Shown here piece by piece: positions 1 through 64,000 of a stretch of 64,000 bases of DNA (its first letter is position 1; each line of letters starts with the position of its first letter). Origin of the DNA: an uncultured bacterium (GTDB taxonomy: Bacteria > Cyanobacteriota > Vampirovibrionia > Gastranaerophilales > Gastranaerophilaceae); assembly GCA_949296425.1 (NCBI GenBank), contig CASFPN010000045.1, positions 1-64,000 of the forward strand, read 5' to 3'. A program made the translations under genes and the position numbers. The notes beneath the pieces are model-generated. The model saw nothing but the letters and a program-made list of their open reading frames with translations. It ran no database searches and was not told the DNA's origin.

Positions 1-110
1 GGAGTATTTCGCGCAGCCTCGTGTTCAGCGAGTAACTCCAGCTGTCGTTTGAAATATATTTCACCAGTAAAATTTTTCTGAAATCGAGGAATGCTTTTAA
101 TATCACTATA
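1..110 (+). other. Unresolved 3' end of a transcript entering from the left edge
   Basis: These bases precede a good rho-independent terminator, so something transcribed rightward ends here. One frame is open from base 2 to a TGA at 50-52 and reads EYFAQPRVQRVTPAVV, which could be the C-terminus of a protein. The DNA can also fold: GGAGT at 1-5 can pair with ACTCC at 35-39, and TCGC with GCGA just inside, so an RNA gene is possible. Nothing recognisable as tmRNA, RNase P or SRP RNA is visible. Confidence 0.25.
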
Positions 111-111
111 T

Positions 112-140
112 GTCCCGAAAACTTTTTCGGGACTTTTTTT
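112..140 (+). terminator. Rho-independent terminator
   Basis: GTCCCGAAAA (112-121) pairs perfectly with TTTTCGGGAC (124-133) and is followed by seven T residues on the plus strand. It ends whatever transcript comes from the left edge. The minus strand has no T run after the hairpin, so it does not serve the small minus-strand gene next to it. Confidence 0.85.
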
Positions 141-179
141 ATTGCTGTTGAATAAAATTTTAAAATTATGGATTTCAGA

Positions 180-320
180 TTATTTATTAATAACAGCTAA
201 AACTTCAGCGAGCTTACCGCCGCCGCTGTTTTTGAATTTAATTTCTTTTTTTGTATCTTCCGGGGTAAATTCGGTTTTTTGATAATTAATCAAATATTTC
301 ATAAATTCAGGACTAAACAT
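180..320 (-). CDS. Small uncharacterised protein, 46 aa
   Basis: This is a short minus-strand gene. It starts at ATG (320-318) just after a strong Shine-Dalgarno sequence, AAAGGAGTAAA, and ends with TAA at 182-180. The product begins MFSPEFMKYLINYQKTEF, is polar and lysine/glutamate rich, and has an NSGGGKLAEVLAVI segment near the C-terminus. It has no signal peptide or membrane segment. I do not recognise the family. The near-ideal ribosome site and clean frame are the reasons to call it real. It is transcribed toward the terminator at 112-140 and divergently from the serine dehydratase genes. Confidence 0.6.
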   Translation of the reverse strand: MFSPEFMKYLINYQKTEFTPEDTKKEIKFKNSGGGKLAEVLAVINK

Positions 321-408
321 TTTACTCCTTTGCTACACTAAAAATTACATAACACACATATATATAAAAACATAAAACAAAAATATATTGTCAGAAATTT
401 ACAAATTA

Positions 409-436
409 TTTACAATATTTAATGTGATGTTATAAT
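409..436 (+). promoter_or_regulatory. Putative sigma-70 type promoter for sdaAB-sdaAA
   Basis: TTTACA (409-414) and a perfect TATAAT (431-436) are separated by 16 bases, placing the transcript start about 15 bases before the sdaAB start codon at 458. It lies in the only intergenic space upstream of the operon. Confidence 0.55.
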
Positions 437-457
437 TGTATTGCAGGTAATAATGTT

Positions 458-1126
458 ATGAATCAATCTTCAATCATAGATATCATTTCCCCGATAATGG
501 CAGGCCCATCAAGTTCACATACGGCTGGTGCGGTCAGATTAGGACTTCTTGCACGCAATATTTATAATGCAAAGCCTGATAAAATTACTTTCAAGCTATA
601 TAATTCATACGCTTCTACCGGAAAAGGACATGGTACGGATAAAGGTCTACTTGCCGGTATTTTAGGTTTTTCTGTTTGTGACAGCCGGATAAAAAATGTA
701 TTTGACACTCCTGAGGCTATGGAAATTAATTATGAATTTGAGTTTTTGCAAGATTTTAACAGACACCCTAATGCCGTGGATTTTGCAATTGAAGGCGGGC
801 TAAATATGTTAATTTCCGGAAATTCAGTCGGTGCCGGTGAAATTGAAATTACCAATATAAATAAATTTTCAGTAAGACTTAACGGTAAATATAATACTGT
901 TTTGCTTGTTTATGAAGATATGCCAGGAGTGATTTCATCTGTTACCGGTATTATTCAAAAGGATAATGTAAATATTGCCTCTCTCCACTGTGACAGAAGC
1001 GGTAAAGGTAAAGATGCGTCTATGTGTATTTGCCTTGACGGTGAGCTTTCCCGCGCCTGTTTCAATGAGATAAGCGCCCTCAAAGACATGTATATTGTAA
1101 GATACATTAAAAAATTGGAAAGTTAA
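458..1126 (+). CDS. sdaAB: L-serine dehydratase, iron-sulfur dependent, beta subunit
   Basis: This is the regulatory/beta half of the two-subunit iron-sulfur L-serine dehydratase, which deaminates L-serine to pyruvate and ammonia in the cytoplasm. The 222-residue protein opens with the family motif MAGPSSSHTAG near residue 14. A C-terminal ACT domain of about 75 residues (from NTVLLVYEDMPGVISSVTG) probably senses serine or another amino acid. It sits two bases upstream of the alpha subunit gene, so the two should be translated together. Length and domain order match the Bacillus/Clostridium type, in which alpha and beta are separate proteins. The ribosome site is weak (GCAGGT). Confidence 0.93.
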   Translation: MNQSSIIDIISPIMAGPSSSHTAGAVRLGLLARNIYNAKPDKITFKLYNSYASTGKGHGTDKGLLAGILGFSVCDSRIKNVFDTPEAMEINYEFEFLQDFNRHPNAVDFAIEGGLNMLISGNSVGAGEIEITNINKFSVRLNGKYNTVLLVYEDMPGVISSVTGIIQKDNVNIASLHCDRSGKGKDASMCICLDGELSRACFNEISALKDMYIVRYIKKLES

Positions 1127-1128
1127 TT

Positions 1129-2007
1129 ATGAGATATTCAATAACTACATTTAGACAGTTATATTATGCGTGTAAAGAACAAGGAAAGCAGATTTTTGAA
1201 GTCGCTCTGGAAAATGAGGTTGATAAAGGCGAATATTCCGAATATCAGGTAAGATTGCAGGCTGCCAAAAGTTTAAACGCTATGAAAGAAGCAATAAAGG
1301 AAGGATTGAAATCTGTTGAACTTTCTCCCAGCGGAATGAGCGGAGATGATTGTGACAAACTTCAGAAACGATATGAAAAAGCTGGTTCATTGCTTGGCAC
1401 AACGGCGGAAAAAATTATGATATATGCGCTTGCAACAAGCGAGCAAAATCTCAGAATGGGTACAATTGCAGCTTGCCCTACAGCAGGATCTTGCGGAATA
1501 GTTCCGGCTGTTTTGATTGCTTTTGCAGAAAATTACAGTATTAAAGAGGATGATGAGATTAATGCCCTGATAACAGCCGGTGAAGTCGGTAGGATTGTTT
1601 CAAACAAAATGGCGCTAGCAGGTGCTGTCGGAGGATGTCAAGCAGAATGCGGAGTGGCTTCGGCTATGGCATCAGCAGCTTTAACCCAGATGCGCGGAGG
1701 AACTGTAAAACAAATAATTAATGCTTCCGCGCTTGCTCTAAAAAATATTTTAGGGCTTACCTGCGACCCTGTTTGCGGTCTTGTTGAGATTCCATGTGTA
1801 AAACGTAATCCGTTTCTTGCAATTCATGCAGTGACAGCAAGTGAGCTTGCAATGGCTGATATTATGTCTAAGATACCTGCTGATGAAATTGTTGACGCAA
1901 TGGAACAGACTGGCCAGCTTATGTCGCCTTTGCTGAAAGAAAGTTCAAAAGGCGGGCTTGCAGCCACAAAAACTGCTATTGCACTTGGAAAAAATATTCT
2001 TAAATGA
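1129..2007 (+). CDS. sdaAA: L-serine dehydratase, iron-sulfur dependent, alpha subunit
   Basis: This is the catalytic alpha subunit, 292 residues, which carries the 4Fe-4S cluster that activates the serine hydroxyl group. The conserved cysteine segments CPTAGSCGIVPAV and CDPVCGLVEIPC are present, together with the glycine-rich GGCQAECGVASAMA stretch, so the enzyme looks intact. It follows sdaAB after two bases and ends the operon. The enzyme links serine breakdown to pyruvate, which fits a fermentative, anaerobic life because the cluster is oxygen sensitive. Confidence 0.93.
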   Translation: MRYSITTFRQLYYACKEQGKQIFEVALENEVDKGEYSEYQVRLQAAKSLNAMKEAIKEGLKSVELSPSGMSGDDCDKLQKRYEKAGSLLGTTAEKIMIYALATSEQNLRMGTIAACPTAGSCGIVPAVLIAFAENYSIKEDDEINALITAGEVGRIVSNKMALAGAVGGCQAECGVASAMASAALTQMRGGTVKQIINASALALKNILGLTCDPVCGLVEIPCVKRNPFLAIHAVTASELAMADIMSKIPADEIVDAMEQTGQLMSPLLKESSKGGLAATKTAIALGKNILK

Positions 2008-2119
2008 CTTTTGTAAACTTTTGTAAATAATTTTCAAAAAACTGACAATTCCATGGAAATTATATCCTTAATATATATATAAGAGATATGAGTATAAAAA
2101 ATATTAAGGAGATATAGCT

Positions 2120-2338
2120 ATGAGTTTTAATACAGGACGAGTTGAGGCAATCGGAGCGGATGATAAGCCTTCAGTAAAGTATACAAGTCAGGTAGAAAAG
2201 AAATATCCATGGGAGAATATTGGCGGTATGCTAAATGGATTTGGATCTTATATGGGAAATATTCCCGCTAACTTTAACAGTGCTTTTACAGTTGGTAAAA
2301 GCGGAGGTACAAAAGCTGAAGGAGCATTTTTAGGCTAA
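2120..2338 (+). CDS. Uncharacterised small protein, 72 aa
   Basis: I do not recognise this protein. It has a strong ribosome site (AAGGAGATATAGCT before ATG), is 72 residues long, and is rich in glycine, serine and asparagine toward the C-terminus (GKSGGTKAEGAFLG). It has no signal peptide, cysteines or clear membrane segment. It stands alone between the serine dehydratase operon and coaX, with an A/T-rich upstream region suitable for its own promoter. Several other small proteins in this window (24329, 3847) have a similar Gly/Met/Asn-rich character and may belong to a lineage-specific set; that grouping is only an impression. Confidence 0.6.
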   Translation: MSFNTGRVEAIGADDKPSVKYTSQVEKKYPWENIGGMLNGFGSYMGNIPANFNSAFTVGKSGGTKAEGAFLG

Positions 2339-2397
2339 GTTTTTGCAAAAAGTTTTTATTTGTAATACACTAATCTTTGAAAGAGGATTAGTGTATT

Positions 2398-3186
2398 ATG
2401 TTATTAGCAGCTGATATAGGTAATACAAGTATAACTTTAGGAATTTTTGACGAGGATGCTCTTGTTGAAGAATACAGGCTTGCATCGGATAAGGATTTAC
2501 CGCTTGAGGAATACGAGGTGCTTTTGAAATCTCTTTGTAAGGATTTTAAAGTTGATGGTGCAATAATTTCGTCTGTAGTCGAAGAACTTACCAAAAAGTT
2601 CAAGACGGCTGTTGATAATACTTTCAAGCTGGATGCCATTGTTTTATCAACAAAAATTAATACCGGTGTGAAAATAATGCTTGACAGACCTGAAGAAGCC
2701 GGTGCCGATCGTATTGCAAATGCAGCCGGTGCTTATGTATTGTATAATCATCCTGCTATTGTTGTTGATTTTGGTACTGCAACGACTTTTGACATCGTTA
2801 ATTCTCAAGGTGAATTTATAGGAGGTATTATTGCTCCTGGGGTCAATCTTCAATTAAAATCTTTAAATAAATTTACTTCAAAGCTGCCAAGAATTGATGT
2901 TACTCTCTCCAATACAGCTATCGGGCATAATACGGCTGATGCAATTCTTTCTGGTGTTTTACGCGGTACAGCTTCAATGATAGACGGACTTGTTGAACAG
3001 TGTGAAAAAGAACTGGGGGGAAAAGCTGTTTTAGTTGCAACAGGCGGTTATTCAGGATTGATTGCAAATTATCTTAAACGGCCGTTTGATTTTATTAACC
3101 CGACTTTGACGCTTGAAGGTTTAAGACATTTATATCAGATTAACAAATTAAATATTGTAGGTGAATTGCAAAAAGTTGCCCATTAG
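2398..3186 (+). CDS. coaX: Type III pantothenate kinase
   Basis: CoaX phosphorylates pantothenate, the first step from vitamin B5 to coenzyme A. The 262-residue protein has the ASKHA-fold signatures of the type III enzyme: an N-terminal phosphate loop ADIGNTSITLGIF, the PEEAGADRIANAAGA pantothenate-site motif, DFGTATTFDIV, and GGIIAPGVNL. The start is supported by GAAAGAGG upstream. The last 39 bases overlap the 3' end of rex on the opposite strand, so the two genes converge. A panD gene at 28125 supplies an earlier step of the same pathway. Confidence 0.95.
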   Translation: MLLAADIGNTSITLGIFDEDALVEEYRLASDKDLPLEEYEVLLKSLCKDFKVDGAIISSVVEELTKKFKTAVDNTFKLDAIVLSTKINTGVKIMLDRPEEAGADRIANAAGAYVLYNHPAIVVDFGTATTFDIVNSQGEFIGGIIAPGVNLQLKSLNKFTSKLPRIDVTLSNTAIGHNTADAILSGVLRGTASMIDGLVEQCEKELGGKAVLVATGGYSGLIANYLKRPFDFINPTLTLEGLRHLYQINKLNIVGELQKVAH

Positions 3187-3762
3187 ATTTTCGTTCCAAA
3201 CCTGAACGTCATCAGGTACTGAAAGTACTACAGGTGTAAAGTTCCAAATGTATTTAATATTTGCTTTGACAAGGAAATCAGCTGTACTTTGGGCAAATTT
3301 CCCGGGAACTGTCAGTATTGCAATATCTACATCTTCATTTTTTGCGGCTTCGGGTAATTTTAAAACTTCCTGAATTTGTATGCTGTTAACAAATTTCCCG
3401 ATTTTTTTAGGGTCATTGTCAAATAGGGCAAGAATATTAAGCCCGTAATCCGTAAAATTGCCATAATTTGCAAGTGCAGAACCTAAGTTCCCTGCTCCGA
3501 TAATAAACGCTTTTTTTGTCTTTTTAAATCCCAGAGTCTTTTCAATAGAAATTTTTAATTCTTTTACAATATATCCTACTCTGCTTTTTCCTGAGTTATT
3601 TAAAAGGTTGATATCTTTTCTTACCTGTGAATCGTCAATATGCAAAAGAGTCGCAATCTGTTTACTGGAGATAAACTCTATTCCGTTGTTTATATAGTCG
3701 GAAAGTATACAATGATAAAGGGTAAGTCTGTTTATAACTTTTTCGGGGATATTTTTATTCAT
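3148..3762 (-). CDS. rex: Redox-sensing transcriptional repressor Rex
   Basis: Rex is a homodimeric repressor that leaves DNA when NADH rises, controlling fermentation and respiration genes. The 204-residue protein has an N-terminal winged helix (IPEKVINRLTLYHCIL, then SSKQIATLLHIDDSQVRKD) and a Rossmann domain with the NAD motif IGAGNLGSALANY. Length and order match the family. The 3' end overlaps coaX by 39 bases in convergent orientation. I could not find a confident Rex operator (TTGTGAA-N4-TTCACAA type) next to any gene in the window. Confidence 0.93.
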   Translation of the reverse strand: MNKNIPEKVINRLTLYHCILSDYINNGIEFISSKQIATLLHIDDSQVRKDINLLNNSGKSRVGYIVKELKISIEKTLGFKKTKKAFIIGAGNLGSALANYGNFTDYGLNILALFDNDPKKIGKFVNSIQIQEVLKLPEAAKNEDVDIAILTVPGKFAQSTADFLVKANIKYIWNFTPVVLSVPDDVQVWNENLMGNFLQFTYNI

Positions 3763-3796
3763 AATTTAATTATAGCATAAATTTTTGTTATATAAA

Positions 3797-3829
3797 TCCA
3801 AAACAGCCTCTTATTTAAAGAGGCTGTTT
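3797..3829 (-). terminator. Rho-independent terminator for the gene at 3847-4407
   Basis: AAACAGCCTCTT (3801-3812) and AAGAGGCTGTTT (3818-3829) form a perfect 12-bp stem with a five-base loop. Read leftward the stem is followed by TTTTGG, which fits termination of the minus-strand gene ending at 3847. It also separates that gene from rex. Confidence 0.75.
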
Positions 3830-3846
3830 AATTGGTAAATTTCTAA

Positions 3847-4407
3847 TTATGCTGCTAAATCAAGTTTTTCTCCTGGTTGTTTCAGATTTGCCGCGAGTTC
3901 ATCATTCTTTATTTCTTCTGCGCGTTTCTTGATTTCATTGTCTGAAGGTTTGTATTCCGGATTATCTTTATTTTCTTCTTTCAATTCAGCTTCTGCTGCC
4001 AGCCAGTAATTGTCGCCTTCCTGAATTGGAGTTTCTGTATCGACAGGATTCTGTATCTGAGCAAGTTGTTCAATTTCTTGTTTCTGCGCTTCTTCTTTTA
4101 TTTGTACAGGCTCTTGCGGTACTTCCTGCAGAATAATCGTTTGATTTGCAGGTTCTTTGTCTTTTCCTAATAGGTAATTCGCAAATATTCCCAATGGTCC
4201 CATAGCGGTAGTTAATACTGCTTTAGCTATCCACTTGGCAGTTTCATCTTGTCCTACAAGCATTCCTGCAGCTACCGGATTCCCTGTTAGTGCAGCTCCT
4301 ATTAGTAATTTATTATTGCCATTTTGTTGCTGCGGCTGTTGTTCAACCGGTGTTAAATAATATTGTTTCCCGTTTAATTGTATAGTTTGTACTGAAGTAT
4401 CCCCCAT
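3847..4407 (-). CDS. Uncharacterised protein, 186 aa, with central hydrophobic segment
   Basis: I do not recognise this protein. Residues 1-30 are Gln/Asn rich. A mildly hydrophobic, glycine/alanine-rich region (about 33-90) includes ALTGNPVAAGMLVGQ and LTTAMGPLGIFANYLLG, and could contain one or two membrane-associated helices. The C-terminal half is a highly charged, Glu/Lys-rich low-complexity tail. The start is supported by AAAGGGAAAAATT before ATG. It is a single-gene unit with its own terminator downstream and a long 5' region of about 430 bases before the next gene. Confidence 0.6.
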   Translation of the reverse strand: MGDTSVQTIQLNGKQYYLTPVEQQPQQQNGNNKLLIGAALTGNPVAAGMLVGQDETAKWIAKAVLTTAMGPLGIFANYLLGKDKEPANQTIILQEVPQEPVQIKEEAQKQEIEQLAQIQNPVDTETPIQEGDNYWLAAEAELKEENKDNPEYKPSDNEIKKRAEEIKNDELAANLKQPGEKLDLAA

Positions 4408-4836
4408 AATTTTTCCCTTTCGTGTTGTACTTAGTAATTTCTCCTATAAGTGATCAATCCCCTATGTATCTAATAAAAATTTTTTCATTAAAAAATTGCC
4501 TGCCCTGTTTTGTAAAAATTACCCGTATACCACACAGTAAAAGGAAAACAAAGGTATCAATCTGTTTGTTCATATTTCGTAACATTTGAAATATACATTT
4601 CGTTTTCTTTGTAAAACCACTTTTTCATAAAGCAAGAAAAAAGACGGGGTTGCGATTCAAACCCGTCACGCTTATGAATTATATATGTACTGTTAGTTTC
4701 GCTCCCTATATCTTTCGTATATATATTATATACCACAAAACTAATTCTTTATAACTATATGTTAAGAAATGTTTCTAATTCTTGAGAATTAGTTTACGAA
4801 TTTTTATACCCATATGGGTTAATTTTTAGGTCCGAT
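4408..4836. other. Intergenic region, 429 bp
   Basis: No convincing protein gene is visible here. It holds a minus-strand hairpin with a T run (4637-4667), listed separately as the end of a possible small RNA. There is also a palindrome CTAATTCTTGAGAATTAG at 4775-4792, which could help end transcription of the minus-strand gene stopping at 4837, and a second palindrome, ACCCATATGGGT, near 4808-4819. The rest is A/T-rich and probably carries the promoter and leader of the gene at 3847-4407. Confidence 0.5.
4637..4718 (-). ncRNA. Candidate small RNA or terminated leader
   Basis: On the minus strand a hairpin with arms GACGGGTT and AACCCCGTC (one extra C) occupies 4643-4667 and is followed by six T residues (plus-strand A run 4637-4642), a good terminator. 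A TATAAT-like box on the same strand lies at 4730-4725, so a transcript of about 80 nt is possible. The -35 region is poor. Nothing matches a known RNA family that I can recall. It could be an independent small RNA or an attenuated leader of the gene at 3847-4407. Confidence 0.3.
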
Positions 4837-5151
4837 TTAATTGTTTTCCCGTTTTTCTTCATCACGGACAAATTTGACTAATTCTTCAAGGTGTCTGTCT
4901 TCTATTGCTTCTATAAGTTCATTTACCGATTTTATTTTATTAAGAGCAAAACCAGTTTCGGCTAAGAGAACGCAATCATTGCATAATCTGTAACCGTCAT
5001 ATTCTATAGAACCTGCTAGGCATTTGTTTTGTCCGCAGCAGTCGCAGGCAAAATATTCATCTATAATATCGGGGTTGTCTTCTATATCGTCGAGGCGCAT
5101 CTGTTCGACTACCTGTGCCATTTCTTCAGCTATTTCTTTTTCTGATTTCAT
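4837..5151 (-). CDS. Small protein with a cysteine zinc-ribbon-like motif
   Basis: This 104-residue protein has a cysteine cluster CDCCGQNKC followed about 20 residues later by CNDC, the spacing expected of a treble-clef or zinc-ribbon metal site. Around it are acidic helical segments (EEMAQVVEQMRLDDIEDNPDI and a C-terminal ELVKFVRDEEKR). I chose the inner ATG at 5151 because GGAGGG lies seven bases upstream of it (5156-5161); a start 15 bases further out has no such site. The ribosome site is built from the end of the tandem repeat at 5160-5403. Function unknown; a small nucleic-acid- or protein-binding adaptor is possible. Confidence 0.65.
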   Translation of the reverse strand: MKSEKEIAEEMAQVVEQMRLDDIEDNPDIIDEYFACDCCGQNKCLAGSIEYDGYRLCNDCVLLAETGFALNKIKSVNELIEAIEDRHLEELVKFVRDEEKRENN

Positions 5152-5159
5152 AAATCCCT

Positions 5160-5403
5160 CCACCACTTACGTGGTCCCCCTCCCTTTACAAGGGAGGTAA
5201 AGTATCTAACTTTTTAATTTTATAATTTCCACCACTTACGTGGTCCCCCTCCCTTTACAAGGGAGGTAAAGTATCTAACTTTTTAATTTTATAATTTCCA
5301 CCACTTACGTGGTCCCCCTCCCTTTACAAGGGAGGTAAAGTATCTAATCTTTTAATTTTATATTTCCACCGCTTACGCTTACATTTCCTTACAAGAAAGG
5401 TAA
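5160..5403. repeat. Three-and-a-half tandem copies of a 69-bp palindromic repeat
   Basis: The unit recurs at 5161, 5230 and 5299 (period 69) with nearly identical sequence, followed by a degenerate, shortened copy from 5367. Each unit contains two inverted repeats, CCACTTACGTGG and CCTCCCTTTACAAGGGAGG, and then an A/T-rich stretch ending near TAATTTTATAATTT. It fills the gap between pdxJ and the zinc-ribbon gene, both on the minus strand. The repeat ends supply the ribosome site of the downstream gene. In RNA each unit would fold into two adjacent hairpins. Confidence 0.95.
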
Positions 5404-6114
5404 TTATTTTATAAGAGTGTTCATTTTGCTTACTGCTTCAGGCAACCCTGTAAATACAGCACGCGAGATTATACTGTGTCCGATATTAAGTTCCTGGAGC
5501 CCTTCGATTTCATGCATTCTGTGAACATTTTCGTAATTAAGCCCGTGTCCGGCATTTACTTTCAAACCCAGCTTTTGAGCAAGCTCTGCAGATTTTTTTA
5601 GTTTTTGGAATTCCTGTTCTTCTTCAGGGTAGCCGAAACATTCAGAGTATGTTCCCGTGTGCATTTCTATAAATTGCGCACCTGTTTGGGCTGAAGCTTT
5701 AACCTGTTCTTCATCAGGATCGATAAATAAACTTACAATTATACCTGCATCCAGCAGCGGTTTTATGAATTCCGTAACTTTTTCAAGCTGACCTGCAACA
5801 TCAAGCCCGCCTTCAGTTGTTATTTCCTGACGTTTTTCGGGTACAAGGCAGATTGAATAAGGTTTAATATCAAGTGCAATCTGCTGAATATCTTCTGCCA
5901 TTGCCATTTCCAGATTTAAGCGGGTTTTGAGCATATTAATCAAGGTATAGACATCTTCATCTTTAATATGACGTCTGTCTTCTCTTAAATGAGTTGTAAT
6001 TGAAGATGCACCATTTTCTTCAGCTATTTGTGCAGCTTTTTCAACGGAAGGTTCAACGCCGCCTCTGGCATTTCTTAATGTCGCAATATGGTCTATATTT
6101 ACACCTAATAACAT
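5404..6114 (-). CDS. pdxJ: Pyridoxine 5'-phosphate synthase
   Basis: PdxJ joins 3-amino-2-oxopropyl phosphate and 1-deoxyxylulose 5-phosphate to make pyridoxine 5'-phosphate in the DXP-dependent vitamin B6 route. The 236-residue TIM-barrel protein shows the family motifs LGVNIDHIATLRNARGG at the N-terminus, ITTHLREDRRHI, FIEMHTGTYSE, and VNAGHGLNYENV and IGHSIISRAVF near the C-terminus. Length is standard. It lies downstream of murT with a 58-bp gap that contains a dispersed palindrome, and upstream of a tandem repeat. Confidence 0.95.
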   Translation of the reverse strand: MLLGVNIDHIATLRNARGGVEPSVEKAAQIAEENGASSITTHLREDRRHIKDEDVYTLINMLKTRLNLEMAMAEDIQQIALDIKPYSICLVPEKRQEITTEGGLDVAGQLEKVTEFIKPLLDAGIIVSLFIDPDEEQVKASAQTGAQFIEMHTGTYSECFGYPEEEQEFQKLKKSAELAQKLGLKVNAGHGLNYENVHRMHEIEGLQELNIGHSIISRAVFTGLPEAVSKMNTLIK

Positions 6115-6145
6115 TTTTACCTCTTTTCTTGTATTTTTTACTGAA

Positions 6146-6166
6146 ATTCTGAAACAAGTTCAGAAT
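6146..6166. repeat. Dispersed palindromic element, family A (intergenic copy)
   Basis: ATTCTGAA at 6146-6153 and TTCAGAAT at 6159-6166 form an 8-bp stem around CAAG, followed by GACA. It resembles copies near 10849, 14276, 24743 and 25646 (core CTGAAACAAGTTCAG followed by ATGAC). It sits between murT and pdxJ. Confidence 0.7.
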
Positions 6167-6172
6167 GACATT

Positions 6173-7498
6173 TTATCGTATTTCTTTAGTCAGTTTTAAA
6201 AGCGCTGTGTAAGAAGGCAGAATTGTTGTTTTGCCAGCTGTTGTCGCTTTATCTATTGCTTTTTTTATATTCGGTTCAATAATAATTTTTTCCTGCGCAA
6301 TTCCTGCATACTTAAGTCGTGTTGCCATATCATTTGCACGCGTGCCTGAAGTAATTACAAGCTTTTCGGCATTTTTAAGCTGTTCAAAATCGCTGTCCCA
6401 AAGCCAGGAAATATCACGGCCATCTGCGTAATTATCATTTATTGCAATTACAATATTAGATTTTAAATCTACGGTTTTCAAAACTTCACTTGCTCCCGTG
6501 GGATTTTTGATAAGCTGAATTACAGCCGGATTCCCGTTAATAACACATTTTTCTGTTCTGCCAAAAATTGCATGGTAACTGTCTAGTGCTTTTTGAATTT
6601 CTTCCTGATTAAGCCCGCATTCAAAAGCAAAGGATATGGCTGCAAGAGCATTATAAGCATTGTATAAACCGGCTAGTCCGATCTTGAATTCAAAAGAAAT
6701 TCCTCTGTTTTGCACGCTTATTATTGAATAAGCGTCATAAACGATAACATTTGCAAGATAGTTACATTCAGGGCGTTTATATCCGCAGGCAGAACAAAAA
6801 TAATGTCCCTGCTGGGCAAAAAACTGTTTTGAGTACTTTAATTCTTCCCCGCAAGAGCAATTAAACACTTCTGACGGGGCATTTGAATTGTGCTGGTAGC
6901 TGCATTTGTATTCAACATTATCAAAACCGTAATATACAGCGTATTTTGTTCTGTTAAATGTTGCGACAATAGGATCATCCGCATTCAAAATAAGTCTTAA
7001 ATCAGGGTTTTTATCAATTGCATTTTTTATAAATTCTGCTGTGGTATTAAGTTCACCATATCTGTCAAGCTGATCACGGAAAAGATTTGTTACAACGAGA
7101 TAATCGGCGTTCATATAATCATACAGTTTTGACAGATAAGCTTCATCAGATTCAATAACTGCATAATCAAATCTTATAAAAGGTCTGACGCATAAAGCAA
7201 AAACATTAGCCACTCCGGTAAGCATATTTGCGCCTTTTAGATTATGAATGATACTCTGGTGTGCGGTTTCAAGAATATGTGCAATAATTCCGGAGGTGGT
7301 TGATTTCCCGTTTGTGCCCGTTATAGTAACTATTCTTTTTTTTATATATTTCGGGCAATATTTAAGAAAATCAGGGCATATTTTCAAAACCAACATTCCT
7401 ACAAATGAGGTTCCGGACGACTTATTCAGCAGTTTAATACCTAAATAAGCACATCTTGCAATTATTAATGACAGGTAAAACTTTATCTTTTTTATCAT
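6173..7498 (-). CDS. murT: Mur-ligase-like lipid II isoglutaminyl synthase subunit MurT
   Basis: MurT works with the glutaminase GatD to amidate the alpha-carboxyl of D-glutamate in lipid II. The 441-residue protein has the Mur ligase ATP loop VTITGTNGKSTTSG, and the MurT-specific cysteine ribbon in the central domain, CSCGE followed by CSACGY. The C-terminal DUF1727-type region includes LIKNPTGASEVL and NDNYADGRDISWLWD. An N-terminal hydrophobic stretch of about 25 residues may contact the membrane. gatD normally lies beside murT, but I see none in this window. It is upstream of pdxJ on the same strand. Confidence 0.9.
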   Translation of the reverse strand: MIKKIKFYLSLIIARCAYLGIKLLNKSSGTSFVGMLVLKICPDFLKYCPKYIKKRIVTITGTNGKSTTSGIIAHILETAHQSIIHNLKGANMLTGVANVFALCVRPFIRFDYAVIESDEAYLSKLYDYMNADYLVVTNLFRDQLDRYGELNTTAEFIKNAIDKNPDLRLILNADDPIVATFNRTKYAVYYGFDNVEYKCSYQHNSNAPSEVFNCSCGEELKYSKQFFAQQGHYFCSACGYKRPECNYLANVIVYDAYSIISVQNRGISFEFKIGLAGLYNAYNALAAISFAFECGLNQEEIQKALDSYHAIFGRTEKCVINGNPAVIQLIKNPTGASEVLKTVDLKSNIVIAINDNYADGRDISWLWDSDFEQLKNAEKLVITSGTRANDMATRLKYAGIAQEKIIIEPNIKKAIDKATTAGKTTILPSYTALLKLTKEIR

Positions 7499-7581
7499 AA
7501 ATAGTCCTTTAGACGTATTCTAATTTTGATTAAATTATTCTATCCTTTATATATCATAATACAAAAGTAAGAATTAGAGAA

Positions 7582-7941
7582 ATGTATTTATTTATCGCAA
7601 TAATTTTTATAGCAGAATTAATCATAGCAGTAACTGTTATTAATTTTCTGGTTAAAATTGACAAAAAAGTTAATGACCTGAATTGTTGTGTGGAAACTTT
7701 TAATCCGCTTGCACAGGTGTGTCTTCAATATGCAAGATGCCTTGCCACAACCTTCAGACAAAATTTTGATAAATTTATTTCTTTTATAAAACACAAAAGA
7801 AAACAGATATTTAATAAGATTTTAATCTTGATTGCGATTTACGCAGTACTTTTTTTATTCAGAGCAAAATCAAAAAAATATTCCAATGCATACCATTTGG
7901 CGGGCGTAATCCAGGATATAGCGGGCAATTTCCTGATTTAG
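7582..7941 (+). CDS. Small membrane protein, 119 aa
   Basis: Uncharacterised. It has an N-terminal transmembrane helix (residues 2-24, LFIAIIFIAELIIAVTVINFLV), a polar middle with three cysteines, and a second hydrophobic helix at about 80-95 (ILILIAIYAVLFLF). A positively charged FRAKSKKYS follows. It precedes a run of YtxH and DUF948-like proteins on the same strand (7997-9030) with a 55-bp gap and could be co-transcribed with them. The general shape resembles small envelope stress proteins, but I recognise no family. The ribosome site is weak. Confidence 0.6.
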   Translation: MYLFIAIIFIAELIIAVTVINFLVKIDKKVNDLNCCVETFNPLAQVCLQYARCLATTFRQNFDKFISFIKHKRKQIFNKILILIAIYAVLFLFRAKSKKYSNAYHLAGVIQDIAGNFLI

Positions 7942-7996
7942 CTTGTAATATTAAAAAAAATATGTTAAAATAAGTAATGAAAGATGAGGTTATGTT

Positions 7997-8314
7997 ATGA
8001 GTAAAAACAAATCATTAATGTTCGGAATGGGCCTGCTTGCAGGTGTTGTCGGCGGAATTATCGCGGGCGTTCTTTATGCTCCGAAATCAGGAGAAGAATC
8101 AAGACGTCAAATTAAAGACGCTGCCTGTGAATTTTACGAAAAAAATTCTCCGGCAATTAAGGAAGCCAAAAAACAAGCGCTCGAAAATATTGATTTAATG
8201 AAATATAAGCTTGAAAGGCAATTGAGAAAATTCAATAATATGATAAAATCAAAGAAACTTCTTAAAGCAAAAGAGCTTGAAGAAATGGATGATGAATATA
8301 CAGAATACAATTAA
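7997..8314 (+). CDS. YtxH-domain protein
   Basis: This 105-residue protein has the YtxH signature: a glycine-rich N-terminal membrane helix (FGMGLLAGVVGGIIAGVLYA) directly followed by PKSGEESRRQIKD, then an amphipathic, lysine-rich helical tail. YtxH proteins are induced by general stress in Bacillus, and their molecular role is unknown. It is the first of two YtxH genes here, with a DUF948-like gene between them, a combination also common in Firmicutes and cyanobacteria-related genomes. Confidence 0.85.
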   Translation: MSKNKSLMFGMGLLAGVVGGIIAGVLYAPKSGEESRRQIKDAACEFYEKNSPAIKEAKKQALENIDLMKYKLERQLRKFNNMIKSKKLLKAKELEEMDDEYTEYN

Positions 8315-8331
8315 GTAAAGGAAATTAATAA

Positions 8332-8688
8332 ATGGAGATGTCACAAATTGCGCTAAATCAGGGTTTAACCTTTTTAACATGGGCGACAGGTATAATTTTA
8401 ATCGTTGTTGCAGGTTTTCTGGTAAAACTTTTGATAGATTTGTCAACACTGGCAAAAAATTTAAATGAAACTTCAATTATTGTAAACACGGAATTAAAAC
8501 CGACATTAAAAGAATTAAATACAACTTTGAGTTCTATAAACGAAATAGTCAAAAGTACTGATAAAGGTGTCGGAGATTTTAAATCTGCCGTGGGAAAGAT
8601 TATTGATAAAACAAAGGCTGTGTCAGGAAGTTTGATTGGCGGGTTATTTAACGGTTTTGTGACAGCTTACAAGTTATTCAAAAAATAG
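8332..8688 (+). CDS. DUF948-like membrane-anchored coiled-coil protein
   Basis: The 118-residue protein has one N-terminal transmembrane helix (about 14-34, FLTWATGIILIVVAGFLVKLL). A long polar helical segment follows with regularly spaced Asn/Thr/Leu (LNETSIIVNTELKPTLKELN), typical of DUF948 proteins found next to YtxH. A mildly hydrophobic C-terminus (GSLIGGLFNGFVTAYKLF) follows. It lies 17 bp after the first YtxH gene and about 70 bp before the second, so all three are probably one operon. Function unknown. Confidence 0.75.
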   Translation: MEMSQIALNQGLTFLTWATGIILIVVAGFLVKLLIDLSTLAKNLNETSIIVNTELKPTLKELNTTLSSINEIVKSTDKGVGDFKSAVGKIIDKTKAVSGSLIGGLFNGFVTAYKLFKK

Positions 8689-8757
8689 CCGTTTATGGTG
8701 ATTAATATTAAAGAATATAAAGTTAAAATAATAACGAAAAACAGTAAAGGAGTCATT

Positions 8758-9030
8758 ATGTCAGCAACTAAATTTTTAGCAGGTTTTATAGTCGGCGGTG
8801 CAATTGGTGCTATTGCAGGCGTTCTTCTGGCACCTAAATCAGGAGAAGAAACACGTGCAATGCTTGCAGATGGTGCTAAAGAAGCGATGAAAAGAGCCGA
8901 TGAAACCGTAAAAGAAATTCAATCAAAAGCGGATGATGTTGTTTCAGATATGCAGAAAAAAGGCGATGAAATTAAAGAAAAACTGCAAAACCTGATTAAC
9001 CAACAGAAAGAAGCAAAACAGGAAGCTTAA
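8758..9030 (+). CDS. YtxH-domain protein, second copy
   Basis: This is a paralogue of the protein at 7997, 90 residues. It has a glycine-rich membrane helix (FLAGFIVGGAIGAIAGVLLA), then PKSGEETRAML, then an alternating charged helix (VKEIQSKADDVVSDMQKKGD) likely to form a coiled coil. I chose ATG at 8758 because AAAGGAG precedes it at the right distance; an upstream start at 8695 would add 21 residues without a ribosome site. A terminator follows at 9055. Confidence 0.87.
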   Translation: MSATKFLAGFIVGGAIGAIAGVLLAPKSGEETRAMLADGAKEAMKRADETVKEIQSKADDVVSDMQKKGDEIKEKLQNLINQQKEAKQEA

Positions 9031-9054
9031 AACCAAATCGAAATCCCAAAATTA

Positions 9055-9088
9055 ACAGACAAAAGTTGTTCGGCTTTTGTCTGTTTTT
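9055..9088 (+). terminator. Rho-independent terminator of the YtxH operon
   Basis: ACAGACAAAAG (9055-9065) pairs with CTTTTGTCTGT (9074-9084) around an eight-base loop, followed by a T run. It closes the 7582-9030 gene group. Confidence 0.85.
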
Positions 9089-9162
9089 GTAACAATATAT
9101 ATACAATAAGATATTTTTTATAGGTTCTGGGTATATTATAAAATATCAAGGGAGCGGGATTT

Positions 9163-9576
9163 ATGCAGTCTGACTATGAGCAGATTATCATATCAAGAGA
9201 TCCTGATAGTGATAATTATTTTTACATTAAAAGGGTTTATAACAAAGAACGTGAACTTTCCATGGTACAGGTTCTGAATAAATACAGAAGAATTTATAAA
9301 TGTCTGTTTTATGATGAAAATAAAAGACTTTCAAATGCAAGTATTTACAACACCACAAGCGGAAAAGAGATAAAAAATGTAACATATAAATCAGACGGTA
9401 AAACAATTTCATCAGTTAGAGAGTATGATAGTGAAACAGGCATTCCTATTAAAGTTATATTTTATAAACCTGATGGCAAATGTGTATCCTCTATAATAGA
9501 ATACGATGAGAGCGGAATTGAAGCTAAATTTATGCTTTATTGTGATGACGGGAAAGTTATTTCAGCTGCTATCTAG
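9163..9576 (+). CDS. Repeat protein resembling DUF2963 units
   Basis: This 137-residue soluble protein contains three to four imperfect repeats of about 22 residues in its second half: KNVTYKSDGKTISSVREYDS, KVIFYKPDGKCVSSIIEYD and KFMLYCDDGKVISAAI. The pattern (aromatic-x-x-DGK-x-xxS-x-x-EYD) resembles the DUF2963 repeats best known from phytoplasmas and, more loosely, MORN-like beta-hairpin repeats. It has no signal peptide. The start has AAGGGAGCGGGATTT before ATG and a TATAAT-like box further upstream. The stop overlaps the opposing gene by four bases. Function unknown. Confidence 0.6.
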   Translation: MQSDYEQIIISRDPDSDNYFYIKRVYNKERELSMVQVLNKYRRIYKCLFYDENKRLSNASIYNTTSGKEIKNVTYKSDGKTISSVREYDSETGIPIKVIFYKPDGKCVSSIIEYDESGIEAKFMLYCDDGKVISAAI

Positions 9577-9935
9577 TTATTTTTTAAAGCGTCATCCAGA
9601 GCTTTTTCCAGAACGGAAATTTTATTCTCAAGAACCTGAATTTTTGATTCGCTAGTCGTATTAGATATTGAACCTCTTTCAAGTTCACGTTTGTATGCTT
9701 TGTATTTTTCTTTAAGCGACATATAAAGCGGCGCAAAGAAGCATATTGCAGATATTTGCCCGAGTACAAATATTAAAAGAGTATAAATTGACATGTTTAA
9801 TGTAATTGACTTCGGTGCAATATGAATAAATTGGGCAATTTTACTGCTCAAAAGTGTAATTCCCGCTGTATCCTGATAGTTCATTAAAAGCAGTACGCAC
9901 AATATTAATATTGATATTATTGATATAATTTTCAT
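9573..9935 (-). CDS. LapA-like (DUF1049-type) small membrane protein
   Basis: The 120-residue protein has two predicted transmembrane helices (residues 2-19 and about 48-68) separated by a short loop. A C-terminal coiled coil follows (KIQVLENKISVLEKALDDAL). This is the usual layout of LapA/DUF1049 proteins, linked in E. coli to lipopolysaccharide assembly. It starts directly after the stop of the pseudouridine synthase gene, so the two are probably co-translated, and it converges with the repeat-protein gene. The family assignment rests on architecture rather than a strong motif. Confidence 0.55.
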   Translation of the reverse strand: MKIISIISILILCVLLLMNYQDTAGITLLSSKIAQFIHIAPKSITLNMSIYTLLIFVLGQISAICFFAPLYMSLKEKYKAYKRELERGSISNTTSESKIQVLENKISVLEKALDDALKNN

Positions 9936-10841
9936 TTATAAGCCTCTCAAATATTTTAAAACTTTTGTAATTTTTTCATCAGGTTCAATTTCCAATTCTA
10001 TTATTTCATCTCCAAAAGGTTTTGTAAACCTTAAATAATAAGATTGTAAAACTTGTTCCTCAGTTTTAACTTTACCTTTTCCTGCTCCGTATAAAGTATC
10101 ATTGTAAACAGGATGTTTTTTATATGCAAGATGCACACGTATCTGGTGTGTTCTCCCTGTAATAAGCGTAAGTTCAATATATGTTGCATTTTTAAAGCGC
10201 TCAATGACTTTTACAATAGTTTTGCTTTCTTTCCCGTCATCACGTACCATCATTTTATGCGGTTGATTAGGATTTCTGCCAATCGGCAAATCTATAACAT
10301 CTGTATCTTTTGCATATTCGCCTTTGACTACTGCACGGTATTTTTTTGTTAATGTATGATTTTTAATTTGATTGGCAAGAAATTCATGTGCATCATTGTT
10401 TTTTGCAATCATCAAAAGTCCGGAGGTGTTTCTGTCCAGTCTGTGTAAAATACCCCATCTGAATTCGCCGTTGATATCAGATAAATTCTGTCCGTATTTA
10501 TATAAGAGAGCATTGACAAGTGTGTTTTCACGTTCTATTGTAGTCGGGTGAGTGAGCATTCCAGACGGTTTGTTAACTACAAGCATATTTTCATCTTCAT
10601 AAACAATATCTAACGGAATGTTCTGCGGTTTTATGGTTAAATCTTCATCTACCGCAACTTCGAATTCTATTTTGTCACCTTCTTTTAAAATATAAGAAGG
10701 CTTTTTGTCCTGTCCGTTAATCTTTACCGCACCTGATTTTATATAATTTTGTATTTTTGAACGTGACAAATCAGGTGTTATTTCAGATAAGAAACTGTCA
10801 AGTCTTTTATTTTCATCATTTTCGTCAATATAAAATATCAT
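9936..10841 (-). CDS. RluA-family 23S rRNA pseudouridine synthase (RluD-like)
   Basis: This enzyme isomerises selected uridines in large-subunit rRNA to pseudouridine. The protein has an N-terminal S4 RNA-binding domain (RLDSFLSEITPDLSRSKIQ, then SGAVKINGQ) and the RluA catalytic domain with HRLDRNTSGLLMIAKN, where the Asp of RLD is catalytic. The C-terminal motif TGRTHQIRVHLA is also present. About 301 residues is normal for RluD. I prefer the ATG at 10841; an ATG nine bases upstream lies inside a palindromic repeat, which also supplies an AGGA. It lies downstream of lspA, as in many genomes. Confidence 0.92.
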   Translation of the reverse strand: MIFYIDENDENKRLDSFLSEITPDLSRSKIQNYIKSGAVKINGQDKKPSYILKEGDKIEFEVAVDEDLTIKPQNIPLDIVYEDENMLVVNKPSGMLTHPTTIERENTLVNALLYKYGQNLSDINGEFRWGILHRLDRNTSGLLMIAKNNDAHEFLANQIKNHTLTKKYRAVVKGEYAKDTDVIDLPIGRNPNQPHKMMVRDDGKESKTIVKVIERFKNATYIELTLITGRTHQIRVHLAYKKHPVYNDTLYGAGKGKVKTEEQVLQSYYLRFTKPFGDEIIELEIEPDEKITKVLKYLRGL

Positions 10842-10848
10842 GGTTGTC

Positions 10849-10870
10849 ATCCTGAATTTATTTCAGGAGC
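10849..10870. repeat. Dispersed palindromic element, family A (5' of the RluA gene)
   Basis: TCCTGAA (10850-10856) pairs with TTCAGGA (10862-10868). Read on the minus strand it ends AGGATGACA, just upstream of the RluA-family start, so the element contributes the likely Shine-Dalgarno bases and one spurious in-frame ATG. Confidence 0.7.
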
Positions 10871-10875
10871 TCCTG

Positions 10876-11337
10876 TTACTTTGTTCTCTTTAAAAGTATC
10901 AAAATTATTAAAGCAATAACTCCGATATTTATGAATATATCAGAAATATTAAAAACAGGAAAATTTATAAAATTTAACTGAAAAAAATCCCGAACATAAC
11001 CGTACACAATTCTCTCATGCAAATTTCCCGCAATGCCTGCAGATAAGAGAGAAATAAAAAATATTGATTTAAGTGAAATTGATTTAATATGTTTGATAAC
11101 ATATAACGCAAGCAAAACGAGTGCTATCATTGAAAGTATTATTAGCAATTCGCGAGAATCCTGCAGGATGTTAAATGCGGCTCCGGTATTTTTAATATAA
11201 TTAAGAGAAAAAACGGGATTTGAGAGTCTATAACCGCCGGTTAATTTTTCAACCATAATATTTGACAGGTAAATATCCGTGAAAATAAAAAATACGTAAC
11301 ATACTGCAAAATAGATTAGTTTACTTGCCTTTTCCAT
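10876..11337 (-). CDS. lspA: Signal peptidase II (lipoprotein signal peptidase) with altered catalytic motif
   Basis: LspA cleaves prolipoproteins at the lipobox in the inner membrane. The 153-residue, four-helix protein keeps NTGAAFNIL (family motif NxGAAF) and the second catalytic aspartate in FPVFNISD (D133). The usual GNxxDR motif reads GNLHER, so the first catalytic Asp is Glu (E108). The N-terminal DQxxK motif reads DIYLSN. It may be a divergent active enzyme or a degenerate paralogue. I start it at 11337 because AAGGA lies upstream; a longer start at 11370 overlaps the previous gene by 50 bp. Confidence 0.8.
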   Translation of the reverse strand: MEKASKLIYFAVCYVFFIFTDIYLSNIMVEKLTGGYRLSNPVFSLNYIKNTGAAFNILQDSRELLIILSMIALVLLALYVIKHIKSISLKSIFFISLLSAGIAGNLHERIVYGYVRDFFQLNFINFPVFNISDIFINIGVIALIILILLKRTK

Positions 11338-12253
11338 TTTCTTTATCCTTAGCGGTTTGTTCTTTATCAAATTTTATATATTTGTTTTCCGGTATAACAT
11401 TTACTCTTGTCATAATGAAAGCCAGTCCGCCCATATATACTCTGATTTTGTCCGGAGTGTAGTTTTCTGCTTTTGCAATCCCGACGGAGGCAACGGCATA
11501 TTCATTAACATTTATGTTATTTGCCTTAAAATATCGTTCAAGTATATTGTCATCGGGCAGTTTCCTGAAAGCTTCATCAACCTCAGGCTGCGGGTATACT
11601 ATATTTTCTTTACTTATAGACGCAACAATAACAGAGTCTTTAGGAGTATCAACTTTTAAAGATGCGGTATAATCTTTTCCTGCTCCGGTTTGATTGGGCG
11701 CCTTAAGCTCCATATTAACGTATCTTGCATCACCGTATTTAAGGTAAGAAGTTTCCTCAAGAATTTTTTCGGAACTTATCAGCCATTTTGCCCCTTGTTT
11801 TTCAAGGTAATATATGCATTTTGAGGTTGAATACAGTTCTCCAACCGCTATAAGATCACCTATATTTTCCTGTGATGTTGCAACTGCTGATTCTTCAACC
11901 ATAACTGCAGCGTAATTGTCACTGAACTCAATATTTTTTATATCAGTATAGTAAACAATATCCGGATAAATTTTCCATGTTTCTTCAATAAGTTTGAAAT
12001 ATACATCTTTTGTAAAACCGTCGGAATTTACAAAATTATCGGAATAAAGCGTTTTTAAACCTTCTAAATCGTATTTGTTGGTATAGACCGACTGTTGCTC
12101 TATTACATTTTTTACAGAATTAAAAATAGATTTATTAATTCTGTTTTGTTCAATTCTTGCTTTTTGAGCGGATAAAATTCCGGCTTTGCAAGGCATTACG
12201 GCACTACCGGATAATAATAAAGCTGCAACTAATAAAACGGATAACTTTTTCAT
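11321..12253 (-). CDS. Exported protein with NTF2-like domain
   Basis: The 310-residue protein starts at ATG 12253 with a classic signal peptide (MKKLSVLLVAALLLSGSAVM, then PCKAG). Residues about 45-150 look like an NTF2-like fold (NKYDLEGLKTLYSDNFVN, then an alternating strand region), which commonly binds small ligands or is a scaffold. The C-terminal half is a beta-rich region without a recognised family, ending in a lysine-rich tail. A longer frame starting upstream lacks any signal and overlaps the leuS control region. It is followed by lspA with a 17-bp overlap and is divergent from leuS. Confidence 0.65.
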   Translation of the reverse strand: MKKLSVLLVAALLLSGSAVMPCKAGILSAQKARIEQNRINKSIFNSVKNVIEQQSVYTNKYDLEGLKTLYSDNFVNSDGFTKDVYFKLIEETWKIYPDIVYYTDIKNIEFSDNYAAVMVEESAVATSQENIGDLIAVGELYSTSKCIYYLEKQGAKWLISSEKILEETSYLKYGDARYVNMELKAPNQTGAGKDYTASLKVDTPKDSVIVASISKENIVYPQPEVDEAFRKLPDDNILERYFKANNINVNEYAVASVGIAKAENYTPDKIRVYMGGLAFIMTRVNVIPENKYIKFDKEQTAKDKENGKGK

Positions 12254-12321
12254 ATTTTTATTATACATAAAAAATTTTTTTGTGCTAATATTTTTAGCGT
12301 AGATTAGGAGAGAAGAAAAAG

Positions 12322-14817
12322 ATGAAAGACGCATATTTTCCTCAGGAAATAGAAAAAAAATGGCAAAAAATATGGGAAGAAAACGGAGCTTTTAAAACCT
12401 CGGATGACAGTAACAAACCCAAATACTACGCTCTTTCCATGTTTCCGTACCCTTCAGGAAAACTTCACATGGGACATGTGAGAAATTATACAATTACCGA
12501 TGTGATTGCACGTTTCAAAAAAATGAACGGATATAATGTTTTGCACCCGATGGGTTGGGACAGCTTCGGACTGCCTGCTGAAAATGCGGCAATGAAGCAT
12601 GGGGCAAATCCGGAAACCTGGACTGATGAAAATATTGCATATATGACAAAACAGTTAAAAATGCTTGGTCTTTCTTATGATTGGGACAGAGAAGTTACAA
12701 CCTGTAAACCTGATTATTACAAATGGACCCAGTGGCTGTTTTTACAGCTTTATAAAAAAGGGCTTGCTTACAAAAAAGAAGCTGCCGTAAACTGGTGTGA
12801 AGAATGCGGAACAGTGCTTGCAAACGAACAGGTAATTGATGGAAAATGCTGGAGATGTGACCATGTTGTTGAAAAAAAATATTTATCCCAGTGGTTTTTG
12901 AAAATCACCGATTATGCGGAAGTTTTGCTTGAAGATTTAGACAAATTAACAGGCTGGGGTGATAACGTCAAAACAATGCAGGCTAACTGGATTGGCAAAT
13001 CTGAAGGTGCAATTTTCAGATTTAAAGTTGTTGAAAACGATATGGAAGTTCCCGTTTATACAACAAGACCTGATACGGTTCATGGTATAACCTATCTTGT
13101 TGTTGCGCCTGAATATAAAGATATAGAAAAATTAACAACTCCCGAAAATAAAGAGACAGTCGAAGCATACCGTGCTAATGCGCGTAAAATGACTGAGATT
13201 GAAAGGCTTTCAACTGACAGAATTAAAACTGGCGTACCTTTGGGTACTCACTGTATAAATCCTTTTACGGGCGAAAAATTCCCTCTGTGGACGGCAGATT
13301 ATGCATTGGCGGAATACGGAACCGGTGCTGTTATGGCTGTTCCTGCGCATGACACACGAGACTTTGATTTTGCTAAAAAATACGATCTCCCGATCAAGGT
13401 TGTTATAACCCCTCACTCTAACCCTCTCTCACAGGGGGCGATGGTACTCACTGAAGCTTATACCGAACCTGGCGTTCTCGTAAATTCAAACGAATTTGAC
13501 GGAATGAAAAATGAAGAAGCTAAAAAAGCGATTACGCAAAAAGCTGTTGACGGTGGTTTTGGCGAATTTAAAACCCAATACAGGTTAAGAGATTGGCTTG
13601 TTTCAAGACAAAGATACTGGGGTGCTCCTATCCCTGTTGTATATTGTGACAAATGCGGTATTCAGCCCGTTCCGGAAGAGCAGTTGCCGGTATTATTGCC
13701 GAAAGATGTTGATTTCAGTGTTGTCGGCAAATCTCCGATTACAACATCGAAAACTTTCGTAAATACTACCTGCCCGTGCTGCGGGGGACCTGCCAGACGT
13801 GAAACCGATACAATGGATACATTTGTCTGCTCAAGCTGGTATTATCTCAGATATTCCGATGCTAAAAATGATAAAATGCCGTTTGAGAAAGACAAAGTAA
13901 ACAAATGGCTTCCGGTTGACCAGTATGTTGGCGGTATTGAGCATGCTATTTTACACCTTTTGTATTCACGGTTTTTTACAAAAGCTTTAAGAGATCTTGG
14001 ACTTTTGGATTTTGATGAGCCTTTTAAAAATCTTTTGACACAGGGAATGGTTTTAAAAGACGGGTCAAAAATGTCTAAATCTAAAGGCAATACGGTTGAT
14101 CCTGATGAAATATTTGAAAACTACGGTGCAGATACCGCAAGATTATTTATTCTTTCGGATTCACCGCCGGCACGTGATTTTGACTGGTCTGATGCAGGTG
14201 TTGAAGGATGTTACAAATTCTTGAACAGAGTTTGGAGATTGATTTCTTCAAATGCTGAATTAATTGACCTGAGTCATCCTGAACTTGTTTCAGGATCTCT
14301 CAAGAAGAAAGACAACGACAATCTTCTGCGCCTTGTCCACATTGCAATTAAAGGTATTACCAATGATATTTCAAATGACTTCCAGTTCAATACGGTAATT
14401 TCAAAATACAGAGAACTTGTTAATGCAATATATGACTGGAAAGCCAAAAAGTCTGAGCTTGATGATGAAGATAAGGCGATTTTGAGCTTTGCAGTCGTAA
14501 CATTAATCAAATTAATGTCTCCTGTTGCCGTTCACCTGACAGAGGAAGCATGGCATGAGCTTGGCGGCGAAGGTTCTATTCATGATATAGAATGGCCGAA
14601 ATGGGATGAAAATCTTGCCAAAGCAAGTTCAATAACACTTGTTGTCCAGATTAACGGCAAAGTTAAAGATAAGATTGAAGCTGATGAAGGTTTATCAGAA
14701 GATGAGCTAAAAGCTCTTGCCCTGAACAGCGAAAAAATAAAAGAACTCACAGCAGGAAAAACAATTGTAAAAACTATTGTTGTTCCTAAAAAATTGGTTA
14801 ATATCGTTGTTAAATAA
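12322..14817 (+). CDS. leuS: Leucyl-tRNA synthetase
   Basis: LeuS attaches leucine to tRNA-Leu and edits mischarged tRNA. The 831-residue class I synthetase has the HIGH-type motif (PYPSGKLHMGHVRNYT), a zinc-type insertion with cysteines (CEECGTVLANEQ and CWRCD), the editing domain (TTRPDTVHGITYLVVAPE), and KMSKSKGN. GGAGAGAAG precedes the start. Two oddities lie in variable loops: residues SHPELVSGS are encoded by a dispersed palindromic repeat at 14275-14297, and a stretch near 13405-13442 looks like another repeat read in frame. The frame is intact, so both are tolerated. Confidence 0.97.
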   Translation: MKDAYFPQEIEKKWQKIWEENGAFKTSDDSNKPKYYALSMFPYPSGKLHMGHVRNYTITDVIARFKKMNGYNVLHPMGWDSFGLPAENAAMKHGANPETWTDENIAYMTKQLKMLGLSYDWDREVTTCKPDYYKWTQWLFLQLYKKGLAYKKEAAVNWCEECGTVLANEQVIDGKCWRCDHVVEKKYLSQWFLKITDYAEVLLEDLDKLTGWGDNVKTMQANWIGKSEGAIFRFKVVENDMEVPVYTTRPDTVHGITYLVVAPEYKDIEKLTTPENKETVEAYRANARKMTEIERLSTDRIKTGVPLGTHCINPFTGEKFPLWTADYALAEYGTGAVMAVPAHDTRDFDFAKKYDLPIKVVITPHSNPLSQGAMVLTEAYTEPGVLVNSNEFDGMKNEEAKKAITQKAVDGGFGEFKTQYRLRDWLVSRQRYWGAPIPVVYCDKCGIQPVPEEQLPVLLPKDVDFSVVGKSPITTSKTFVNTTCPCCGGPARRETDTMDTFVCSSWYYLRYSDAKNDKMPFEKDKVNKWLPVDQYVGGIEHAILHLLYSRFFTKALRDLGLLDFDEPFKNLLTQGMVLKDGSKMSKSKGNTVDPDEIFENYGADTARLFILSDSPPARDFDWSDAGVEGCYKFLNRVWRLISSNAELIDLSHPELVSGSLKKKDNDNLLRLVHIAIKGITNDISNDFQFNTVISKYRELVNAIYDWKAKKSELDDEDKAILSFAVVTLIKLMSPVAVHLTEEAWHELGGEGSIHDIEWPKWDENLAKASSITLVVQINGKVKDKIEADEGLSEDELKALALNSEKIKELTAGKTIVKTIVVPKKLVNIVVK
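14275..14297. repeat. Dispersed palindromic element, family A, inserted in frame in leuS
   Basis: ATCCTGAA (14276-14283) pairs with TTCAGGAT (14289-14296). The sequence matches the intergenic copies near 6146, 10849 and 24743. It encodes SHPELVSGS within a variable region of LeuS after the KMSKS domain, like the coding palindromes known from Rickettsia. Confidence 0.75.
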
Positions 14818-14827
14818 GGAGAAGTTT

Positions 14828-15253
14828 ATGCAAAAAATATTGAAACAAAATCAAAATCTCGGGGGGGGGGCAGTTCTGGGCTAAGTTTCTTTCCCCTCGC
14901 CCTTTGAGAGAGGAAGCAGTTGTGTGAACAAAGTGAACATATAACTGCAGGTGAGTGTCTTTTAGAGGTCAGGAAGTCAAGCTATTATCCGTAATAAGTC
15001 TTTAACCAATTTTATCAAATCATCTTTAGATGAAAAAGGAAAAGATTTGTTTGTAGTAATGCTTACCGATGATTGGATTAAGCCGATCGGTGCTGATGGA
15101 ACATTTAATAAAAATGCAAACGGTGATGTCTGTGAATGTTCTAAAGATGTAGGAGCTGAAGGCGGACAAGGTTTTTTAGGCTCTACCAATTTATTGGACG
15201 GCACAGCTCTTTCCGGCGTTTGTTGCAGTGCATATAAATTATATTCGGATTAA
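14828..15253 (+). pseudogene. Broken prepilin-like gene with a G10 tract
   Basis: A strong ribosome site (AAGGAGAAGTTT) and ATG at 14828 start a frame of 11 codons that enters ten G residues (14861-14870) and stops at TAA shortly after. None of the three possible readings after the tract reaches the downstream coding segment. From about 14966 to 15253 a frame encodes a prepilin C-terminus (KPIGADGTFNKNANG, CECSKD, SGVCCSAYKL). This matches the end of the gene at 39672-40732 (MGAEGTF, CECSKDQG, SGVCCSAKYL). The FTLAEV helix and most of the body are missing, so this looks like a deletion remnant 10 bp after leuS. Confidence 0.75.
14861..14870 (+). repeat. Homopolymer G10 tract
   Basis: Ten consecutive G residues after codon 11 of the broken prepilin gene, preceded by CTC. 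The same layout (SD, ATG, 11-13 codons, G10, then GCA) occurs at 39711-39720. Confidence 0.9.
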
Positions 15254-15275
15254 ATTCCGTTACAGAAATAAAACT

Positions 15276-15869
15276 TTATATCCCAAAAAGTTTATTAATT
15301 ATCTTTGTAAACAAGGATATTTTTTCTTCTGCTACATCTTCCGGAAGATTAGCAAATTCTCCAACCTTGCATTCAGGGTCATAAAACATTCTTATACTGT
15401 GAAATTTAAGAGTCTTTTGCTTACCGTTAATAATCATGTTGTCTATTATTTTCAACAGATTTTTGCTTTTTGAATTGAATTTGTTTTTTCTGTAAAAAAT
15501 GTGAGGTGGTCTTTCTTTGTCGTATATATCGCTTGATAAGACATGAACCCGTCCTTTCATCCCCATTTGTTCGCTAATTCTTATCGCAATTTTTATCAGC
15601 TTGCTTCCTATACCCTGTTCTCTTTTGTGGGCAATGAGTTTTACTATTTTTAATGAAGGCTCTGTATTCCCTTCCGGATAAAATCCGGCAAGTGTAAACG
15701 GTATATCATCTACTTGAGTAATCATTTCGGCAATACTTCTGCCATTATTTTCTGTTTCAAATATTCTGTATAAATCATAATTGTTATTCAGCTTTATATG
15801 AAAAATAAGTTGTTTAGGAAAAAAGTGTTTTCTTGAAAAATATTTTCCGTCTATATTTGATATTTTCAT
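15276..15869 (-). CDS. GNAT-fold acetyltransferase-like protein
   Basis: The 197-residue protein has the GNAT acetyl-CoA loop KLIAHKREQGIGSKLIKIA (R/Q-x-x-G-x-G/A motif) at about residues 78-96. An N-terminal part consistent with strands 1-3 of the fold (LAGFYPEGN) precedes it. The substrate cannot be inferred. After the core comes a charged, lysine-rich extension with no known domain (KSKNLLKIIDNMIINGKQK). The C-terminal hydrophobic end is short. It is a single gene converging with the broken prepilin gene and divergent from murC. Confidence 0.65.
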   Translation of the reverse strand: MKISNIDGKYFSRKHFFPKQLIFHIKLNNNYDLYRIFETENNGRSIAEMITQVDDIPFTLAGFYPEGNTEPSLKIVKLIAHKREQGIGSKLIKIAIRISEQMGMKGRVHVLSSDIYDKERPPHIFYRKNKFNSKSKNLLKIIDNMIINGKQKTLKFHSIRMFYDPECKVGEFANLPEDVAEEKISLFTKIINKLFGI

Positions 15870-15999
15870 ACTTATATAACGTAAAAAAATTTTTTTTTTG
15901 AACAGGTTAAATAAATATTTACAAATAGTAAAAAACGGACATATTATACATTTATGTATTATAATAGGATATGTAAAAACAGAGTATAGGGATAGAAAT

Positions 16000-17376
16000 T
16001 TGAAAAATAATAAGTATTATTTCATCGCAATAGGCGGTGTAGGAATGAGCGGGCTTGCGAAATATTTGCTGGAAAACGGATGTGATGTTTCCGGCTCTGA
16101 TATTTCTGATAGTAAATATATAGACAAATTGAGAGCGCTCGGGGCAAAAGTTTATATAGGTCAAAAAAAAGAAAATGTACCTTCTGATGCTATAGTTGTT
16201 GCAAGTACTGCAATAAGAGAGTCCAATCCTGAAATGATAAGGGCGCGGGAACTCGGATTAACTGTTTATCACAGATCTGACATTTTAGCAGAAATTTCAA
16301 GGTGGGGCAAATTTTTTCTCGGGTATTCCGGAACTCACGGAAAAACAACAACCAGCGGACTTTCTTCTTATGTTCTTGAAAAAGCAGGATTAAAACCGTC
16401 CTATGTCGTCGGAGGTGTGATTCCTTCTCTTGATACAAATGCACATTGTCAGGAAGGCAAATTTTTTGCGGCTGAATTGGATGAAAGTGACGGAACAATT
16501 GTTAAGTATTGCCCGAATATTTGTGTAATTAACAATCTTGAACCCGATCATCTTGATTTTTATAAAGACGGTTTAAAATCAATACTTTCAACGTTTGAAA
16601 AATTTATTTCCAATATGCCGGATAGTGCTCTTGTGCTTGTTAATGCCGATTGTGCCGCAACTATGAGTCTGCACGGACATAAAACAATGACTTTCGCTCT
16701 GGACAGTGATGCTGATTATAAAGCTGTAAATATTAGTTATAAACCTGATTGTACAACTTTTGACGTATTGTACAAAGGAGAATTTTTGACTGATTTAACA
16801 ATAATTTTGCGCGGGCGGCATAACGTTTATAATGCTTTATCTGTTTTGGCCTCCCTTCATCAGGCTAATGTGAATATTAATGATATAAAGCCGCATTTTG
16901 CAACGTTTGCCGGTATGGGAAGAAGATTTCAGAAAGTCGGAGAATTTAACGGCATAACTGTATATGATGATTACGCACACCATCCGACAGAAATTAAAGC
17001 AACGCTTTCTTCTGCGGAAGGAATGGAGGGTAAGCGTATTATTGCCGTTTTTCAGCCGCACAGGTATACAAGATTGAAAAATCTTTGGGATGAATTTTTA
17101 AATGCCTTTGATATAGTTGATAAAGTTGTGGTAACAGATGTTTATGCAGCATCAGAAGATGAAATTGAAGGAATAAATTCAAAAAGATTTACGGAAGAAC
17201 TTTCAAAAAATGTCAATTGTGAATATATTTCAGGTTCCGTAAAAGATGTTGCAAGAAAACTCTATCCGCAATTGCAAAGAGATGATGTTGTAATCGGACT
17301 TGGTGCCGGTACAATTACAAATCTGGGGAAAGAACTTTTAGCTCTTGACAAAGAAGGTGTTGGAATTGGATTATAA
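16000..17376 (+). CDS. murC: UDP-N-acetylmuramate--L-alanine ligase
   Basis: MurC adds L-alanine to UDP-MurNAc, the first amino acid of the peptidoglycan stem. The protein shows the N-terminal IAIGGVGMSGLAKYL motif, the ATP loop GYSGTHGKTTTSGL, LEPDHLDFY, and the C-terminal VYDDYAHHPTEI and FQPHRYTR. I chose the TTG at 16000 (458 residues) because AGGGAT precedes it and MurC proteins start a few residues before the GGxGMSG motif. A longer frame from 15898 would add an unrelated leader. It begins a murC-murB-ddl-ftsQ-nadE series with overlapping ends. Confidence 0.95.
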   Translation: MKNNKYYFIAIGGVGMSGLAKYLLENGCDVSGSDISDSKYIDKLRALGAKVYIGQKKENVPSDAIVVASTAIRESNPEMIRARELGLTVYHRSDILAEISRWGKFFLGYSGTHGKTTTSGLSSYVLEKAGLKPSYVVGGVIPSLDTNAHCQEGKFFAAELDESDGTIVKYCPNICVINNLEPDHLDFYKDGLKSILSTFEKFISNMPDSALVLVNADCAATMSLHGHKTMTFALDSDADYKAVNISYKPDCTTFDVLYKGEFLTDLTIILRGRHNVYNALSVLASLHQANVNINDIKPHFATFAGMGRRFQKVGEFNGITVYDDYAHHPTEIKATLSSAEGMEGKRIIAVFQPHRYTRLKNLWDEFLNAFDIVDKVVVTDVYAASEDEIEGINSKRFTEELSKNVNCEYISGSVKDVARKLYPQLQRDDVVIGLGAGTITNLGKELLALDKEGVGIGL

Positions 17377-18262
17377 AGAAAATTTTGATATAAAAAATTT
17401 AACATCATTCAAAATCGGCGGGAAAATTGCAAGGGCCTATTTCCCTGAAAATATTGAAGAATTTATTCAGGCGATGAAAAAAGAACCTCAAGCTTTTATT
17501 GCCGGTAATTTATCCAATGTGCTTGTTTCATCTGACGGATATGACGGTGCTGTTATATTAACTAAAAAACTGGACAATATAATTTTTGACGGAAATAAGG
17601 TACGAGCCGGTGCAGGAGTTAGAGGGACAAAATTGTCTAAACTTGCATTAGCAAATAATCTGAGCGGTTTGGAATTTATGATTGCTTTTCCTGGTTCTGT
17701 TGGCGGAGAAGTTTTTATGAATGCAGGCGCTCACGGTCAAATGATTGCAGATGTTCTCAAGTCCGTAAAAGTTTACTGCCCTGAAAAAGGTGTTATAACA
17801 TTAAGCAATTCTGATATGGAGTTCAGCTACAGAACTTCAATTTGTCAGCGAAAAACGTATTCTGTGTTAGAGGCGGAATTTGAGCTTACAGAAAAATCTG
17901 CTGATGAAATTCAGACAAAAATGGATGAAAACTTATCTTTCAGGTTGAATAAACAGCCTTCGCTGACTTTACCGAATTGCGGCAGCACCTTTAGAAACCC
18001 TGAGGGTAATTCTGCCGGAAGGCTTTTGGATGAAGCGGGCATGAAAGGGTTTGTATCAGGTGGTGTTCATGTCTGGGAAAATCATGCCAATTTTATTATA
18101 AATGACGGGGAAGGAACTTCTCTGGATGTTTTAACTATTATGTATGAAATGTATAAAAGAGTAAAAGAGAAGTTTAAAATAGAATTAATGCCGGAAGTAA
18201 GGTTTTTAGGCGGAGAAAATAAAAAAGAGGTTGAATTATGCAAAATATTGTATCAAAAATAG
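17345..18262 (+). CDS. murB: UDP-N-acetylenolpyruvoylglucosamine reductase
   Basis: MurB is the FAD enzyme that reduces UDP-GlcNAc-enolpyruvate to UDP-MurNAc with NADPH. Visible motifs are LTSFKIGG, the FAD-binding IAFPGSVGGEVFMNAGAHG, FSYRTS, and NCGSTFRNP with the proton-donating serine. VRFLGG near the C-terminus carries no acidic residue of its own. The exact start is uncertain: several TTG codons lie at 17345-17368 and the frame overlaps murC by up to 32 bases. A start near LDYKENFDIK is also plausible. It overlaps ddl by 25 bases. Confidence 0.95.
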   Translation: MTKKVLELDYKENFDIKNLTSFKIGGKIARAYFPENIEEFIQAMKKEPQAFIAGNLSNVLVSSDGYDGAVILTKKLDNIIFDGNKVRAGAGVRGTKLSKLALANNLSGLEFMIAFPGSVGGEVFMNAGAHGQMIADVLKSVKVYCPEKGVITLSNSDMEFSYRTSICQRKTYSVLEAEFELTEKSADEIQTKMDENLSFRLNKQPSLTLPNCGSTFRNPEGNSAGRLLDEAGMKGFVSGGVHVWENHANFIINDGEGTSLDVLTIMYEMYKRVKEKFKIELMPEVRFLGGENKKEVELCKILYQK

Positions 18263-19188
18263 ATAAAAATGCTAAAATTGCTGTGTTATGCGGCGGAATG
18301 TCTTCGGAAGCTGAAGTTTCAATGCGTTCCGGACAAGGATGCTTTGAAGCATTACAACGACTGGGATTTAAAAATGCTGAAAAAGTTATTGTTGATAAGG
18401 ATATCGCATTAAAATTAAAAGACGGAAATTACGATTGTGCATTTATCGCTCTGCATGGTAAATACGGGGAAGACGGTTGCATTCAGGGACTGTTGGAAAT
18501 TTTAAGGATTCCGTATACAGGATGCGGAGTTATGGCAAGTTCTCTTTGTATGAACAAAGAGTTTACAAAACGTATTTTGTCTACAAATCCTGATATTCCT
18601 ATGGCAAAGTCAGCCTTTGTCAGGACAAACGATAATCTCAGCGAAAAAACAAAAGATTTAACTTATCCTTTATTTGTAAAACCTGTCTGTGAGGGTTCAA
18701 GCTTTGGGATGACGAAGGTTGACAGAAAAGAGGATTTAAAATCTGCTTATGAAACTGCGGTAAAATACAATAATGATGTACTGATTGAAGAATTTATCGA
18801 CGGTTTTTTTGTGACGGTCGGCGTTCTTGAATGTAATGGAGAACCTTTTAGTACGGAAATTTTAGAGATAAGACCCAAAACTGAATGGTATGATTATGAG
18901 GCGAAGTATACAAAGGGAATGTCTGATTTTATATGTCCTGCAAATTTGTCTGATGATGTTACAAAACATGTAAAAGAAGTTGCTGTTAAAGCTTTTGAAA
19001 CAGCCGGATGCAGAGGGCTTGCAAGAATTGATTTTATGATGAAAGATAATACTCCTTATCTTCTGGAAATAAATACAATTCCCGGAATGACGGTAATAAG
19101 CGATCTGCCGGCTCAGGCAGCAGCAATGGGTATAAATTATGATGAATTGGTTCTGTTGATATTAAACAGTGCCGGGTTGAATAAATAA
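18238..19188 (+). CDS. ddl: D-alanine--D-alanine ligase
   Basis: Ddl makes the D-Ala-D-Ala dipeptide of the peptidoglycan stem. The 316-residue ATP-grasp protein shows VLCGGMSSEAEVSMRSG at the N-terminus, IALHGKYGEDGCIQG, PYTGCGVMASSLCMNKEFTK, FVKPVCEGSSFGMTKV, and the C-terminal metal and ATP residues in ARIDFMM and LEINTIPGMT. It overlaps both neighbours (murB by 25 bases, ftsQ by one base), so expression is coupled. Confidence 0.96.
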   Translation: MQNIVSKIDKNAKIAVLCGGMSSEAEVSMRSGQGCFEALQRLGFKNAEKVIVDKDIALKLKDGNYDCAFIALHGKYGEDGCIQGLLEILRIPYTGCGVMASSLCMNKEFTKRILSTNPDIPMAKSAFVRTNDNLSEKTKDLTYPLFVKPVCEGSSFGMTKVDRKEDLKSAYETAVKYNNDVLIEEFIDGFFVTVGVLECNGEPFSTEILEIRPKTEWYDYEAKYTKGMSDFICPANLSDDVTKHVKEVAVKAFETAGCRGLARIDFMMKDNTPYLLEINTIPGMTVISDLPAQAAAMGINYDELVLLILNSAGLNK

Positions 19189-20099
19189 TGGATGACGAAA
19201 TAATTGAAATATCTGTAAATGATGAATATACGGAGGCCGGTGAAGATTCTGAACAAAGCCGTTCTCCGGCAGATGACGGTAAACACCTTGTGAAGAAAAA
19301 ACGCCGCGAGAGGCTTGTACGTAAAGGACGCTTAAAGCAAGAACGTTTTCGTGCGTTTATGAGATTTTTTCTTTCGGTTTTCTTTATTTTTCTTATAGTT
19401 TACGGTTCAAAATGCCGCGGATGGTATATGGACAAATCAGCTTTTAACCGTGTCGGCGGTAATTCTGTTGAAATTATAAATAATAATATTGTGCAGTCAT
19501 ATAAAATTCTTGCATTATTGAAAAACAGCAACGTTCCGAATGTGCCTGTTTACATGGCAAAGACTGACGCAATCAAAAAAGAACTTCTAAAACTTGCACC
19601 GATTGAAAATGTTTACATAAGACGTTACGCTTTTCCTGCAAGAATTCAAATTATAATAAGAGAACGTATTCCTGCAATTACTATTTCGCCTGATGCTAAA
19701 GTTGCTCCTGTTGCATTTTTTACAACCGACGGAAAACTTATAGGACGAGAGTTTTTGCCTTTAAGACCTCAATATAAAACGATTCTTGTTTTGTCATACG
19801 GCAATAAAGGTGACGATTACAGAAAATGGAATATTGATAAAATAAAACAGATTGAAAAAATAGCCAAATATGTTGAAACTTATTCAAAAGAACCGGTTGA
19901 ATATATTGATTTCAGAAACCCGGATAATGTTTACGTAAAAATTAAGACTGTAAATATAAGGCTGGGTAAACTCGACGAAACTGTATTTAAACGAATTGAA
20001 AGAATTCCTTCAATATTGCCGCAGGTAAAACTTGTAGATTTAAAGGTTAAATATTTGGATTTGAGCTGGGAAAAAGTTAATTATTTAAAATTACAGTAA
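19188..20099 (+). CDS. ftsQ: Cell division protein FtsQ-like
   Basis: The 303-residue protein has a charged cytoplasmic N-terminus (about 60 residues with KKKRRERLVRKGRLKQ) and one transmembrane helix (about 62-78, FFLSVFFIFLIVYGS). A POTRA-type domain follows (NVPNVPVYMAKTDAIKKELL), then an FtsQ/DivIB beta domain (ENVYIRRYAFPARIQIIIRE, VEYIDFRNPDNVYVK). FtsQ links early and late division proteins at the septum. Order murC-murB-ddl-ftsQ is the classical division/cell-wall arrangement. ATG overlaps the ddl stop (TAATG). Confidence 0.85.
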   Translation: MDDEIIEISVNDEYTEAGEDSEQSRSPADDGKHLVKKKRRERLVRKGRLKQERFRAFMRFFLSVFFIFLIVYGSKCRGWYMDKSAFNRVGGNSVEIINNNIVQSYKILALLKNSNVPNVPVYMAKTDAIKKELLKLAPIENVYIRRYAFPARIQIIIRERIPAITISPDAKVAPVAFFTTDGKLIGREFLPLRPQYKTILVLSYGNKGDDYRKWNIDKIKQIEKIAKYVETYSKEPVEYIDFRNPDNVYVKIKTVNIRLGKLDETVFKRIERIPSILPQVKLVDLKVKYLDLSWEKVNYLKLQ

Positions 20100-20111
20100 C
20101 AGGAGAAGATA

Positions 20112-21515
20112 ATGAAAGTTGTATTAGCACAAATAAGATTAAAAACGGGAAATTTTGGATTTAATTTCAAAAATATTGTTAAAAATGTAGAAGATAGTTG
20201 CGATCTTATTGTTTTCCCGTGTGCCGATATTGAAGAACTTGGCGGTAAAGATCTTCTTTTGGATGAAGCCTGCAGAAATGCGCAGATAAAATTTTTTAAT
20301 GATTTGGCTGAGAAAAACTTTGCCCCTGCATTACTTATAGGAGATGTTTTAATAAGGAACGGTAAGGTGGAATCGGCACAAGACGGTTATTTTGATATTT
20401 GCGGGAAAAAAGTTTTTGTGTCAGATACATTTATTGCTGATATTGACTGTGACTTGTATATTTTGGCTAAAAATAGATATTTCGCGCTGAATACTTACCG
20501 TGATTTTATTGAAAGTGTGGAAGCAAAAAACGATTTTATATATATTAATGCAGTTGGCATGGCTGATTCAAATATTTATGCGGGGGCAAGTTTTGCAAAA
20601 AACAGCAAAAATGAACTTGTATTTGAGGCTGTGGTTTGTGATGAATGTATAACAGAAATTGATTTTTCAAAACCTGTTGATTTAACTGATGAATCTATGG
20701 AAGAACAGGTTTTGAAGGTTACGACATTTGCATTGAGGGAATATTGCGAAAATACCGGGCTTAAAAAAGTTGTACTGGGGCTGTCAGGAGGAATTGACAG
20801 CGCATTGACAGCAGTGCTTGCGGTTAAAGCAATCGGGAAAGAAAATGTGTTGGGAATTTTAATGCCGAGTATGTTTTCATCAGAAGGTAGCGTGACAGAC
20901 AGTCTGGAATTGGCGAAAAATCTCGGGATGAATACTGTTAAAGAACCTATAACGCCTTTGTTTGAAGCATTTATGAAAGGGCGAGAAAGGCTTCATGATT
21001 TAGCTGAAGAAAATTTGCAGGCACGTCTGAGAGCCTTAATTTTGATGTTTTATTCAAACAGAGAAAACAGGTTATTGCTATCTACCGGTAATAAATCAGA
21101 AAGCGCTATGGGATTTGGTACTCTTTACGGAGATTTAGCAGGCGGGTTGAATTTGATATGTGATTTAACAAAGACAAATGTTTATAAAGTCTCAAATTAT
21201 CTAAACAAAGAAAAAGAAATTATTCCTCAGGCAATAATTGATAAAGCTCCGTCAGCAGAACTTCATCCGGGGCAGAAGGATCAGGACAGACTGCCTGAAT
21301 ATACCGTTTTAGATGATATTATAGAAATGTATGTTGAACAAAATATTCCTGTGGAAGATATTTATAAAAAATATGATAAAAAAATTGTAGATGAAGTAGT
21401 AAGAAAAATATACAGAATGCAGTTTAAGCGTCATCAGGGCTGTCTTGGTGTAAGATTAACAGAACGCTCGTTTTGTAATGGCGTAAATTTGCCTGTTGTC
21501 CAGAATTTTTATTAA
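20112..21515 (+). CDS. nadE: NAD+ synthetase with degenerate glutaminase domain
   Basis: NadE amidates deamido-NAD+ to NAD+. The C-terminal synthetase domain is complete: the ATP-pyrophosphatase loop LGLSGGIDSALTAVLA, LLSTGNKSE, and GDLAGGLNLICDLTKT. The N-terminal nitrilase-like domain is short (about 195 residues against about 260) and lacks the usual catalytic Lys and Cys; the expected Cys-Glu-Asp region reads KVFVSDTF. It may therefore use free ammonia or ammonia from another protein. Length is 467 residues where glutamine-dependent enzymes have about 540. AACAGGAGAAGATA precedes ATG. Last gene of the murC cluster. Confidence 0.9.
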   Translation: MKVVLAQIRLKTGNFGFNFKNIVKNVEDSCDLIVFPCADIEELGGKDLLLDEACRNAQIKFFNDLAEKNFAPALLIGDVLIRNGKVESAQDGYFDICGKKVFVSDTFIADIDCDLYILAKNRYFALNTYRDFIESVEAKNDFIYINAVGMADSNIYAGASFAKNSKNELVFEAVVCDECITEIDFSKPVDLTDESMEEQVLKVTTFALREYCENTGLKKVVLGLSGGIDSALTAVLAVKAIGKENVLGILMPSMFSSEGSVTDSLELAKNLGMNTVKEPITPLFEAFMKGRERLHDLAEENLQARLRALILMFYSNRENRLLLSTGNKSESAMGFGTLYGDLAGGLNLICDLTKTNVYKVSNYLNKEKEIIPQAIIDKAPSAELHPGQKDQDRLPEYTVLDDIIEMYVEQNIPVEDIYKKYDKKIVDEVVRKIYRMQFKRHQGCLGVRLTERSFCNGVNLPVVQNFY

Positions 21516-21518
21516 TAT

Positions 21519-22304
21519 TTATAACTCACCGGGCATGTAATTTTCATAGTAGTATTTGTGATATAGAAAGTCAGGCTTGGTGAGGGCATAATATGTGCAG
21601 CCAATGCCGGAAAACTTACCATTTTCAGTCTTATTGCAATTGTAGTTATATATATTTGAACACATGGTTTTACCGCCGCAGGGTGAAATCTGTTTATCTG
21701 TTATCAAGAATGTAAATGTATCGCGTCCCCAAGCATTAGGTTTTTTGAATGGGCCGTTTAAATCTACTGTTACCATACGCCCATAGATATTTGTCCCTCC
21801 AAAAGAGATAAGCCGCCCCTCTTTTGTTAAAAATTGGTCTTTCCCGAAATAATAATTAGTGTTAGTGTTTTGGTTGTCAAAAACTAATGAGCCTGTGTAA
21901 GTGTAATATATAATTCCTTTTGAATTATAGCACTCTCTTTCCTTACAGTCTACAGCTCCGTCATAATATTTCATAAAAAGTTCTTTTACTTCACTATTTT
22001 CTAAAGGAGTGACGATATTGAGTATATTTTCACCATAGTCATTAGAAATGCGATTAACTACTGTTTGCAGTTCCGCATAACTTTTGTTTAATTGTGTAAG
22101 TATTACTTTTGCCTGATATTTTTGAAATAATGCAGATAATGTGATAGCCGCAACAACACCAATTATGCCGAGGGTGACTAGGACCTCTGCTAAAGTGAAC
22201 GCGCATTTGTGTTGACTGTTCGACAGGGGGGGGGTAAAACCAGCTTGCCTTCCTGCTTTATGACCTTCTAAAGTAACATTTAAAATTCGTTTTTCACTAT
22301 CCAT
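21519..22304 (-). CDS. Prepilin-like protein with a C9 tract in its leader (in frame)
   Basis: The 261-residue protein has an unusual 36-residue leader, then CAFTLAEVLVTLGIIGVVAA, the class III prepilin signal and hydrophobic helix (Glu at +5). Prepilin peptidase would cut between A and F. The exported part contains Asn-rich strands and cysteines, with WGRDTF matching FGRDVF of the gene at 39672. A run of nine C on the coding strand (plus strand G9, 22226-22234) encodes part of FTPPLS in the leader; here the frame is open. AGGAGAAAG precedes ATG. It is divergent from an XRE regulator. Confidence 0.85.
   Translation of the reverse strand: MDSEKRILNVTLEGHKAGRQAGFTPPLSNSQHKCAFTLAEVLVTLGIIGVVAAITLSALFQKYQAKVILTQLNKSYAELQTVVNRISNDYGENILNIVTPLENSEVKELFMKYYDGAVDCKERECYNSKGIIYYTYTGSLVFDNQNTNTNYYFGKDQFLTKEGRLISFGGTNIYGRMVTVDLNGPFKKPNAWGRDTFTFLITDKQISPCGGKTMCSNIYNYNCNKTENGKFSGIGCTYYALTKPDFLYHKYYYENYMPGEL
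22226..22234. repeat. Homopolymer G9/C9 tract in prepilin leader
   Basis: Nine G on the plus strand, nine C on the coding strand, between codons for FT and LS of the leader. Any change other than a multiple of three would close the frame before FTLAEV. Confidence 0.9.
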
Positions 22305-22337
22305 TAAACTTTCTCCTGCAAAAATTTTATCATATTT

Positions 22338-22390
22338 TACGTACTATTAATACGTATATTTAATAAAAATTTACGTTTAAACTGTACGTA
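22338..22390 (+). promoter_or_regulatory. Paired operator-like dyads upstream of the XRE gene
   Basis: TACGTA occurs at 22338-22343 and 22351-22356, and again TACGT(T) at 22372-22377 and TACGTA at 22385-22390. In each pair the motifs are 13 bases apart, and the two pairs are 34 bases apart. The last copy overlaps the ATG at 22390. The arrangement suggests two binding sites for the XRE protein, controlling itself and perhaps the divergent prepilin gene. Confidence 0.6.
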
Positions 22391-22605
22391 TGAATTCTTA
22401 TTTTTATAAAAAATTGGGTTCAAATATAAAAAAAAGACGTCAAGAAATCGGGCTTACACAACAGCAGCTCGCTGATAAAGTTGGAATAGGCTTAAATTTT
22501 ATGGGAAAAATTGAAGTCGCTTTTTCAAAACCGTCGCTTGATACTTTAATTCTTTTGGCACAGGCACTTGAAACAACTGTTTCTGATTTAACTAACTTAA
22601 ATTAA
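22390..22605 (+). CDS. XRE-family DNA-binding regulator
   Basis: This 71-residue protein is a single helix-turn-helix domain of the Cro/C1 type: LGSNIKKRRQEIGLTQQQLA is helices 1-2, DKVGIGLNFMGKIE the recognition part, and PSLDTLILLAQALET the closing helices. There is no effector domain. No Shine-Dalgarno sequence precedes the ATG, which lies inside an operator-like dyad, so the transcript may be leaderless and autorepressed. It is divergent from the prepilin gene at 21519-22304. Confidence 0.9.
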   Translation: MNSYFYKKLGSNIKKRRQEIGLTQQQLADKVGIGLNFMGKIEVAFSKPSLDTLILLAQALETTVSDLTNLN

Positions 22606-22671
22606 AAAATGAATATTGCATTTTTATAAAAATATTGTTATAATGGGTATATATATGTATATGAGGAATTA

Positions 22672-23463
22672 ATGAATTTTACGGTATTAGTTGACAACAA
22701 TGCAGGATGTAATATCAATATGCAGGCTGAGCCGGGCCTGTCTTTTCTGTTGGAAAATGATTACCAGAAAATTTTGTTTGACTGCGGCTACAGTGATATT
22801 TTTATCAAAAATGCTTATAAAATGGGGCTTGACTTGACAGAGGTTACGGAAATTGTTCTGTCACACGGTCATAGCGATCATACGGGCGGTCTTATCAGAT
22901 TAGATATATTATACAGGAAAATGCTTGCTGCAGGAATTAGTTTAACCCATAAAACTATTTATGCTCATCCTGATGTATTTGAACCTAAATTGGATTCTCA
23001 GAAGCATAATGTTGGATATCCAGGAAACGCAAGTGATTTATGTGACGTTTTTGATTTGGAATTGTCTTATGAACCTGTATGGTTAACTTCAAAGCTTTTA
23101 TTTTTAGGTGAAATTCCAATTAAATACAAGACAGACTATAAATATAACGATGAAACGGCTGTTGTTTATAAAGGTGCAAATGGGCTTGTTATTATGGCCG
23201 GATGCTCTCATATTGGCTTGCCTAATATTATTGATCATGCTAAAAAAGTTGCGAAAGAGGAACGCATTGACACCTTAATAGGCGGAATTTATTTGCGTGA
23301 TAAAACTGAATATAAGGTTAGAGAACTCGGTATTTATTTGAGAACTTTAAATATTAAGAATTTTTATCCCGGTCATTGTTGTGATCTTAATTCCAAGCTC
23401 GTTTTATCAGAATATTTGAAAGTCAAAGATGTATATTCCGGTTTAAAGCTTACTTTTGATTAA
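22672..23463 (+). CDS. MBL-fold metallo-hydrolase
   Basis: The 263-residue protein carries the metallo-beta-lactamase-fold metal motif LSHGHSDHTGG (HxHxDH) at residues 63-73. Later metal ligands are likely in AGCSHIG and in PGHCC near the C-terminus. The N-terminus (MNFTVLVDNNAG, LLFDCGYSD-like region) resembles the group annotated as dihydropterin ribofuranosyl aminobenzene phosphate synthase-like hydrolases, for which a general role is not proven. It is not expected to be a beta-lactamase. It stands alone, 66 bp after the XRE gene, with a TATAAT-like sequence upstream. Confidence 0.85.
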   Translation: MNFTVLVDNNAGCNINMQAEPGLSFLLENDYQKILFDCGYSDIFIKNAYKMGLDLTEVTEIVLSHGHSDHTGGLIRLDILYRKMLAAGISLTHKTIYAHPDVFEPKLDSQKHNVGYPGNASDLCDVFDLELSYEPVWLTSKLLFLGEIPIKYKTDYKYNDETAVVYKGANGLVIMAGCSHIGLPNIIDHAKKVAKEERIDTLIGGIYLRDKTEYKVRELGIYLRTLNIKNFYPGHCCDLNSKLVLSEYLKVKDVYSGLKLTFD

Positions 23464-23499
23464 CAAATTTAAACAAAGTGCTTGCAAATAAAGATTCTG

Positions 23500-23605
23500 C
23501 ATAATATAATTATTTTGCGGAAGTTTTATGGCTTTGGTATGCCAAAGGCTTCTTGATGTACACACCGGCCGTTAAGTTGCGTTGCATATTTGCGGCTAAA
23601 AAAAG
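23500..23605 (+). ncRNA. Possible structured leader of rpmI-rplT (L20 autoregulation)
   Basis: The 150 bases before rpmI contain GCTTTGG-TATG-CCAAAGGC, a compact hairpin (about 23532-23551), and GGCCG (23569-23573) able to pair with CGGCT further on (about 23593-23597). Ribosomal protein L20 represses its own operon through such leaders in several phyla. infC, usually the first gene of this operon, is absent here. The match to a known leader family is not checked. Confidence 0.35.
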
Positions 23606-23614
23606 GAGGACAAA

Positions 23615-23824
23615 ATGCCAAAAATGAAAACACACAAGTCTGCTGCAAAACGTTATAAAGTTACTGCAACAGGCAAAATTGTAAGAAGACAAGCCGGTAT
23701 CGGTCACTTGCTTCAACACAAATCTGCTTCAAGAAAACGCAGAATTTTCAAAACGATTTCAATTTCAAAATCACATTTTAAATTGATTTCAAAAGAGTTA
23801 CCTTACAGAAAGTATGCGAGATAG
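23615..23824 (+). CDS. rpmI: 50S ribosomal protein L35
   Basis: The 69-residue basic protein starts [20 protein letters not shown], the L35 signature, and ends with ELPYRKYAR. It binds 23S rRNA in the large subunit. AAGGAGG precedes the ATG. It is ten bases upstream of rplT, the conserved gene pair. Confidence 0.98.
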
Positions 23825-23834
23825 GAGGCAGTAA

Positions 23835-24185
23835 ATGAGAGTAAAACGCGGTAATGTATTACGTAAAAGACATAAAAAAATATTAAAATTAGCAAAAGGT
23901 TTTATAGGTGCAAGAAGCAGAATTTTTAAAGTTGCTAATATTGCAGTTATGAAAGCTTTAAAATATGCATACAGAGACAGAAGAACTACAAAACGCAATA
24001 TGCGTCGTTTGTGGATTGTTAGAATTAATGCAGCTGTTAGAGAACGCGGCATGAGCTATTCAAGATTTGTTAACGCATGCAAAAAAGCAAATATTGTTGT
24101 TAACAGAAAAATGCTTGCTGATATGGCTGTTAAAGATCCGGAAGCTTTTTCAGTTGTTTTTGATGCAGTAAAAGCAGCTAAGTAG
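23835..24185 (+). CDS. rplT: 50S ribosomal protein L20
   Basis: The 116-residue protein shows the L20 pattern: [20 protein letters not shown], then [10 protein letters not shown]-like [40 protein letters not shown] and [17 protein letters not shown]20 is needed for early assembly of the 50S subunit and can repress its own operon. A terminator follows at 24217. Confidence 0.98.
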
Positions 24186-24216
24186 CTTATTTTTAATAAA
24201 TAATAAATTTTTTGAA

Positions 24217-24245
24217 AGGCCTTGATATTTTCAAGGTCTTTTTTA
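24217..24245 (+). terminator. Rho-independent terminator after rplT
   Basis: AGGCCTTGA (24217-24225) pairs with TCAAGGTCT (24231-24239, one G-U pair), followed by a run of seven T. Confidence 0.85.
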
Positions 24246-24328
24246 ATATTTCTTAACAAAAAGTAAATTTTTTCAAAGAAAAATACTTTATATATGTAAG
24301 GTTAGTTTTCAATTTTGGAGTAACGGTT

Positions 24329-24688
24329 ATGATAGGCGAAAATTTTAATACGCCGCTTATGTATCAGGATCTGGCGAATAGTACAATGGGACCGATGTAT
24401 ATGCATGGAATATACGGAGGCGGAATGTACAGCCCTTTGCTTGGCGATGTGCGATTGGCAAGACAGCTTGACCATGACAAGTTTCAGGTTATAAACAAAA
24501 AAGAAAAAGAAGGTACAAATACAATGAAATTGGCCGGTGCAGCTCTTGCGATTATTTTGGCAATAGGCGGTATCGGACGTGTTCGCAAAGGTATTAAAGC
24601 TGCCGGTGGCTTTACAAAATATATAGGAAACAAATGGGATGATTTTATATGCTGGATAAAAGGAACAAAAAAATCCAAAGTCAAATAG
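24329..24688 (+). CDS. Uncharacterised small membrane protein, 119 aa
   Basis: I do not recognise this family. The N-terminal half is rich in Met, Gly and Tyr (TMGPMYMHGIYGGGMYSP). A charged linker follows, then one hydrophobic segment (about 66-82, MKLAGAALAIILAIGGIG) followed by arginines and a short Trp-containing basic tail. One membrane pass with a cytoplasmic basic end is likely. TGGAG lies nine bases before the ATG. It is a single gene between rplT and the YajQ gene. The hydrophobic AGAALAII-type segment is like those in the proteins at 32949 and 37280. Confidence 0.6.
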   Translation: MIGENFNTPLMYQDLANSTMGPMYMHGIYGGGMYSPLLGDVRLARQLDHDKFQVINKKEKEGTNTMKLAGAALAIILAIGGIGRVRKGIKAAGGFTKYIGNKWDDFICWIKGTKKSKVK

Positions 24689-24740
24689 ACTAATAAGGGA
24701 TTTATATCGCAGTTCACACCAGATATTTCATTATTATAAG

Positions 24741-24764
24741 AGCCTGAAACAAGGTTCAGGATGA
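24741..24764. repeat. Dispersed palindromic element, family A (intergenic copy)
   Basis: CCTGAA (24743-24748) pairs with TTCAGG (24755-24760) around ACAAGG, followed by ATGAGG. It is nearly the sequence found in leuS (complementary orientation) and near 6146. Confidence 0.7.
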
Positions 24765-24886
24765 GGTTTTATCCATTTTTAGTGTAAACTGTGTATATAT
24801 CCCGCTAATAATTGATAAAGTATACAAAATTGGTGTAAATCATAAGTGCTATAGCTGAAAAATTGATCAGATTCCCTTTCAAAATA

Positions 24887-24918
24887 AAATGCAAGATAAA
24901 TATTTGTCTTGCATTTTT
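24887..24918 (+). terminator. Terminator-like hairpin upstream of the YajQ gene
   Basis: AAATGCAAGA (24887-24896) pairs with TCTTGCATTT (24907-24916) and a T run follows. It lies only about 34 bases before the ATG at 24952, so it either ends the upstream transcript or works as an attenuator in the leader. Confidence 0.6.
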
Positions 24919-24951
24919 CCCATGGTATAATAAGAAAAAAAGGGGGTAAAT

Positions 24952-25452
24952 ATGGCAAAAGATTGCAGTTTTGATATTGTTTCTGAATTTGACAGGCAAG
25001 AGCTTGTTAATGCTGTTGATCAGGTGAAACGAGATGTTTCTTCACGGTTTGATTTAAAAGATTCCGGTTCAACCGTTGAACTTGATTCAGATAAATCGAT
25101 AACAATAACAACAAGTGATGAGATGAAATTGCGTAATATTTATGATATTTTGCAATCAAAACTTGTTAAAAGAAATTTGAGTATAAAAATTCTTGATCCT
25201 CAGCCTGTTGAAAATGCTCTTGGCGGTAAAGTAAGGCAGATTTTTAATTTAAAAAAAGGCTTAAATCAGGAACTTGCCAAAAGAATTGTTGCTGATATTA
25301 AAGAAACAAAAAAGAAAGTTCAAGCATCAATTCAAGGAGATCAGGTGAGAGTTTCCGGTAAGGATAAGGATGATTTACAGGATATTATAAGGCTTCTTCG
25401 TTCCAATGAAGACAAGTATGATTATCCGCTTCAGTTTACGAATTACAGATAA
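24952..25452 (+). CDS. YajQ-family nucleotide-binding protein
   Basis: The 166-residue protein is a clear YajQ/DUF520 member: MAKDCSFDIVSEFDRQELVN at the start, KRDVSSRFDLKDSGSTVEL, and the C-terminal VQASIQGDQVRVSGKDKDDLQ and YPLQFTNYR. Family members fold into two ferredoxin-like domains and bind nucleotides; in Xanthomonas a member binds cyclic di-GMP. Its role here is not known. AGGGGG precedes the ATG. Confidence 0.93.
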   Translation: MAKDCSFDIVSEFDRQELVNAVDQVKRDVSSRFDLKDSGSTVELDSDKSITITTSDEMKLRNIYDILQSKLVKRNLSIKILDPQPVENALGGKVRQIFNLKKGLNQELAKRIVADIKETKKKVQASIQGDQVRVSGKDKDDLQDIIRLLRSNEDKYDYPLQFTNYR

Positions 25453-25473
25453 TGTTTTATACATAAAAGAAAA

Positions 25474-25492
25474 CCCGCATCTATAATGCGGG
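25474..25492 (-). terminator. Terminator for the minus-strand adhesin-like gene
   Basis: CCCGCAT (25474-25480) and ATGCGGG (25486-25492) form the stem; read leftward it is followed by TTTTCTTTT. It ends the gene at 25551-27689. Confidence 0.7.
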
Positions 25493-25505
25493 AAGGAATG
25501 ATAGT

Positions 25506-25535
25506 AAGCTTGCCGCATATCGGCAGCTTATTTTT
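25506..25535 (+). terminator. Terminator for the YajQ gene
   Basis: AAGCTTGCCG and CGGCAGCTT pair (one bulged base) around CATAT, followed by ATTTTTC on the plus strand. Together with the hairpin at 25474 it separates two convergent genes. Confidence 0.6.
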
Positions 25536-25550
25536 CTTGAAAAAACAAAA

Positions 25551-27689
25551 TTATTTAATTTTTGTTTCAAGCGTTTTTAATCGTGCTTCCTGTTTTTTGT
25601 TATCATCATTAACTTTTTTCAGGACTTCTTTTAATTCTTTATTGTCATTTTGAACTTGTTTCAGCATCTCTTTTAGCTGTTGGTTTTCTTTCTCAAGTGC
25701 AGTAAGTCGAGAATCAAGTTCTTTTATTGCATTTATCATCGCATAGAACATGTCTTCAAAACGTATTCTTAAAAATCCGTCTTTTGCTTTGCTTACCGCT
25801 TCAGGAAAAACTTTTTGCAAATCTTGAGCTATTACACCGACATGAGGTATTTTCTTTTCATCTTTTTTAAATGTGTAGTTAAAAACTTTCAATTGTTTAA
25901 TTTTATCCAAGCCTGAAGTGTTTTCATTTTCTACGTATTTCAGACGTCTGTCAGAATACTGGTTATACCACCAGGTTTCGCCTGTAACATCTGTAGGGTA
26001 TTGGCGTAAGTTATCATCTCCTCCATCATAATCATCTTTACGTATTACAGCGAGCTCATTTCTGGCGTTTGCTGGTCGGAAAACAATTGTACCGCCAACA
26101 GCATTTAAGAATACACTGTTATCTACTACAAGTTTGCCCGGGATATATACTGTAGTATCTTTATCACCAAGATACATTATATCTGAATAACTTGTCTTAT
26201 TTGAACCTGATTCCGGACCGGAGTTTGCGCCGATACAGGTTACATTAGTACCGGTTGTATTGTCGCAAGAATCATAGCCGATTGCGGTATTCTCTTTTCC
26301 GGCCGCATTTGCCCCCCTACCAACTGCTGTACCATGATCACCGGCGGTTGCAGCTGCACCTATTGCAGTCGGATACCAGCCGTCTGCATGTGCCAAAGAG
26401 CCTATCGCAACAGCAGTATTACCTTTTACATAAGTCGGTTCCCTTTGAACTGATGTACCAACGTGAGGTAAATACAAGTCATTACCTATTGCAATACAGG
26501 CATCACAGTCTTCTGCTGTAACATTAGAACCTATAGCAATGCTGTTATAACTATTTTCATCAATTGTAGTCTGGTGGCCTATCGCAACAGAGTTTTTCAG
26601 TCCACTAAGCGCATTTCCCCCGATAATAGACGTCTTATCCCCAATAGCTATTGAGTAACCACCACCTGCTTGTGCACTCTCTCCTATAGCTATTGAGTTT
26701 GCACCATCACTTGATACATTTGCATATCTGCCTATAGCTACTCCAGATGGCGCATATACATTTGTATTATAACCAATTGCTATTGATGCGTCAGAATTGT
26801 CATGTTTGTTACCTTTTAAAACTTTCGCGGTATTTCCTAAAGCAATTGCTCCGTCAGAAGCAGTTTCTGCCTGATTTCCCATTGCTATACTGCTTTCACC
26901 ATTTGCTGTGGTACTTTTACCTATAGATATGCTATTTGCATTATTTGCGGTATTGGTATCCCCTATAGCTGTTGAGTAGTCACCATTGGCATTTACTAAA
27001 CTTCCTATGGCTATGCTTCTTTTCGCTCCGGCAGAAGCAAGTGTACCGATTGCTATAGCACGTTCATTGCCGGCACTGGTATTTGTGTTGCCTATAGCAA
27101 TTGATTGAGTTCCGCCGTTGGTTATTTCATAACCTATACCGATACTCATACTGTTGTCCACATTTACTTTATTACCTATTGCTACCGTGTGGTCATGATT
27201 TGCCATTACTAAAGAAGATCCAATTGCAACAGCTGAATCACCCCCGGCTGTTGGGCTGTTACCTATTGCAATACTGCTTGAACCAATAGTACCAAGATTG
27301 CGGCCAATTGCAATAGAATCCGCTTCCGGTGTTGTATCTCCGTTTACACGTCCTAATAAAATTGAATTATTAATAAAACTGAGTTTTCCTAATACATTGT
27401 TTCCCATTTTGAATAGCAAATGATCTCTTGAGTCATTTGAATTTATTATTAAACGGGCCGCAGGGTCGGTATCATTTACTTCATTCTGGCCTATCATTGC
27501 TGTTTGTGAAGAATTTGTACCGGCTACAAAATATGCATCGGAGCCGTTTACTGCCCACTGCCACGGAGATGACTGATCCAATTTATTCCTTGTTGTCATA
27601 ACTGGCGCCATTGCGGCCATAATAATGCTCAAAATAAGCATGACAACCATCATTTCTGCCAGCGTAAAAGCTTTTTTAATCTTAAACAT
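25551..27689 (-). CDS. Prepilin-anchored YadA-head / endosialidase-chaperone adhesin-like protein
   Basis: The 712-residue protein joins three parts. Residues 1-30 are a prepilin signal and helix (KKAFTLAEMMVVMLILSII). Residues about 110-510 hold some 23 copies of an x-(I/V)-A-I-G repeat (SIAIG, AVAIG, TAIG), the left-handed beta-roll of YadA-type heads. Residues about 578-657 are an S74 intramolecular chaperone domain (YSDRRLKYVENEN, VGVIAQDLQKVFPEAV, GFLRIRFEDMFYAMINAIKEL), then a coiled coil. S74 domains usually trimerise fibres and then cut themselves off before the Ser-Asp. It is divergent from an XRE regulator and has no type V translocator domain. Confidence 0.9.
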   Translation of the reverse strand: MFKIKKAFTLAEMMVVMLILSIIMAAMAPVMTTRNKLDQSSPWQWAVNGSDAYFVAGTNSSQTAMIGQNEVNDTDPAARLIINSNDSRDHLLFKMGNNVLGKLSFINNSILLGRVNGDTTPEADSIAIGRNLGTIGSSSIAIGNSPTAGGDSAVAIGSSLVMANHDHTVAIGNKVNVDNSMSIGIGYEITNGGTQSIAIGNTNTSAGNERAIAIGTLASAGAKRSIAIGSLVNANGDYSTAIGDTNTANNANSISIGKSTTANGESSIAMGNQAETASDGAIALGNTAKVLKGNKHDNSDASIAIGYNTNVYAPSGVAIGRYANVSSDGANSIAIGESAQAGGGYSIAIGDKTSIIGGNALSGLKNSVAIGHQTTIDENSYNSIAIGSNVTAEDCDACIAIGNDLYLPHVGTSVQREPTYVKGNTAVAIGSLAHADGWYPTAIGAAATAGDHGTAVGRGANAAGKENTAIGYDSCDNTTGTNVTCIGANSGPESGSNKTSYSDIMYLGDKDTTVYIPGKLVVDNSVFLNAVGGTIVFRPANARNELAVIRKDDYDGGDDNLRQYPTDVTGETWWYNQYSDRRLKYVENENTSGLDKIKQLKVFNYTFKKDEKKIPHVGVIAQDLQKVFPEAVSKAKDGFLRIRFEDMFYAMINAIKELDSRLTALEKENQQLKEMLKQVQNDNKELKEVLKKVNDDNKKQEARLKTLETKIK
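25646..25667. repeat. Dispersed palindromic element, family A, inside the adhesin-like gene
   Basis: CATTTTGAACTTGTTTCAGC matches the family A core. On the coding strand it reads MLKQVQND inside the C-terminal coiled coil. The frame is kept. The palindrome is less perfect than in leuS. Confidence 0.55.
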
Positions 27690-27733
27690 TAAATTACTCC
27701 CATAAAATTAATGTAACTATTTATATTATATCG

Positions 27734-27764
27734 TATATTGCATTAATAGTCAATGCGCAATATA
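27734..27764. promoter_or_regulatory. Inverted repeat between adhesin-like gene and XRE regulator
   Basis: TATATTGCATT (27734-27744) and AATGCGCAATATA (27752-27764) are inverted copies, with one extra G in the right arm. The site lies 45-75 bp upstream of the adhesin-like gene start and 60-90 bp upstream of the XRE start, a suitable place for a shared operator. Confidence 0.55.
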
Positions 27765-27823
27765 AAGTTATACATTATTTTTTAATATTTATATTTAGAA
27801 AATAATTTTAACAAGGGTTTAGG

Positions 27824-28138
27824 ATGTCTAATTTTAAAAAATTATTAGGTAAAAAAATACAGATTATAAGAAAATCTAAAGGTTTGACTCAGGAAAAGCT
27901 TGCCGAGCTAATTAATATTGAAACTCCGAGTCTGAGCTATCTTGAAACCGGTAAATATTCACCATCAATTGAAACTTTAGAAAAGCTTTCAGTAGTTCTG
28001 GAAGTTCAACCCTGGGAATTTTATTATTTTAATGAAATTTCAGATAATGAAATGAAAGCAGAAATAAAAAAAGCTCTGGATGAAAAACCTGAGCTTATAA
28101 AACTATTGTACAATTTTTACAAATCTATTGAATACTAG
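27824..28138 (+). CDS. XRE-family DNA-binding regulator, second
   Basis: The 104-residue protein has a Cro/C1 helix-turn-helix in residues 6-62 ([20 protein letters not shown], then [20 protein letters not shown]). A conserved [21 protein letters not shown] follows, then a C-terminal acidic helix ([17 protein letters not shown]) that may dimerise. AAGGGTTTAGG precedes ATG. The 3' end overlaps panD by 14 bases. It is divergent from the adhesin-like gene, as the XRE gene at 22390 is from its prepilin gene. Confidence 0.9.
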
Positions 28139-28481
28139 AAATTTTATTATTCTCATCAACAATTACAATTTGTGGTTTGTAATTATTCATTTCTTCAGGG
28201 TTATAAAGTCCGTATGCAATTATAATAACTTTATCACCAGGCTGAACTTTTCTTGCGGCAGCTCCGTTAAGACAAATCATGCCTGAATCAGCTTGTCCTT
28301 TAATAACATAAGTGTGAAATCTTTCTCCATTGTTAATATCAAGAATGTCAACTTTTTGCCATTCTTTTATTTTTGAAGCTTTCATTAAAGTTTCATCAAT
28401 TGTAATAGAGCCTACATAATTAAGATTTGCATCCGTTACTGTTGCTCTGTGTATTTTTGAACTTATGAATTCTTGAAACAT
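28125..28481 (-). CDS. panD: Aspartate 1-decarboxylase
   Basis: PanD makes beta-alanine from L-aspartate for pantothenate. The 118-residue proenzyme has the self-cleavage site in YVGSITID (Gly-Ser), which yields the pyruvoyl group. Also present are [25 protein letters not shown] and [21 protein letters not shown]. Together with coaX this fits synthesis of coenzyme A. No other pan gene is adjacent. Confidence 0.95.
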
Positions 28482-28590
28482 TTTTTACCTTTCATGATAA
28501 TTTTTTATAAAAATTTTTTTTGGGGGGTCGGCCAAAGTTTTATATCTCGCCAAGATATTTTACAGCAAACAATAAAAAAAATCAAAATAA

Positions 28591-28620
28591 AGATGTAACT
28601 ATTTTAAAATAGTTACATCT
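28591..28620 (-). terminator. Terminator of the membrane-protein/GH13 operon
   Basis: AGATGTAACTATTTT and AAAATAGTTACATCT form a perfect 15-bp inverted repeat; on the minus strand it is followed by TTATTTTGATTTTTTTT. It lies 20 bp past the stop codon at 28641. Confidence 0.85.
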
Positions 28621-28640
28621 GTTGTTTATTTAATGTGCCA

Positions 28641-30362
28641 TTAGATATTTTGTTTGTAAACTTTATCAGAGTACTTTTCAATATCAGGAGTATCTATTTC
28701 AAATACATGAACTCTTGCTGGACCTAAATCTACACATAATTCATTTTCATGAGCTTGGAATCTGCTTTCTTTGCCGTAGGAAGGAAGAAGATTTTTCAAT
28801 TCCTGTGTTGATTTTAGTGTCGGAACTTCTATTCTGCAAGCGACCGAACGGTTGACGTTTTTGTTGGCAACGACAAGCAGTGTTTTACCATGGAGATGTC
28901 TTGCATAAGCTATTATCTGATCGTTTTTATCGTCTTTTTTATCCAGTTCGATAAAAGTTCCTTTAGTAATAATATCAAGGTATTTATCCCTCATTTTAAA
29001 GGCATTAGTCATAAATTCCCCGATTTCAGGCTGGGTTCCGCCGGGTTTTCTTGAAAGATTAAAAATATCAAGTTTGCCGTGGTGGACAGTCATTTCATGA
29101 TTATCTGTCTGTGTAACGGGATTATATTTATCCTGATAAGAATATACATAATCATCACCTGATTGATAACCATCTACTATATACGGGTTAAGCATAGGCA
29201 GTGTTGCCTGTAAACCCATTGTTAAGTTACAGTATTCAGCTCCGCCGTGGAACATCGGAGATATATCATCATGGGTTGCAAAAGAGCCCAGCAGAGATTT
29301 TCCTTTAGGCAGTTTATATGACATATCAAGCATTTCTTTTACGTAGTTCATAAAAGTTTTTGCATCCGGCCATTCATGGAAAATATGGTATTGGCCGTAA
29401 ATCATATCATATCCGGCTCTTAAAGAGTCTTCCGGCCTGTCAAATGCCATATTTGCCTGAGGCGAAGCATCTTCATACGTATATGACTCAGCAAGCCATG
29501 CAAATTCAGGATCACGCATTCTTGAATACGGAATTATAATGTCCCAGAATTCAACCGGTTTTGCTCTTGCAACATCGGATCTTATGCCGTCAATACCTAA
29601 ATCTATACACATATCAACATATTGTTTATGCAATTCCAAAAGTTTTGGATTTAAAGTCCTTTTGCCTTCATCTTCCCAAGGCTGAAACATTCTGATATCA
29701 TTCCATCCTTGCGGAGTTTTTGCTAAACCGTCGCGTTCTTTTGCCATCCATTCGGGATGCTCAAGGAACATATCATAAGATGCGCAGCTCGGCATATCAA
29801 GCATTACTTTTATTCCGCGTTTATGGCATTCGTCTATAAACGCTTTAAATTGTTCTTTATCACTTCTGGGGTCATTTTTGTCTATCAAATTCGGGTCAAT
29901 TGCCAGCATATCTTTCGGAGCATAAATTGAGCCTGCAGTACCCATTGCTTTCATTTTTCCGGGAGGGTGAATCGGGAGTATATGAAGTGTATTAAAGCCT
30001 TGAGCTTTCACTTCATCAAGTCTTTCTATTGCATTCAAAAAAGTTCCGTTTTGTTCGCTTCCGTCTATATAATCGTTGCCGTTTGTATCTTTGGCATTAA
30101 AAGTTCTCATTACAATTGCAAGAATTTTCGCTTCATTATTCTGAACCATTGTCCGGAAATTGTTGTGATAAACCACAGGTGTTGAAGCCTCTGATTTTTT
30201 AACGGCAGGTGTATTTATCAGTGCCATATTATTCAGATATGCGTTTAATAAACCGGAATTTGTTTCAGCCACAGGTTTATTTTGTGCATCTTTGTTGCTT
30301 TCAAATGCATTCGGCTGAATTTGTTTAATTTTAAGTGCAATTAAGTTTGTTGTATTTATCAT
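28641..30362 (-). CDS. GH13 alpha-amylase-family protein with N-terminal extension and EF-hand-like loop
   Basis: The 573-residue protein has a GH13 barrel: KVMLDMPSCASYD (region I), GIDGIRSDVARA with nucleophile D263 (region II), WLAESYTYE with acid/base E292 (III), and FATHDD (H364, D365; region IV). Residues 1-75 are an unstructured, Asn-rich extension without a signal peptide. Residues 92-103 match a calcium EF-hand loop (DTNGNDYIDGSE). The specificity (amylase, transferase, phosphorylase) is not clear. The ATG overlaps the stop of the upstream 862-residue membrane protein (ATGA), so translation is coupled. Confidence 0.85.
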   Translation of the reverse strand: MINTTNLIALKIKQIQPNAFESNKDAQNKPVAETNSGLLNAYLNNMALINTPAVKKSEASTPVVYHNNFRTMVQNNEAKILAIVMRTFNAKDTNGNDYIDGSEQNGTFLNAIERLDEVKAQGFNTLHILPIHPPGKMKAMGTAGSIYAPKDMLAIDPNLIDKNDPRSDKEQFKAFIDECHKRGIKVMLDMPSCASYDMFLEHPEWMAKERDGLAKTPQGWNDIRMFQPWEDEGKRTLNPKLLELHKQYVDMCIDLGIDGIRSDVARAKPVEFWDIIIPYSRMRDPEFAWLAESYTYEDASPQANMAFDRPEDSLRAGYDMIYGQYHIFHEWPDAKTFMNYVKEMLDMSYKLPKGKSLLGSFATHDDISPMFHGGAEYCNLTMGLQATLPMLNPYIVDGYQSGDDYVYSYQDKYNPVTQTDNHEMTVHHGKLDIFNLSRKPGGTQPEIGEFMTNAFKMRDKYLDIITKGTFIELDKKDDKNDQIIAYARHLHGKTLLVVANKNVNRSVACRIEVPTLKSTQELKNLLPSYGKESRFQAHENELCVDLGPARVHVFEIDTPDIEKYSDKVYKQNI

Positions 30363-32947
30363 TTTTTCTCACCTGTTCTTTCGGGAGTTTTCATTTTTCC
30401 GAAGAAGAATTGTGCCAGTATAGTGACACCCAGAAGACCTGCGCCGAAGCCTCCGAATATCTTAAACCATTTTTTGTTATTATAACGCTGTTGGAATGTT
30501 TTATGGACAAGCTCATCTATTGCATTTCCTGTAATTAAGAATTTTGTATCAGAACCCATTGTTGTTTTTTCGCCGAGTAAGTGGAATGGTTTAGCGAAAT
30601 AATATTCACCTCCCAAGTGTTCCAGAACAATTTGTCTGTATTTGAGAACTTCATCTTTCAAACCTAATTGTTCCAACAGCTTCAATGTATCCGGAGACAT
30701 TTCATTTTCAAACATAAGTCTCATTGCATCTTTATAGAAGTGCTGATCTCCAGGAATATCCGTTAATTCTGCTGTTTGACCGAGGTATCTGTTGACAACT
30801 TTTCCGTTTTTAACTTCTACATTTCCTTGTGATCTGTCAGGATTTGGATTCCTCAGCATGTAGAATTTTGTTGCAAAATCTGATGAATGTCCTTCCAGAG
30901 TAATTATTTTACAAAGTTCAATTAATTCTTCTTTATGTTCTGTATATCTGCCTTGCAGAACAGTGCTGGAATTTATAGTTGTTGCTACTCTTCTGAAATA
31001 ATCAAGAGCATTAATTATTCTGTAGAATGAGCTTTTTACCCCTAATAATCTTTCTGTTACGTAGGCTTTTTGTATGTTTTTAGCTGTGCCGACCGTATCA
31101 TTTTTATCTCTACCGGCAATAGCTTGTGCTGTTCTTACAAAACCGATATTTTGCTCTCTTAAAGCAGCCGCAAAATCATCAAAAATTGTGTCTACTTTGC
31201 GTGTGTAGGCTGTATTTTCGGCATTACCGGTTAACAAAGGTGCAGCGAGATCTTTTTTATTAATTTTTGCATTAATTTCGGCAATCTTTTTGATTAATTT
31301 TTCCATTAAGTTATTATATGCCGTTGTATCTGCAACAATATTTTCAATTTTTTCTCTTAATAGTGCACCTACAAGAGTTCTGTCATTTTTGGTCATTGCA
31401 ATTTCTTTATCGGTAAATCCTAACAGTTTTACAAATTCTTTTGCCGTATCATTCCAGTAATTTGCAATTACTGTTTCAGGGGCTGCTCCGACTTTTCTTA
31501 ATGCATATTCATCCAGAGCAAAAACTTTTCTGTTAAAGTTATCAACCAATTTTACAATTGTTTTTAACTTATTAATTGCAGGTGTATCAAGAACATTTGA
31601 CACTGTGTCAGAAAGAACAATAGATACATGATTTGAGTTTCTTTCTTGAGTCATATTCGTCATAATAAGTTTTCTAATATATCCGAGATTCTGTCGTTTA
31701 TCAGGGTGGGCTTCATTGTATGTTCTTACATTTTTATCTATACAGTTTCTTATTGTATCAAGGATTTTTCCAAATTTTATTTGTTTGATATCTGTTCCAA
31801 AAAGTCCTTCATTTTTCAGTGCATTAATCAAACTCTGTTCATCAGGTATAGCAGCTTGTAAAAATTCTGCATCAACTCTAGGAATTTTATTTTGGAATAC
31901 TTCTTTTAGATTGGTTAGGATATTTTGAATTTTTGTATCTTCCAGTTTATAAGTTTCTTTGCCAAAAACTTGCTCTTTAATATCAGCTTTAAAGTTGTCA
32001 GCGGTGACAGGATCCATGTATTTTGTGATGGTTGAAATTATGGATTCCTTTAATTCTTCTGTAAGCGGTTTATTTTGGTTCGAATCCAAAAGTTTGATCA
32101 AATCCTGTTCAACGCCAATGTCTTTATATTTTGTTTCTGCATATTTAGCTAAATTATTAAGAATTGAGTCGGCTTTTTTATTGTTTTTGTTATCTAAATA
32201 TTTTTGAAGATAAGGCTCTGCCATATTGCATATCAGACCGCTCATTATAGGAGTTGCAAAGCCTGCGGTAAGCATCCAGAGAGTATTATTTTGGATACCG
32301 ATTTTCTTCATTTTTTCCTGAATAAATTCGCGTCTGTTTGGAATATCTTTGGGAACACCCATTCTGTCGCCCATTTTGTTAATTTCTTCTTCTGTGTATA
32401 AATCCCACGGCAGGAATTGAGGATCCTGATAAAAAGGTTTTTTTCTGCCGAAACTGTCTTCGTATTCTTTTTGAACATTTACACCGTGGATTAAATAGGC
32501 TGGTAGCTGAATTGCAATTTTAGGCCATATTGCCATTGACGCTAAGAATGATGCAAGCCCGATAAATTCCATTCCTTTTGTTTTCGGCGTTTGTTTTCTC
32601 GTAAACAGATAGCCGGCTATTCCGAGGCCGCCAAGCAGTAACCCAAAATCATTTAATTTACCTAATTCATGGTCGTTGGCCTTACCGCTTACTGCATGTT
32701 TTAATGCTTTTGCATCATAAATTATATCTTTCACCATAATTGCAGGTGCATTAAAAATATTATTCTTGAGCAGTCTTCCCTTGCCTTCCAGAGGCTTGAT
32801 AAATGTTCTGTTATCAAGTTCTTTCTGGATATCAAAATCAGGTTTTGGCTTTTGTGGTGTTTGTAACGCAGAGCGATTTTGCCGTTGTTGGCTGTAAGCG
32901 GCTGCAGGTTTGTTTGATATGTAATTTTGAATTAAATTTGATGTCAT
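30359..32947 (-). CDS. Large uncharacterised membrane protein, 862 aa
   Basis: I do not recognise this family. A polar, Pro/Gln-rich N-terminus (about 40 residues) leads to membrane segments near residues 100-150 and 225-245 (LLLGGLGIAGYLF, MEFIGLASFLASMAIWPKIA, LWMLTAGFATPIMSGLI). A long, mainly helical, Lys/Asn-rich soluble body follows, then one C-terminal helix (WFKIFGGFGAGLLGVTILAQ) with a basic tail. The first 270 residues parallel the 343-residue protein encoded just upstream (FLPWDLY against FPRWDLLY, followed by similar spacing to a membrane helix). One base separates the two genes; the GH13 gene follows with overlap. Confidence 0.6.
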   Translation of the reverse strand: MTSNLIQNYISNKPAAAYSQQRQNRSALQTPQKPKPDFDIQKELDNRTFIKPLEGKGRLLKNNIFNAPAIMVKDIIYDAKALKHAVSGKANDHELGKLNDFGLLLGGLGIAGYLFTRKQTPKTKGMEFIGLASFLASMAIWPKIAIQLPAYLIHGVNVQKEYEDSFGRKKPFYQDPQFLPWDLYTEEEINKMGDRMGVPKDIPNRREFIQEKMKKIGIQNNTLWMLTAGFATPIMSGLICNMAEPYLQKYLDNKNNKKADSILNNLAKYAETKYKDIGVEQDLIKLLDSNQNKPLTEELKESIISTITKYMDPVTADNFKADIKEQVFGKETYKLEDTKIQNILTNLKEVFQNKIPRVDAEFLQAAIPDEQSLINALKNEGLFGTDIKQIKFGKILDTIRNCIDKNVRTYNEAHPDKRQNLGYIRKLIMTNMTQERNSNHVSIVLSDTVSNVLDTPAINKLKTIVKLVDNFNRKVFALDEYALRKVGAAPETVIANYWNDTAKEFVKLLGFTDKEIAMTKNDRTLVGALLREKIENIVADTTAYNNLMEKLIKKIAEINAKINKKDLAAPLLTGNAENTAYTRKVDTIFDDFAAALREQNIGFVRTAQAIAGRDKNDTVGTAKNIQKAYVTERLLGVKSSFYRIINALDYFRRVATTINSSTVLQGRYTEHKEELIELCKIITLEGHSSDFATKFYMLRNPNPDRSQGNVEVKNGKVVNRYLGQTAELTDIPGDQHFYKDAMRLMFENEMSPDTLKLLEQLGLKDEVLKYRQIVLEHLGGEYYFAKPFHLLGEKTTMGSDTKFLITGNAIDELVHKTFQQRYNNKKWFKIFGGFGAGLLGVTILAQFFFGKMKTPERTGEKK

Positions 32948-32948
32948 A

Positions 32949-33977
32949 TTAGCTTACCACATGTTTTTCGTTTGGTTTGATGATATCTGATTTAGATTTA
33001 GGCGCTTTTTTAGCCCCTGCAACTGTATTTATTACTCCGAGAACCGATGACAGAGCAGCGGCTCCAAGAAGTATTTTCCCGGCATGTTTTGCAACACCAG
33101 AACCTTCGCCTTTATATAAATCTTTTGCACTTCGTATGAAACTTTTACCTAATATTTTCATGGATTGGCCGAATTCTTCCGTTTTCCAGAATTTGAAAGT
33201 CATAGCCTTAAAGTAATCTTCCCATGGCTTTTGGAATGCCAGGGCAACGCCAGTAGCTGCCCATAGATATGAAGATATGCTTTTTGCAAAATTTGATTTG
33301 ATAATAATTTCTTTTATGCGTGATTTTGTTTCCTGGTCAGAATCATTAAGGTTTTCACCCATGTTTAATTTTTTTGCGATTTTGTCATAGCGGAAATTTC
33401 TTTTTTCTCCTTTTGTACTGTCCCCGTAAAGTAAATCCCAGCGAGGAAATTCAACGCTCTCAAAAACTTTATGATATTCAATGCTTGTTATATCCGTATC
33501 ATTTACGCTTTCAGGAAGCTCATAAATAACTTTAGCATAAGGCTGATCTGTATCCACTCCTGTTAACATATTTACGGGTCTGCTTATGAACTGTTTTGAC
33601 ACACTTTTCATAATTCCGTAAAATAATACGCCTAATGCCATTTTTTGGCCGACTTTTGATGCCTGTACTTTATCAAACGGCGCAAAATATTTATTTGCAA
33701 AATTAAACACAGCCATTAAAGTAGCACTGCCTATTAAATAAGGTACAGTACCCATTGTTAAAAATTCATAAAAATTCGCATTCTTACTGCCTTTTAGTCC
33801 TTTGGCCGGATAAAGTGTAAATGCATTTGTAAGTTTATCAAGGCCTATGCGCGTATTTGTTAACGGATTATTTGGCAGCAAAGTATCGTGGTTGTATTTT
33901 AAGCCTTTTTTCTCCTTATTATTGCTGTCAGCAGAAAAATATATTGAATTTTTACTATTATTAACTGGTGAAATCAT
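32949..33977 (-). CDS. Uncharacterised membrane protein related to the first part of its neighbour
   Basis: The 342-residue protein starts at ATG 33977, preceded by GGAGTAAGG; a start 15 bases further out has no ribosome site. After a polar N-terminus it has hydrophobic segments near residues 75-95 (FLTMGTVPYLIGSATLMAVF), 115-130 (MALGVLFYGIM), about 235-250 (YLWAATGVALAF) and near the C-terminus (ILLGAAALSSVLGVINTVAG). Its FPRWDLLYGD region and following membrane segment parallel the larger protein downstream. First gene of the operon with that protein and a GH13 enzyme. No known domain. Confidence 0.6.
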   Translation of the reverse strand: MISPVNNSKNSIYFSADSNNKEKKGLKYNHDTLLPNNPLTNTRIGLDKLTNAFTLYPAKGLKGSKNANFYEFLTMGTVPYLIGSATLMAVFNFANKYFAPFDKVQASKVGQKMALGVLFYGIMKSVSKQFISRPVNMLTGVDTDQPYAKVIYELPESVNDTDITSIEYHKVFESVEFPRWDLLYGDSTKGEKRNFRYDKIAKKLNMGENLNDSDQETKSRIKEIIIKSNFAKSISSYLWAATGVALAFQKPWEDYFKAMTFKFWKTEEFGQSMKILGKSFIRSAKDLYKGEGSGVAKHAGKILLGAAALSSVLGVINTVAGAKKAPKSKSDIIKPNEKHVVS

Positions 33978-34072
33978 CCTTACTCCACACACATATAGAC
34001 ATAATATAGAATGCCCGTGAATAATATTTTTTGATAGTCATGTTTAAATTTTTACATTTTTTAACAATGAAT

Positions 34073-34918
34073 TTATCCGTAAACCGAAAAGAAAATCGCA
34101 GTCGCAAGTCCGGCTATAATACAGTAGTAACCGAAAATTGCAAGTGAAAATTTTGATATAAATTTCATGAAATATTTAATACAGATATAGCCTACAACTG
34201 CAGAAACAATGGTTCCGGCAAGTATTGCCTCCCAGTTATAAAGCATGGCTTCATGGATATCTATTTTTATAAGCGGATAAACCATTGATGCGCCTAAAAT
34301 AATAGGTATACTTAACAAAAATGAATATCTTGCGGCCGTAACTCTATCTAAACCGCAAAAAAGTCCGGTTGCGATAGTCCAACCCGAGCGCGAAAAACCG
34401 GGCAGTGCCGCTAAACCTTGTGCAAGACCTATAAATATTGATGTTTTTAAGTCCAATTCACTTTTTTTCTCTTCAATTTTCTTTGATTTGTATTCGCTGT
34501 ACAGAAGTGTAAAACCGGTTACAAATAACAAAATACCGACAACAGACGGAGTATAAACTAATTTTTCCGCTATTTCATTGATAGGCAGGGCTAATGCAAT
34601 AGTTACTATTGTGCCTAAAATTATGAACAGCCCTAGCTTCGCTTCATTATCCGACCAGTCTTTTGTTTTTAAGGCATGCCACATTGCTTTTATAATATTT
34701 ATTACATCTTTTCTGAAAAATATTAACACTGCAATTAAGGTTCCCAAGTGAACCATTATGTCAAAAAATACTTCTTCATTTGATGTCTGAACAATTTCAA
34801 TCCCTTTAAAAACTTTATAAAAGTTTGAAGTAAACACAAGGTGTGCAGAGCTTGATATCGGTAAAAATTCACTTAATCCCTGTACTATTCCCATTAATAT
34901 TGCCTGTATAAAATTCAT
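34073..34918 (-). CDS. uppP: Undecaprenyl-diphosphatase
   Basis: UppP (BacA) dephosphorylates undecaprenyl pyrophosphate so that the lipid carrier can be reused for peptidoglycan and surface polymers. The 281-residue membrane protein shows both catalytic loops, GIVQGLSEFLPISSSAHL and ALPGFSRSGWTI, and SFLLSIPIILGA. GAGAGGTAAAAA precedes the ATG. It lies downstream of queD with a 125-bp gap. Confidence 0.96.
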   Translation of the reverse strand: MNFIQAILMGIVQGLSEFLPISSSAHLVFTSNFYKVFKGIEIVQTSNEEVFFDIMVHLGTLIAVLIFFRKDVINIIKAMWHALKTKDWSDNEAKLGLFIILGTIVTIALALPINEIAEKLVYTPSVVGILLFVTGFTLLYSEYKSKKIEEKKSELDLKTSIFIGLAQGLAALPGFSRSGWTIATGLFCGLDRVTAARYSFLLSIPIILGASMVYPLIKIDIHEAMLYNWEAILAGTIVSAVVGYICIKYFMKFISKFSLAIFGYYCIIAGLATAIFFSVYG

Positions 34919-34964
34919 TTTTTACCTCTCTCTTTAATTAGTTTTAGAAGTCTGGGAGCTGAAG

Positions 34965-34981
34965 ATCAGGGAGTCAAGCTA
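34965..34981. repeat. Short dispersed motif, family B
   Basis: ATCAGGGAGTCAAGCTA matches GTCAGGAAGTCAAGCTA at 14968-14984 and GTCAAGAAGTCAAGCTA at 39749-39765. The latter two lie in prepilin leader regions; this copy is intergenic between uppP and queD, so it may be a relic of a prepilin gene or a repeat. Confidence 0.45.
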
Positions 34982-35043
34982 ATTTTATGAGTAAAGCTCA
35001 TTTATACAGCCAGTCTTATGAACTTCTTGATATCCCTTGACTG

Positions 35044-35406
35044 CTATTCTTCTTCGTAATAACTGCAGCAAGATGTCTGGGTTTCCCAAACTGTTACTTT
35101 GCTTAATTGAACAACACGTTCTTTTAATTTGTTGTAAATAAACATTGATATCATTTCGCTTGAAGGGCTTTCCCCTTTGAATTCCGCCAGGTTATTTAAA
35201 TCTTTATGATCAAGAAGATCCAAAACTGACCTTAATTCCTTTTTCAAAGTTTTATAATCAATGAGGATATTACTTTTATCAAGAGTATTACCTTTAACGA
35301 AGACTTCTACCATCCAGTTGTGACCATGCTGATTTTCACATTCGCCTTCATAATTTAAAAGATGGTGTGCTGCGGCAAAAAAAGCCTGTGTTTTAATTTC
35401 AAACAT
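35044..35406 (-). CDS. queD: 6-carboxytetrahydropterin synthase QueD-like
   Basis: The enzyme makes 6-carboxy-tetrahydropterin from dihydroneopterin triphosphate on the way to queuosine. The 120-residue protein has the zinc histidines (FFAAAHHL and NQHGHNW), with cysteine before the second motif (CENQHGHNW), and DHKDLNNL. The C-terminal E residue (WETQTSCCSYYEEE) belongs to the usual catalytic end. It lies three bases after kdsC in the kdsD-kdsC-queD series. I cannot exclude a pyruvoyl-tetrahydropterin synthase role. Confidence 0.9.
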   Translation of the reverse strand: MFEIKTQAFFAAAHHLLNYEGECENQHGHNWMVEVFVKGNTLDKSNILIDYKTLKKELRSVLDLLDHKDLNNLAEFKGESPSSEMISMFIYNKLKERVVQLSKVTVWETQTSCCSYYEEE

Positions 35407-35409
35407 TTT

Positions 35410-35877
35410 TTATATCCCTTTTTTTAATATGTAATCACAAAATTCTCTGACAGCTCCTCTGCCGCCGTTTTTGGTTGAAATAAAATTTGCGGCTGCTTTT
35501 ACTTCTTCAACGGCATCTAATGGACACCCTTTAAGTCCGACTTTTTCAAGTATGCATATATCAGGAAGATCATCGCCCATATAAGCAATTTCATCAAATG
35601 AAATATTATATTTGTTCATTATACCTTCAAGAGTTGCTATTTTATTTTTTGAGCCCTGATGGAGTTCTTTAATATTTAAATTTTTTGCTCTGTGTGTAAC
35701 TGTTCCATTATCTCTTGCGGTGATAATTGCGGTTATAATTCCTGCATTATTTAAATTTACAATACCCTGTCCGTCTTTTGCATTAAAAGTTTTGTATTCA
35801 TGTCCGTTTTCGTCAAAAGTCAGGCTTCCGTCCGTTAGCACTCCGTCTACATCAAATGCGGCAAGTTTTATAGTCAT
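35410..35877 (-). CDS. kdsC: 3-deoxy-D-manno-octulosonate 8-phosphate phosphatase
   Basis: KdsC removes phosphate from Kdo-8-phosphate for lipopolysaccharide core. The 155-residue HAD phosphatase shows AFDVDGVLTDGSLTF (the Asp nucleophile), FNAKDGQGI, ITARDN, and MGDDLPDICIL. There is no cap domain, as in the family. It follows kdsD with a one-base gap. Confidence 0.95.
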   Translation of the reverse strand: MTIKLAAFDVDGVLTDGSLTFDENGHEYKTFNAKDGQGIVNLNNAGIITAIITARDNGTVTHRAKNLNIKELHQGSKNKIATLEGIMNKYNISFDEIAYMGDDLPDICILEKVGLKGCPLDAVEEVKAAANFISTKNGGRGAVREFCDYILKKGI

Positions 35878-35878
35878 T

Positions 35879-36868
35879 TTATGCCACTCCCGCCTTTAAT
35901 AGGTCATGAATATGTATAACGCCTATTGGTTTGTTACTCTCATCAACAACCGCAAGAGCCGTAATTGAATATTTTTCCATCAAATTCAGTGCGCTTGCAC
36001 CGTAATCCTTTTTAGAAATGCGTTTCGGATTTTCGGACATTACATCTTTTGCAAGAAGCGGTCTGATATTCTGGTATTTTATAAGAGTTCTTCTAATATC
36101 GCCGTCTGTTAACACTCCGGTTAATTCTCCCGTTTCATTTACAATCATTGCCATGCCGAGTTTCTTTTCCGAAATAAGTTCAATGACTTGAGCAAAGGAA
36201 TTTGATTCTTTTGCAATCGGAAGTTTGTCCGGTTCTGTGAGCATCAAATCTGCAACTTTGTAAGTGAAGCCTTTCCCGAGAGCTCCTGACGGATGGAATA
36301 TCAGGAAATCTTCTTCCGAAAAACCTCTTTTTTGTAAAAGACAAACAGCAAGGGCATCTCCCATTGCAAGGGTTGCGGTTGTACTTGCCGTAGGAGCTTT
36401 GTTAAGCGGGCATGCTTCTTTTTCTACTGAAATATCAAGTGTAATATCTGAAGAATGTGCAAGAGTTGAATTCATCTTGCCGGTCATTCCTATCATTGTT
36501 ACGCCGAAACGTTTAATTAAGGGCAGAAGATTTAGAAGCTCCTGTGTTTCTCCGCTGTTTGAAATTGCAATAACAACGTCATTACGTGTAATAATACCTG
36601 AATCGCCGTGTGTGCTTTCTGCAGGATGAAGAAAATATGACGGAGTCCCTGTAGATGTAAGAGTCGCGGCTATTTTCCTTCCGATAAGTCCGGATTTGCC
36701 CATTCCTGTAACAATTACACGACCTTTGCAATTATAAAGAATATCTATTGCTTTATCAAATTCTTCTCCGATATTATTTTTAAGGCGGAGAATTGAATTT
36801 GCTTCTATATCAAGCACTTCTTTTGCCAGTTCATTAATTTTGCTGTTGCTCATAATAACGGTTTCCAT
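35879..36868 (-). CDS. kdsD: Arabinose 5-phosphate isomerase
   Basis: KdsD converts ribulose 5-phosphate to arabinose 5-phosphate, the first step of Kdo synthesis. The 329-residue protein has an SIS domain (VTGMGKSGLIGRKIAATL, LHPAESTHGDSGII, ISNSGETQELL) and two C-terminal CBS domains (ADLMLTEPDKLPI and KDVMSENPKRISK). GGGGGATAA precedes the chosen ATG; a second ATG six codons on is possible. Together with kdsC it indicates an outer membrane with Kdo. Confidence 0.95.
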   Translation of the reverse strand: METVIMSNSKINELAKEVLDIEANSILRLKNNIGEEFDKAIDILYNCKGRVIVTGMGKSGLIGRKIAATLTSTGTPSYFLHPAESTHGDSGIITRNDVVIAISNSGETQELLNLLPLIKRFGVTMIGMTGKMNSTLAHSSDITLDISVEKEACPLNKAPTASTTATLAMGDALAVCLLQKRGFSEEDFLIFHPSGALGKGFTYKVADLMLTEPDKLPIAKESNSFAQVIELISEKKLGMAMIVNETGELTGVLTDGDIRRTLIKYQNIRPLLAKDVMSENPKRISKKDYGASALNLMEKYSITALAVVDESNKPIGVIHIHDLLKAGVA

Positions 36869-36974
36869 TTATTTATCCCCCATCAATACAGTAATTATAT
36901 AATAAATATCCTTTAAAAGTATTAAATTTACCTGAAATATTTAATTTTTGTAAAAATTCCACGACATAATTTAT

Positions 36975-37238
36975 ATGATAAAATATTTTGACTGCAATAA
37001 ATACAGCTACAATAATCTTTCCGAACAATTCAAACACTATGTTAGAAAAAATAATTGTCCTGAAATTTTTATGGATTTGTCATCAATGAATATTATTGAT
37101 GCAATGAAATTTATTTTATTATCATCTGCATATCATTATAGTAAGTATCCTTCAGGAAAACTTAAATGCCATATTTCTTCAGATGAGCTGAAAAATTATA
37201 TTAAAGTTTTTACTACTGCTAATTTAGAATTAATTTAA
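36975..37238 (+). CDS. Small STAS-like protein
   Basis: The 87-residue protein shows a pattern like an anti-sigma-antagonist/STAS fold: a strand (EIFMDLSSMNIID) with the Asp-Ser loop, a helix (AMKFILLSSAYHY), then KLKCHISSDELKNYIKVF and a final hydrophobic strand. No signal peptide. The ribosome site is weak (no clear SD). It lies 41 bp upstream of the ADP-ribosyltransferase-like gene on the same strand. I regard the fold as a suggestion, not as certain. Confidence 0.5.
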   Translation: MIKYFDCNKYSYNNLSEQFKHYVRKNNCPEIFMDLSSMNIIDAMKFILLSSAYHYSKYPSGKLKCHISSDELKNYIKVFTTANLELI

Positions 37239-37279
37239 AATAAGGTAGCAAAAAATTTTTTTAGGAGTTTTATATAAAT

Positions 37280-38257
37280 ATGAGCATGCCAAAAATAGGC
37301 GGACTGGATAGCATGATTATTTCCAGCTCGGTACAACCGGCAGTAAATTCTCAGGTATCAGCCCGAAAAGAAAATTTAAATAACAGTAAATCGAAAATAT
37401 CGAAAAACATGACTGTTTTAACGGGTGCAGTTGCGCTTGCGGCTATTGTAACCGGCGGTATTCTTATAACTCGGGGTCGGAAATCGAAAGAGATAGTAAA
37501 AGCTGTTGGTAATACAGTTGATAATACGGTTAGTAATCGAGAGCAAAAAGAAACAGGTCAAAAGATATTTACTTTAATTAATTTCGACGAAATTTCACTC
37601 ATAAAAGACGCTGAAAAAGACTTAAGAGACGAAATATCGAAGCTTTTTAAAGTATTTCGTAATAAAGGCTGGCATACCGATAAATTTGAGTGGCGTGTAA
37701 AAGAAGTAGTAATTCCTGATAATCCGCACATTGAACCTGATGTAAGGGAACTTGACGATGAAAGTTTTGAAACTGTAATGAACTTAATAAAAAGCAGATT
37801 CCGTGCTGGGGTAAATTGTCCGGATGCAGAAGAACTGGAAAGAATTGATGCCTTAATAGATGATGCACCGGCGCTGCAAGATAATGTTACTGTTTTCTTC
37901 GGATTAAGAACGCAAAAAACTTGGGATAATTTCTCGCCGATAAATTTTGTTAAAGATTTAAAAGAAGGTAATATGTTTAAGGATGAAAATCATCTTATAA
38001 CTTCACGTGTTTATGATGATTTTCTGGCTCAATGTGATCCGGTTTATTATGAAGGTCATAGAGATTGCGGCTATATAGTACGTGCTTCTTTGCCTCAGGG
38101 AACAAAAGGTCTTGATTGCAGGAGATTGTCCGGTGAAGATTTTAGTGCCGGTGCCAATGCCCTTTTTGTTCTACCGAAAAATTCTCAATTTGAAATTATG
38201 CATATTGATAATAATACCCGCATTATTGATGTCAAATATGTTCTTCCTCAAAATTAA
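37280..38257 (+). CDS. Membrane-anchored ADP-ribosyltransferase-fold protein with altered active-site motifs
   Basis: The 325-residue protein has one transmembrane helix (45-64, TVLTGAVALAAIVTGGILIT) after a Ser-rich N-terminus. The C-terminal 125 residues match the ADP-ribosyltransferase exoenzyme pattern: VFFGLR (R210), LITSRVYDDF in place of STS, GYIVRASLPQGTKGL, RRLSGEDFSAG and LFVLPKNSQFEI. In the family, E-x-E precedes the LLP strand; here it reads N293-A-L295, so both glutamates are absent. It may be inactive or bind another ligand. AGGAG lies upstream of ATG. No antitoxin or immunity-like partner is obvious. Confidence 0.65.
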   Translation: MSMPKIGGLDSMIISSSVQPAVNSQVSARKENLNNSKSKISKNMTVLTGAVALAAIVTGGILITRGRKSKEIVKAVGNTVDNTVSNREQKETGQKIFTLINFDEISLIKDAEKDLRDEISKLFKVFRNKGWHTDKFEWRVKEVVIPDNPHIEPDVRELDDESFETVMNLIKSRFRAGVNCPDAEELERIDALIDDAPALQDNVTVFFGLRTQKTWDNFSPINFVKDLKEGNMFKDENHLITSRVYDDFLAQCDPVYYEGHRDCGYIVRASLPQGTKGLDCRRLSGEDFSAGANALFVLPKNSQFEIMHIDNNTRIIDVKYVLPQN

Positions 38258-38318
38258 TTTTCATCTTGTGGTATAATTATTTTATATTTATTACAATCTC
38301 ATAAATAAAGGGGAAGTT

Positions 38319-39644
38319 ATGATTGAACACTTACATTCAATAGTTCAGATGCATGCTGTTGCAATATCTGCTTCTGTTCTTTTGATTGCATATATTTTTA
38401 TTGCTCTTGAAAAAATTCCGAAAGTGACTATTGCGCTTTTAGGGGCTGGTATTACAATTTTGCTCGGGCTTGTGAGCCAGACAAAGACTTTAAACGGGAA
38501 TTTTGATCCACATTATTTTATAAATTTTGTTGATTTCAATGTAGTATTTTTGCTTGTTTCCATGATGATAATTGTGAGCATTGCGGCAAAAAGCGGTATG
38601 TTTAACTGGATAGCCAATAAATTATTGATGATGACAAAAGGACATCCCATAGGAATATTGATTGCTCTCGGGTTATTTACGGCAATTGCATCAGCTTTTC
38701 TGGATAATGTAACAACTGTTATTTTAATATTACCTGTAACATTTTTTATTGCGGACAAACTGGATATTAATCCTGTCCCATATTTATTTACCGAAATTTT
38801 TGCCTCAAATATCGGCGGTACGGCTACACTTATCGGTGATCCTCCGAATATTATTATCGGAAGTGCTGCAGGACTGTCGTTTATGGATTTTGTTCTGGAA
38901 TTAACACCTATAATTGCATTAATTATGGTTGTTATACTTTTTTTAATGTGGCTGTTTTTCAGGCATGAACTTCATACAACACCTGAAAAAATGGCTGCGG
39001 TAGCAAATTTAGATAATTCAAGAACGATTACGGATTATCCTTTAATGGTTAGAAGTGCAGTCATTTTAATTCTTGTAATTCTCGGATTCATTTTGCATGA
39101 TGTAACACATATTGAAACCTGCGTTACAGCAATGCTCGGAGCAAGTGTTTTGCTTTTGTTTGAAAAGCCGAAAAATATTTTTTGCGAGGTTGAATGGAAT
39201 ACAATATTCTTTTTTATCGGCTTATTTATAATAATCGGGGGATTGGAAGCGTCTGGCGGTATTGCATTGATGGCTAAATGGATTTTGAATGTTACTCAGG
39301 GTTCTCAATCAGCGACAGCTATGATAATACTGTGGGCGTCAGGGATTATATCAGGCGTAATTGATAATATTCCGTACACTGCAACAATGACACCGATGCT
39401 GCTTGAAATCAGAAACGTCATGGGCGCTGAATATACACTACCGCTGTGGTGGTGTTTGTCGTTGGGTGCTTGCCTTGGCGGGAATATGACAATAATTGGT
39501 GCAGCAGCAAATGTTATTGTGTCGGAAACTTCTGCACATCACGGTCATCCTGTTTCTTTTATGGGATTTTTAAAATACGGTGTTATTGTAATGATGGTAT
39601 CGCTGGCATTAAGTTCAATATATATATGGTTTAGGTTTTTGTGA
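38319..39644 (+). CDS. ArsB/NhaD-superfamily ion transporter (SLC13-like)
   Basis: The 441-residue, roughly 11-helix membrane protein belongs to the ArsB/NhaD ion-transporter superfamily: AFLDNVTTVILILPV and GTATLIGDPPNIIIGSAAG in the first half, ISGVIDNIPYTATMTPM and LGACLGGNMTIIGAAANVI in the second are its inverted-repeat signatures. It probably exchanges sodium and protons (NhaD type). No arsenic genes are near. AAAGGGGAAGTT precedes ATG. The prepilin gene at 39672 follows 27 bp later. Confidence 0.88.
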   Translation: MIEHLHSIVQMHAVAISASVLLIAYIFIALEKIPKVTIALLGAGITILLGLVSQTKTLNGNFDPHYFINFVDFNVVFLLVSMMIIVSIAAKSGMFNWIANKLLMMTKGHPIGILIALGLFTAIASAFLDNVTTVILILPVTFFIADKLDINPVPYLFTEIFASNIGGTATLIGDPPNIIIGSAAGLSFMDFVLELTPIIALIMVVILFLMWLFFRHELHTTPEKMAAVANLDNSRTITDYPLMVRSAVILILVILGFILHDVTHIETCVTAMLGASVLLLFEKPKNIFCEVEWNTIFFFIGLFIIIGGLEASGGIALMAKWILNVTQGSQSATAMIILWASGIISGVIDNIPYTATMTPMLLEIRNVMGAEYTLPLWWCLSLGACLGGNMTIIGAAANVIVSETSAHHGHPVSFMGFLKYGVIVMMVSLALSSIYIWFRFL

Positions 39645-39671
39645 TAATTTATGTAAAGAAAGGAATGTTGT

Positions 39672-40732
39672 ATGAACGGATTAAGTAATTTTAAAGATTT
39701 GCAAACCTTCGGGGGGGGGGCACTCCAGAGCTAGGCAGAGGATTAGATGTCAAGAAGTCAAGCTATTTAAATCTCGTAAGATACTATGTCACTAAGGCAG
39801 TAAGAAGTATCGTAACAATTTCCCGGGAGAGGGGTGCTACGCACGTAGATCTGCCGATCAGCCAACGCAAATCCGTCTTTACCCTTGTAAAGGGTGCTGC
39901 GCACGCAGCCCTACCGAACAAGCAGTGCAAATGCGCGTTTACATTGGCAGAGGTTCTCATCACCGTCGGTATTATAGGTGTTGTTGCGGCTATGACGTTA
40001 TCGACAGTAATATCAAAGATACAGGATAAGCAAAATATTGCCAAATGGAAAAAGGAATTCTCTGTAGTAAGCAACGCGTTTAATGAAGTAGTCGCTGACG
40101 GAGTAACAATATGTAATTATACTCAATCCGGTAATTGTAAAGGGCAAGAATTTACAGATGAATTTGTAAAAGCCATACAGGCAAAGTTAAATGTAATAGA
40201 CTATTGCGGCTTAAAAGTTTCGGATAGTAATAAACGTTGTGATTATTTTAACAGCAACTGGTATGAAGCACATGCAAAATACAAATGGTCCGGAGTTGCA
40301 AATCTCTATAGCCGTTATAAAGCTTTGGGAGTAAAAGAAGAATCTAACCCTGGCTCTTATTATCCTTATGGAATATATGCATACAATTTTTCCAGTCTTG
40401 CACTTCTGTTGTCAGACGGTGCTGTTGTATATCTTGGAGAAAGTCATAACGGGCCATGGGTGGTAGTTGATGTGAATAACTTTCAAACAGGCCCTAATGA
40501 ATTCGGGCGTGATGTGTTTGTTGCCCGTGTATTTTCAAACATAAAAACCGGCAAGCATTATCTGAGTCCAATGGGTGCTGAAGGGACTTTTTCACCTGAT
40601 GACATAAACGGTGATGAAAAATGTGAATGCTCAAAAGATCAAGGGGTAAAAACAGGTACTTATTTTATAGGTGTTGGTTCAAAATATATAATCTCCGGTG
40701 TTTGTTGTTCCGCTAAATATTTGATGGAATAA
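39672..40732 (+). CDS. Prepilin-like protein interrupted by a G10 tract (out of frame as read)
   Basis: AAAGGAATGTTGT and ATG at 39672 start 13 codons (MNGLSNFKDLQTF) that run into ten G (39711-39720) and stop at TAG 39732-39734. With one more G, or two fewer, the frame continues without a stop to 40732 and gives about 353 residues: a leader of about 90 residues, then CAFTLAEVLITVGIIGVVAAMTL (prepilin signal, Glu at +5), then a body with FGRDVF, MGAEGTFSPD, CECSKD and SGVCCSAKYL. I therefore list one gene with a switchable frame; a sequencing error in the homopolymer would look the same. Confidence 0.8.
39711..39720 (+). repeat. Homopolymer G10 tract in prepilin leader
   Basis: Ten G after codon 13 of the prepilin gene at 39672. 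Length modulo three decides if the whole protein is made. Same context as 14861-14870 (C before, GCA after). Confidence 0.95.
39830..39946 (+). repeat. In-frame imperfect tandem repeat (2 x 57 bp) in the prepilin leader
   Basis: 39830-39886 and 39890-39946 match at about 41 of 57 positions with one codon between. They encode RGATHVDLPISQRKSVFTL and KGAAHAALPNKQCKCAFTL, so the segment before and including FTL is doubled. Each copy contains a palindrome (CTACGCACGTAG; GCTGCGCACGCAGC). Confidence 0.85.
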
Positions 40733-40735
40733 TTT

Positions 40736-42277
40736 TTATGAAGCCGGTTTTTGTTTTTTATATTTAATAAGTAAAAGTAACGGGATTACAGCAACTGCCA
40801 TAAGCGCAAGAACCGTAAATGCATCAAAAAATGATGCCAGTCGTGCCTGCTGCAGCATTTGATTGTACAAACTTCCTGCTGCTTTTTTTGCGGCTACAAC
40901 GTCGGGATAATGCATTAAAAATTTGGTTTTTGCTGCTGCTAATTTATATTGAAACATCGGATTATGCGCTGATAAATTCCCGACAAGATATGTTTGTCTG
41001 ACTTGAGAAACCCTTGCAATAAATGTCGCTGATGCTGATGTTGCAATCGCTGTTATAATATTTTTAAATAAGGCGTGCAGGGAAGCCGCATCAGCGTTTT
41101 TAGAAGCAGGAAGAGTTTGGAATGACAGAGCCGTAATAGGAACAAAGGCCATCGGAACTCCTACACACAATAAGAGGTTCGGGAATATAACACTTTCGAT
41201 TGAAGATGTTGTATTTAATTGTGTGAGCATTAATAAAGAAACCGATATTGTTAAAAGCCCTGCTGTTGCCATGATTTTGGGTTTTATATATCTTGAGAGT
41301 TCCCCGAAAAGCAATAATCCGACAAGACATACTATAGAGCGCGGAAACATAGAAAGCCCTGATTTTGAAGGGCTGTATCCCAAAAGACTCTGTACAAACA
41401 TAGGAACCAAAAGCAGGGTTGAATATATTGTAACATTGATAAATGAACTCATTAATGTTCCAAACATAAAGTTTCTGTCTTTAAACACTCTGATATCAAT
41501 AACAGGATATTTATATTCAAGCTCCCATACATAAAAGAATACAAAAGCAAAAACACATACACCCGTTGTCCAGCAAATCCATGTTGTGTCAAACCAGTTG
41601 TACTGCTGTCCTTTATCAAGTACAATCTGCATGCATGCCATTGCTATAACTATTGAACCGTATCCGATTATATCAAATTTTTTGTTATATTTTTGTTTTT
41701 CTGGTTTGTCATTAGGAACAAACATTTTGACAAGCGCAAACGAAATCATACACAACGGAATATTCATAATAAAAATCCACTGCCATGACCAGTTATCCGT
41801 CAAATACCCACCGATGAAAGGCCCCGCAAGAGGAGAAAACATCGCGGCAACTCCGAATAATCCCATTGCCACACCTCTTTGCTCTGGCGGGAAAATTTCA
41901 AGCAAAACAGCCTGACACAACGGTAATATTGCTCCGCTTCCGATGCCCTGTACAATTCTTGCAGCAATGAGCGCCTGTAGATTTGGTGCAAGTATGCATA
42001 GCAGACAGCCTAATGCAAATAACCAGATACTGTAAAAGAGCAGTAATTTTTTTCCTATCAATCTGACCAAATAGCCTGTTACAGGCAGCATAAGACCGCC
42101 TGATATAATATAACAGGTTATAACGGTATTTGTTTCATACTGTGTCGCTCCGTAAAATCCTGCGATGTGCGGCTGGCTGACGTTTGTGGCTGAAGATGCC
42201 GCAAGCGACAAAAATGCCGGAAGCAATACGGATATTGCAACTATATAGGGGTTAGTCTGCTTTTTTGTTTCTTCCAT
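40736..42277 (-). CDS. DHA2-family multidrug efflux transporter (EmrB-like)
   Basis: The 513-residue, 14-helix major facilitator protein is of the DHA2/EmrB kind: ATNVSQPHIAGFYGA in the first helix loop, ARIVQGIGSGAILPLCQ, and MGLFGVAAMFSPLAGPFIGG. It exports hydrophobic drugs using the proton gradient, through an EmrA adaptor and outer-membrane channel. It overlaps the EmrA-like gene by one base (TAATG). With the MarR and TolC genes this forms a complete tripartite pump locus. Confidence 0.93.
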   Translation of the reverse strand: MEETKKQTNPYIVAISVLLPAFLSLAASSATNVSQPHIAGFYGATQYETNTVITCYIISGGLMLPVTGYLVRLIGKKLLLFYSIWLFALGCLLCILAPNLQALIAARIVQGIGSGAILPLCQAVLLEIFPPEQRGVAMGLFGVAAMFSPLAGPFIGGYLTDNWSWQWIFIMNIPLCMISFALVKMFVPNDKPEKQKYNKKFDIIGYGSIVIAMACMQIVLDKGQQYNWFDTTWICWTTGVCVFAFVFFYVWELEYKYPVIDIRVFKDRNFMFGTLMSSFINVTIYSTLLLVPMFVQSLLGYSPSKSGLSMFPRSIVCLVGLLLFGELSRYIKPKIMATAGLLTISVSLLMLTQLNTTSSIESVIFPNLLLCVGVPMAFVPITALSFQTLPASKNADAASLHALFKNIITAIATSASATFIARVSQVRQTYLVGNLSAHNPMFQYKLAAAKTKFLMHYPDVVAAKKAAGSLYNQMLQQARLASFFDAFTVLALMAVAVIPLLLLIKYKKQKPAS

Positions 42278-43392
42278 TATCTTATTTTAACCTTTGGTAC
42301 AACTGACATTCCGGGAACTATGTTGTAATCTTTAATATCTTCGTCAAACATAATTTTGACGGGAACTCTCTGTACGATTTTTACATAGCTTCCGACAGCA
42401 TTTTCAGGCGGGAATAAACTTGATTTTGCGCCTGTTGAACGCTGAATACTGTCAACATGACCTTTAAATCGTTTGCCGGGGTATGTATCAACTTTTATCG
42501 AAACAGGCTGTCCTTTTTTCATGTGTGTAAGCTGAATTTCTTTAAAGTTTGCAATTACCCAGACTTGTTCCGGAACAATATTCATTAAAGGCTGGCCTAC
42601 TTGAAGGTAGTTGCCTTTTTCAACGCTTCTTGCAGAAACCATACCTGATTGCGGGGCATAAATTTTTGTATATGAAAGATTTAGTTTTGCCTGTTCAACT
42701 TCGGCTTCAAGTCTTTTAATTTCGGCCTGAACAGCTTCCGCCTTTGCTTTATGTGATTCTAAAGCTGATTCCATAGCCTTTGATTTTTCTGCAGCGGCTT
42801 TATGGTTAGCCTGTGCAACAGTGTAGCTGGTATTGCTGTTGTCATAATCCTGTTTTGATACTATGCCTTCTTTATACATATCAGTGTATCTTTTATGGTC
42901 TTTTGTTGCAAAATCAAGCTTTGATTGGGCTGATGTTACATCTTCATAAGATTGATTTACGTTTGAACTCCCTTCTTCAATTTGTTTTTCTGTAACATTA
43001 AGCTGTGCTTTTGCTTCTTCAAGTTTTGCTTGTGCCTGATGAAGTTTAACCTCATAATCCGCAGGGTCAATTTCAACAAGAAGCTGACCTGCTTTAACAA
43101 CATCATTATCATCAACAAGAAGATTTATTACAGGTCCTGATACACGCGGGGCAACAGAAATCAATCTGCCTTCCACAAATGCATCATCTGTTGACTGATA
43201 AAACGTTGCATGTATTGCAAGGAAAATCCCCATCAATATGAGAATTACTGCTGTTATTACAGGTACAAATACTCTTTTTTTCTTGTATTCGGGGCGTTTC
43301 TTTTTTGCTTTCTCTTTCCGTTCTTTTAATCTTTCTTTTGCTTTTTCTTCAAATTCTTCATTTAGTTGTTTGTTTTTTGGGGTGTCTGCCAT
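42277..43392 (-). CDS. HlyD/EmrA-type membrane fusion protein
   Basis: The 371-residue periplasmic adaptor has a basic cytoplasmic N-terminus, one transmembrane helix (about 38-60, VFVPVITAVILILMGIFLAI), the lipoyl half-domains (SVAPRVSGPVINLLVDDNDVVKAG, and TKIYAPQSGMVSARSVEKGN), a coiled-coil hairpin and beta-barrel domain. It bridges the EmrB-like pump to the TolC-like channel. It follows marR on the same strand after 10 bp. Confidence 0.93.
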   Translation of the reverse strand: MADTPKNKQLNEEFEEKAKERLKERKEKAKKKRPEYKKKRVFVPVITAVILILMGIFLAIHATFYQSTDDAFVEGRLISVAPRVSGPVINLLVDDNDVVKAGQLLVEIDPADYEVKLHQAQAKLEEAKAQLNVTEKQIEEGSSNVNQSYEDVTSAQSKLDFATKDHKRYTDMYKEGIVSKQDYDNSNTSYTVAQANHKAAAEKSKAMESALESHKAKAEAVQAEIKRLEAEVEQAKLNLSYTKIYAPQSGMVSARSVEKGNYLQVGQPLMNIVPEQVWVIANFKEIQLTHMKKGQPVSIKVDTYPGKRFKGHVDSIQRSTGAKSSLFPPENAVGSYVKIVQRVPVKIMFDEDIKDYNIVPGMSVVPKVKIR

Positions 43393-43402
43393 ATTTTACC
43401 TC

Positions 43403-43861
43403 TTATATTTGTATATTCAATTTTTCTTCCAAATTTGCTTTAATTTTATTCAATACTTTCAGACAATTTTCAAGTTCTTCATCAGTAACACCTTTTACCG
43501 TATCCTGCCAGTGTTCTGCAACTGTTGGCAAAACTGCGTTATAGGCTTTTTTACCTTCTTCTGTTATATTAATTTTAAATATTTTACGTTTGTTTATATC
43601 AGGAGTTCTTGTAACCAGCCCTTTTTCTTCAAGAATATTTATAATTCTTGTGATATTGGGGCGGTCTTTGAGGGTAAGTGCACCGATTTGCCGCTGGTAC
43701 AAGCCGTCATGGTCAAGTATAGCTGTCAAAACAGTAAATTGTTCCGGAGTAATCATAAAATTCGCTTTAATAAATTTTTGATTTGCAATGGCACGTACCA
43801 TTTTGCCTACACGTACCAGTTTCATTCCGATTCTGCTTTTTAATAAATTATGCTTGTCCAT
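43403..43861 (-). CDS. MarR-family repressor
   Basis: The 152-residue winged-helix protein shows the MarR order: TPEQFTVLTAILDHDGLYQ, RQIGALTLKDRPNITRIINI and the wing KGLVTRTPDINKRKIFKINI. MarR proteins release DNA when they bind drugs or phenolics. It is the first gene of the marR-emrA-emrB operon and is divergent from the outer-membrane channel gene; a palindrome between them (43870-43893) is a probable operator. Confidence 0.92.
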   Translation of the reverse strand: MDKHNLLKSRIGMKLVRVGKMVRAIANQKFIKANFMITPEQFTVLTAILDHDGLYQRQIGALTLKDRPNITRIINILEEKGLVTRTPDINKRKIFKINITEEGKKAYNAVLPTVAEHWQDTVKGVTDEELENCLKVLNKIKANLEEKLNIQI

Positions 43862-43869
43862 GATTTTTC

Positions 43870-43893
43870 TTTGTGTTATTATGATAACACAAA
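43870..43893. promoter_or_regulatory. Probable MarR operator
   Basis: TTTGTGTTAT (43870-43879) and ATAACACAAA (43884-43893) are perfect inverted arms around four bases. The site fills the short gap between the divergent marR (start 43861) and TolC-like (start 43910) genes, so it can repress both. Confidence 0.75.
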
Positions 43894-43909
43894 AAAGGAA
43901 ATAGCAAGC

Positions 43910-45298
43910 ATGAAAATTTTGAAAATATTACTTACCCTGTTTATTTTGCTGTGTTCATTTAATATAACAGCTGAAGCAAAAAAACAAAAAAATATCCCTG
44001 ATTACAGAATTGAATACTTAAACCTTGACTGGTGGCAGAAATATAATGACTCTGTTTTGACGGATTATATTACTACTGCCTTCAAAAATAATCAGGATTT
44101 AAAAATTGCATCTCTTAATGTGAAACAATCAGAGCAGGTTATAAAAATGGCTTTTGCCGGACAGCTGCCTCAGATAGGATTTCAGGGAGATGTATTTAGA
44201 GATTTTACTTCATCTACGGTGAAATTTGGAGATGTTATTATTCCCGAATATAACCAGAGTAATTTCTTTTTGCCTTTAACAATGAGTTATGAAGTTGACA
44301 TTTGGGGTGAAAATTATTTAAGAACCAAGTCTTTCAAGAAACAGCATGAAATTGTTAAACAAAATGAAAGAGCTTCTTATATCTCTTTAACTTCCGCGGT
44401 TGCATCTCAATATTTCAATCTTATAAAATTTGACCGATTGATAAAAGATCAGGAAGAATTGGTTAAACTTCAAACTGAGATTGCCAGATTGGAGGAAATA
44501 AAATATAAAAACGGTTTGTGTCCTGTAACGGAACTTATGGATGAAAAACAACTTTTGACACAATTGACGGAAGAATTAAACGTTTATATTGACAAAAGGG
44601 ATATTGTTGCGCGTCAGCTTGGAGTTTTGACAGGTTTACGAGAGAAAGATTTATCGCAAATGGCAAGGACGGATTATTCAAAACTTACTCTTTTGCCTTT
44701 GCCTGAAGCTATTAATGCTGAAGTTATTCAATACAGGCCTGATTATTTAAAAGCGGAAGAATATATTGAAAAAGTCGGAGTAGATGCAAAAGTTGCAATA
44801 CGCGATTTTCTCCCCAAGTTTATTTTATACGGTCAGGCAGGTTTCAGTGCTTATAATCTCGGAAATATTTTCGGAAACCACACATTTAAATCTCTTTTTG
44901 GTTTTATGCCTTCAATTGATTTGTTTACCGGTGGTGCAAAAATGGCACGTTTAAAATGGACAAAACTGGAACTTGAGAAAGCCCAGCAGATGTATGAAAA
45001 GACAATTTTGACATCAATTCAGGAAGTGAATGATTCTCTCAGTAGTGCTAAAACAAGAGAAAAAAATTACAATGAAAGCATTAAACGCTACAATCTCGAA
45101 AATGAAAAATATACACTTGCTGATAAAAAATTTAATATCGGGGCAAAATCCAATCTTGATTTAATGAAGGATATGGAAAAACTTATTGTTGCAGACAAAG
45201 ATAAAGTTAACAGCCGGATAAATTATCTTATATCTACTGTTAATATATACAAGGCAATCGGCGGTAAAGATTTTACAATAATCAATGATAATCTTTAA
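43910..45298 (+). CDS. TolC/NodT-type outer-membrane efflux channel
   Basis: The 462-residue protein starts at ATG 43910 (AAAGGAAATAGCAAGC upstream) with a signal peptide (MKILKILLTLFILLCSFNIT, then AEA). Two repeats of the outer-membrane factor fold follow, for example DWWQKYNDSVLTDYITTAFK, YFNLIKFDRLIKDQEELV, and LPEAINAEVIQYRPDYLKAE. The cysteine in the signal region (LLC) does not make a standard lipobox. It probably completes the EmrA-EmrB pump. A longer frame from 43850 would cover the operator. Confidence 0.9.
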   Translation: MKILKILLTLFILLCSFNITAEAKKQKNIPDYRIEYLNLDWWQKYNDSVLTDYITTAFKNNQDLKIASLNVKQSEQVIKMAFAGQLPQIGFQGDVFRDFTSSTVKFGDVIIPEYNQSNFFLPLTMSYEVDIWGENYLRTKSFKKQHEIVKQNERASYISLTSAVASQYFNLIKFDRLIKDQEELVKLQTEIARLEEIKYKNGLCPVTELMDEKQLLTQLTEELNVYIDKRDIVARQLGVLTGLREKDLSQMARTDYSKLTLLPLPEAINAEVIQYRPDYLKAEEYIEKVGVDAKVAIRDFLPKFILYGQAGFSAYNLGNIFGNHTFKSLFGFMPSIDLFTGGAKMARLKWTKLELEKAQQMYEKTILTSIQEVNDSLSSAKTREKNYNESIKRYNLENEKYTLADKKFNIGAKSNLDLMKDMEKLIVADKDKVNSRINYLISTVNIYKAIGGKDFTIINDNL

Positions 45299-45364
45299 AA
45301 ATTAATCTTACATATAACACATAAGTATAATTCTTTTTGTATAAATAAATGTTTAAATTTTTAT

Positions 45365-45928
45365 ATGAAAAGAATTTTTTCTATACTTTTAATGTTGTTT
45401 ATATCGCAAATGTCATGTTTTGCAGAAGACATTCACTTTGACAATGAAGTTTATACATTGAAATACAGCGCACTTGCACCGAAAACAAACGGATACGGTA
45501 ATGAATATTTTAAGAAATATGAAAATGTTTCTAACTGGTCAAAAATGATAGGAATTTATTATTATCCTGACGAAAAAGATCCTGTAAAGTTTGCCGAAAA
45601 TTTTGATAAAACTGTTGAAAGTACAGACAACAGCGTACTTTTGAAACTTATTGAAAATAAAAAATCAGACAAAGCTGCAATAAGTTTTTTGGTAAACGGA
45701 TGTGAAAATGCTAAGAAATATTTCGAATATGATATATATAAATTTGAAAAACATCCGGATAAAGGCATGCTTGTGTTAAAGTACGCTGTGAAGCACTTCT
45801 TCACAAATGACAATGAAATAAATCAAATTGCTCAAAAAGTTAAAGAAAATAATGATAAATATCTTGAAATGATTATTACATCACCGATTCCGCCGGTTAT
45901 AGAAAAAGATATTCAAATAAAAAATTAG
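45365..45928 (+). CDS. Uncharacterised exported protein, 187 aa
   Basis: A signal peptide (MKRIFSILLMLFISQMSCFA) is followed by a mature protein of about 167 residues with Tyr/Lys-rich strands and helices (EYFKKYENVSNWSKMIGIYY). No known family is evident. There is no clear transmembrane segment after the signal, so it is probably periplasmic. The lack of a good ribosome site leaves the exact start somewhat open. It lies between the efflux channel and a radical SAM gene. Confidence 0.65.
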   Translation: MKRIFSILLMLFISQMSCFAEDIHFDNEVYTLKYSALAPKTNGYGNEYFKKYENVSNWSKMIGIYYYPDEKDPVKFAENFDKTVESTDNSVLLKLIENKKSDKAAISFLVNGCENAKKYFEYDIYKFEKHPDKGMLVLKYAVKHFFTNDNEINQIAQKVKENNDKYLEMIITSPIPPVIEKDIQIKN

Positions 45929-45977
45929 AAAGTCAGTAATATTGACATTAACAAATACTGCCTATATTATTGATTAT

Positions 45978-46781
45978 ATGGTAGTTGAAGATACAACAAG
46001 AGTTAAAGATTATTTAACCAAGACTAAATTAACAACACTTGACTATGTGATAAACCCTTATGTTGGTTGTCCAAACAAGTGTTTGTACTGTTATGCGGCT
46101 TATATGTCAAGTTTTAGCAAGCACAAAGAAGAATGGGGTGAATTTATTGATGTTAAACAAACGAGAAAAAAGATTAATACCTTTAAGATAAAAGAAAAAA
46201 AGGTTATGATAAGTACGGTCACAGATCCTTATAATGCTTACGAAGAAAAATACGGTATAACCCGTATGATTATGGAACAGCTCATTAAATCTGAAGCATA
46301 CTTAAGCATTGTTACAAAATCCAAACTGGTGTTAAGAGATGTTGATTTGTTTAAGAAAATGAAACATATTGAAATAGCGCTGTCTATCAGTATGTTGGAT
46401 GAAAATTTAAAGAAAAAATTAGAACCTTATTCTTCAACTATAGAAGAAAGACTTGAAACTTTAAAAATTTTGAAGCAAAATGGTATTAAGTCGGTTGTAT
46501 TTATTTCACCGATAATTCCACAAATAACAGATTTCAAAAAAATAATTGAAAAAACAAAAGAATACGCTGATGAATACTGGTTTGACAAGTTGAGTTTGAG
46601 AAGCAGCTTTAAGACCAAAATGTTTAAGTTTATATATGATGAATACCCGATATACAAATCATTGTATAACGATATTTATATCAAAAAAAATCCGCAATAT
46701 TTTGAAGAAATGGCTAAAGAAATAGAGGAATATTGCACAAAAAACAACATAATTTACAAGAATTTCTATGCCGGCACATAA
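45978..46781 (+). CDS. SPL-family radical SAM protein
   Basis: The protein has the radical SAM cluster motif CPNKCLYC within NPYVGCPNKCLYCYAAYMSS, and the family's opening VKDYLTKTKLTTLDYVINPY. It resembles the SPL-like (spore photoproduct lyase-like) branch without the DNA-repair specifics, and its substrate is unknown. I chose ATG 45978 because members start a few residues before KDYLTKT; a TTG at 45942 would add 12 residues. No clear SD. A bidirectional terminator follows. Confidence 0.85.
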   Translation: MVVEDTTRVKDYLTKTKLTTLDYVINPYVGCPNKCLYCYAAYMSSFSKHKEEWGEFIDVKQTRKKINTFKIKEKKVMISTVTDPYNAYEEKYGITRMIMEQLIKSEAYLSIVTKSKLVLRDVDLFKKMKHIEIALSISMLDENLKKKLEPYSSTIEERLETLKILKQNGIKSVVFISPIIPQITDFKKIIEKTKEYADEYWFDKLSLRSSFKTKMFKFIYDEYPIYKSLYNDIYIKKNPQYFEEMAKEIEEYCTKNNIIYKNFYAGT

Positions 46782-46837
46782 ATTGCTTCTTGACCAAATA
46801 AATAATAAATCTTTTGCCGGCTTTTCCTAAAATTAAA

Positions 46838-46870
46838 AAAAGTCACCGATTATAACTATCGGTGACTTTT
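46838..46870. terminator. Bidirectional terminator
   Basis: AAAAGTCACCGAT (46838-46850) and ATCGGTGACTTTT (46858-46870) pair perfectly around seven bases. T runs lie on both strands, so it ends both the radical SAM gene (plus) and the GH77-like gene (minus). Confidence 0.88.
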
Positions 46871-46885
46871 AATTCAATAAATTTT

Positions 46886-48763
46886 TTATGTATAAATTTT
46901 ATCAGGTTTTGTTTCTTGTTTATTTTTATTTTTGAATATTGCAAAAGCTCCTCCTGCAGCTCCCAGAATTCCTGCAGCAAACCACAGCGGTTTACTTTTT
47001 AATACACTTTTTTCTTTTTTTGAATTTTGTATTAAATCTTCAGTTTCATTTCTTATCGGAGTTGATATTTGGGGTATATCAGGTTCTTTTTCCGCCAGAA
47101 TGTCACGGAATTTTACAATTTTTGAATATAGTACAGGATATGTCCTGTCAAATCCTTTTGATTTAAAGACTTTTTCCAGAGCATCCATTATATTGAATCC
47201 GTAACCTTCATTTAATGCGTCCTGATAAGCTTTTTTGTAGTTATAAGGAACACGTCTTCTGAAATTTGTTGCGGAATTTTTATGTTCATTATATCTTTCC
47301 GCTCGTCCGAAAACATCCATAAAGAAATAATGAATATTAAAAGATGTCATCATATCTGCAAATTTTGATTTTGCATATGTAATAGGATCAATCAAATCAG
47401 TTTCACTGATATTTAGAATTCTTGCAAGCGGTTTGATTGAGTCTGTTTTATGTATGCTTCCGTCTCTGTCAGGTATACTATTTGCAATTTGCCTCAGAGG
47501 CTGGTGATCATGGTTCCCTGTTCCAAGAGAAAATGTTTCTTCACTCCAGCCGCGTCTTAAAAATGCATCACTACTGCCCCAGTTATCGTTCATAAATACG
47601 TTTGAATATGCTTTGACTCTGTTTTTTAACGGGTCGATTAATTCAGGACTGTTTGGTTTAAATATTGCAAATTCGTCAGGACCTGCTTCAACTTCGTATA
47701 CAAGATTTTTTAGATCAAAATTTTCACCTTTTACTTCTTTTACCCACCGGTCAATATTGTCGACCAGGGTATTTCCGAGTTCTTTTTTATTTTCATCGAG
47801 GACTCTATTTACACCGTGCGGTGTCATCACAGGTGTTATGTAATTCCATCCGACATCAAATCTTATCATGTCATAGCGTTTTGCCATCAACTGAACTTTC
47901 AGTTTTAAAAGTTTATATGCATCGCTTGACTCATCAAGAATGTTATCATAATCAAGTGACAGTATACACCATGATGGCAGACCTGTGTTGTATCCGTGTT
48001 TAAAAGCTTTAGGAAAAGCATTTACTTCATCTTGAGAAAAATTTATAAGGCAGTCGCCGCATAGCTTTATACCGCGTTGATTCAGAAGTTTTTTGCCTTC
48101 AGCCAAATGGGCGTCAGCCAGAAACTGTTTAAATTTAAAAAATTCCTGATCTGGTTCTTTTTCCCGCGGGAAATTAAGCCAAACTTCATTTTCTGTTATG
48201 AATTTGCGGTAATTTTGTTTTAGTTGAGAATTTTCATCAAGCGTTTTAAACCTTTCAAAAGCTTTTTTTAGTGTTCTGTCCAGAGTGCTTCCGCTCTCCA
48301 TTGTATTTTCGCAGTTGATAAATTCTGCCTTATTATGTTTAATATTTGAATCTACAATTTGCTGAAATTCTTCTTTGGTAAGGATTGAACCGTACTTTTC
48401 CGTTATCAAAAGTTCCGGGTTAATATTTTGATCCCCGAGTGCCAATGCAGAAGCTTTATAGTTGCAGAAAAAATCGTCGTATCTTGTTATTTGTCCTGAA
48501 GGAAGATCTTTGACAATATTAAAATCAAGGTATGTCCTCATATAATCAATAAAATCAATCCCTTCTTTTGACGTTAAATGTCCGATGCCTATATCTTTAT
48601 TTTCTGAAACCGGCAGAGAAGTTAAAGGTATAATAAAAGCTGAATTACCTGTTTGACCGGCTGTTTTTTTGCCTTGTTTTAATGTTTGTGTGTATTCTTC
48701 AATTTCATCGCTGCGCAATGAACGTTTGAAAGTTAAATTTGCAGATACACTTTTCACTCGCAT
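46886..48763 (-). CDS. GH77-like (4-alpha-glucanotransferase-type) protein with C-terminal membrane anchor
   Basis: The 625-residue protein has a glycoside hydrolase core like amylomaltase: YDMIRFDVGW (R301, D303 nucleophile), VYEVEAG (E357 acid/base) and GTGNHDHQPLR (H418, D419). Additional typical parts are SAFIIPLTSLP near the N-terminus and GIKLCGDCLINFS. The C-terminus has one hydrophobic helix (about 592-611, LWFAAGILGAAGGAFAIF) and a basic tail, unusual for a cytoplasmic glucanotransferase. No signal peptide. The same tail design occurs in the large protein at 30359. The exact activity is inferred only. Confidence 0.7.
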   Translation of the reverse strand: MRVKSVSANLTFKRSLRSDEIEEYTQTLKQGKKTAGQTGNSAFIIPLTSLPVSENKDIGIGHLTSKEGIDFIDYMRTYLDFNIVKDLPSGQITRYDDFFCNYKASALALGDQNINPELLITEKYGSILTKEEFQQIVDSNIKHNKAEFINCENTMESGSTLDRTLKKAFERFKTLDENSQLKQNYRKFITENEVWLNFPREKEPDQEFFKFKQFLADAHLAEGKKLLNQRGIKLCGDCLINFSQDEVNAFPKAFKHGYNTGLPSWCILSLDYDNILDESSDAYKLLKLKVQLMAKRYDMIRFDVGWNYITPVMTPHGVNRVLDENKKELGNTLVDNIDRWVKEVKGENFDLKNLVYEVEAGPDEFAIFKPNSPELIDPLKNRVKAYSNVFMNDNWGSSDAFLRRGWSEETFSLGTGNHDHQPLRQIANSIPDRDGSIHKTDSIKPLARILNISETDLIDPITYAKSKFADMMTSFNIHYFFMDVFGRAERYNEHKNSATNFRRRVPYNYKKAYQDALNEGYGFNIMDALEKVFKSKGFDRTYPVLYSKIVKFRDILAEKEPDIPQISTPIRNETEDLIQNSKKEKSVLKSKPLWFAAGILGAAGGAFAIFKNKNKQETKPDKIYT

Positions 48764-48951
48764 AAAAAATTTAAACTCCTGATTACATTAAATCACAAAC
48801 AGAAAGAATTAGCTACATTAGTTTGAATCATAAGATAAAAGTCCCGAATTCTGTTACTTCAACTCTCCTAAAAACTCATTCTTAACAAGAAAATTTTATG
48901 ATAACATAACAATATAAATTAAAAGTTTAATTTTTAAGGAGGGTGTTTTTT

Positions 48952-49584
48952 ATGAAAGTTTTATTGTTCAATGGCAGTTCAAATGAGAATGGTTGTACTT
49001 TCAGAGCATTAAAAGAGGCTGCTTTATCTCTTGAAGCAAACGGAATTGAAACTGAAATTATTCAGGTAGGTAAAAATGCTATACGTGATTGTGTAGGTTG
49101 TGGCGCCTGCCGTAAAATAGGCGGATTTTGTGTATTTAAAGATGATATTGTAAATGAAGTTATAGAAAAAGCAAAAAATGCTGACGGGTTTATTTTTGGT
49201 TCACCTGTTTATTATGCTCATCCGAGCGGTAGACTTTTATCATTTATGGACAGATTATTTTATGCAGGCAGCGGAGCATTTGCTTTTAAGCCGGCTGCTG
49301 CTGTAGTTTCTGCAAGACGGGCAGGAACTACGGCCTCGCTTGATGCGATTACAAAACATTTTACAATTAATCAAATGCCTGTTGTTTCATCAAATTACTG
49401 GTGTATGACGCATGGTGCCCAAAATTCCCCCGAACAGGCAGAACAGGATCTTGAAGGTATGCAAATTATGAGAGTGCTCGGGCAAAATATGGCATGGCTT
49501 CTTAAATGTATAGAAGCAGGAAAGAATGCAGGAATAAATCATCCTCAAGCAGAAGATAAAATTATGACTAATTTTATTCGTTAA
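48952..49584 (+). CDS. Flavodoxin-fold NAD(P)H-dependent oxidoreductase
   Basis: The 210-residue protein is an NADPH-FMN-reductase-type flavoprotein: VLLFNGSSNENGCTFRAL binds the FMN phosphate, GSPVYYAHPSGRLLSFMDRL is the second flavin loop, and CVGCGACRKIGGFC may hold a metal or cluster, as in iron-sulfur flavoproteins. ATG 48952 is preceded by AAGGAGGG at good spacing; a GTG three codons upstream is less likely. It converges with the metal ATPase gene (four-base overlap). Confidence 0.88.
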   Translation: MKVLLFNGSSNENGCTFRALKEAALSLEANGIETEIIQVGKNAIRDCVGCGACRKIGGFCVFKDDIVNEVIEKAKNADGFIFGSPVYYAHPSGRLLSFMDRLFYAGSGAFAFKPAAAVVSARRAGTTASLDAITKHFTINQMPVVSSNYWCMTHGAQNSPEQAEQDLEGMQIMRVLGQNMAWLLKCIEAGKNAGINHPQAEDKIMTNFIR

Positions 49585-51449
49585 ACTTTTAAAGCTCTGA
49601 GTGAATTTAGAACTGCAAGAAGAGCTACACCGGTATCTGCGAATACGGCTCCCCACATTGTGACAAAGCCTAATGCCCCGAGAATTAAAAATAGAGCTTT
49701 AACTCCGAGTGCAAAAATAATATTTTGTTTTACAATATTCATTGTCTTTTGGGCAATGAGTATTGCTTTTGGAATTTTTGAAGGCTTGTCATCAATAATA
49801 ACAACATCTGCAGCTTCAATTGCGGCATCTGAACCCAGACCGCCCATTGCAACACCTATATCAGCTCTTGTTAATACAGGAGCATCATTAATCCCGTCGC
49901 CTGCAAACATAACCCTTGTTTTTAAAGGTTTGTTTTTTATTAGTTCTTCAAGCTTTTCAACTTTCTGCTCGGGGAAGAGTTCTGCATAAAAATTACTCAT
50001 ACCAAGTTCGCCAGCTATTTTTTCAGCGGTATTTTTGTTATCTCCTGTTAGCATAACAGTTTTAATACCCATTTTATTTAATTGAGTAATGCCTTGAACC
50101 GCGTCATCTTTAATTTCATCAGAAATCACTATATAACCGATAAATTTTTTATTTTTCGCAACATAAATAACAGTTCCTAAAATTTTAATTTGGGGTATTT
50201 CTATATTATTTGATTGCATTAATTTTTCGTTACCTGTAAGAATTTCGGCTTCGTTAACAATCGCTTTTAAGCCTTGTCCTGCTATTTCAATAACATCTTT
50301 TATAAGATTTGTATCAATTTCGTTGCCGTAAGCTTCTTTTATTGATAAGGCAATCGGGTGATTTGAGTAGTTTTCGGCAAATGCGGTATATTTTAAAAGT
50401 TCTTCTTCGCTGATTTTGTAAGGATGTATTTCAGTAACTTTAAATGTCCCCTTTGTAAGGGTTCCGGTTTTATCAAATGCTATGGTTTTTGTATTTGCAA
50501 GAGCTTCTATATAATTACTGCCTTTAATTAAGATACCGTTTTTGGAAGCTCCGCCAATCCCGCTAAAAAATCCCAGAGGCACAGATATTACAAGCGCGCA
50601 CGGGCATGAAATAACTAGGAATGTTAAGGCTCTTTGAAACCATACCATAAATTGAGCCCCTTCAATTAAAAGCGGCGGCAAAATCGCAAGAAGTGCAGCA
50701 CCTGCAACAACTGCAGGAGTATAATATCTGGCAAATTTTGTTATAAATTTTTCTGTTTTTGCCTTTTTAGAGCTTGCATTTTCAACAAGTTCTAGGATTT
50801 TTGAAACTGTTGATTCTTTGAACGCTTTTTCCGTGCGAATTTTTAAAAGGCCATTTGTATTAATGCAGCCGCTTAAAGCCTTATCACCAACATGTAAATT
50901 CCGAGGAACAGCTTCTCCGGTTAGCGCAGATGTATCCACATTTGCAAAACCTTCGACGACTTCACCGTCAAGAGGTATTTTTTCACCTGTTTTAACCGTA
51001 ATTACTGCTCCTATTTCAATATCTTCGGGAGATTTGCGTATAAGTTTTCCGTTTTCTTCGACATTCGCATAATCGGGTCTGATATCCATAAGCTCTGTTA
51101 TTGATTTTCTGGATTTTTCAACTGCTTTGTCCTGTAAAAATTCACCGACTTGATATAAAAGCATAACCATAACGGCTTCAGGATACTCGCCAATTGCGAG
51201 AGCCCCGATTGTTGCCAGTGTCATTAGAAAGTTTTCATCAAATATTTCACCTTTTAAAATATTTTTCAATGCTGTTGTTATAACATCCCAGCCCACAGTC
51301 ATGTATGATGCAAAAAATAATACGATTTTTAACGCCGGACATGTTTGGCATAAAATTGCCAGTGCAAGAATAAAGGCAGCAATAGAAATCCTGATTAATT
51401 TCTGTTTGTCTGCTCTTTCATTATGATGGTGGTGATGATGTTCGCACAT
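49581..51449 (-). CDS. Heavy-metal P1B-type ATPase (Zn/Cd type) with His-rich N-terminus
   Basis: The 622-residue pump has the membrane metal motif SCPCALVISVP, the phosphorylation site AFDKTGTLTKG, TGEAVP, and GDGINDAPVL, with a late K/D pair (VKALFLILGALG, then FAD) typical of Zn2+/Cd2+/Pb2+ exporters. The usual N-terminal HMA domain is missing; instead the protein starts MCEHHHHHHNERADK, a natural metal-binding histidine run. It is divergent from an ArsR-type repressor, so it is probably metal-induced. Confidence 0.93.
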   Translation of the reverse strand: MCEHHHHHHNERADKQKLIRISIAAFILALAILCQTCPALKIVLFFASYMTVGWDVITTALKNILKGEIFDENFLMTLATIGALAIGEYPEAVMVMLLYQVGEFLQDKAVEKSRKSITELMDIRPDYANVEENGKLIRKSPEDIEIGAVITVKTGEKIPLDGEVVEGFANVDTSALTGEAVPRNLHVGDKALSGCINTNGLLKIRTEKAFKESTVSKILELVENASSKKAKTEKFITKFARYYTPAVVAGAALLAILPPLLIEGAQFMVWFQRALTFLVISCPCALVISVPLGFFSGIGGASKNGILIKGSNYIEALANTKTIAFDKTGTLTKGTFKVTEIHPYKISEEELLKYTAFAENYSNHPIALSIKEAYGNEIDTNLIKDVIEIAGQGLKAIVNEAEILTGNEKLMQSNNIEIPQIKILGTVIYVAKNKKFIGYIVISDEIKDDAVQGITQLNKMGIKTVMLTGDNKNTAEKIAGELGMSNFYAELFPEQKVEKLEELIKNKPLKTRVMFAGDGINDAPVLTRADIGVAMGGLGSDAAIEAADVVIIDDKPSKIPKAILIAQKTMNIVKQNIIFALGVKALFLILGALGFVTMWGAVFADTGVALLAVLNSLRALKV

Positions 51450-51466
51450 AATTTGTTCTCCTAAAT

Positions 51467-51580
51467 AATTGAAGAATTATTCAATTGTTATATTAGTATT
51501 ATAATTGAATAACTGTTCAATTGTCAAGTGACTAAGAAACAATTGTTACAAAAATTTGACAATTGAACAATTATTGAACT
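51467..51580. promoter_or_regulatory. ArsR-type operators and promoter between the metal ATPase and its repressor
   Basis: AATTGAA-N6-TTCAATT occurs at 51467-51486 and at 51503-51522, with a third partial site (AATTGAACAATTATTGAAC, 51561-51579). The first two have the 12-2-12-like symmetry expected of SmtB/CadC sites. The third lies within the repressor promoter (-35 TTGACA at 51556-51561, TATAAT at 51580-51585, 18-bp spacer), which fits negative autoregulation. Confidence 0.75.
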
Positions 51581-51591
51581 ATAATAATATT

Positions 51592-51942
51592 ATGGAAATT
51601 AAAAGAGCTGATTGTGAGGCAATAAATCCTGAACTTGTTAATAAAATAAAGCCTGATATGCCTGATATGAAAGTGCTGTATGAATTGTCAGATTTTTTTA
51701 AGGTTATGGGAGATAATACGCGCATAAGACTATTATGGGCGCTTGAAGAAGCTGAAATGTGTGTGAACGATCTTGCAGTACTTCTTGATATGACAAAATC
51801 TGCAGTTTCTCATCAATTAAAAATTTTAAGAATTGCAAAACTTGTAAAATCGACAAAGCGAGGGAAGAATGTGTTTTATTCTCTGGATGATCACCACGTA
51901 AAAATCATACTGGAAAAAGCATTAGAACACGCTGTAGAATAA
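51592..51942 (+). CDS. ArsR/SmtB-family metal-responsive repressor
   Basis: The 116-residue winged-helix protein has the ArsR fold: YELSDFFKVMGDNTRIRLLW, CVNDLAVLLDMTKSAVSHQL and VKSTKRGKNVFYSLDDHHV. Cysteine in AEMCVNDL and the C-terminal DDHH could bind Zn/Cd. I start it at ATG 51592: an apparent upstream start at 51556 is the -35 box of its own promoter, and the expected transcript start coincides with the ATG, so the mRNA is probably leaderless. It is divergent from the metal ATPase. Confidence 0.92.
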   Translation: MEIKRADCEAINPELVNKIKPDMPDMKVLYELSDFFKVMGDNTRIRLLWALEEAEMCVNDLAVLLDMTKSAVSHQLKILRIAKLVKSTKRGKNVFYSLDDHHVKIILEKALEHAVE

Positions 51943-51944
51943 AA

Positions 51945-52856
51945 TTATTGCATTTTTTGAATAAGTTCGGTTTTTACATCTGCCAGAGGTCCGTTATTCG
52001 GGGTTCTCAAATTATGGTAATAATTCTTGGCAAATGTAAAAGGATATTTTGGAAGCCATGTGAATTTAATAAATATATTAACAGTATCAGCACCCTGGGA
52101 CAGCATCAAATCATCAATTGTTTGTTCATGTGCGGGTGAAATAGATGAGAATATTTTCAGAAAATAGTCGGTGAACGTTACGGCTGAATAGCCTGAAGCG
52201 GCGACAGGATCTTTGACAAACGCTGTTACTTTAAATGCTCCGTTATCTTTAATATTCTGGATATCTTCAGGCGGAACAAATTCTCCGCCCGCAATCTGTT
52301 CAATTTCATACCACTGACCGTTATACTGTATCCTCATAATGTTTGGTTTTGGCATATAAATATCGTCAAATTTATTTTCAAGGATTACACGTCCGTTTTT
52401 ATCGCAAACACCGTATTTATAATTCTTTTTGGTCAAAAACATTCCGCCGAAAAGAATGTCAACTGATGTATATTCGGGAGGTATAACTGTTTCACCTTTT
52501 TCGTTGTATATCCCGAAATCATTATCATTGCCGAGTTTTACGTATTTCCCTAAAATTCTGTCAACATGTCTGTATTTCGGTTCAATCAAATAATTGCCTG
52601 TGTTATCCATAAGACCGTATTTTGATTTTTTTTGAACAATCCATGAATCCCCTAGTTTAATCATTTTTTTATATTCGGGTTCAACTAAAACATTGCCTTC
52701 AGCGTCTTTTAATCCAAAATAGTTATCTTCATCCGCAAAAACAGTGACTTTTGTTTTCGTTACAGAACCTTCAATAGGCTTGATTGTATTTTCGTCTGCA
52801 AAAGCGCAGCTGCTTAATAATAAAGCTATCCCGAATATTGTTGCAAATTTCTTCAT
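51945..52856 (-). CDS. Exported WG-repeat protein
   Basis: The 303-residue protein has a signal peptide ending in a lipobox-like LSSC (MKKFATIFGIALLLSSCAFA), so it may be a lipoprotein. Four or so WG-like repeats follow (KYGLMDNTGNYLIEPKYRHV, FGIYNEKGETVIPPEYTSV, KYGVCDKNGRVILENKFDDI). This beta-rich repeat is common in surface proteins of unknown role. The C-terminal third (about 100 residues) has no recognised domain. It is divergent from the AsmA-like gene. Confidence 0.8.
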   Translation of the reverse strand: MKKFATIFGIALLLSSCAFADENTIKPIEGSVTKTKVTVFADEDNYFGLKDAEGNVLVEPEYKKMIKLGDSWIVQKKSKYGLMDNTGNYLIEPKYRHVDRILGKYVKLGNDNDFGIYNEKGETVIPPEYTSVDILFGGMFLTKKNYKYGVCDKNGRVILENKFDDIYMPKPNIMRIQYNGQWYEIEQIAGGEFVPPEDIQNIKDNGAFKVTAFVKDPVAASGYSAVTFTDYFLKIFSSISPAHEQTIDDLMLSQGADTVNIFIKFTWLPKYPFTFAKNYYHNLRTPNNGPLADVKTELIQKMQ

Positions 52857-52915
52857 ACCTGTATAATAACATAAAATTCATAATTTGTGTTATAATTTTT
52901 TTGGAGAGGGAAAAG

Positions 52916-55714
52916 ATGATTAATATATCAAAAAAGTTAAAAATTACTATTATATCTGTATCAGCAGTTGTAGTTTTTGCCGGTGCAATGCTAGGAATTT
53001 ATTTAAAAGTTCTCCCTGCATTTGTTTCAAACAAACAGGTGATAAATATTGTTGAAAAAACGTTATATGACATTGCCGGATTGCAGTTAAATATCAAAAA
53101 TCCTGTTTTAAAAACAGAATTTTCACCGGTTATATCTTTTAAAGTTGATGAACTTTCGCTATTCAACAAAAAAGAGCAGCTTCTTGCTGTTGAAAATTTT
53201 GATACAACAGTTTCTTTTCGAGAAATTTTTAACAAAAATATAATTATCAGAAAGCTCGGCGCGGATTATATTTTTGCGGATATAAACAATTTGACGAAAC
53301 TTGCATTCCCTCAATCAGAAAAAAAAGAGCAGCAAAAAAGCGAGTGGAATATTGACCTTTTTGATTCTCTTTTGTATGTAAAAAAATCCCTGTTTTTATA
53401 CAAAGTAGAGCCTAAAACCTACATATCTCTTAAAGCTGATGACTTGGAGCTTGATAACAATCAAAAGGATGTTAAATATCTTCATTTTAATATAACAGCA
53501 GATATTACAAAAGACGGTCAAAATACCCACTTCAATATTGCTGACAGAAACGCTGTTTATACGCAGAATAAAACGCTGTTTATCAAAAATTGCTATCTGA
53601 CAATGAATAAATCAAAAATATTTTTTAATGCCGAAGCCAGCCGTAAAATTGGTTACCGGCTTGAAATATTTACCGATAAAATTGATATAGCGGATGTTCT
53701 GGCTTTGATTGATTCGGATATTGTTGAAAATAATCTTGATCAGCCGCTTGCATTTTTTAAGGACCTAAAAGGAAGTTTTAATTTTAATATTAAACTTACA
53801 AAGAATGATGTAAACGGTATTGTAAATTTGAATAAGATTTCAGGTAAAATAGTTCCTATAAGCAATATTCCCGTTATGCTTGAAAAGGGTAAAATTCTTA
53901 TGACAAAGAATGATATTATCCTGAAAGATTTTAACGGATACTATAACTACCGTAAAGAAAACAAGCTTGAGATGGAAGGTACTGTAAAGGATTATTTGAA
54001 ATCTATTGACACAAATGTTGTGGCAAGAGCTGTTGTTACAAACGATTTTGCAAAGAATTATTTTTCAAAAATGGTCGGGATACCTGTTGAACTTACAGGC
54101 GGGACAACAAAAACCAGACTTGACATAAAAGCGATTAATAACAAAATTGATTTAGTCTGGTTATTCGGTTTGAAGTCAGGACAAGACATATTAATTGACG
54201 GGGCATCTCTAACGCCTAATAAATTTATAAGAGGTCTAAAAGGCGATATTCATTTTGAAGATAATCTTTTGAGTATCAAATCCATTGATTATTATATTGT
54301 ACCTGACAGTTTTTCAATTGAACAAAAGAAAAATGCCAGACCTGTTGTCAGAGTTTTTGGTAATATAGATTGTGCTAATCCGATACCAGATGTAAAAAAT
54401 CTCGGGTTTGAAATCCCGAATCCTTTACCCAGTGAATTTTTAAATGTCTTAATCGGACAAAAAATGTTTAGAGGCGGGAAAATTGCAGGTATTATGGAAT
54501 ATAATAACACCTCAAAATATCCTGCTCTAAAGGGAAATCTGACAATGGATGATGTCAGGATACCTTCACAGAGGGTTTATTTAAAACACGGTGAGATGTC
54601 AACATCAAACGGACTGTTGAAACTTGCCGCAGAAGGTAAATACAGACGCTCAGCTTACGATTTTTCAGGAAGTCTTATAAATGAAATTAAATTCCCTGTT
54701 GTTGTTAAAAATGTCAATTTAACCGTTGATGATGTGGATATTGAAAAATTCCTGCTGTCTGCGAACAATCAAAGCTCAAAAGTAGTTACGGAAACAAAAT
54801 TTGATGTAAAAGCTTCAGGTGAAGCGAAAGATGATGACGACAATACGCCTACATTTGATATCGGGAATTTTATTGTGGAAGATTGCGTTTTGCATATCCT
54901 TAACGGCGGTTATAAAGATATTAAATTTGCTGATGTGAAAGCTACTTTGTCTTTAGATAAAAACAGTATTTTAAATATGTATTCAAACAGATTTGAGATA
55001 GCAGAAGGGCATTCATCTGCCAAGATAAACTGCGATTTGAAAAAACATAAATATAATCTTGTGCTTGGTATAAAAGATGTTAATTCCGATATAATTGCAA
55101 CAACATTGCTTGCTCTGCCCAGAGAAATTACGGGTAAGGCTAGCGGAATTATTGCCTTAAATACGGATGATTCATTGAAAATGAACGGCTCGATTAAGTT
55201 TAATGTAAATGATGGAACAATTCAAAAAGTCGGTCTGGTTGAATATATTTTGAAATTTGCTGCATTGTTTAGAAATCCGCTTGTAATGATCAGCCCGTCA
55301 ACCTTCGGAGATCTTGTAAATATCCCGGAAGGGAATTTTGATAGTATAAACGGAAAACTTGAGTTAAAAGACAATAATGTTGAAAAGATGATGATAAAAT
55401 CTTCAGCACCTCAATTAAGTTCCTTTATTGTCGGTCGTTACGAACTTGAATCAGGCGATGCGTCATTGAGAATTTATACAAAATTCAGTAACAGAAACAA
55501 AGGTTTTGCCGGATTTTTAAGAAATATATCTTTGAACAGTCTTGCAAACAGAATACCTTTGAGTGCAAGAAATGACAGCAATTACTATGCGGCTGAAATA
55601 TCACAGCTGCCGCCTATTGATGCTGATGAAAAAGACTGCCAGATATTTTTAACCAAAGTCGACGGCGATGTACAGCATAACAACTTTATTTCATCATTGA
55701 AAAAGATTAAGTAA
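52916..55714 (+). CDS. AsmA-like outer-membrane lipid/biogenesis protein
   Basis: The 932-residue protein starts at ATG 52916 (GGAGAGGGAAAAG), with one N-terminal membrane helix (ITIISVSAVVVFAGAMLGIYL) and a long periplasmic body of repeated beta strands of the AsmA/TamB kind. It ends with NPLVMISPSTFGDLVNIPEG and DNNVEKMMIKSSAPQLSSF, typical of the C-terminal AsmA-like region. Such proteins are thought to bridge lipids between the membranes. A longer frame from 52784 overlaps the opposite gene and lacks an SD. TATAAT lies upstream near 52890. Confidence 0.85.
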   Translation: MINISKKLKITIISVSAVVVFAGAMLGIYLKVLPAFVSNKQVINIVEKTLYDIAGLQLNIKNPVLKTEFSPVISFKVDELSLFNKKEQLLAVENFDTTVSFREIFNKNIIIRKLGADYIFADINNLTKLAFPQSEKKEQQKSEWNIDLFDSLLYVKKSLFLYKVEPKTYISLKADDLELDNNQKDVKYLHFNITADITKDGQNTHFNIADRNAVYTQNKTLFIKNCYLTMNKSKIFFNAEASRKIGYRLEIFTDKIDIADVLALIDSDIVENNLDQPLAFFKDLKGSFNFNIKLTKNDVNGIVNLNKISGKIVPISNIPVMLEKGKILMTKNDIILKDFNGYYNYRKENKLEMEGTVKDYLKSIDTNVVARAVVTNDFAKNYFSKMVGIPVELTGGTTKTRLDIKAINNKIDLVWLFGLKSGQDILIDGASLTPNKFIRGLKGDIHFEDNLLSIKSIDYYIVPDSFSIEQKKNARPVVRVFGNIDCANPIPDVKNLGFEIPNPLPSEFLNVLIGQKMFRGGKIAGIMEYNNTSKYPALKGNLTMDDVRIPSQRVYLKHGEMSTSNGLLKLAAEGKYRRSAYDFSGSLINEIKFPVVVKNVNLTVDDVDIEKFLLSANNQSSKVVTETKFDVKASGEAKDDDDNTPTFDIGNFIVEDCVLHILNGGYKDIKFADVKATLSLDKNSILNMYSNRFEIAEGHSSAKINCDLKKHKYNLVLGIKDVNSDIIATTLLALPREITGKASGIIALNTDDSLKMNGSIKFNVNDGTIQKVGLVEYILKFAALFRNPLVMISPSTFGDLVNIPEGNFDSINGKLELKDNNVEKMMIKSSAPQLSSFIVGRYELESGDASLRIYTKFSNRNKGFAGFLRNISLNSLANRIPLSARNDSNYYAAEISQLPPIDADEKDCQIFLTKVDGDVQHNNFISSLKKIK

Positions 55715-56101
55715 TCAGTTCAATACCATAATTGTATAGTTTAAATATGCCGCAAAACAGGTCCATATAAGATAAGGAAGAAGAATTATCCCTGCTGGCT
55801 TTGAAACCTTATAGAAAAATATAATCGTTAAAACAATTGAAATTAAAAGTAAAATGATAATAACAAAGCTTAATTCAAGGCTGTGCAGGAGAAAAAACGC
55901 AGGACTCCAGCTGAAATTTAAGAGTATTTGAATAACAAATGCGACAAGACCTGCAGTTTTGTTTTCAGTTTTTTTTGAATTTAAAAAAAGTACAAAAGAA
56001 ATGAATATAAGCGTATACATAACCGCCCACACTGGAGCAAAAATCTCCGGCGGAGGATTGAAAGCGGGTTTGTTTAAAGTGTTATACCATGTTAAATCCA
56101 T
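55715..56101 (-). CDS. TspO/MBR-family protein
   Basis: The 128-residue protein has five membrane helices and family motifs: WYNTLNKPAFNPPPEIFAPVW, QILLNFSWSPAFFLLHS, and PYLIWTCFAAYLNY. TspO proteins bind porphyrins and sterol-like ligands and may take part in stress and tetrapyrrole sensing. I start at ATG 56101, because the family starts just before WY; the frame extends 14 codons further to a TTG. It converges with the AsmA-like gene with no gap. Confidence 0.9.
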   Translation of the reverse strand: MDLTWYNTLNKPAFNPPPEIFAPVWAVMYTLIFISFVLFLNSKKTENKTAGLVAFVIQILLNFSWSPAFFLLHSLELSFVIIILLLISIVLTIIFFYKVSKPAGIILLPYLIWTCFAAYLNYTIMVLN

Positions 56102-56153
56102 AATAAAATTTTGTCTGGTATTTTGAAAAGAAGCATTACACAATGTAACTGTT

Positions 56154-56750
56154 TTATATGTTAATTAATTTTATAACAGTATTATAAATTATTTTGTGCT
56201 GCTCCGGTTCATAATGCAGACCGTCAATATTTGAAACTGTTGTTATTTTATTTAAATCAATGAGAGTGTAATTGTTTTGCCAGGCAATCTTTTTATATAC
56301 AGGCAAGATTAATTTTGATTTTTCTATTGAATTTTCATCGAAAAACAATTTGAAATAACTGTTTAAAATATTTTCTTTTATAACACACGGAGCTAGAATA
56401 ATGACTTTTGAATATGGTGAATGAGGTTTTATAAGATTGAAAAATTTTGTCATACCATTTTCAAAATCTCTCAAATTAATATTATATGATTTTTGTAAGT
56501 CATTAATACCTATTTGGACAAATATATAATCAAAATGTTGTTTTAAATATTCCGGCAGAATTTTATACCCTGTGAAATTATCACCTGCAGGGTTGTCAGA
56601 GAATGCCGTTCTGTTGTTGCAGCCGGCTTCCGTTACTTCACAAGTATTTTTTAGGATGCCTGACCACCTTGTATTTATATCGTATCTGGAGCCGTCTTTC
56701 GGGTTAAATCCGTATGTGTTGCTGTCACCGAAGCATAGTATTTTTTTCAT
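56154..56750 (-). CDS. SGNH/GDSL-type hydrolase
   Basis: The 198-residue protein has LCFGDSNTYG (block I with Ser), FVQIGINDL (block III with Asn-Asp), and DGLHYEPEQH (block V with Asp-His). These are the catalytic residues of SGNH esterases, which often deacylate glycans or lipids. I start at ATG 56750 (MKKILCFGD); an upstream start at 56807 would add 19 residues. No signal peptide. It precedes acyl- and glycosyltransferases, which suggests surface-glycan modification. Confidence 0.87.
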   Translation of the reverse strand: MKKILCFGDSNTYGFNPKDGSRYDINTRWSGILKNTCEVTEAGCNNRTAFSDNPAGDNFTGYKILPEYLKQHFDYIFVQIGINDLQKSYNINLRDFENGMTKFFNLIKPHSPYSKVIILAPCVIKENILNSYFKLFFDENSIEKSKLILPVYKKIAWQNNYTLIDLNKITTVSNIDGLHYEPEQHKIIYNTVIKLINI

Positions 56751-56805
56751 AATTAAAAATATAGCATAAATTTGACAATAATAAATTATTTTATCTAACA
56801 TTGTC

Positions 56806-56827
56806 ATTCTAGGACTTGTTTAAGAAT
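56806..56827. repeat. Degenerate palindromic element similar to family A
   Basis: ATTCT (56806-56810) and AGAAT (56823-56827) flank AGGACTTGTTTA. It shares ACTTGTTT with family A but is imperfect; it is intergenic. Confidence 0.4.
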
Positions 56828-56889
56828 CTTTTTTGACTATAATTATGTGATAGGCAGCTTTGCATTATTATAATACGCGGATAAAAATT

Positions 56890-57444
56890 ATGAACGAAAA
56901 AGAAAAAATGCTTAAAGGTTTGCTGTATGATGCAAATTATGATAAATCACTGATTGAAGAAAGAACTGAGTGCAAATCATTATGTTATGAGTATAATAAG
57001 CTTCATCCGGCAAAAGCTGATGAGCGGAAAAAACTTCTTGAACAGATTTTAGGCAAGACTAAAGAAAATTATTTAATTGAACAGCCCTTTATGTGTGATT
57101 ACGGTTACAATATTGAAATTGGCGAAAATTTTTATTCAAATCATAATTTGATTATTCTGGATCCGGCAAAGGTTACTTTTGGTGACAATGTTTTTATCGG
57201 ACCGAATTGTGCATTTTATACTCCGCTTCACCCAATGGATTTTGAAACAAGAAATAAAGGCCTTGAATATGCAAAACCTATAAAAGTCGGAAACAATGTC
57301 TGGTTTGGCGGTAATGTTGTCGTGCTTCCTGGTGTAACAATCGGTGATAATGCGGTAATCGGTGCCGGAAGTGTTGTAACAAAAGATATTCCGTCAAATG
57401 TCCTTGCTTACGGAAACCCGTGTAAAATTATCAGGAACATTTAA
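56890..57444 (+). CDS. Sugar O-acetyltransferase (maltose acetyltransferase / NodL type)
   Basis: The 184-residue left-handed beta-helix protein has the maltose-acetyltransferase N-terminus ([20 protein letters not shown]) and hexapeptide repeats ([58 protein letters not shown]). The substrate may be a simple sugar or a surface glycan. ATG 56890 lies upstream of the conserved N-terminus; the frame extends 10 codons upstream without an SD. It overlaps the convergent glycosyltransferase gene by 14 bases. Confidence 0.9.
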
Positions 57445-58432
57445 GCATTTTTTTTATAATGCTTTTAAATTCGTATATTAAAACATAAACCTGTGCAGGG
57501 AAAATTTTTATAAACAATAAATTCCGGTAAAGATAAGATTTGCAGAAATCTTTCCGTTCAGGTATTTGTTTAAATCTATTTTTAATTATACCTACGAGCT
57601 GTTTTTTGTCTTTGTTGTCTAAAAATTTTATACAGTACATAAAAACAAACATGTATGCACTGTTGAAACTTTTTCTGAATATTTCATTTCCGGAATTATC
57701 AAAAAATATTTTTTCTAATCTGTCAAAAATTTGGCAAAGATTTAAATTTCCTGATTGTTTTCGTTTACTTGTTGCAGACTCGGGATTAAAAATTTTGTAA
57801 TTTACAAGAATTTTATCAACTGTTGTTATTTTATCTGCAAAAAACAGGCTTAATATGACAAAAAATACGTCATTATTGTACGGAATGTTATCAAATTTTA
57901 AATTATGTTTTCTGATAAATTCGGTTTTATAAAGCTTATTCCACGGAGAATAGTTACAGAAACAGAAAATATAATCAGGGATATCATATTTGTTAAATAT
58001 TTCTTTTTTTAATATTGTGTCAAACCTAATTCCCTGATTTTTAAGATACAAACTCCCGTCAGGTAAAGTTACATCGTATTTGCAAATTACAATATCTGAA
58101 TTTGTTTTTTTGTACTGATTATACAATTCTTCTAAAAAATTCGGATGAAAATAATCATCGCTGTCGAGGAATATTGTGGTTTCGCCTTTAGCAAACTGAA
58201 ATCCGTAATTTCTGGATGCGCCTGCGCCTTGATTTTCCGTTGAAATTATTTTTATAAAATTGTTATATTTTTTATTAAAATCTTCTAAAATTTCCAAAGA
58301 TTTGTCTGTTGAGCCGTCATTAACGCAGATTAGTTCATAATTCTGAAAAGTTTGCTGTCTTAAACTTTCCAGAGTGTCTTTTAAATATTTTTCGCTGTTA
58401 TATACAGGCATGACAATACTTATTTGTGGCAT
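57431..58432 (-). CDS. Glycosyltransferase family 2
   Basis: The 333-residue GT-A protein shows [48 protein letters not shown] and the metal-binding LDSDDYF. The C-terminal part has no added catalytic domain. It overlaps the upstream GT2 gene by 13 bases and probably works with it on a surface polysaccharide. AGGAATAGT precedes ATG. Confidence 0.92.
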
Positions 58433-59211
58433 ACTATTCCTCTTTTTTGCCTGTTATGATGCATTATAAAGTTGTAAATATTGTATGCAAGATTTTTGCA
58501 GATTAAAAAACATAGCGTGATAAAGACCTGAGGTTGTTTTAAATATAATTTTTTATGTCGTTTTACGATATTAATGCGTATTTTTATATAATTTGTAAAG
58601 CTTAATGCTTTTTGTGTCCTTTGGTTATCATATTTTCTGTAATAAAAAAGAATTTCGGGTATTTGATAGATTTTTGCACCTTTTTCAATAATTGATAACC
58701 AGAAATCCCAATCTTCACATCCGGATTCCATTTCTGAATTGTAATAAGGGCAACTCGTTTTTCTGAATATAGCGGAGCAAAATAATTTGTTTTCTGCCAA
58801 CATATTTGTTACTGTGGCAGGTTTTAAATCCCATTTATCATTTTTGGCTCCGAAAAATTGTGCTTCACAGTAGACTATTCCTATTGCAGGATTTTCGTCC
58901 AATATTGTTACTGCTTTTTCAATATATTCCGGAGCAATTTTATCATCCGCATCCAAAGGTAATATGTATTCTCCTGTTGAAGCATTAATCCCGTTGTTTC
59001 TTGCTGCACAAACACCTGAATTTTTCTGATTAAGCAAAATTACATTATCAGGCAAAAGTTTTTTTAAATTTTCTTCCGTTATATCTGTTGAACCGTCATT
59101 AACAACAATAATTTCTATATTTTTATATGTTGAATTAATGACAGATAAAACAGCATCGGGAAGATACTTAGATTGATTATAACAAGGTATTATAACGGAA
59201 ACTTTTTTCAT
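58420..59211 (-). CDS. Glycosyltransferase family 2
   Basis: The 263-residue GT-A enzyme has SVIIPCYNQSKYLPDAVLSV, NDGSTDITEENL, GVCAARNNGINASTGEYILP and LDADDKIAPEYIE. SGCEDWDFWLSIIEKGAKIY is the acceptor-side motif often seen in O-antigen transferases. It lies immediately upstream of and overlaps the second GT2 gene. Confidence 0.92.
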   Translation of the reverse strand: MKKVSVIIPCYNQSKYLPDAVLSVINSTYKNIEIIVVNDGSTDITEENLKKLLPDNVILLNQKNSGVCAARNNGINASTGEYILPLDADDKIAPEYIEKAVTILDENPAIGIVYCEAQFFGAKNDKWDLKPATVTNMLAENKLFCSAIFRKTSCPYYNSEMESGCEDWDFWLSIIEKGAKIYQIPEILFYYRKYDNQRTQKALSFTNYIKIRINIVKRHKKLYLKQPQVFITLCFLICKNLAYNIYNFIMHHNRQKRGIVCHK

Positions 59212-59344
59212 AATTCAGTTTCAATTCTGGCATGAAACATTGTATTTGTAAATGCGGAGATTTGTTTGTTTCACAAAATATAGAAAAAGCCATATTATTT
59301 TAATGCAAAGAGGGTATTTAATGAAAAGATTTTTAAAGTTTTTA

Positions 59345-60448
59345 TTATGATTTTGCAGCCTGTTTTTTTAATACATAATCGCTTACCGGTTTTTCTACAC
59401 AGTGGTAAGTTAATACCCCGAGAAATAGTATTGCTGACAATCCTGCTGTAATATTCAATGCCGGATGGGCAAAAACGAACTCCATCCGGTTTTGCCAGAC
59501 AGTTCCGGCTAAAACATCAATAATTATATAATGTGTCATATAAATTGAATATGTATATTTACCTAAAAATACATTAAAGTCATTATTAAGAGCTTTTGAT
59601 ATAAGCCCTTTATTTATCAGAAATAAAATGATGATAGCCGCGAAAAATATTATAAATATTATTTGATTGTGGAAACGTAATTTGTGGAAAATTAAATTTT
59701 TAATGATAAAAAATAAACATCCGCATTCTAAAATGGTAACGATAATTGTATTTTTTACAGATAATTTAATATTTTTTATTGTATTTGCATTTTTTTTATA
59801 CCATTCACCAATGAAATATCCTACACCGATTCCGCCCAGTGCTCTTAATATCCCTACATTAAAAACATAGCAAAAAGTTTTGAGGTGATTGCAAATATAT
59901 CCATTAAATGCGTGAAGTAAAAATACATATGAAAAATAAATTAATAATGCAATTGTAAGATTGACTATTTTTTTATCAAAATGTTTCAGCAGGTAGAAAT
60001 ACAAAATTAACACCCACAGCATTGCAGAGACATACCAGAATATATTTATATTACTTGAGCTTAAAGCAATGCCGTTACCGTTTAATGCTAAAAAAGTAAT
60101 AATATTGCTTAATAACGAAAATTTAACAGCTCCTGTGAATGAAATAATGAAATATAAAAATATACACCAGATAAGCACTGGCCAGAGTCTTAAAACTTTC
60201 TTTTTTACAAAATCAAAAAGGGATGGCATTTTCGGTGCTGGTGCAATTTTTAGTGCAAAAAACAGCCCTGACAGTATGAAAAATAAATCAACAGCTTTAT
60301 TGCCGTTAGCCAGATTATGCCCGGTCAGCAAATAATTACAGTTCCATGCTAACGGAAACTTCGAACTTAAATATCCCAAAAAATGCATTAATACTATGGA
60401 TATACATCCTATAGCTCTCAAAAATTCTATATTTTTTAATTTTTCCAT
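59345..60448 (-). CDS. Acyltransferase family 3 membrane protein
   Basis: The 367-residue protein has about ten membrane helices and the family's N-terminal motif LKNIEFLRAIGCISIVLMHF with the catalytic His, then LFFILSGLFFAL and later GKYTYSIYMTHYIIIDVL. Such enzymes O-acetylate sugars of lipopolysaccharide, capsule or peptidoglycan from a cytoplasmic donor. It is upstream of the GT2 pair (133-bp gap) on the same strand and fits a glycan-modification locus. Confidence 0.92.
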   Translation of the reverse strand: MEKLKNIEFLRAIGCISIVLMHFLGYLSSKFPLAWNCNYLLTGHNLANGNKAVDLFFILSGLFFALKIAPAPKMPSLFDFVKKKVLRLWPVLIWCIFLYFIISFTGAVKFSLLSNIITFLALNGNGIALSSSNINIFWYVSAMLWVLILYFYLLKHFDKKIVNLTIALLIYFSYVFLLHAFNGYICNHLKTFCYVFNVGILRALGGIGVGYFIGEWYKKNANTIKNIKLSVKNTIIVTILECGCLFFIIKNLIFHKLRFHNQIIFIIFFAAIIILFLINKGLISKALNNDFNVFLGKYTYSIYMTHYIIIDVLAGTVWQNRMEFVFAHPALNITAGLSAILFLGVLTYHCVEKPVSDYVLKKQAAKS

Positions 60449-60466
60449 ACTACCCCGTTAAAAAAC

Positions 60467-60503
60467 AACATTCCGTTTTAAGTATTACATGAAACGGAAT
60501 GTT
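60467..60503 (-). terminator. Terminator of the alpha/beta hydrolase gene
   Basis: AACATTCCGTTT (60467-60478) and AAACGGAATGTT (60492-60503) form a 12-bp stem; read leftward a TTTTTT run follows. It separates the hydrolase gene from the acyltransferase gene. Confidence 0.85.
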
Positions 60504-60528
60504 TGTAAATTTAGCAGATTTTATATTT

Positions 60529-61419
60529 TTATTTGGTAATAAATTTATTTTTAAAATGTATAAGAAATGTTTCCGTACATTCAAGTATTGTGGAAGCGTA
60601 TTCATTGTGTTTGTTATAGAAAATATGGGAAGCATCAGGAACTACAATTACATTATTGTTTTCGGGATATTTGCAGTATGAATTTATTTTTTCTATAAAC
60701 CCCTTCGGATTTCCGTCTGCCATACTGTCTTTGCCGCCGATTACAAATGAACCGTTGATTTTTATTGACGCAAGCGAATTTGTTGTGCCATCTCCGCTGA
60801 TTACAGGACAATTTTTAAGATGGTATGCATTGTAAAAATTCAAAACAGTTTGGGCAGACATCGGGGAAAATCCGCCGAACACGTAAGGTACAATCTCTTT
60901 GTTTCTGCCTTCTGCAACAAACTGTTTAGCTGCTTCAAGACATTTATCAAGATTTGGCATAACTTTCCACCAGTACCCTAAATCTACAGGAGATGTTACA
61001 ATAAAATAATCTACAAAATTGTCAGGAGTGTTGCCGAGGTAATCAATAATTTTATTTGAACCAAGTGAATGTCCGGCAAGAATAATATTTTTAAATCCGA
61101 GACTTTTTGCGTATTTTACATAAGCTTCAACATCTTCATATACGAGGTTAAAATCGTCAAATACAACGCCTGTGTAAACCTGTTTATGATTTTTCAGGTC
61201 AGAATATGCAATCATAGAAAAAGCATCCATTGCATGACCGGCGATAAAAGCGATGTTATTTGCGCTTAACAAATCTCCGGTTGCGGGAAGCAAGTCATTT
61301 TGAAATACGTTGCTGCATATTCCGCTCATCATGATAACAACGGAGTCCATTGTGTTATCGCCCCACATTGCGCCTTTTAATTCTAACCCGCGCGGGGTGT
61401 TTACTCTGATTATTTCCAT
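60529..61419 (-). CDS. Alpha/beta-fold hydrolase
   Basis: The 296-residue protein has the nucleophile elbow LAGHSLGSNKIIDYLG, an oxyanion-side motif VVIMMSGICSNVFQND, and the catalytic His likely in VPDASHIFYN at the C-terminus. It resembles DUF1749-type esterases. I start at ATG 61419, preceded by AAGGACAAAAATAAA; the frame extends 19 codons further and overlaps the alcohol dehydrogenase gene. Substrate unknown. Confidence 0.85.
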   Translation of the reverse strand: MEIIRVNTPRGLELKGAMWGDNTMDSVVIMMSGICSNVFQNDLLPATGDLLSANNIAFIAGHAMDAFSMIAYSDLKNHKQVYTGVVFDDFNLVYEDVEAYVKYAKSLGFKNIILAGHSLGSNKIIDYLGNTPDNFVDYFIVTSPVDLGYWWKVMPNLDKCLEAAKQFVAEGRNKEIVPYVFGGFSPMSAQTVLNFYNAYHLKNCPVISGDGTTNSLASIKINGSFVIGGKDSMADGNPKGFIEKINSYCKYPENNNVIVVPDASHIFYNKHNEYASTILECTETFLIHFKNKFITK

Positions 61420-61432
61420 TTTATTTTTGTCC

Positions 61433-62602
61433 TTACTTATATGATTTTTCGAAAATCCCGGCACAATCCTTATCATTCAGTTCGCATGGATTTGCGAGGA
61501 ACAAACCGCCCATAGTTTCTCTTGCATTGACTGCAAGTTTCATAAATTCGTCGGGCGTAATTCCGTAATCAGACATTTTCAAATTATCAACTCCGCAGGC
61601 TTTTTGAAGGTTAACAAGCGCTGTTATAAAATCTTCCGCCTTATCTGCATCTTTAATGCCCATAGCACGTGCCATTTTAATAAACTGTCCATCACAAGCG
61701 TGTTTTTCAACAAAAAATTCATTAAACGCTTTTGAAATCATAATCAAACCTGCACCGTGAGGAAGGTTGTGATGAAAAGCGCTCATTGCATGTTCCATTG
61801 AATGCTGTGCTGTTGTACTTGTAAGAACCATTATAAGTCCTGCCATTGTGCTTGCAAATGCAACATGTTCTCTTGCCTCTAAATCATTCCCGTCTTTTAC
61901 AGCTTTTGGCAGGTATTCGGCAATGTTTTTAATTGCAGTTAAACACATCATTTCACTCATAGGGTTGACAAACTTGCTAATGCAGGCTTCAGTACAATGG
62001 AATAAAGCATCAAATCCCTGATAAGCTGTATACTTCGGCGGAATTGATTTCATTAATTCCGGATCAACAATTGCCAGTTTTGGAAATAATGCATCCATAC
62101 CAAATCCTATCTTTTCGTTTGTTTCAAGATTTGATATAACACCCCACGGATCTACTTCTGAACCTGTTCCTGATGTAGTTGCAATTGTTACAATCGGCAG
62201 CGGGGTATTTTTCATCGGCTGCGCTTTGCCTGTGCCGCCGACAACGTAATCCCATAAGTCTCCGGGATTTGTAGCCATAAATGCAATTGCTTTTGATGCA
62301 TCAAGTACGCTTCCTCCGCCTAATGCAACTATAAAATCACAATTATTTTCTTTTGAAAATGCTGCTGCTTCCATTACAGTATTTTTTAGCGGGTTTGCTT
62401 GAATTTTATTAAAAATAACATATTCAACATTTGCAAGTTCCAGTTCTTTTTTTACCCTGTCCAATGAGCCGTTTGTAATTGTTGATTTTCCGCATGAAAT
62501 CAGCAATAATGCTTTTTTACCCGGCATTACCTGTTTATGAAGTTCGTTCAGTTTGCCTGAACCGAATATTAATTTTGTGGGTGTGTACATTAAAATTTCC
62601 AT
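61433..62602 (-). CDS. Iron-containing alcohol dehydrogenase
   Basis: The 389-residue group III dehydrogenase shows the NAD motif ALGGGSVLDASKAIAFMA, TIATTSGTGSEVDPWGVI and iron ligands in ALFHCTEACIS, HSMEHAMSAFHHNLPHGAGL. It probably reduces aldehydes such as butanal to alcohols (BDH/YqhD-like) in fermentation. GGAGGTAAATT precedes ATG. It is divergent from a LysR regulator, a usual control pair, and upstream of the alpha/beta hydrolase. Confidence 0.94.
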   Translation of the reverse strand: MEILMYTPTKLIFGSGKLNELHKQVMPGKKALLLISCGKSTITNGSLDRVKKELELANVEYVIFNKIQANPLKNTVMEAAAFSKENNCDFIVALGGGSVLDASKAIAFMATNPGDLWDYVVGGTGKAQPMKNTPLPIVTIATTSGTGSEVDPWGVISNLETNEKIGFGMDALFPKLAIVDPELMKSIPPKYTAYQGFDALFHCTEACISKFVNPMSEMMCLTAIKNIAEYLPKAVKDGNDLEAREHVAFASTMAGLIMVLTSTTAQHSMEHAMSAFHHNLPHGAGLIMISKAFNEFFVEKHACDGQFIKMARAMGIKDADKAEDFITALVNLQKACGVDNLKMSDYGITPDEFMKLAVNARETMGGLFLANPCELNDKDCAGIFEKSYK

Positions 62603-62675
62603 AATTTACCTCCTTTTTTTATTATTTACTAATTTTTCAAAATAGCAAATACTTATATTACATAGTTAAAAATAC

Positions 62676-62704
62676 TTGACAGGCATAATATAAATATATT
62701 ATTA
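62676..62704 (+). promoter_or_regulatory. Promoter of the LysR gene
   Basis: TTGACA (62676-62681) is followed after 17 bp by TTATTA (62699-62704; TATTAT two bases earlier is also possible). The start codon at 62712 lies only about eight bases later, so the transcript may be leaderless or nearly so. Confidence 0.5.
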
Positions 62705-62711
62705 TCTGTGT

Positions 62712-63614
62712 ATGGAGTTCAGGGTTTTAAGATATTTTTTAGCAGTCGCAAGAGAAGCAAGTATTACAGGAGCTGCGAATTCTCTGCATTTGACTCAGCC
62801 AACTCTTTCACGTCAGCTTCAGGAATTGGAAAAAGAACTGGGGCAGAAACTTTTAATACGCGGGAAATCCAAAGTTACTTTGACGCCTGAAGGTATGATG
62901 CTCAAAAAACGCGCCGAAGAAATTGTTGATATGGTTGAAAAAACAGAAGCTGAATTTAAGTCAATTAACGAAATCATTGGCGGAGATATTTATATAGGAT
63001 GCGGCGAAACCGAGGCAATGAAATACGTTACACAAGTTATGAAAGAACTTCAGGATGAATGCCCTGACGTAAAATTTCATATTTACAGCGGCAATGCAGA
63101 AGATGTAACCGAAAAACTTGATAAAGGGCTTCTTGATTTTGGTATACTTATTCAACCAATTGATTTATCTAAATATGATAATATAACACTTCCTTATAAA
63201 GATGTGTGGGGTGTTGTAATGCGTAATGACAGCCCTTTAGCATTAAAAGATGTTGTAACGATTGATGATATAAAAAGCAGACCTATTATTGCCTCCCGTC
63301 AGATGTCCAGAAAATATTCGGCAGCCAGCGGTTTTCTTGATTGGTTTGGCGATGAATTTGAAGAGCTCGATATAGTTGCAACATACAATCTTATTTATAA
63401 TGCTGCAATAATGGTACAGGAAGGTATCGGGTATGCTGTAACCCTTGATAAACTTGTGAATACTTCAGGTAATACAAATCTTTGTTTTCGTCCGCTATCT
63501 CCAAAGCTTGAATCCGGTCTTGATATTGTGTGGAAAAAATATCAGGTGTTTTCTCCGGCAGCAAAAATTTTTTTAGGCAAAATATACAAAAAATTCGCTG
63601 CTAAATATTTTTGA
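62712..63614 (+). CDS. LysR-family transcriptional regulator
   Basis: The 300-residue protein has the LysR helix-turn-helix (MEFRVLRYFLAVAREASITG, then AANSLHLTQPTLSRQLQELE) and the periplasmic-binding-like effector domain (GGDIYIGCGETEAMKYVTQV). It probably regulates the divergent iron-containing alcohol dehydrogenase gene. No Shine-Dalgarno sequence lies before the ATG. Confidence 0.95.
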   Translation: MEFRVLRYFLAVAREASITGAANSLHLTQPTLSRQLQELEKELGQKLLIRGKSKVTLTPEGMMLKKRAEEIVDMVEKTEAEFKSINEIIGGDIYIGCGETEAMKYVTQVMKELQDECPDVKFHIYSGNAEDVTEKLDKGLLDFGILIQPIDLSKYDNITLPYKDVWGVVMRNDSPLALKDVVTIDDIKSRPIIASRQMSRKYSAASGFLDWFGDEFEELDIVATYNLIYNAAIMVQEGIGYAVTLDKLVNTSGNTNLCFRPLSPKLESGLDIVWKKYQVFSPAAKIFLGKIYKKFAAKYF

Positions 63615-63652
63615 AGATAAAAATTTGAGTTTTGACGGCATTCTTATAAAAA

Positions 63653-64000
63653 TTATATATTTTTCCCGAGATTGTAAGCATCCTGCAGTGATTGAGGATA
63701 AGAATTTATTTCAGCGGGGTCATTTACCGTTGCACAGGTATAGCCGCAGAATTTTACATTATTAAAGCAGTCAATCCAGCCTTGTATTCCGTTAATTACC
63801 CTTTTGACAGCTTCTTCTCCCGTGTCAGCGGAAGCTGTTATGAGGTAAACTTCTTTGAATTTATAGTCACTGACAAACAACGGATTTGCTCTGTCTATAA
63901 TAGTTTTCATCTGTCCGCTCATCTCGTAATAATAAACAGGTGTTGCCCACACAACAACATCTGCATTTTTGATTTTTTCTGTGATTGCATTTGCATCATC
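63653..64000 (-). CDS. Partial flavodoxin-fold NAD(P)H-dependent FMN reductase
   Basis: The frame is open to the right edge, so the N-terminus lies outside the window. The visible C-terminal 115 residues contain NADVVVWATPVYYYEMSGQMK, the flavin loop, and KTIIDRANPLFV, as in NADPH-dependent FMN reductases. Internal GTG and ATG codons are not starts, because homology-like sequence continues upstream. It converges with the LysR gene. Confidence 0.85.
   Translation of the reverse strand, partial: DDANAITEKIKNADVVVWATPVYYYEMSGQMKTIIDRANPLFVSDYKFKEVYLITASADTGEEAVKRVINGIQGWIDCFNNVKFCGYTCATVNDPAEINSYPQSLQDAYNLGKNI

Follow-up and report, generated by a model that had tools for sequence, protein, structure and literature searches.

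A leader G tract as a candidate phase-variable switch in a multigene prepilin-like family of Gastranaerophilales

Replication slippage in a G tract that controls pili has been demonstrated in a gut commensal, Bifidobacterium breve (PMC9187656). The sortase-dependent pilus switches of this bacterium (bbr_0113, bbr_1889; Penno et al. 2022, PMC9187656) are the closest precedent for the locus described here, which lies in a 64-kb stretch of DNA (the window) from an uncultured bacterium of the Gastranaerophilaceae. In both cases, a gut commensal carries an intragenic tract of G10 or G11 in the 5' part of a pilus gene, and the reference length is out of frame. The ON state by replication slippage and the heterogeneity of the population were demonstrated in B. 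breve (PMC9187656), whereas the prepilin tracts considered here are known from assemblies. B. breve, a member of the Actinobacteria, has two such loci for sortase pili, while the type IV prepilin-like loci found here exceed 50 per genome. The prepilin tracts also differ in that they have one register, a polarity tied to GC skew and conserved DNA flanks.

The polyG/polyC contingency genes of Campylobacter jejuni (approximately 30 tracts per genome, with lengths of about 8–11) are likewise switched on and off at the level of translation. They serve mostly in glycan and flagellar modification, occur in mixed ON and OFF states and belong to an organism with no mismatch repair. Unlike the prepilins, they are not one paralogous family in a single default-off register. 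The vlhA genes of Mycoplasma gallisepticum form a large paralogous surface-protein family in which the repeat length switches each copy and most copies are off. In vlhA, the repeats are GAA units upstream of promoters, the control is transcriptional, and the products are lipoproteins. The prepilins resemble vlhA as a big, putative surface-protein family with a proposed switch for each copy and most copies off, but their repeat is a G tract in the leader of the gene and not GAA before a promoter. Pilin variation in Neisseria relies on a G tract in pilC and on G4-initiated gene conversion at pilE, with one expression locus and silent cassettes. Pilus biology with G runs and the exchange of modules near a G run are common features; however, dozens of complete genes are present here instead of one expression locus with silent cassettes.

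No paper on phase variation in Gastranaerophilales/Melainabacteria turned up in a literature search. The gene at 39672 probably belongs to a set of type IV prepilin-like genes that numbers about 100 and in which more than half of the members have their own G or C homopolymer switch in the leader. If this is true, the phase-variable repertoire of an abundant, mostly uncultured order of animal gut bacteria ranks among the largest seen in genomes of 2 Mb. Pilin-type proteins would be under the control of more than 50 independent switches, with off as the common state for all, and these would diversify the surface combinatorially in a group of commensals that is not known for such variation.

The locus at 39672–40732 and its predicted product

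The first-pass annotation had described a prepilin gene that a change in tract length would restore, and the reading of the locus bears this out. An ATG at 39672–39674, with the ribosome-binding site AAGGA approximately 8 nt upstream, opens 13 codons that run into ten G residues at 39711–39720. Translation from this ATG gives MNGLSNFKDLQTFGGGALQS up to a TAG at 39732–39734, 12 nt past the tract. The +1 frame, taken from 39719, is stop-free up to the stop codon ending at 40732. One extra base in the tract gives a product of 353 residues, the length claimed previously, and the restoring tract lengths are G11 or G8, which match the gain of one G or the loss of two proposed earlier. The features of the locus are as follows.

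39658..39674, + strand: ribosome-binding site AAGGA and ATG of the prepilin leader (sequence; homologous loci are arranged alike)
39672..39710, + strand: 13-codon leader MNGLSNFKDLQTF, whose last codon is the conserved TTC next to the tract (sequence; flank conservation)
39711..39720, + strand: G10 tract, the proposed slipped-strand switch, in frame if G11 or G8 (sequence; locus comparison)
39721..39734, + strand: conserved 3' flank CACTCCAGAGCTAG, which holds the ATG-frame TAG (sequence; flank comparison)
39721..39936, + strand: long pilin-frame leader made of dispersed repeats, with an earlier copy of the FTL site, KSVFTLVKGAAHAALPNKQCKCA (sequence; locus comparison)
39938..40732, + strand: mature pilin-type protein FTLAEVLITVGIIG..., 264 aa (TIGR02532; AlphaFold2 model)

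A tandem unit of about 60 nt, ending in an FTL(A/V) codon block, is found at 39838–39970 of the window and in many other leaders. The translated unit, GATHVDLPxSQRKxxFTLAK, is a duplicate of the region directly before FTLAEV, and such units suggest repeated insertion at that point. The leucyl-tRNA synthetase gene of the window (12322–14817) appears to hold an in-frame, repeat-derived insertion as well, LIDLSHPELVSGSLKKKDN. It resembles the palindromic-element peptides HPELVSGS and VILNLFQDL, which also fill prepilin leaders.

The mature protein matches TIGR02532 with 19.6 bits, above the cut-off of 16.3, and its match to PF07963 falls below the cut-off of that family. The AlphaFold2 model, based on 26 homologues (pLDDT 89, pTM 0.86), has a single long N-terminal helix (residues 4–54) and a beta-rich domain. 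Two hallmarks of a prepilin or pseudopilin, the N-terminal methylation/cleavage motif (TIGR02532) and a hydrophobic helix (4–54), are present. A search of the PDB gave no structural match for the globular domain at E ≤ 0.001; the sole pilin among the structural matches of this part was a type IVb pilin, which was weak (probability 0.57). The same genome encodes a prepilin peptidase (Peptidase_A24) and, for the platform, four T2SSF matches in two genes. Judged from its sequence, the product of the 39672 gene is type IV prepilin-like, and its processing and filament assembly are putative.

Tracts, reading frame and relatives across the prepilin family

Only three runs of G or C longer than six are found in the window: ten at 39711, nine at 22226 and ten at 14861. 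The last two belong to the following features.

22226..22234, − strand: C9 tract (G9 on the + strand) in the leader of a second prepilin gene, 22304–21519 (−), in frame as assembled
14829..15253, + strand: third tract locus, with ATG at 14829, G10 at 14861–14870 and an ATG-frame stop soon after

The flanks of the 22226 tract depart from the common motif. Past its stop, the third locus holds a fragment of the C-terminal part of a pilin without FTLAEV, and it is probably a decayed copy.

The host genome (2.0 Mb in 46 contigs, 99.95% complete, 35% GC) contains 89 runs of at least nine G, compared with 0.46 expected; for runs of at least ten, the expectation is approximately 0.08. The majority of the 89 sit in prepilin leaders, at codons 8–25. 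A search with the pilin N-terminus gave about 101 prepilin-like genes, of which more than half carry a G or C tract at these codons, with FTLAEV following after a leader that spans 5 to about 130 codons. The rest, fewer than half, are tract-free, and the approximately 20 that were read have mostly short in-frame leaders, such as MKKG before FTLAEV or MNKRA before FTLSE. The arrangement at 39672, with the identical missing base, recurs at about 50 further loci of the genome and in related genera. Contigs end approximately 150 nt past tracts where loci have identical downstream modules in common (L003, L041 and L079 on contigs C3, C5 and C25; L050, L082 and L086), and because contigs break at these modules, some prepilin loci are collapsed in the assembly.

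For comparison, 171 open prepilin loci were collected (56 from this genome, 93 from its genus, 17 from a second and 5 from a third genus of the family), and the ATG supported by a ribosome-binding site, the tract and the FTLAEV frame were placed in each. The tract length is exactly 10 in 148 of the 171, a share inflated in the genus, where many loci were retrieved by a G10-specific pattern, while the register is unselected. A single added base is required at 139 of the 148 G10 loci. Across the three genera, the in-frame length is 2 mod 3 (8 or 11) at 155 of the 171 loci, and since nearly all have this one register, the common length is OFF everywhere. Sixteen of the 171 are in frame as assembled. 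Where the comparison could be made, the ATG-frame stop ends within 20 nt past the tract (132/139 loci). Of 24 tracts inside other kinds of genes, with two rows from the GC-rich L242 excluded, 15 are in frame, and the difference in register from the prepilins is marked (Fisher p 2e-8). Among these other genes are L065, which encodes a membrane protein of the host genome, and genes of the G119 genome that resemble glycosyltransferases and FkbM.

The leader between the tract and FTLAEV contains 24 stops in 6550 codons of the pilin frame (0.4%), compared with 514/6435 and 558/6435 (about 8%) in the other two frames, a depletion of more than 20-fold. The 24 stops were counted over 179 loci, 171 of which are free of any. 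Because of this depletion, the leader is, as judged by its coding constraint, translated in some cells. No start codon lies between the tract and FTL at 84 of the 171 loci, and there the pilin would therefore be made only by crossing the tract. A translation start downstream of the tract was considered and rejected on the same count, with only 14 loci combining a start codon with an SD-like sequence.

Alleles that are in frame occur naturally. G11 is found in L033, L095, L132, L134, L307, L329, L333 and L340, and C tracts are in frame in L136 (C8) and L171 (C11). Over relatives and paralogues with otherwise intact genes, tract lengths range from 8 to 12. In relative G013, the leader ATGAAAAAAGAGAATTTTAGAAACTTC occurs unchanged in two paralogues, of which one is G10 and OFF and the other G11 and ON; the latter is a homologue of the window pilin (56% identity). 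At the transporter–prepilin–MFS junction, most relatives with adjacent neighbours have no prepilin (gaps of 13–118 nt), two have a prepilin behind G10, another has an in-frame G11 prepilin, and one more (G010) has a tract-free prepilin with a nonsense codon. These states of the junction indicate, by sequence comparison, that prepilin genes are gained and lost as units and that one locus differs in tract length between species. The first-pass annotation had named relatives that are always broken as evidence against a switch. Such a pattern was not encountered: the homologue in a relative is G11 and in frame, and the in-frame G11 prepilin at the equal chromosomal position is a second counter-example. 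In the G010 gene (L393), TAA replaces the conserved Glu codon of FTLAEV.

Phase variation and rival explanations

Three hallmarks of a slipped-strand contingency locus are present: a simple repeat of a kind hypermutable in length lies in the 5' coding region (G10 at codon 14), unit changes toggle between a complete and a truncated product (171 loci), and the length varies among relatives and paralogues with intact genes. The likely reading is a repertoire of many prepilin genes under slipped-strand phase variation, with the modal tract length OFF, so the original interpretation as a phase-variable switch is supported and remains the best explanation. DNA polymerase slippage at the tract would alter its length. 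On a tract of the modal length, 10, a ribosome would make a peptide of 15–25 residues and stop just past the tract (OFF). At a length of 11 or 8, it would read through the leader into FTLAEV, and cleavage by prepilin peptidase and assembly would follow (ON). Each cell may then express a few pilins with a freshly changed tract, in addition to the tract-free pilins, about 20 in number, whose frame is always intact, and the population would consist of many cells, each with a small, shifting subset of pilins. The anatomy, the uniform register, the coding constraint on the leader and the natural G8 and G11 alleles are seen in the sequences; frequent changes of length within populations, as well as the expression, display and function of the pilins, are inferred.

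The main rival, which is improbable, is programmed recoding. The DNA would stay clean G10 or C10, and RNA polymerase slippage (one additional base in the mRNA) or a −1 ribosomal shift on G_GGG_GGG or C_CCC_CCC would yield some full-length pilin. The single offset at nearly all loci and the near-constant length are as in a recoding site, and the position of the ATG-frame stop just past the tract also fits. Nevertheless, the 16 loci in frame at the DNA level speak against it, as do the unrelated genes L065 and L176, which are in frame with C10 or G10 and the same flanks, and in which slippage would be harmful. Of the two parts of a −1 frameshift site, the slippery heptamer is trivially present, and the downstream stimulator was not found. 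In the 80 nt downstream of the tract, structures without pseudoknots were nothing unusual (mean z −0.28, n = 139), and RNA structure was rejected as a driver of frameshifting. Bacterial slippage sites known so far are usually A/T runs (PMC3711429). The very narrow spread of lengths counts against phase variation itself, since 8–11 repeats have been reported within Campylobacter populations (PMC6097035), which is wider than in the prepilin tracts. This is softened by the fact that an assembly gives the mode of a population, in addition to the G10-specific retrieval of many relatives. Loss of mismatch repair was rejected as a factor: mutS is present in 33/33 genomes of the genus, so slippage is not boosted in this way.

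The alternative raised originally, a homopolymer error, has become much weaker. If real tracts were G11 and one G were dropped by short-read assembly, all genes would be on; polyG runs of at least 8 residues do attract errors in Illumina data (PMC4235727), and annotated lengths in B. breve differed from the true ones (PMC9187656). However, G11 and G12 tracts occur in the same assemblies, most G11 prepilins and the G8 allele are in frame, and the offset of the G10 prepilin loci is seen again in independent, SPAdes- and megahit-style assemblies. In other genes, most G9 and G10 tracts are in frame, which speaks against an undercall because a uniform −1 error would break them. An undercall is possible at any single tract, but it leaves the family-specific offset beside in-frame tracts unexplained. 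A general undercall is thus quite unlikely, and an isolated error at 39711–39720 is also unlikely. Even less credible is a decayed family of pseudogenes broken by a shared repeat insertion. The leaders are rich in repeats, the 14829–15253 copy is truncated, and L028 and L042 have extra stops; yet the leader and mature frames are open for hundreds of codons in most copies, with pilin-frame stops depleted, and neutral loss would not hold one register through three genera. Under phase variation, automatic annotation will label most tract-bearing prepilin genes as broken or misplace their starts.

Tract polarity, flanks and mosaicism

On contigs with two or more tracts, 3 of 83 tracts lie on the minority strand, and these three are without the usual flanks. 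Sampling of G013 in 20-kb stretches gave 18 tracts, and every one is on the strand of positive GC skew, including those in genes that point the other way. With GC skew as a proxy only, the putative leading strand carries the G run in genes of either orientation. Among the unselected loci of the host genome, read on the G strand, TTC precedes the tract in 29/37 G-coding and 15/19 C-coding genes, and CA follows it in 32/37 and 17/19, respectively. This conservation cannot stem from the encoded amino acids because the coding strand is reversed between the orientations. The flank motif is TTTC-G10-CA[AC]TYCTNAGCT in the host genus, TNAC-Gn-CA in the second genus and TAC-Gn-TA in the third. Mosaic pairs join at the tract: L016 and L050 are 97% alike over 60 nt upstream, with only background similarity downstream, and L003, L041 and L079 are at least 98% alike downstream and different upstream.

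An exact-pattern scan for the extended motif gave no match in viral_contigs and, with the long flank, none in genome_contigs, and a mobile element occurring elsewhere was rejected on these grounds. As a tentative and rather doubtful proposal, the tract and its flanks might be a DNA-level element, always with G on the putative leading strand. Concerted evolution or copying might keep it alike at dozens of loci in either gene orientation, and it might thereby install and maintain a default-off frame switch over the whole surface-protein repertoire. The replication-linked polarity and the orientation-independent flanks raise the question of how dozens of tracts keep one length and one polarity. 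In the related genus of G119, about 58 tracts of at least nine G are present, and those sampled are mainly in surface-carbohydrate-type genes, with mixed strands and lengths of 9–11 at L358–L367. By their sequence, these look like ordinary phase-variable glycan genes within the same bacterial family.
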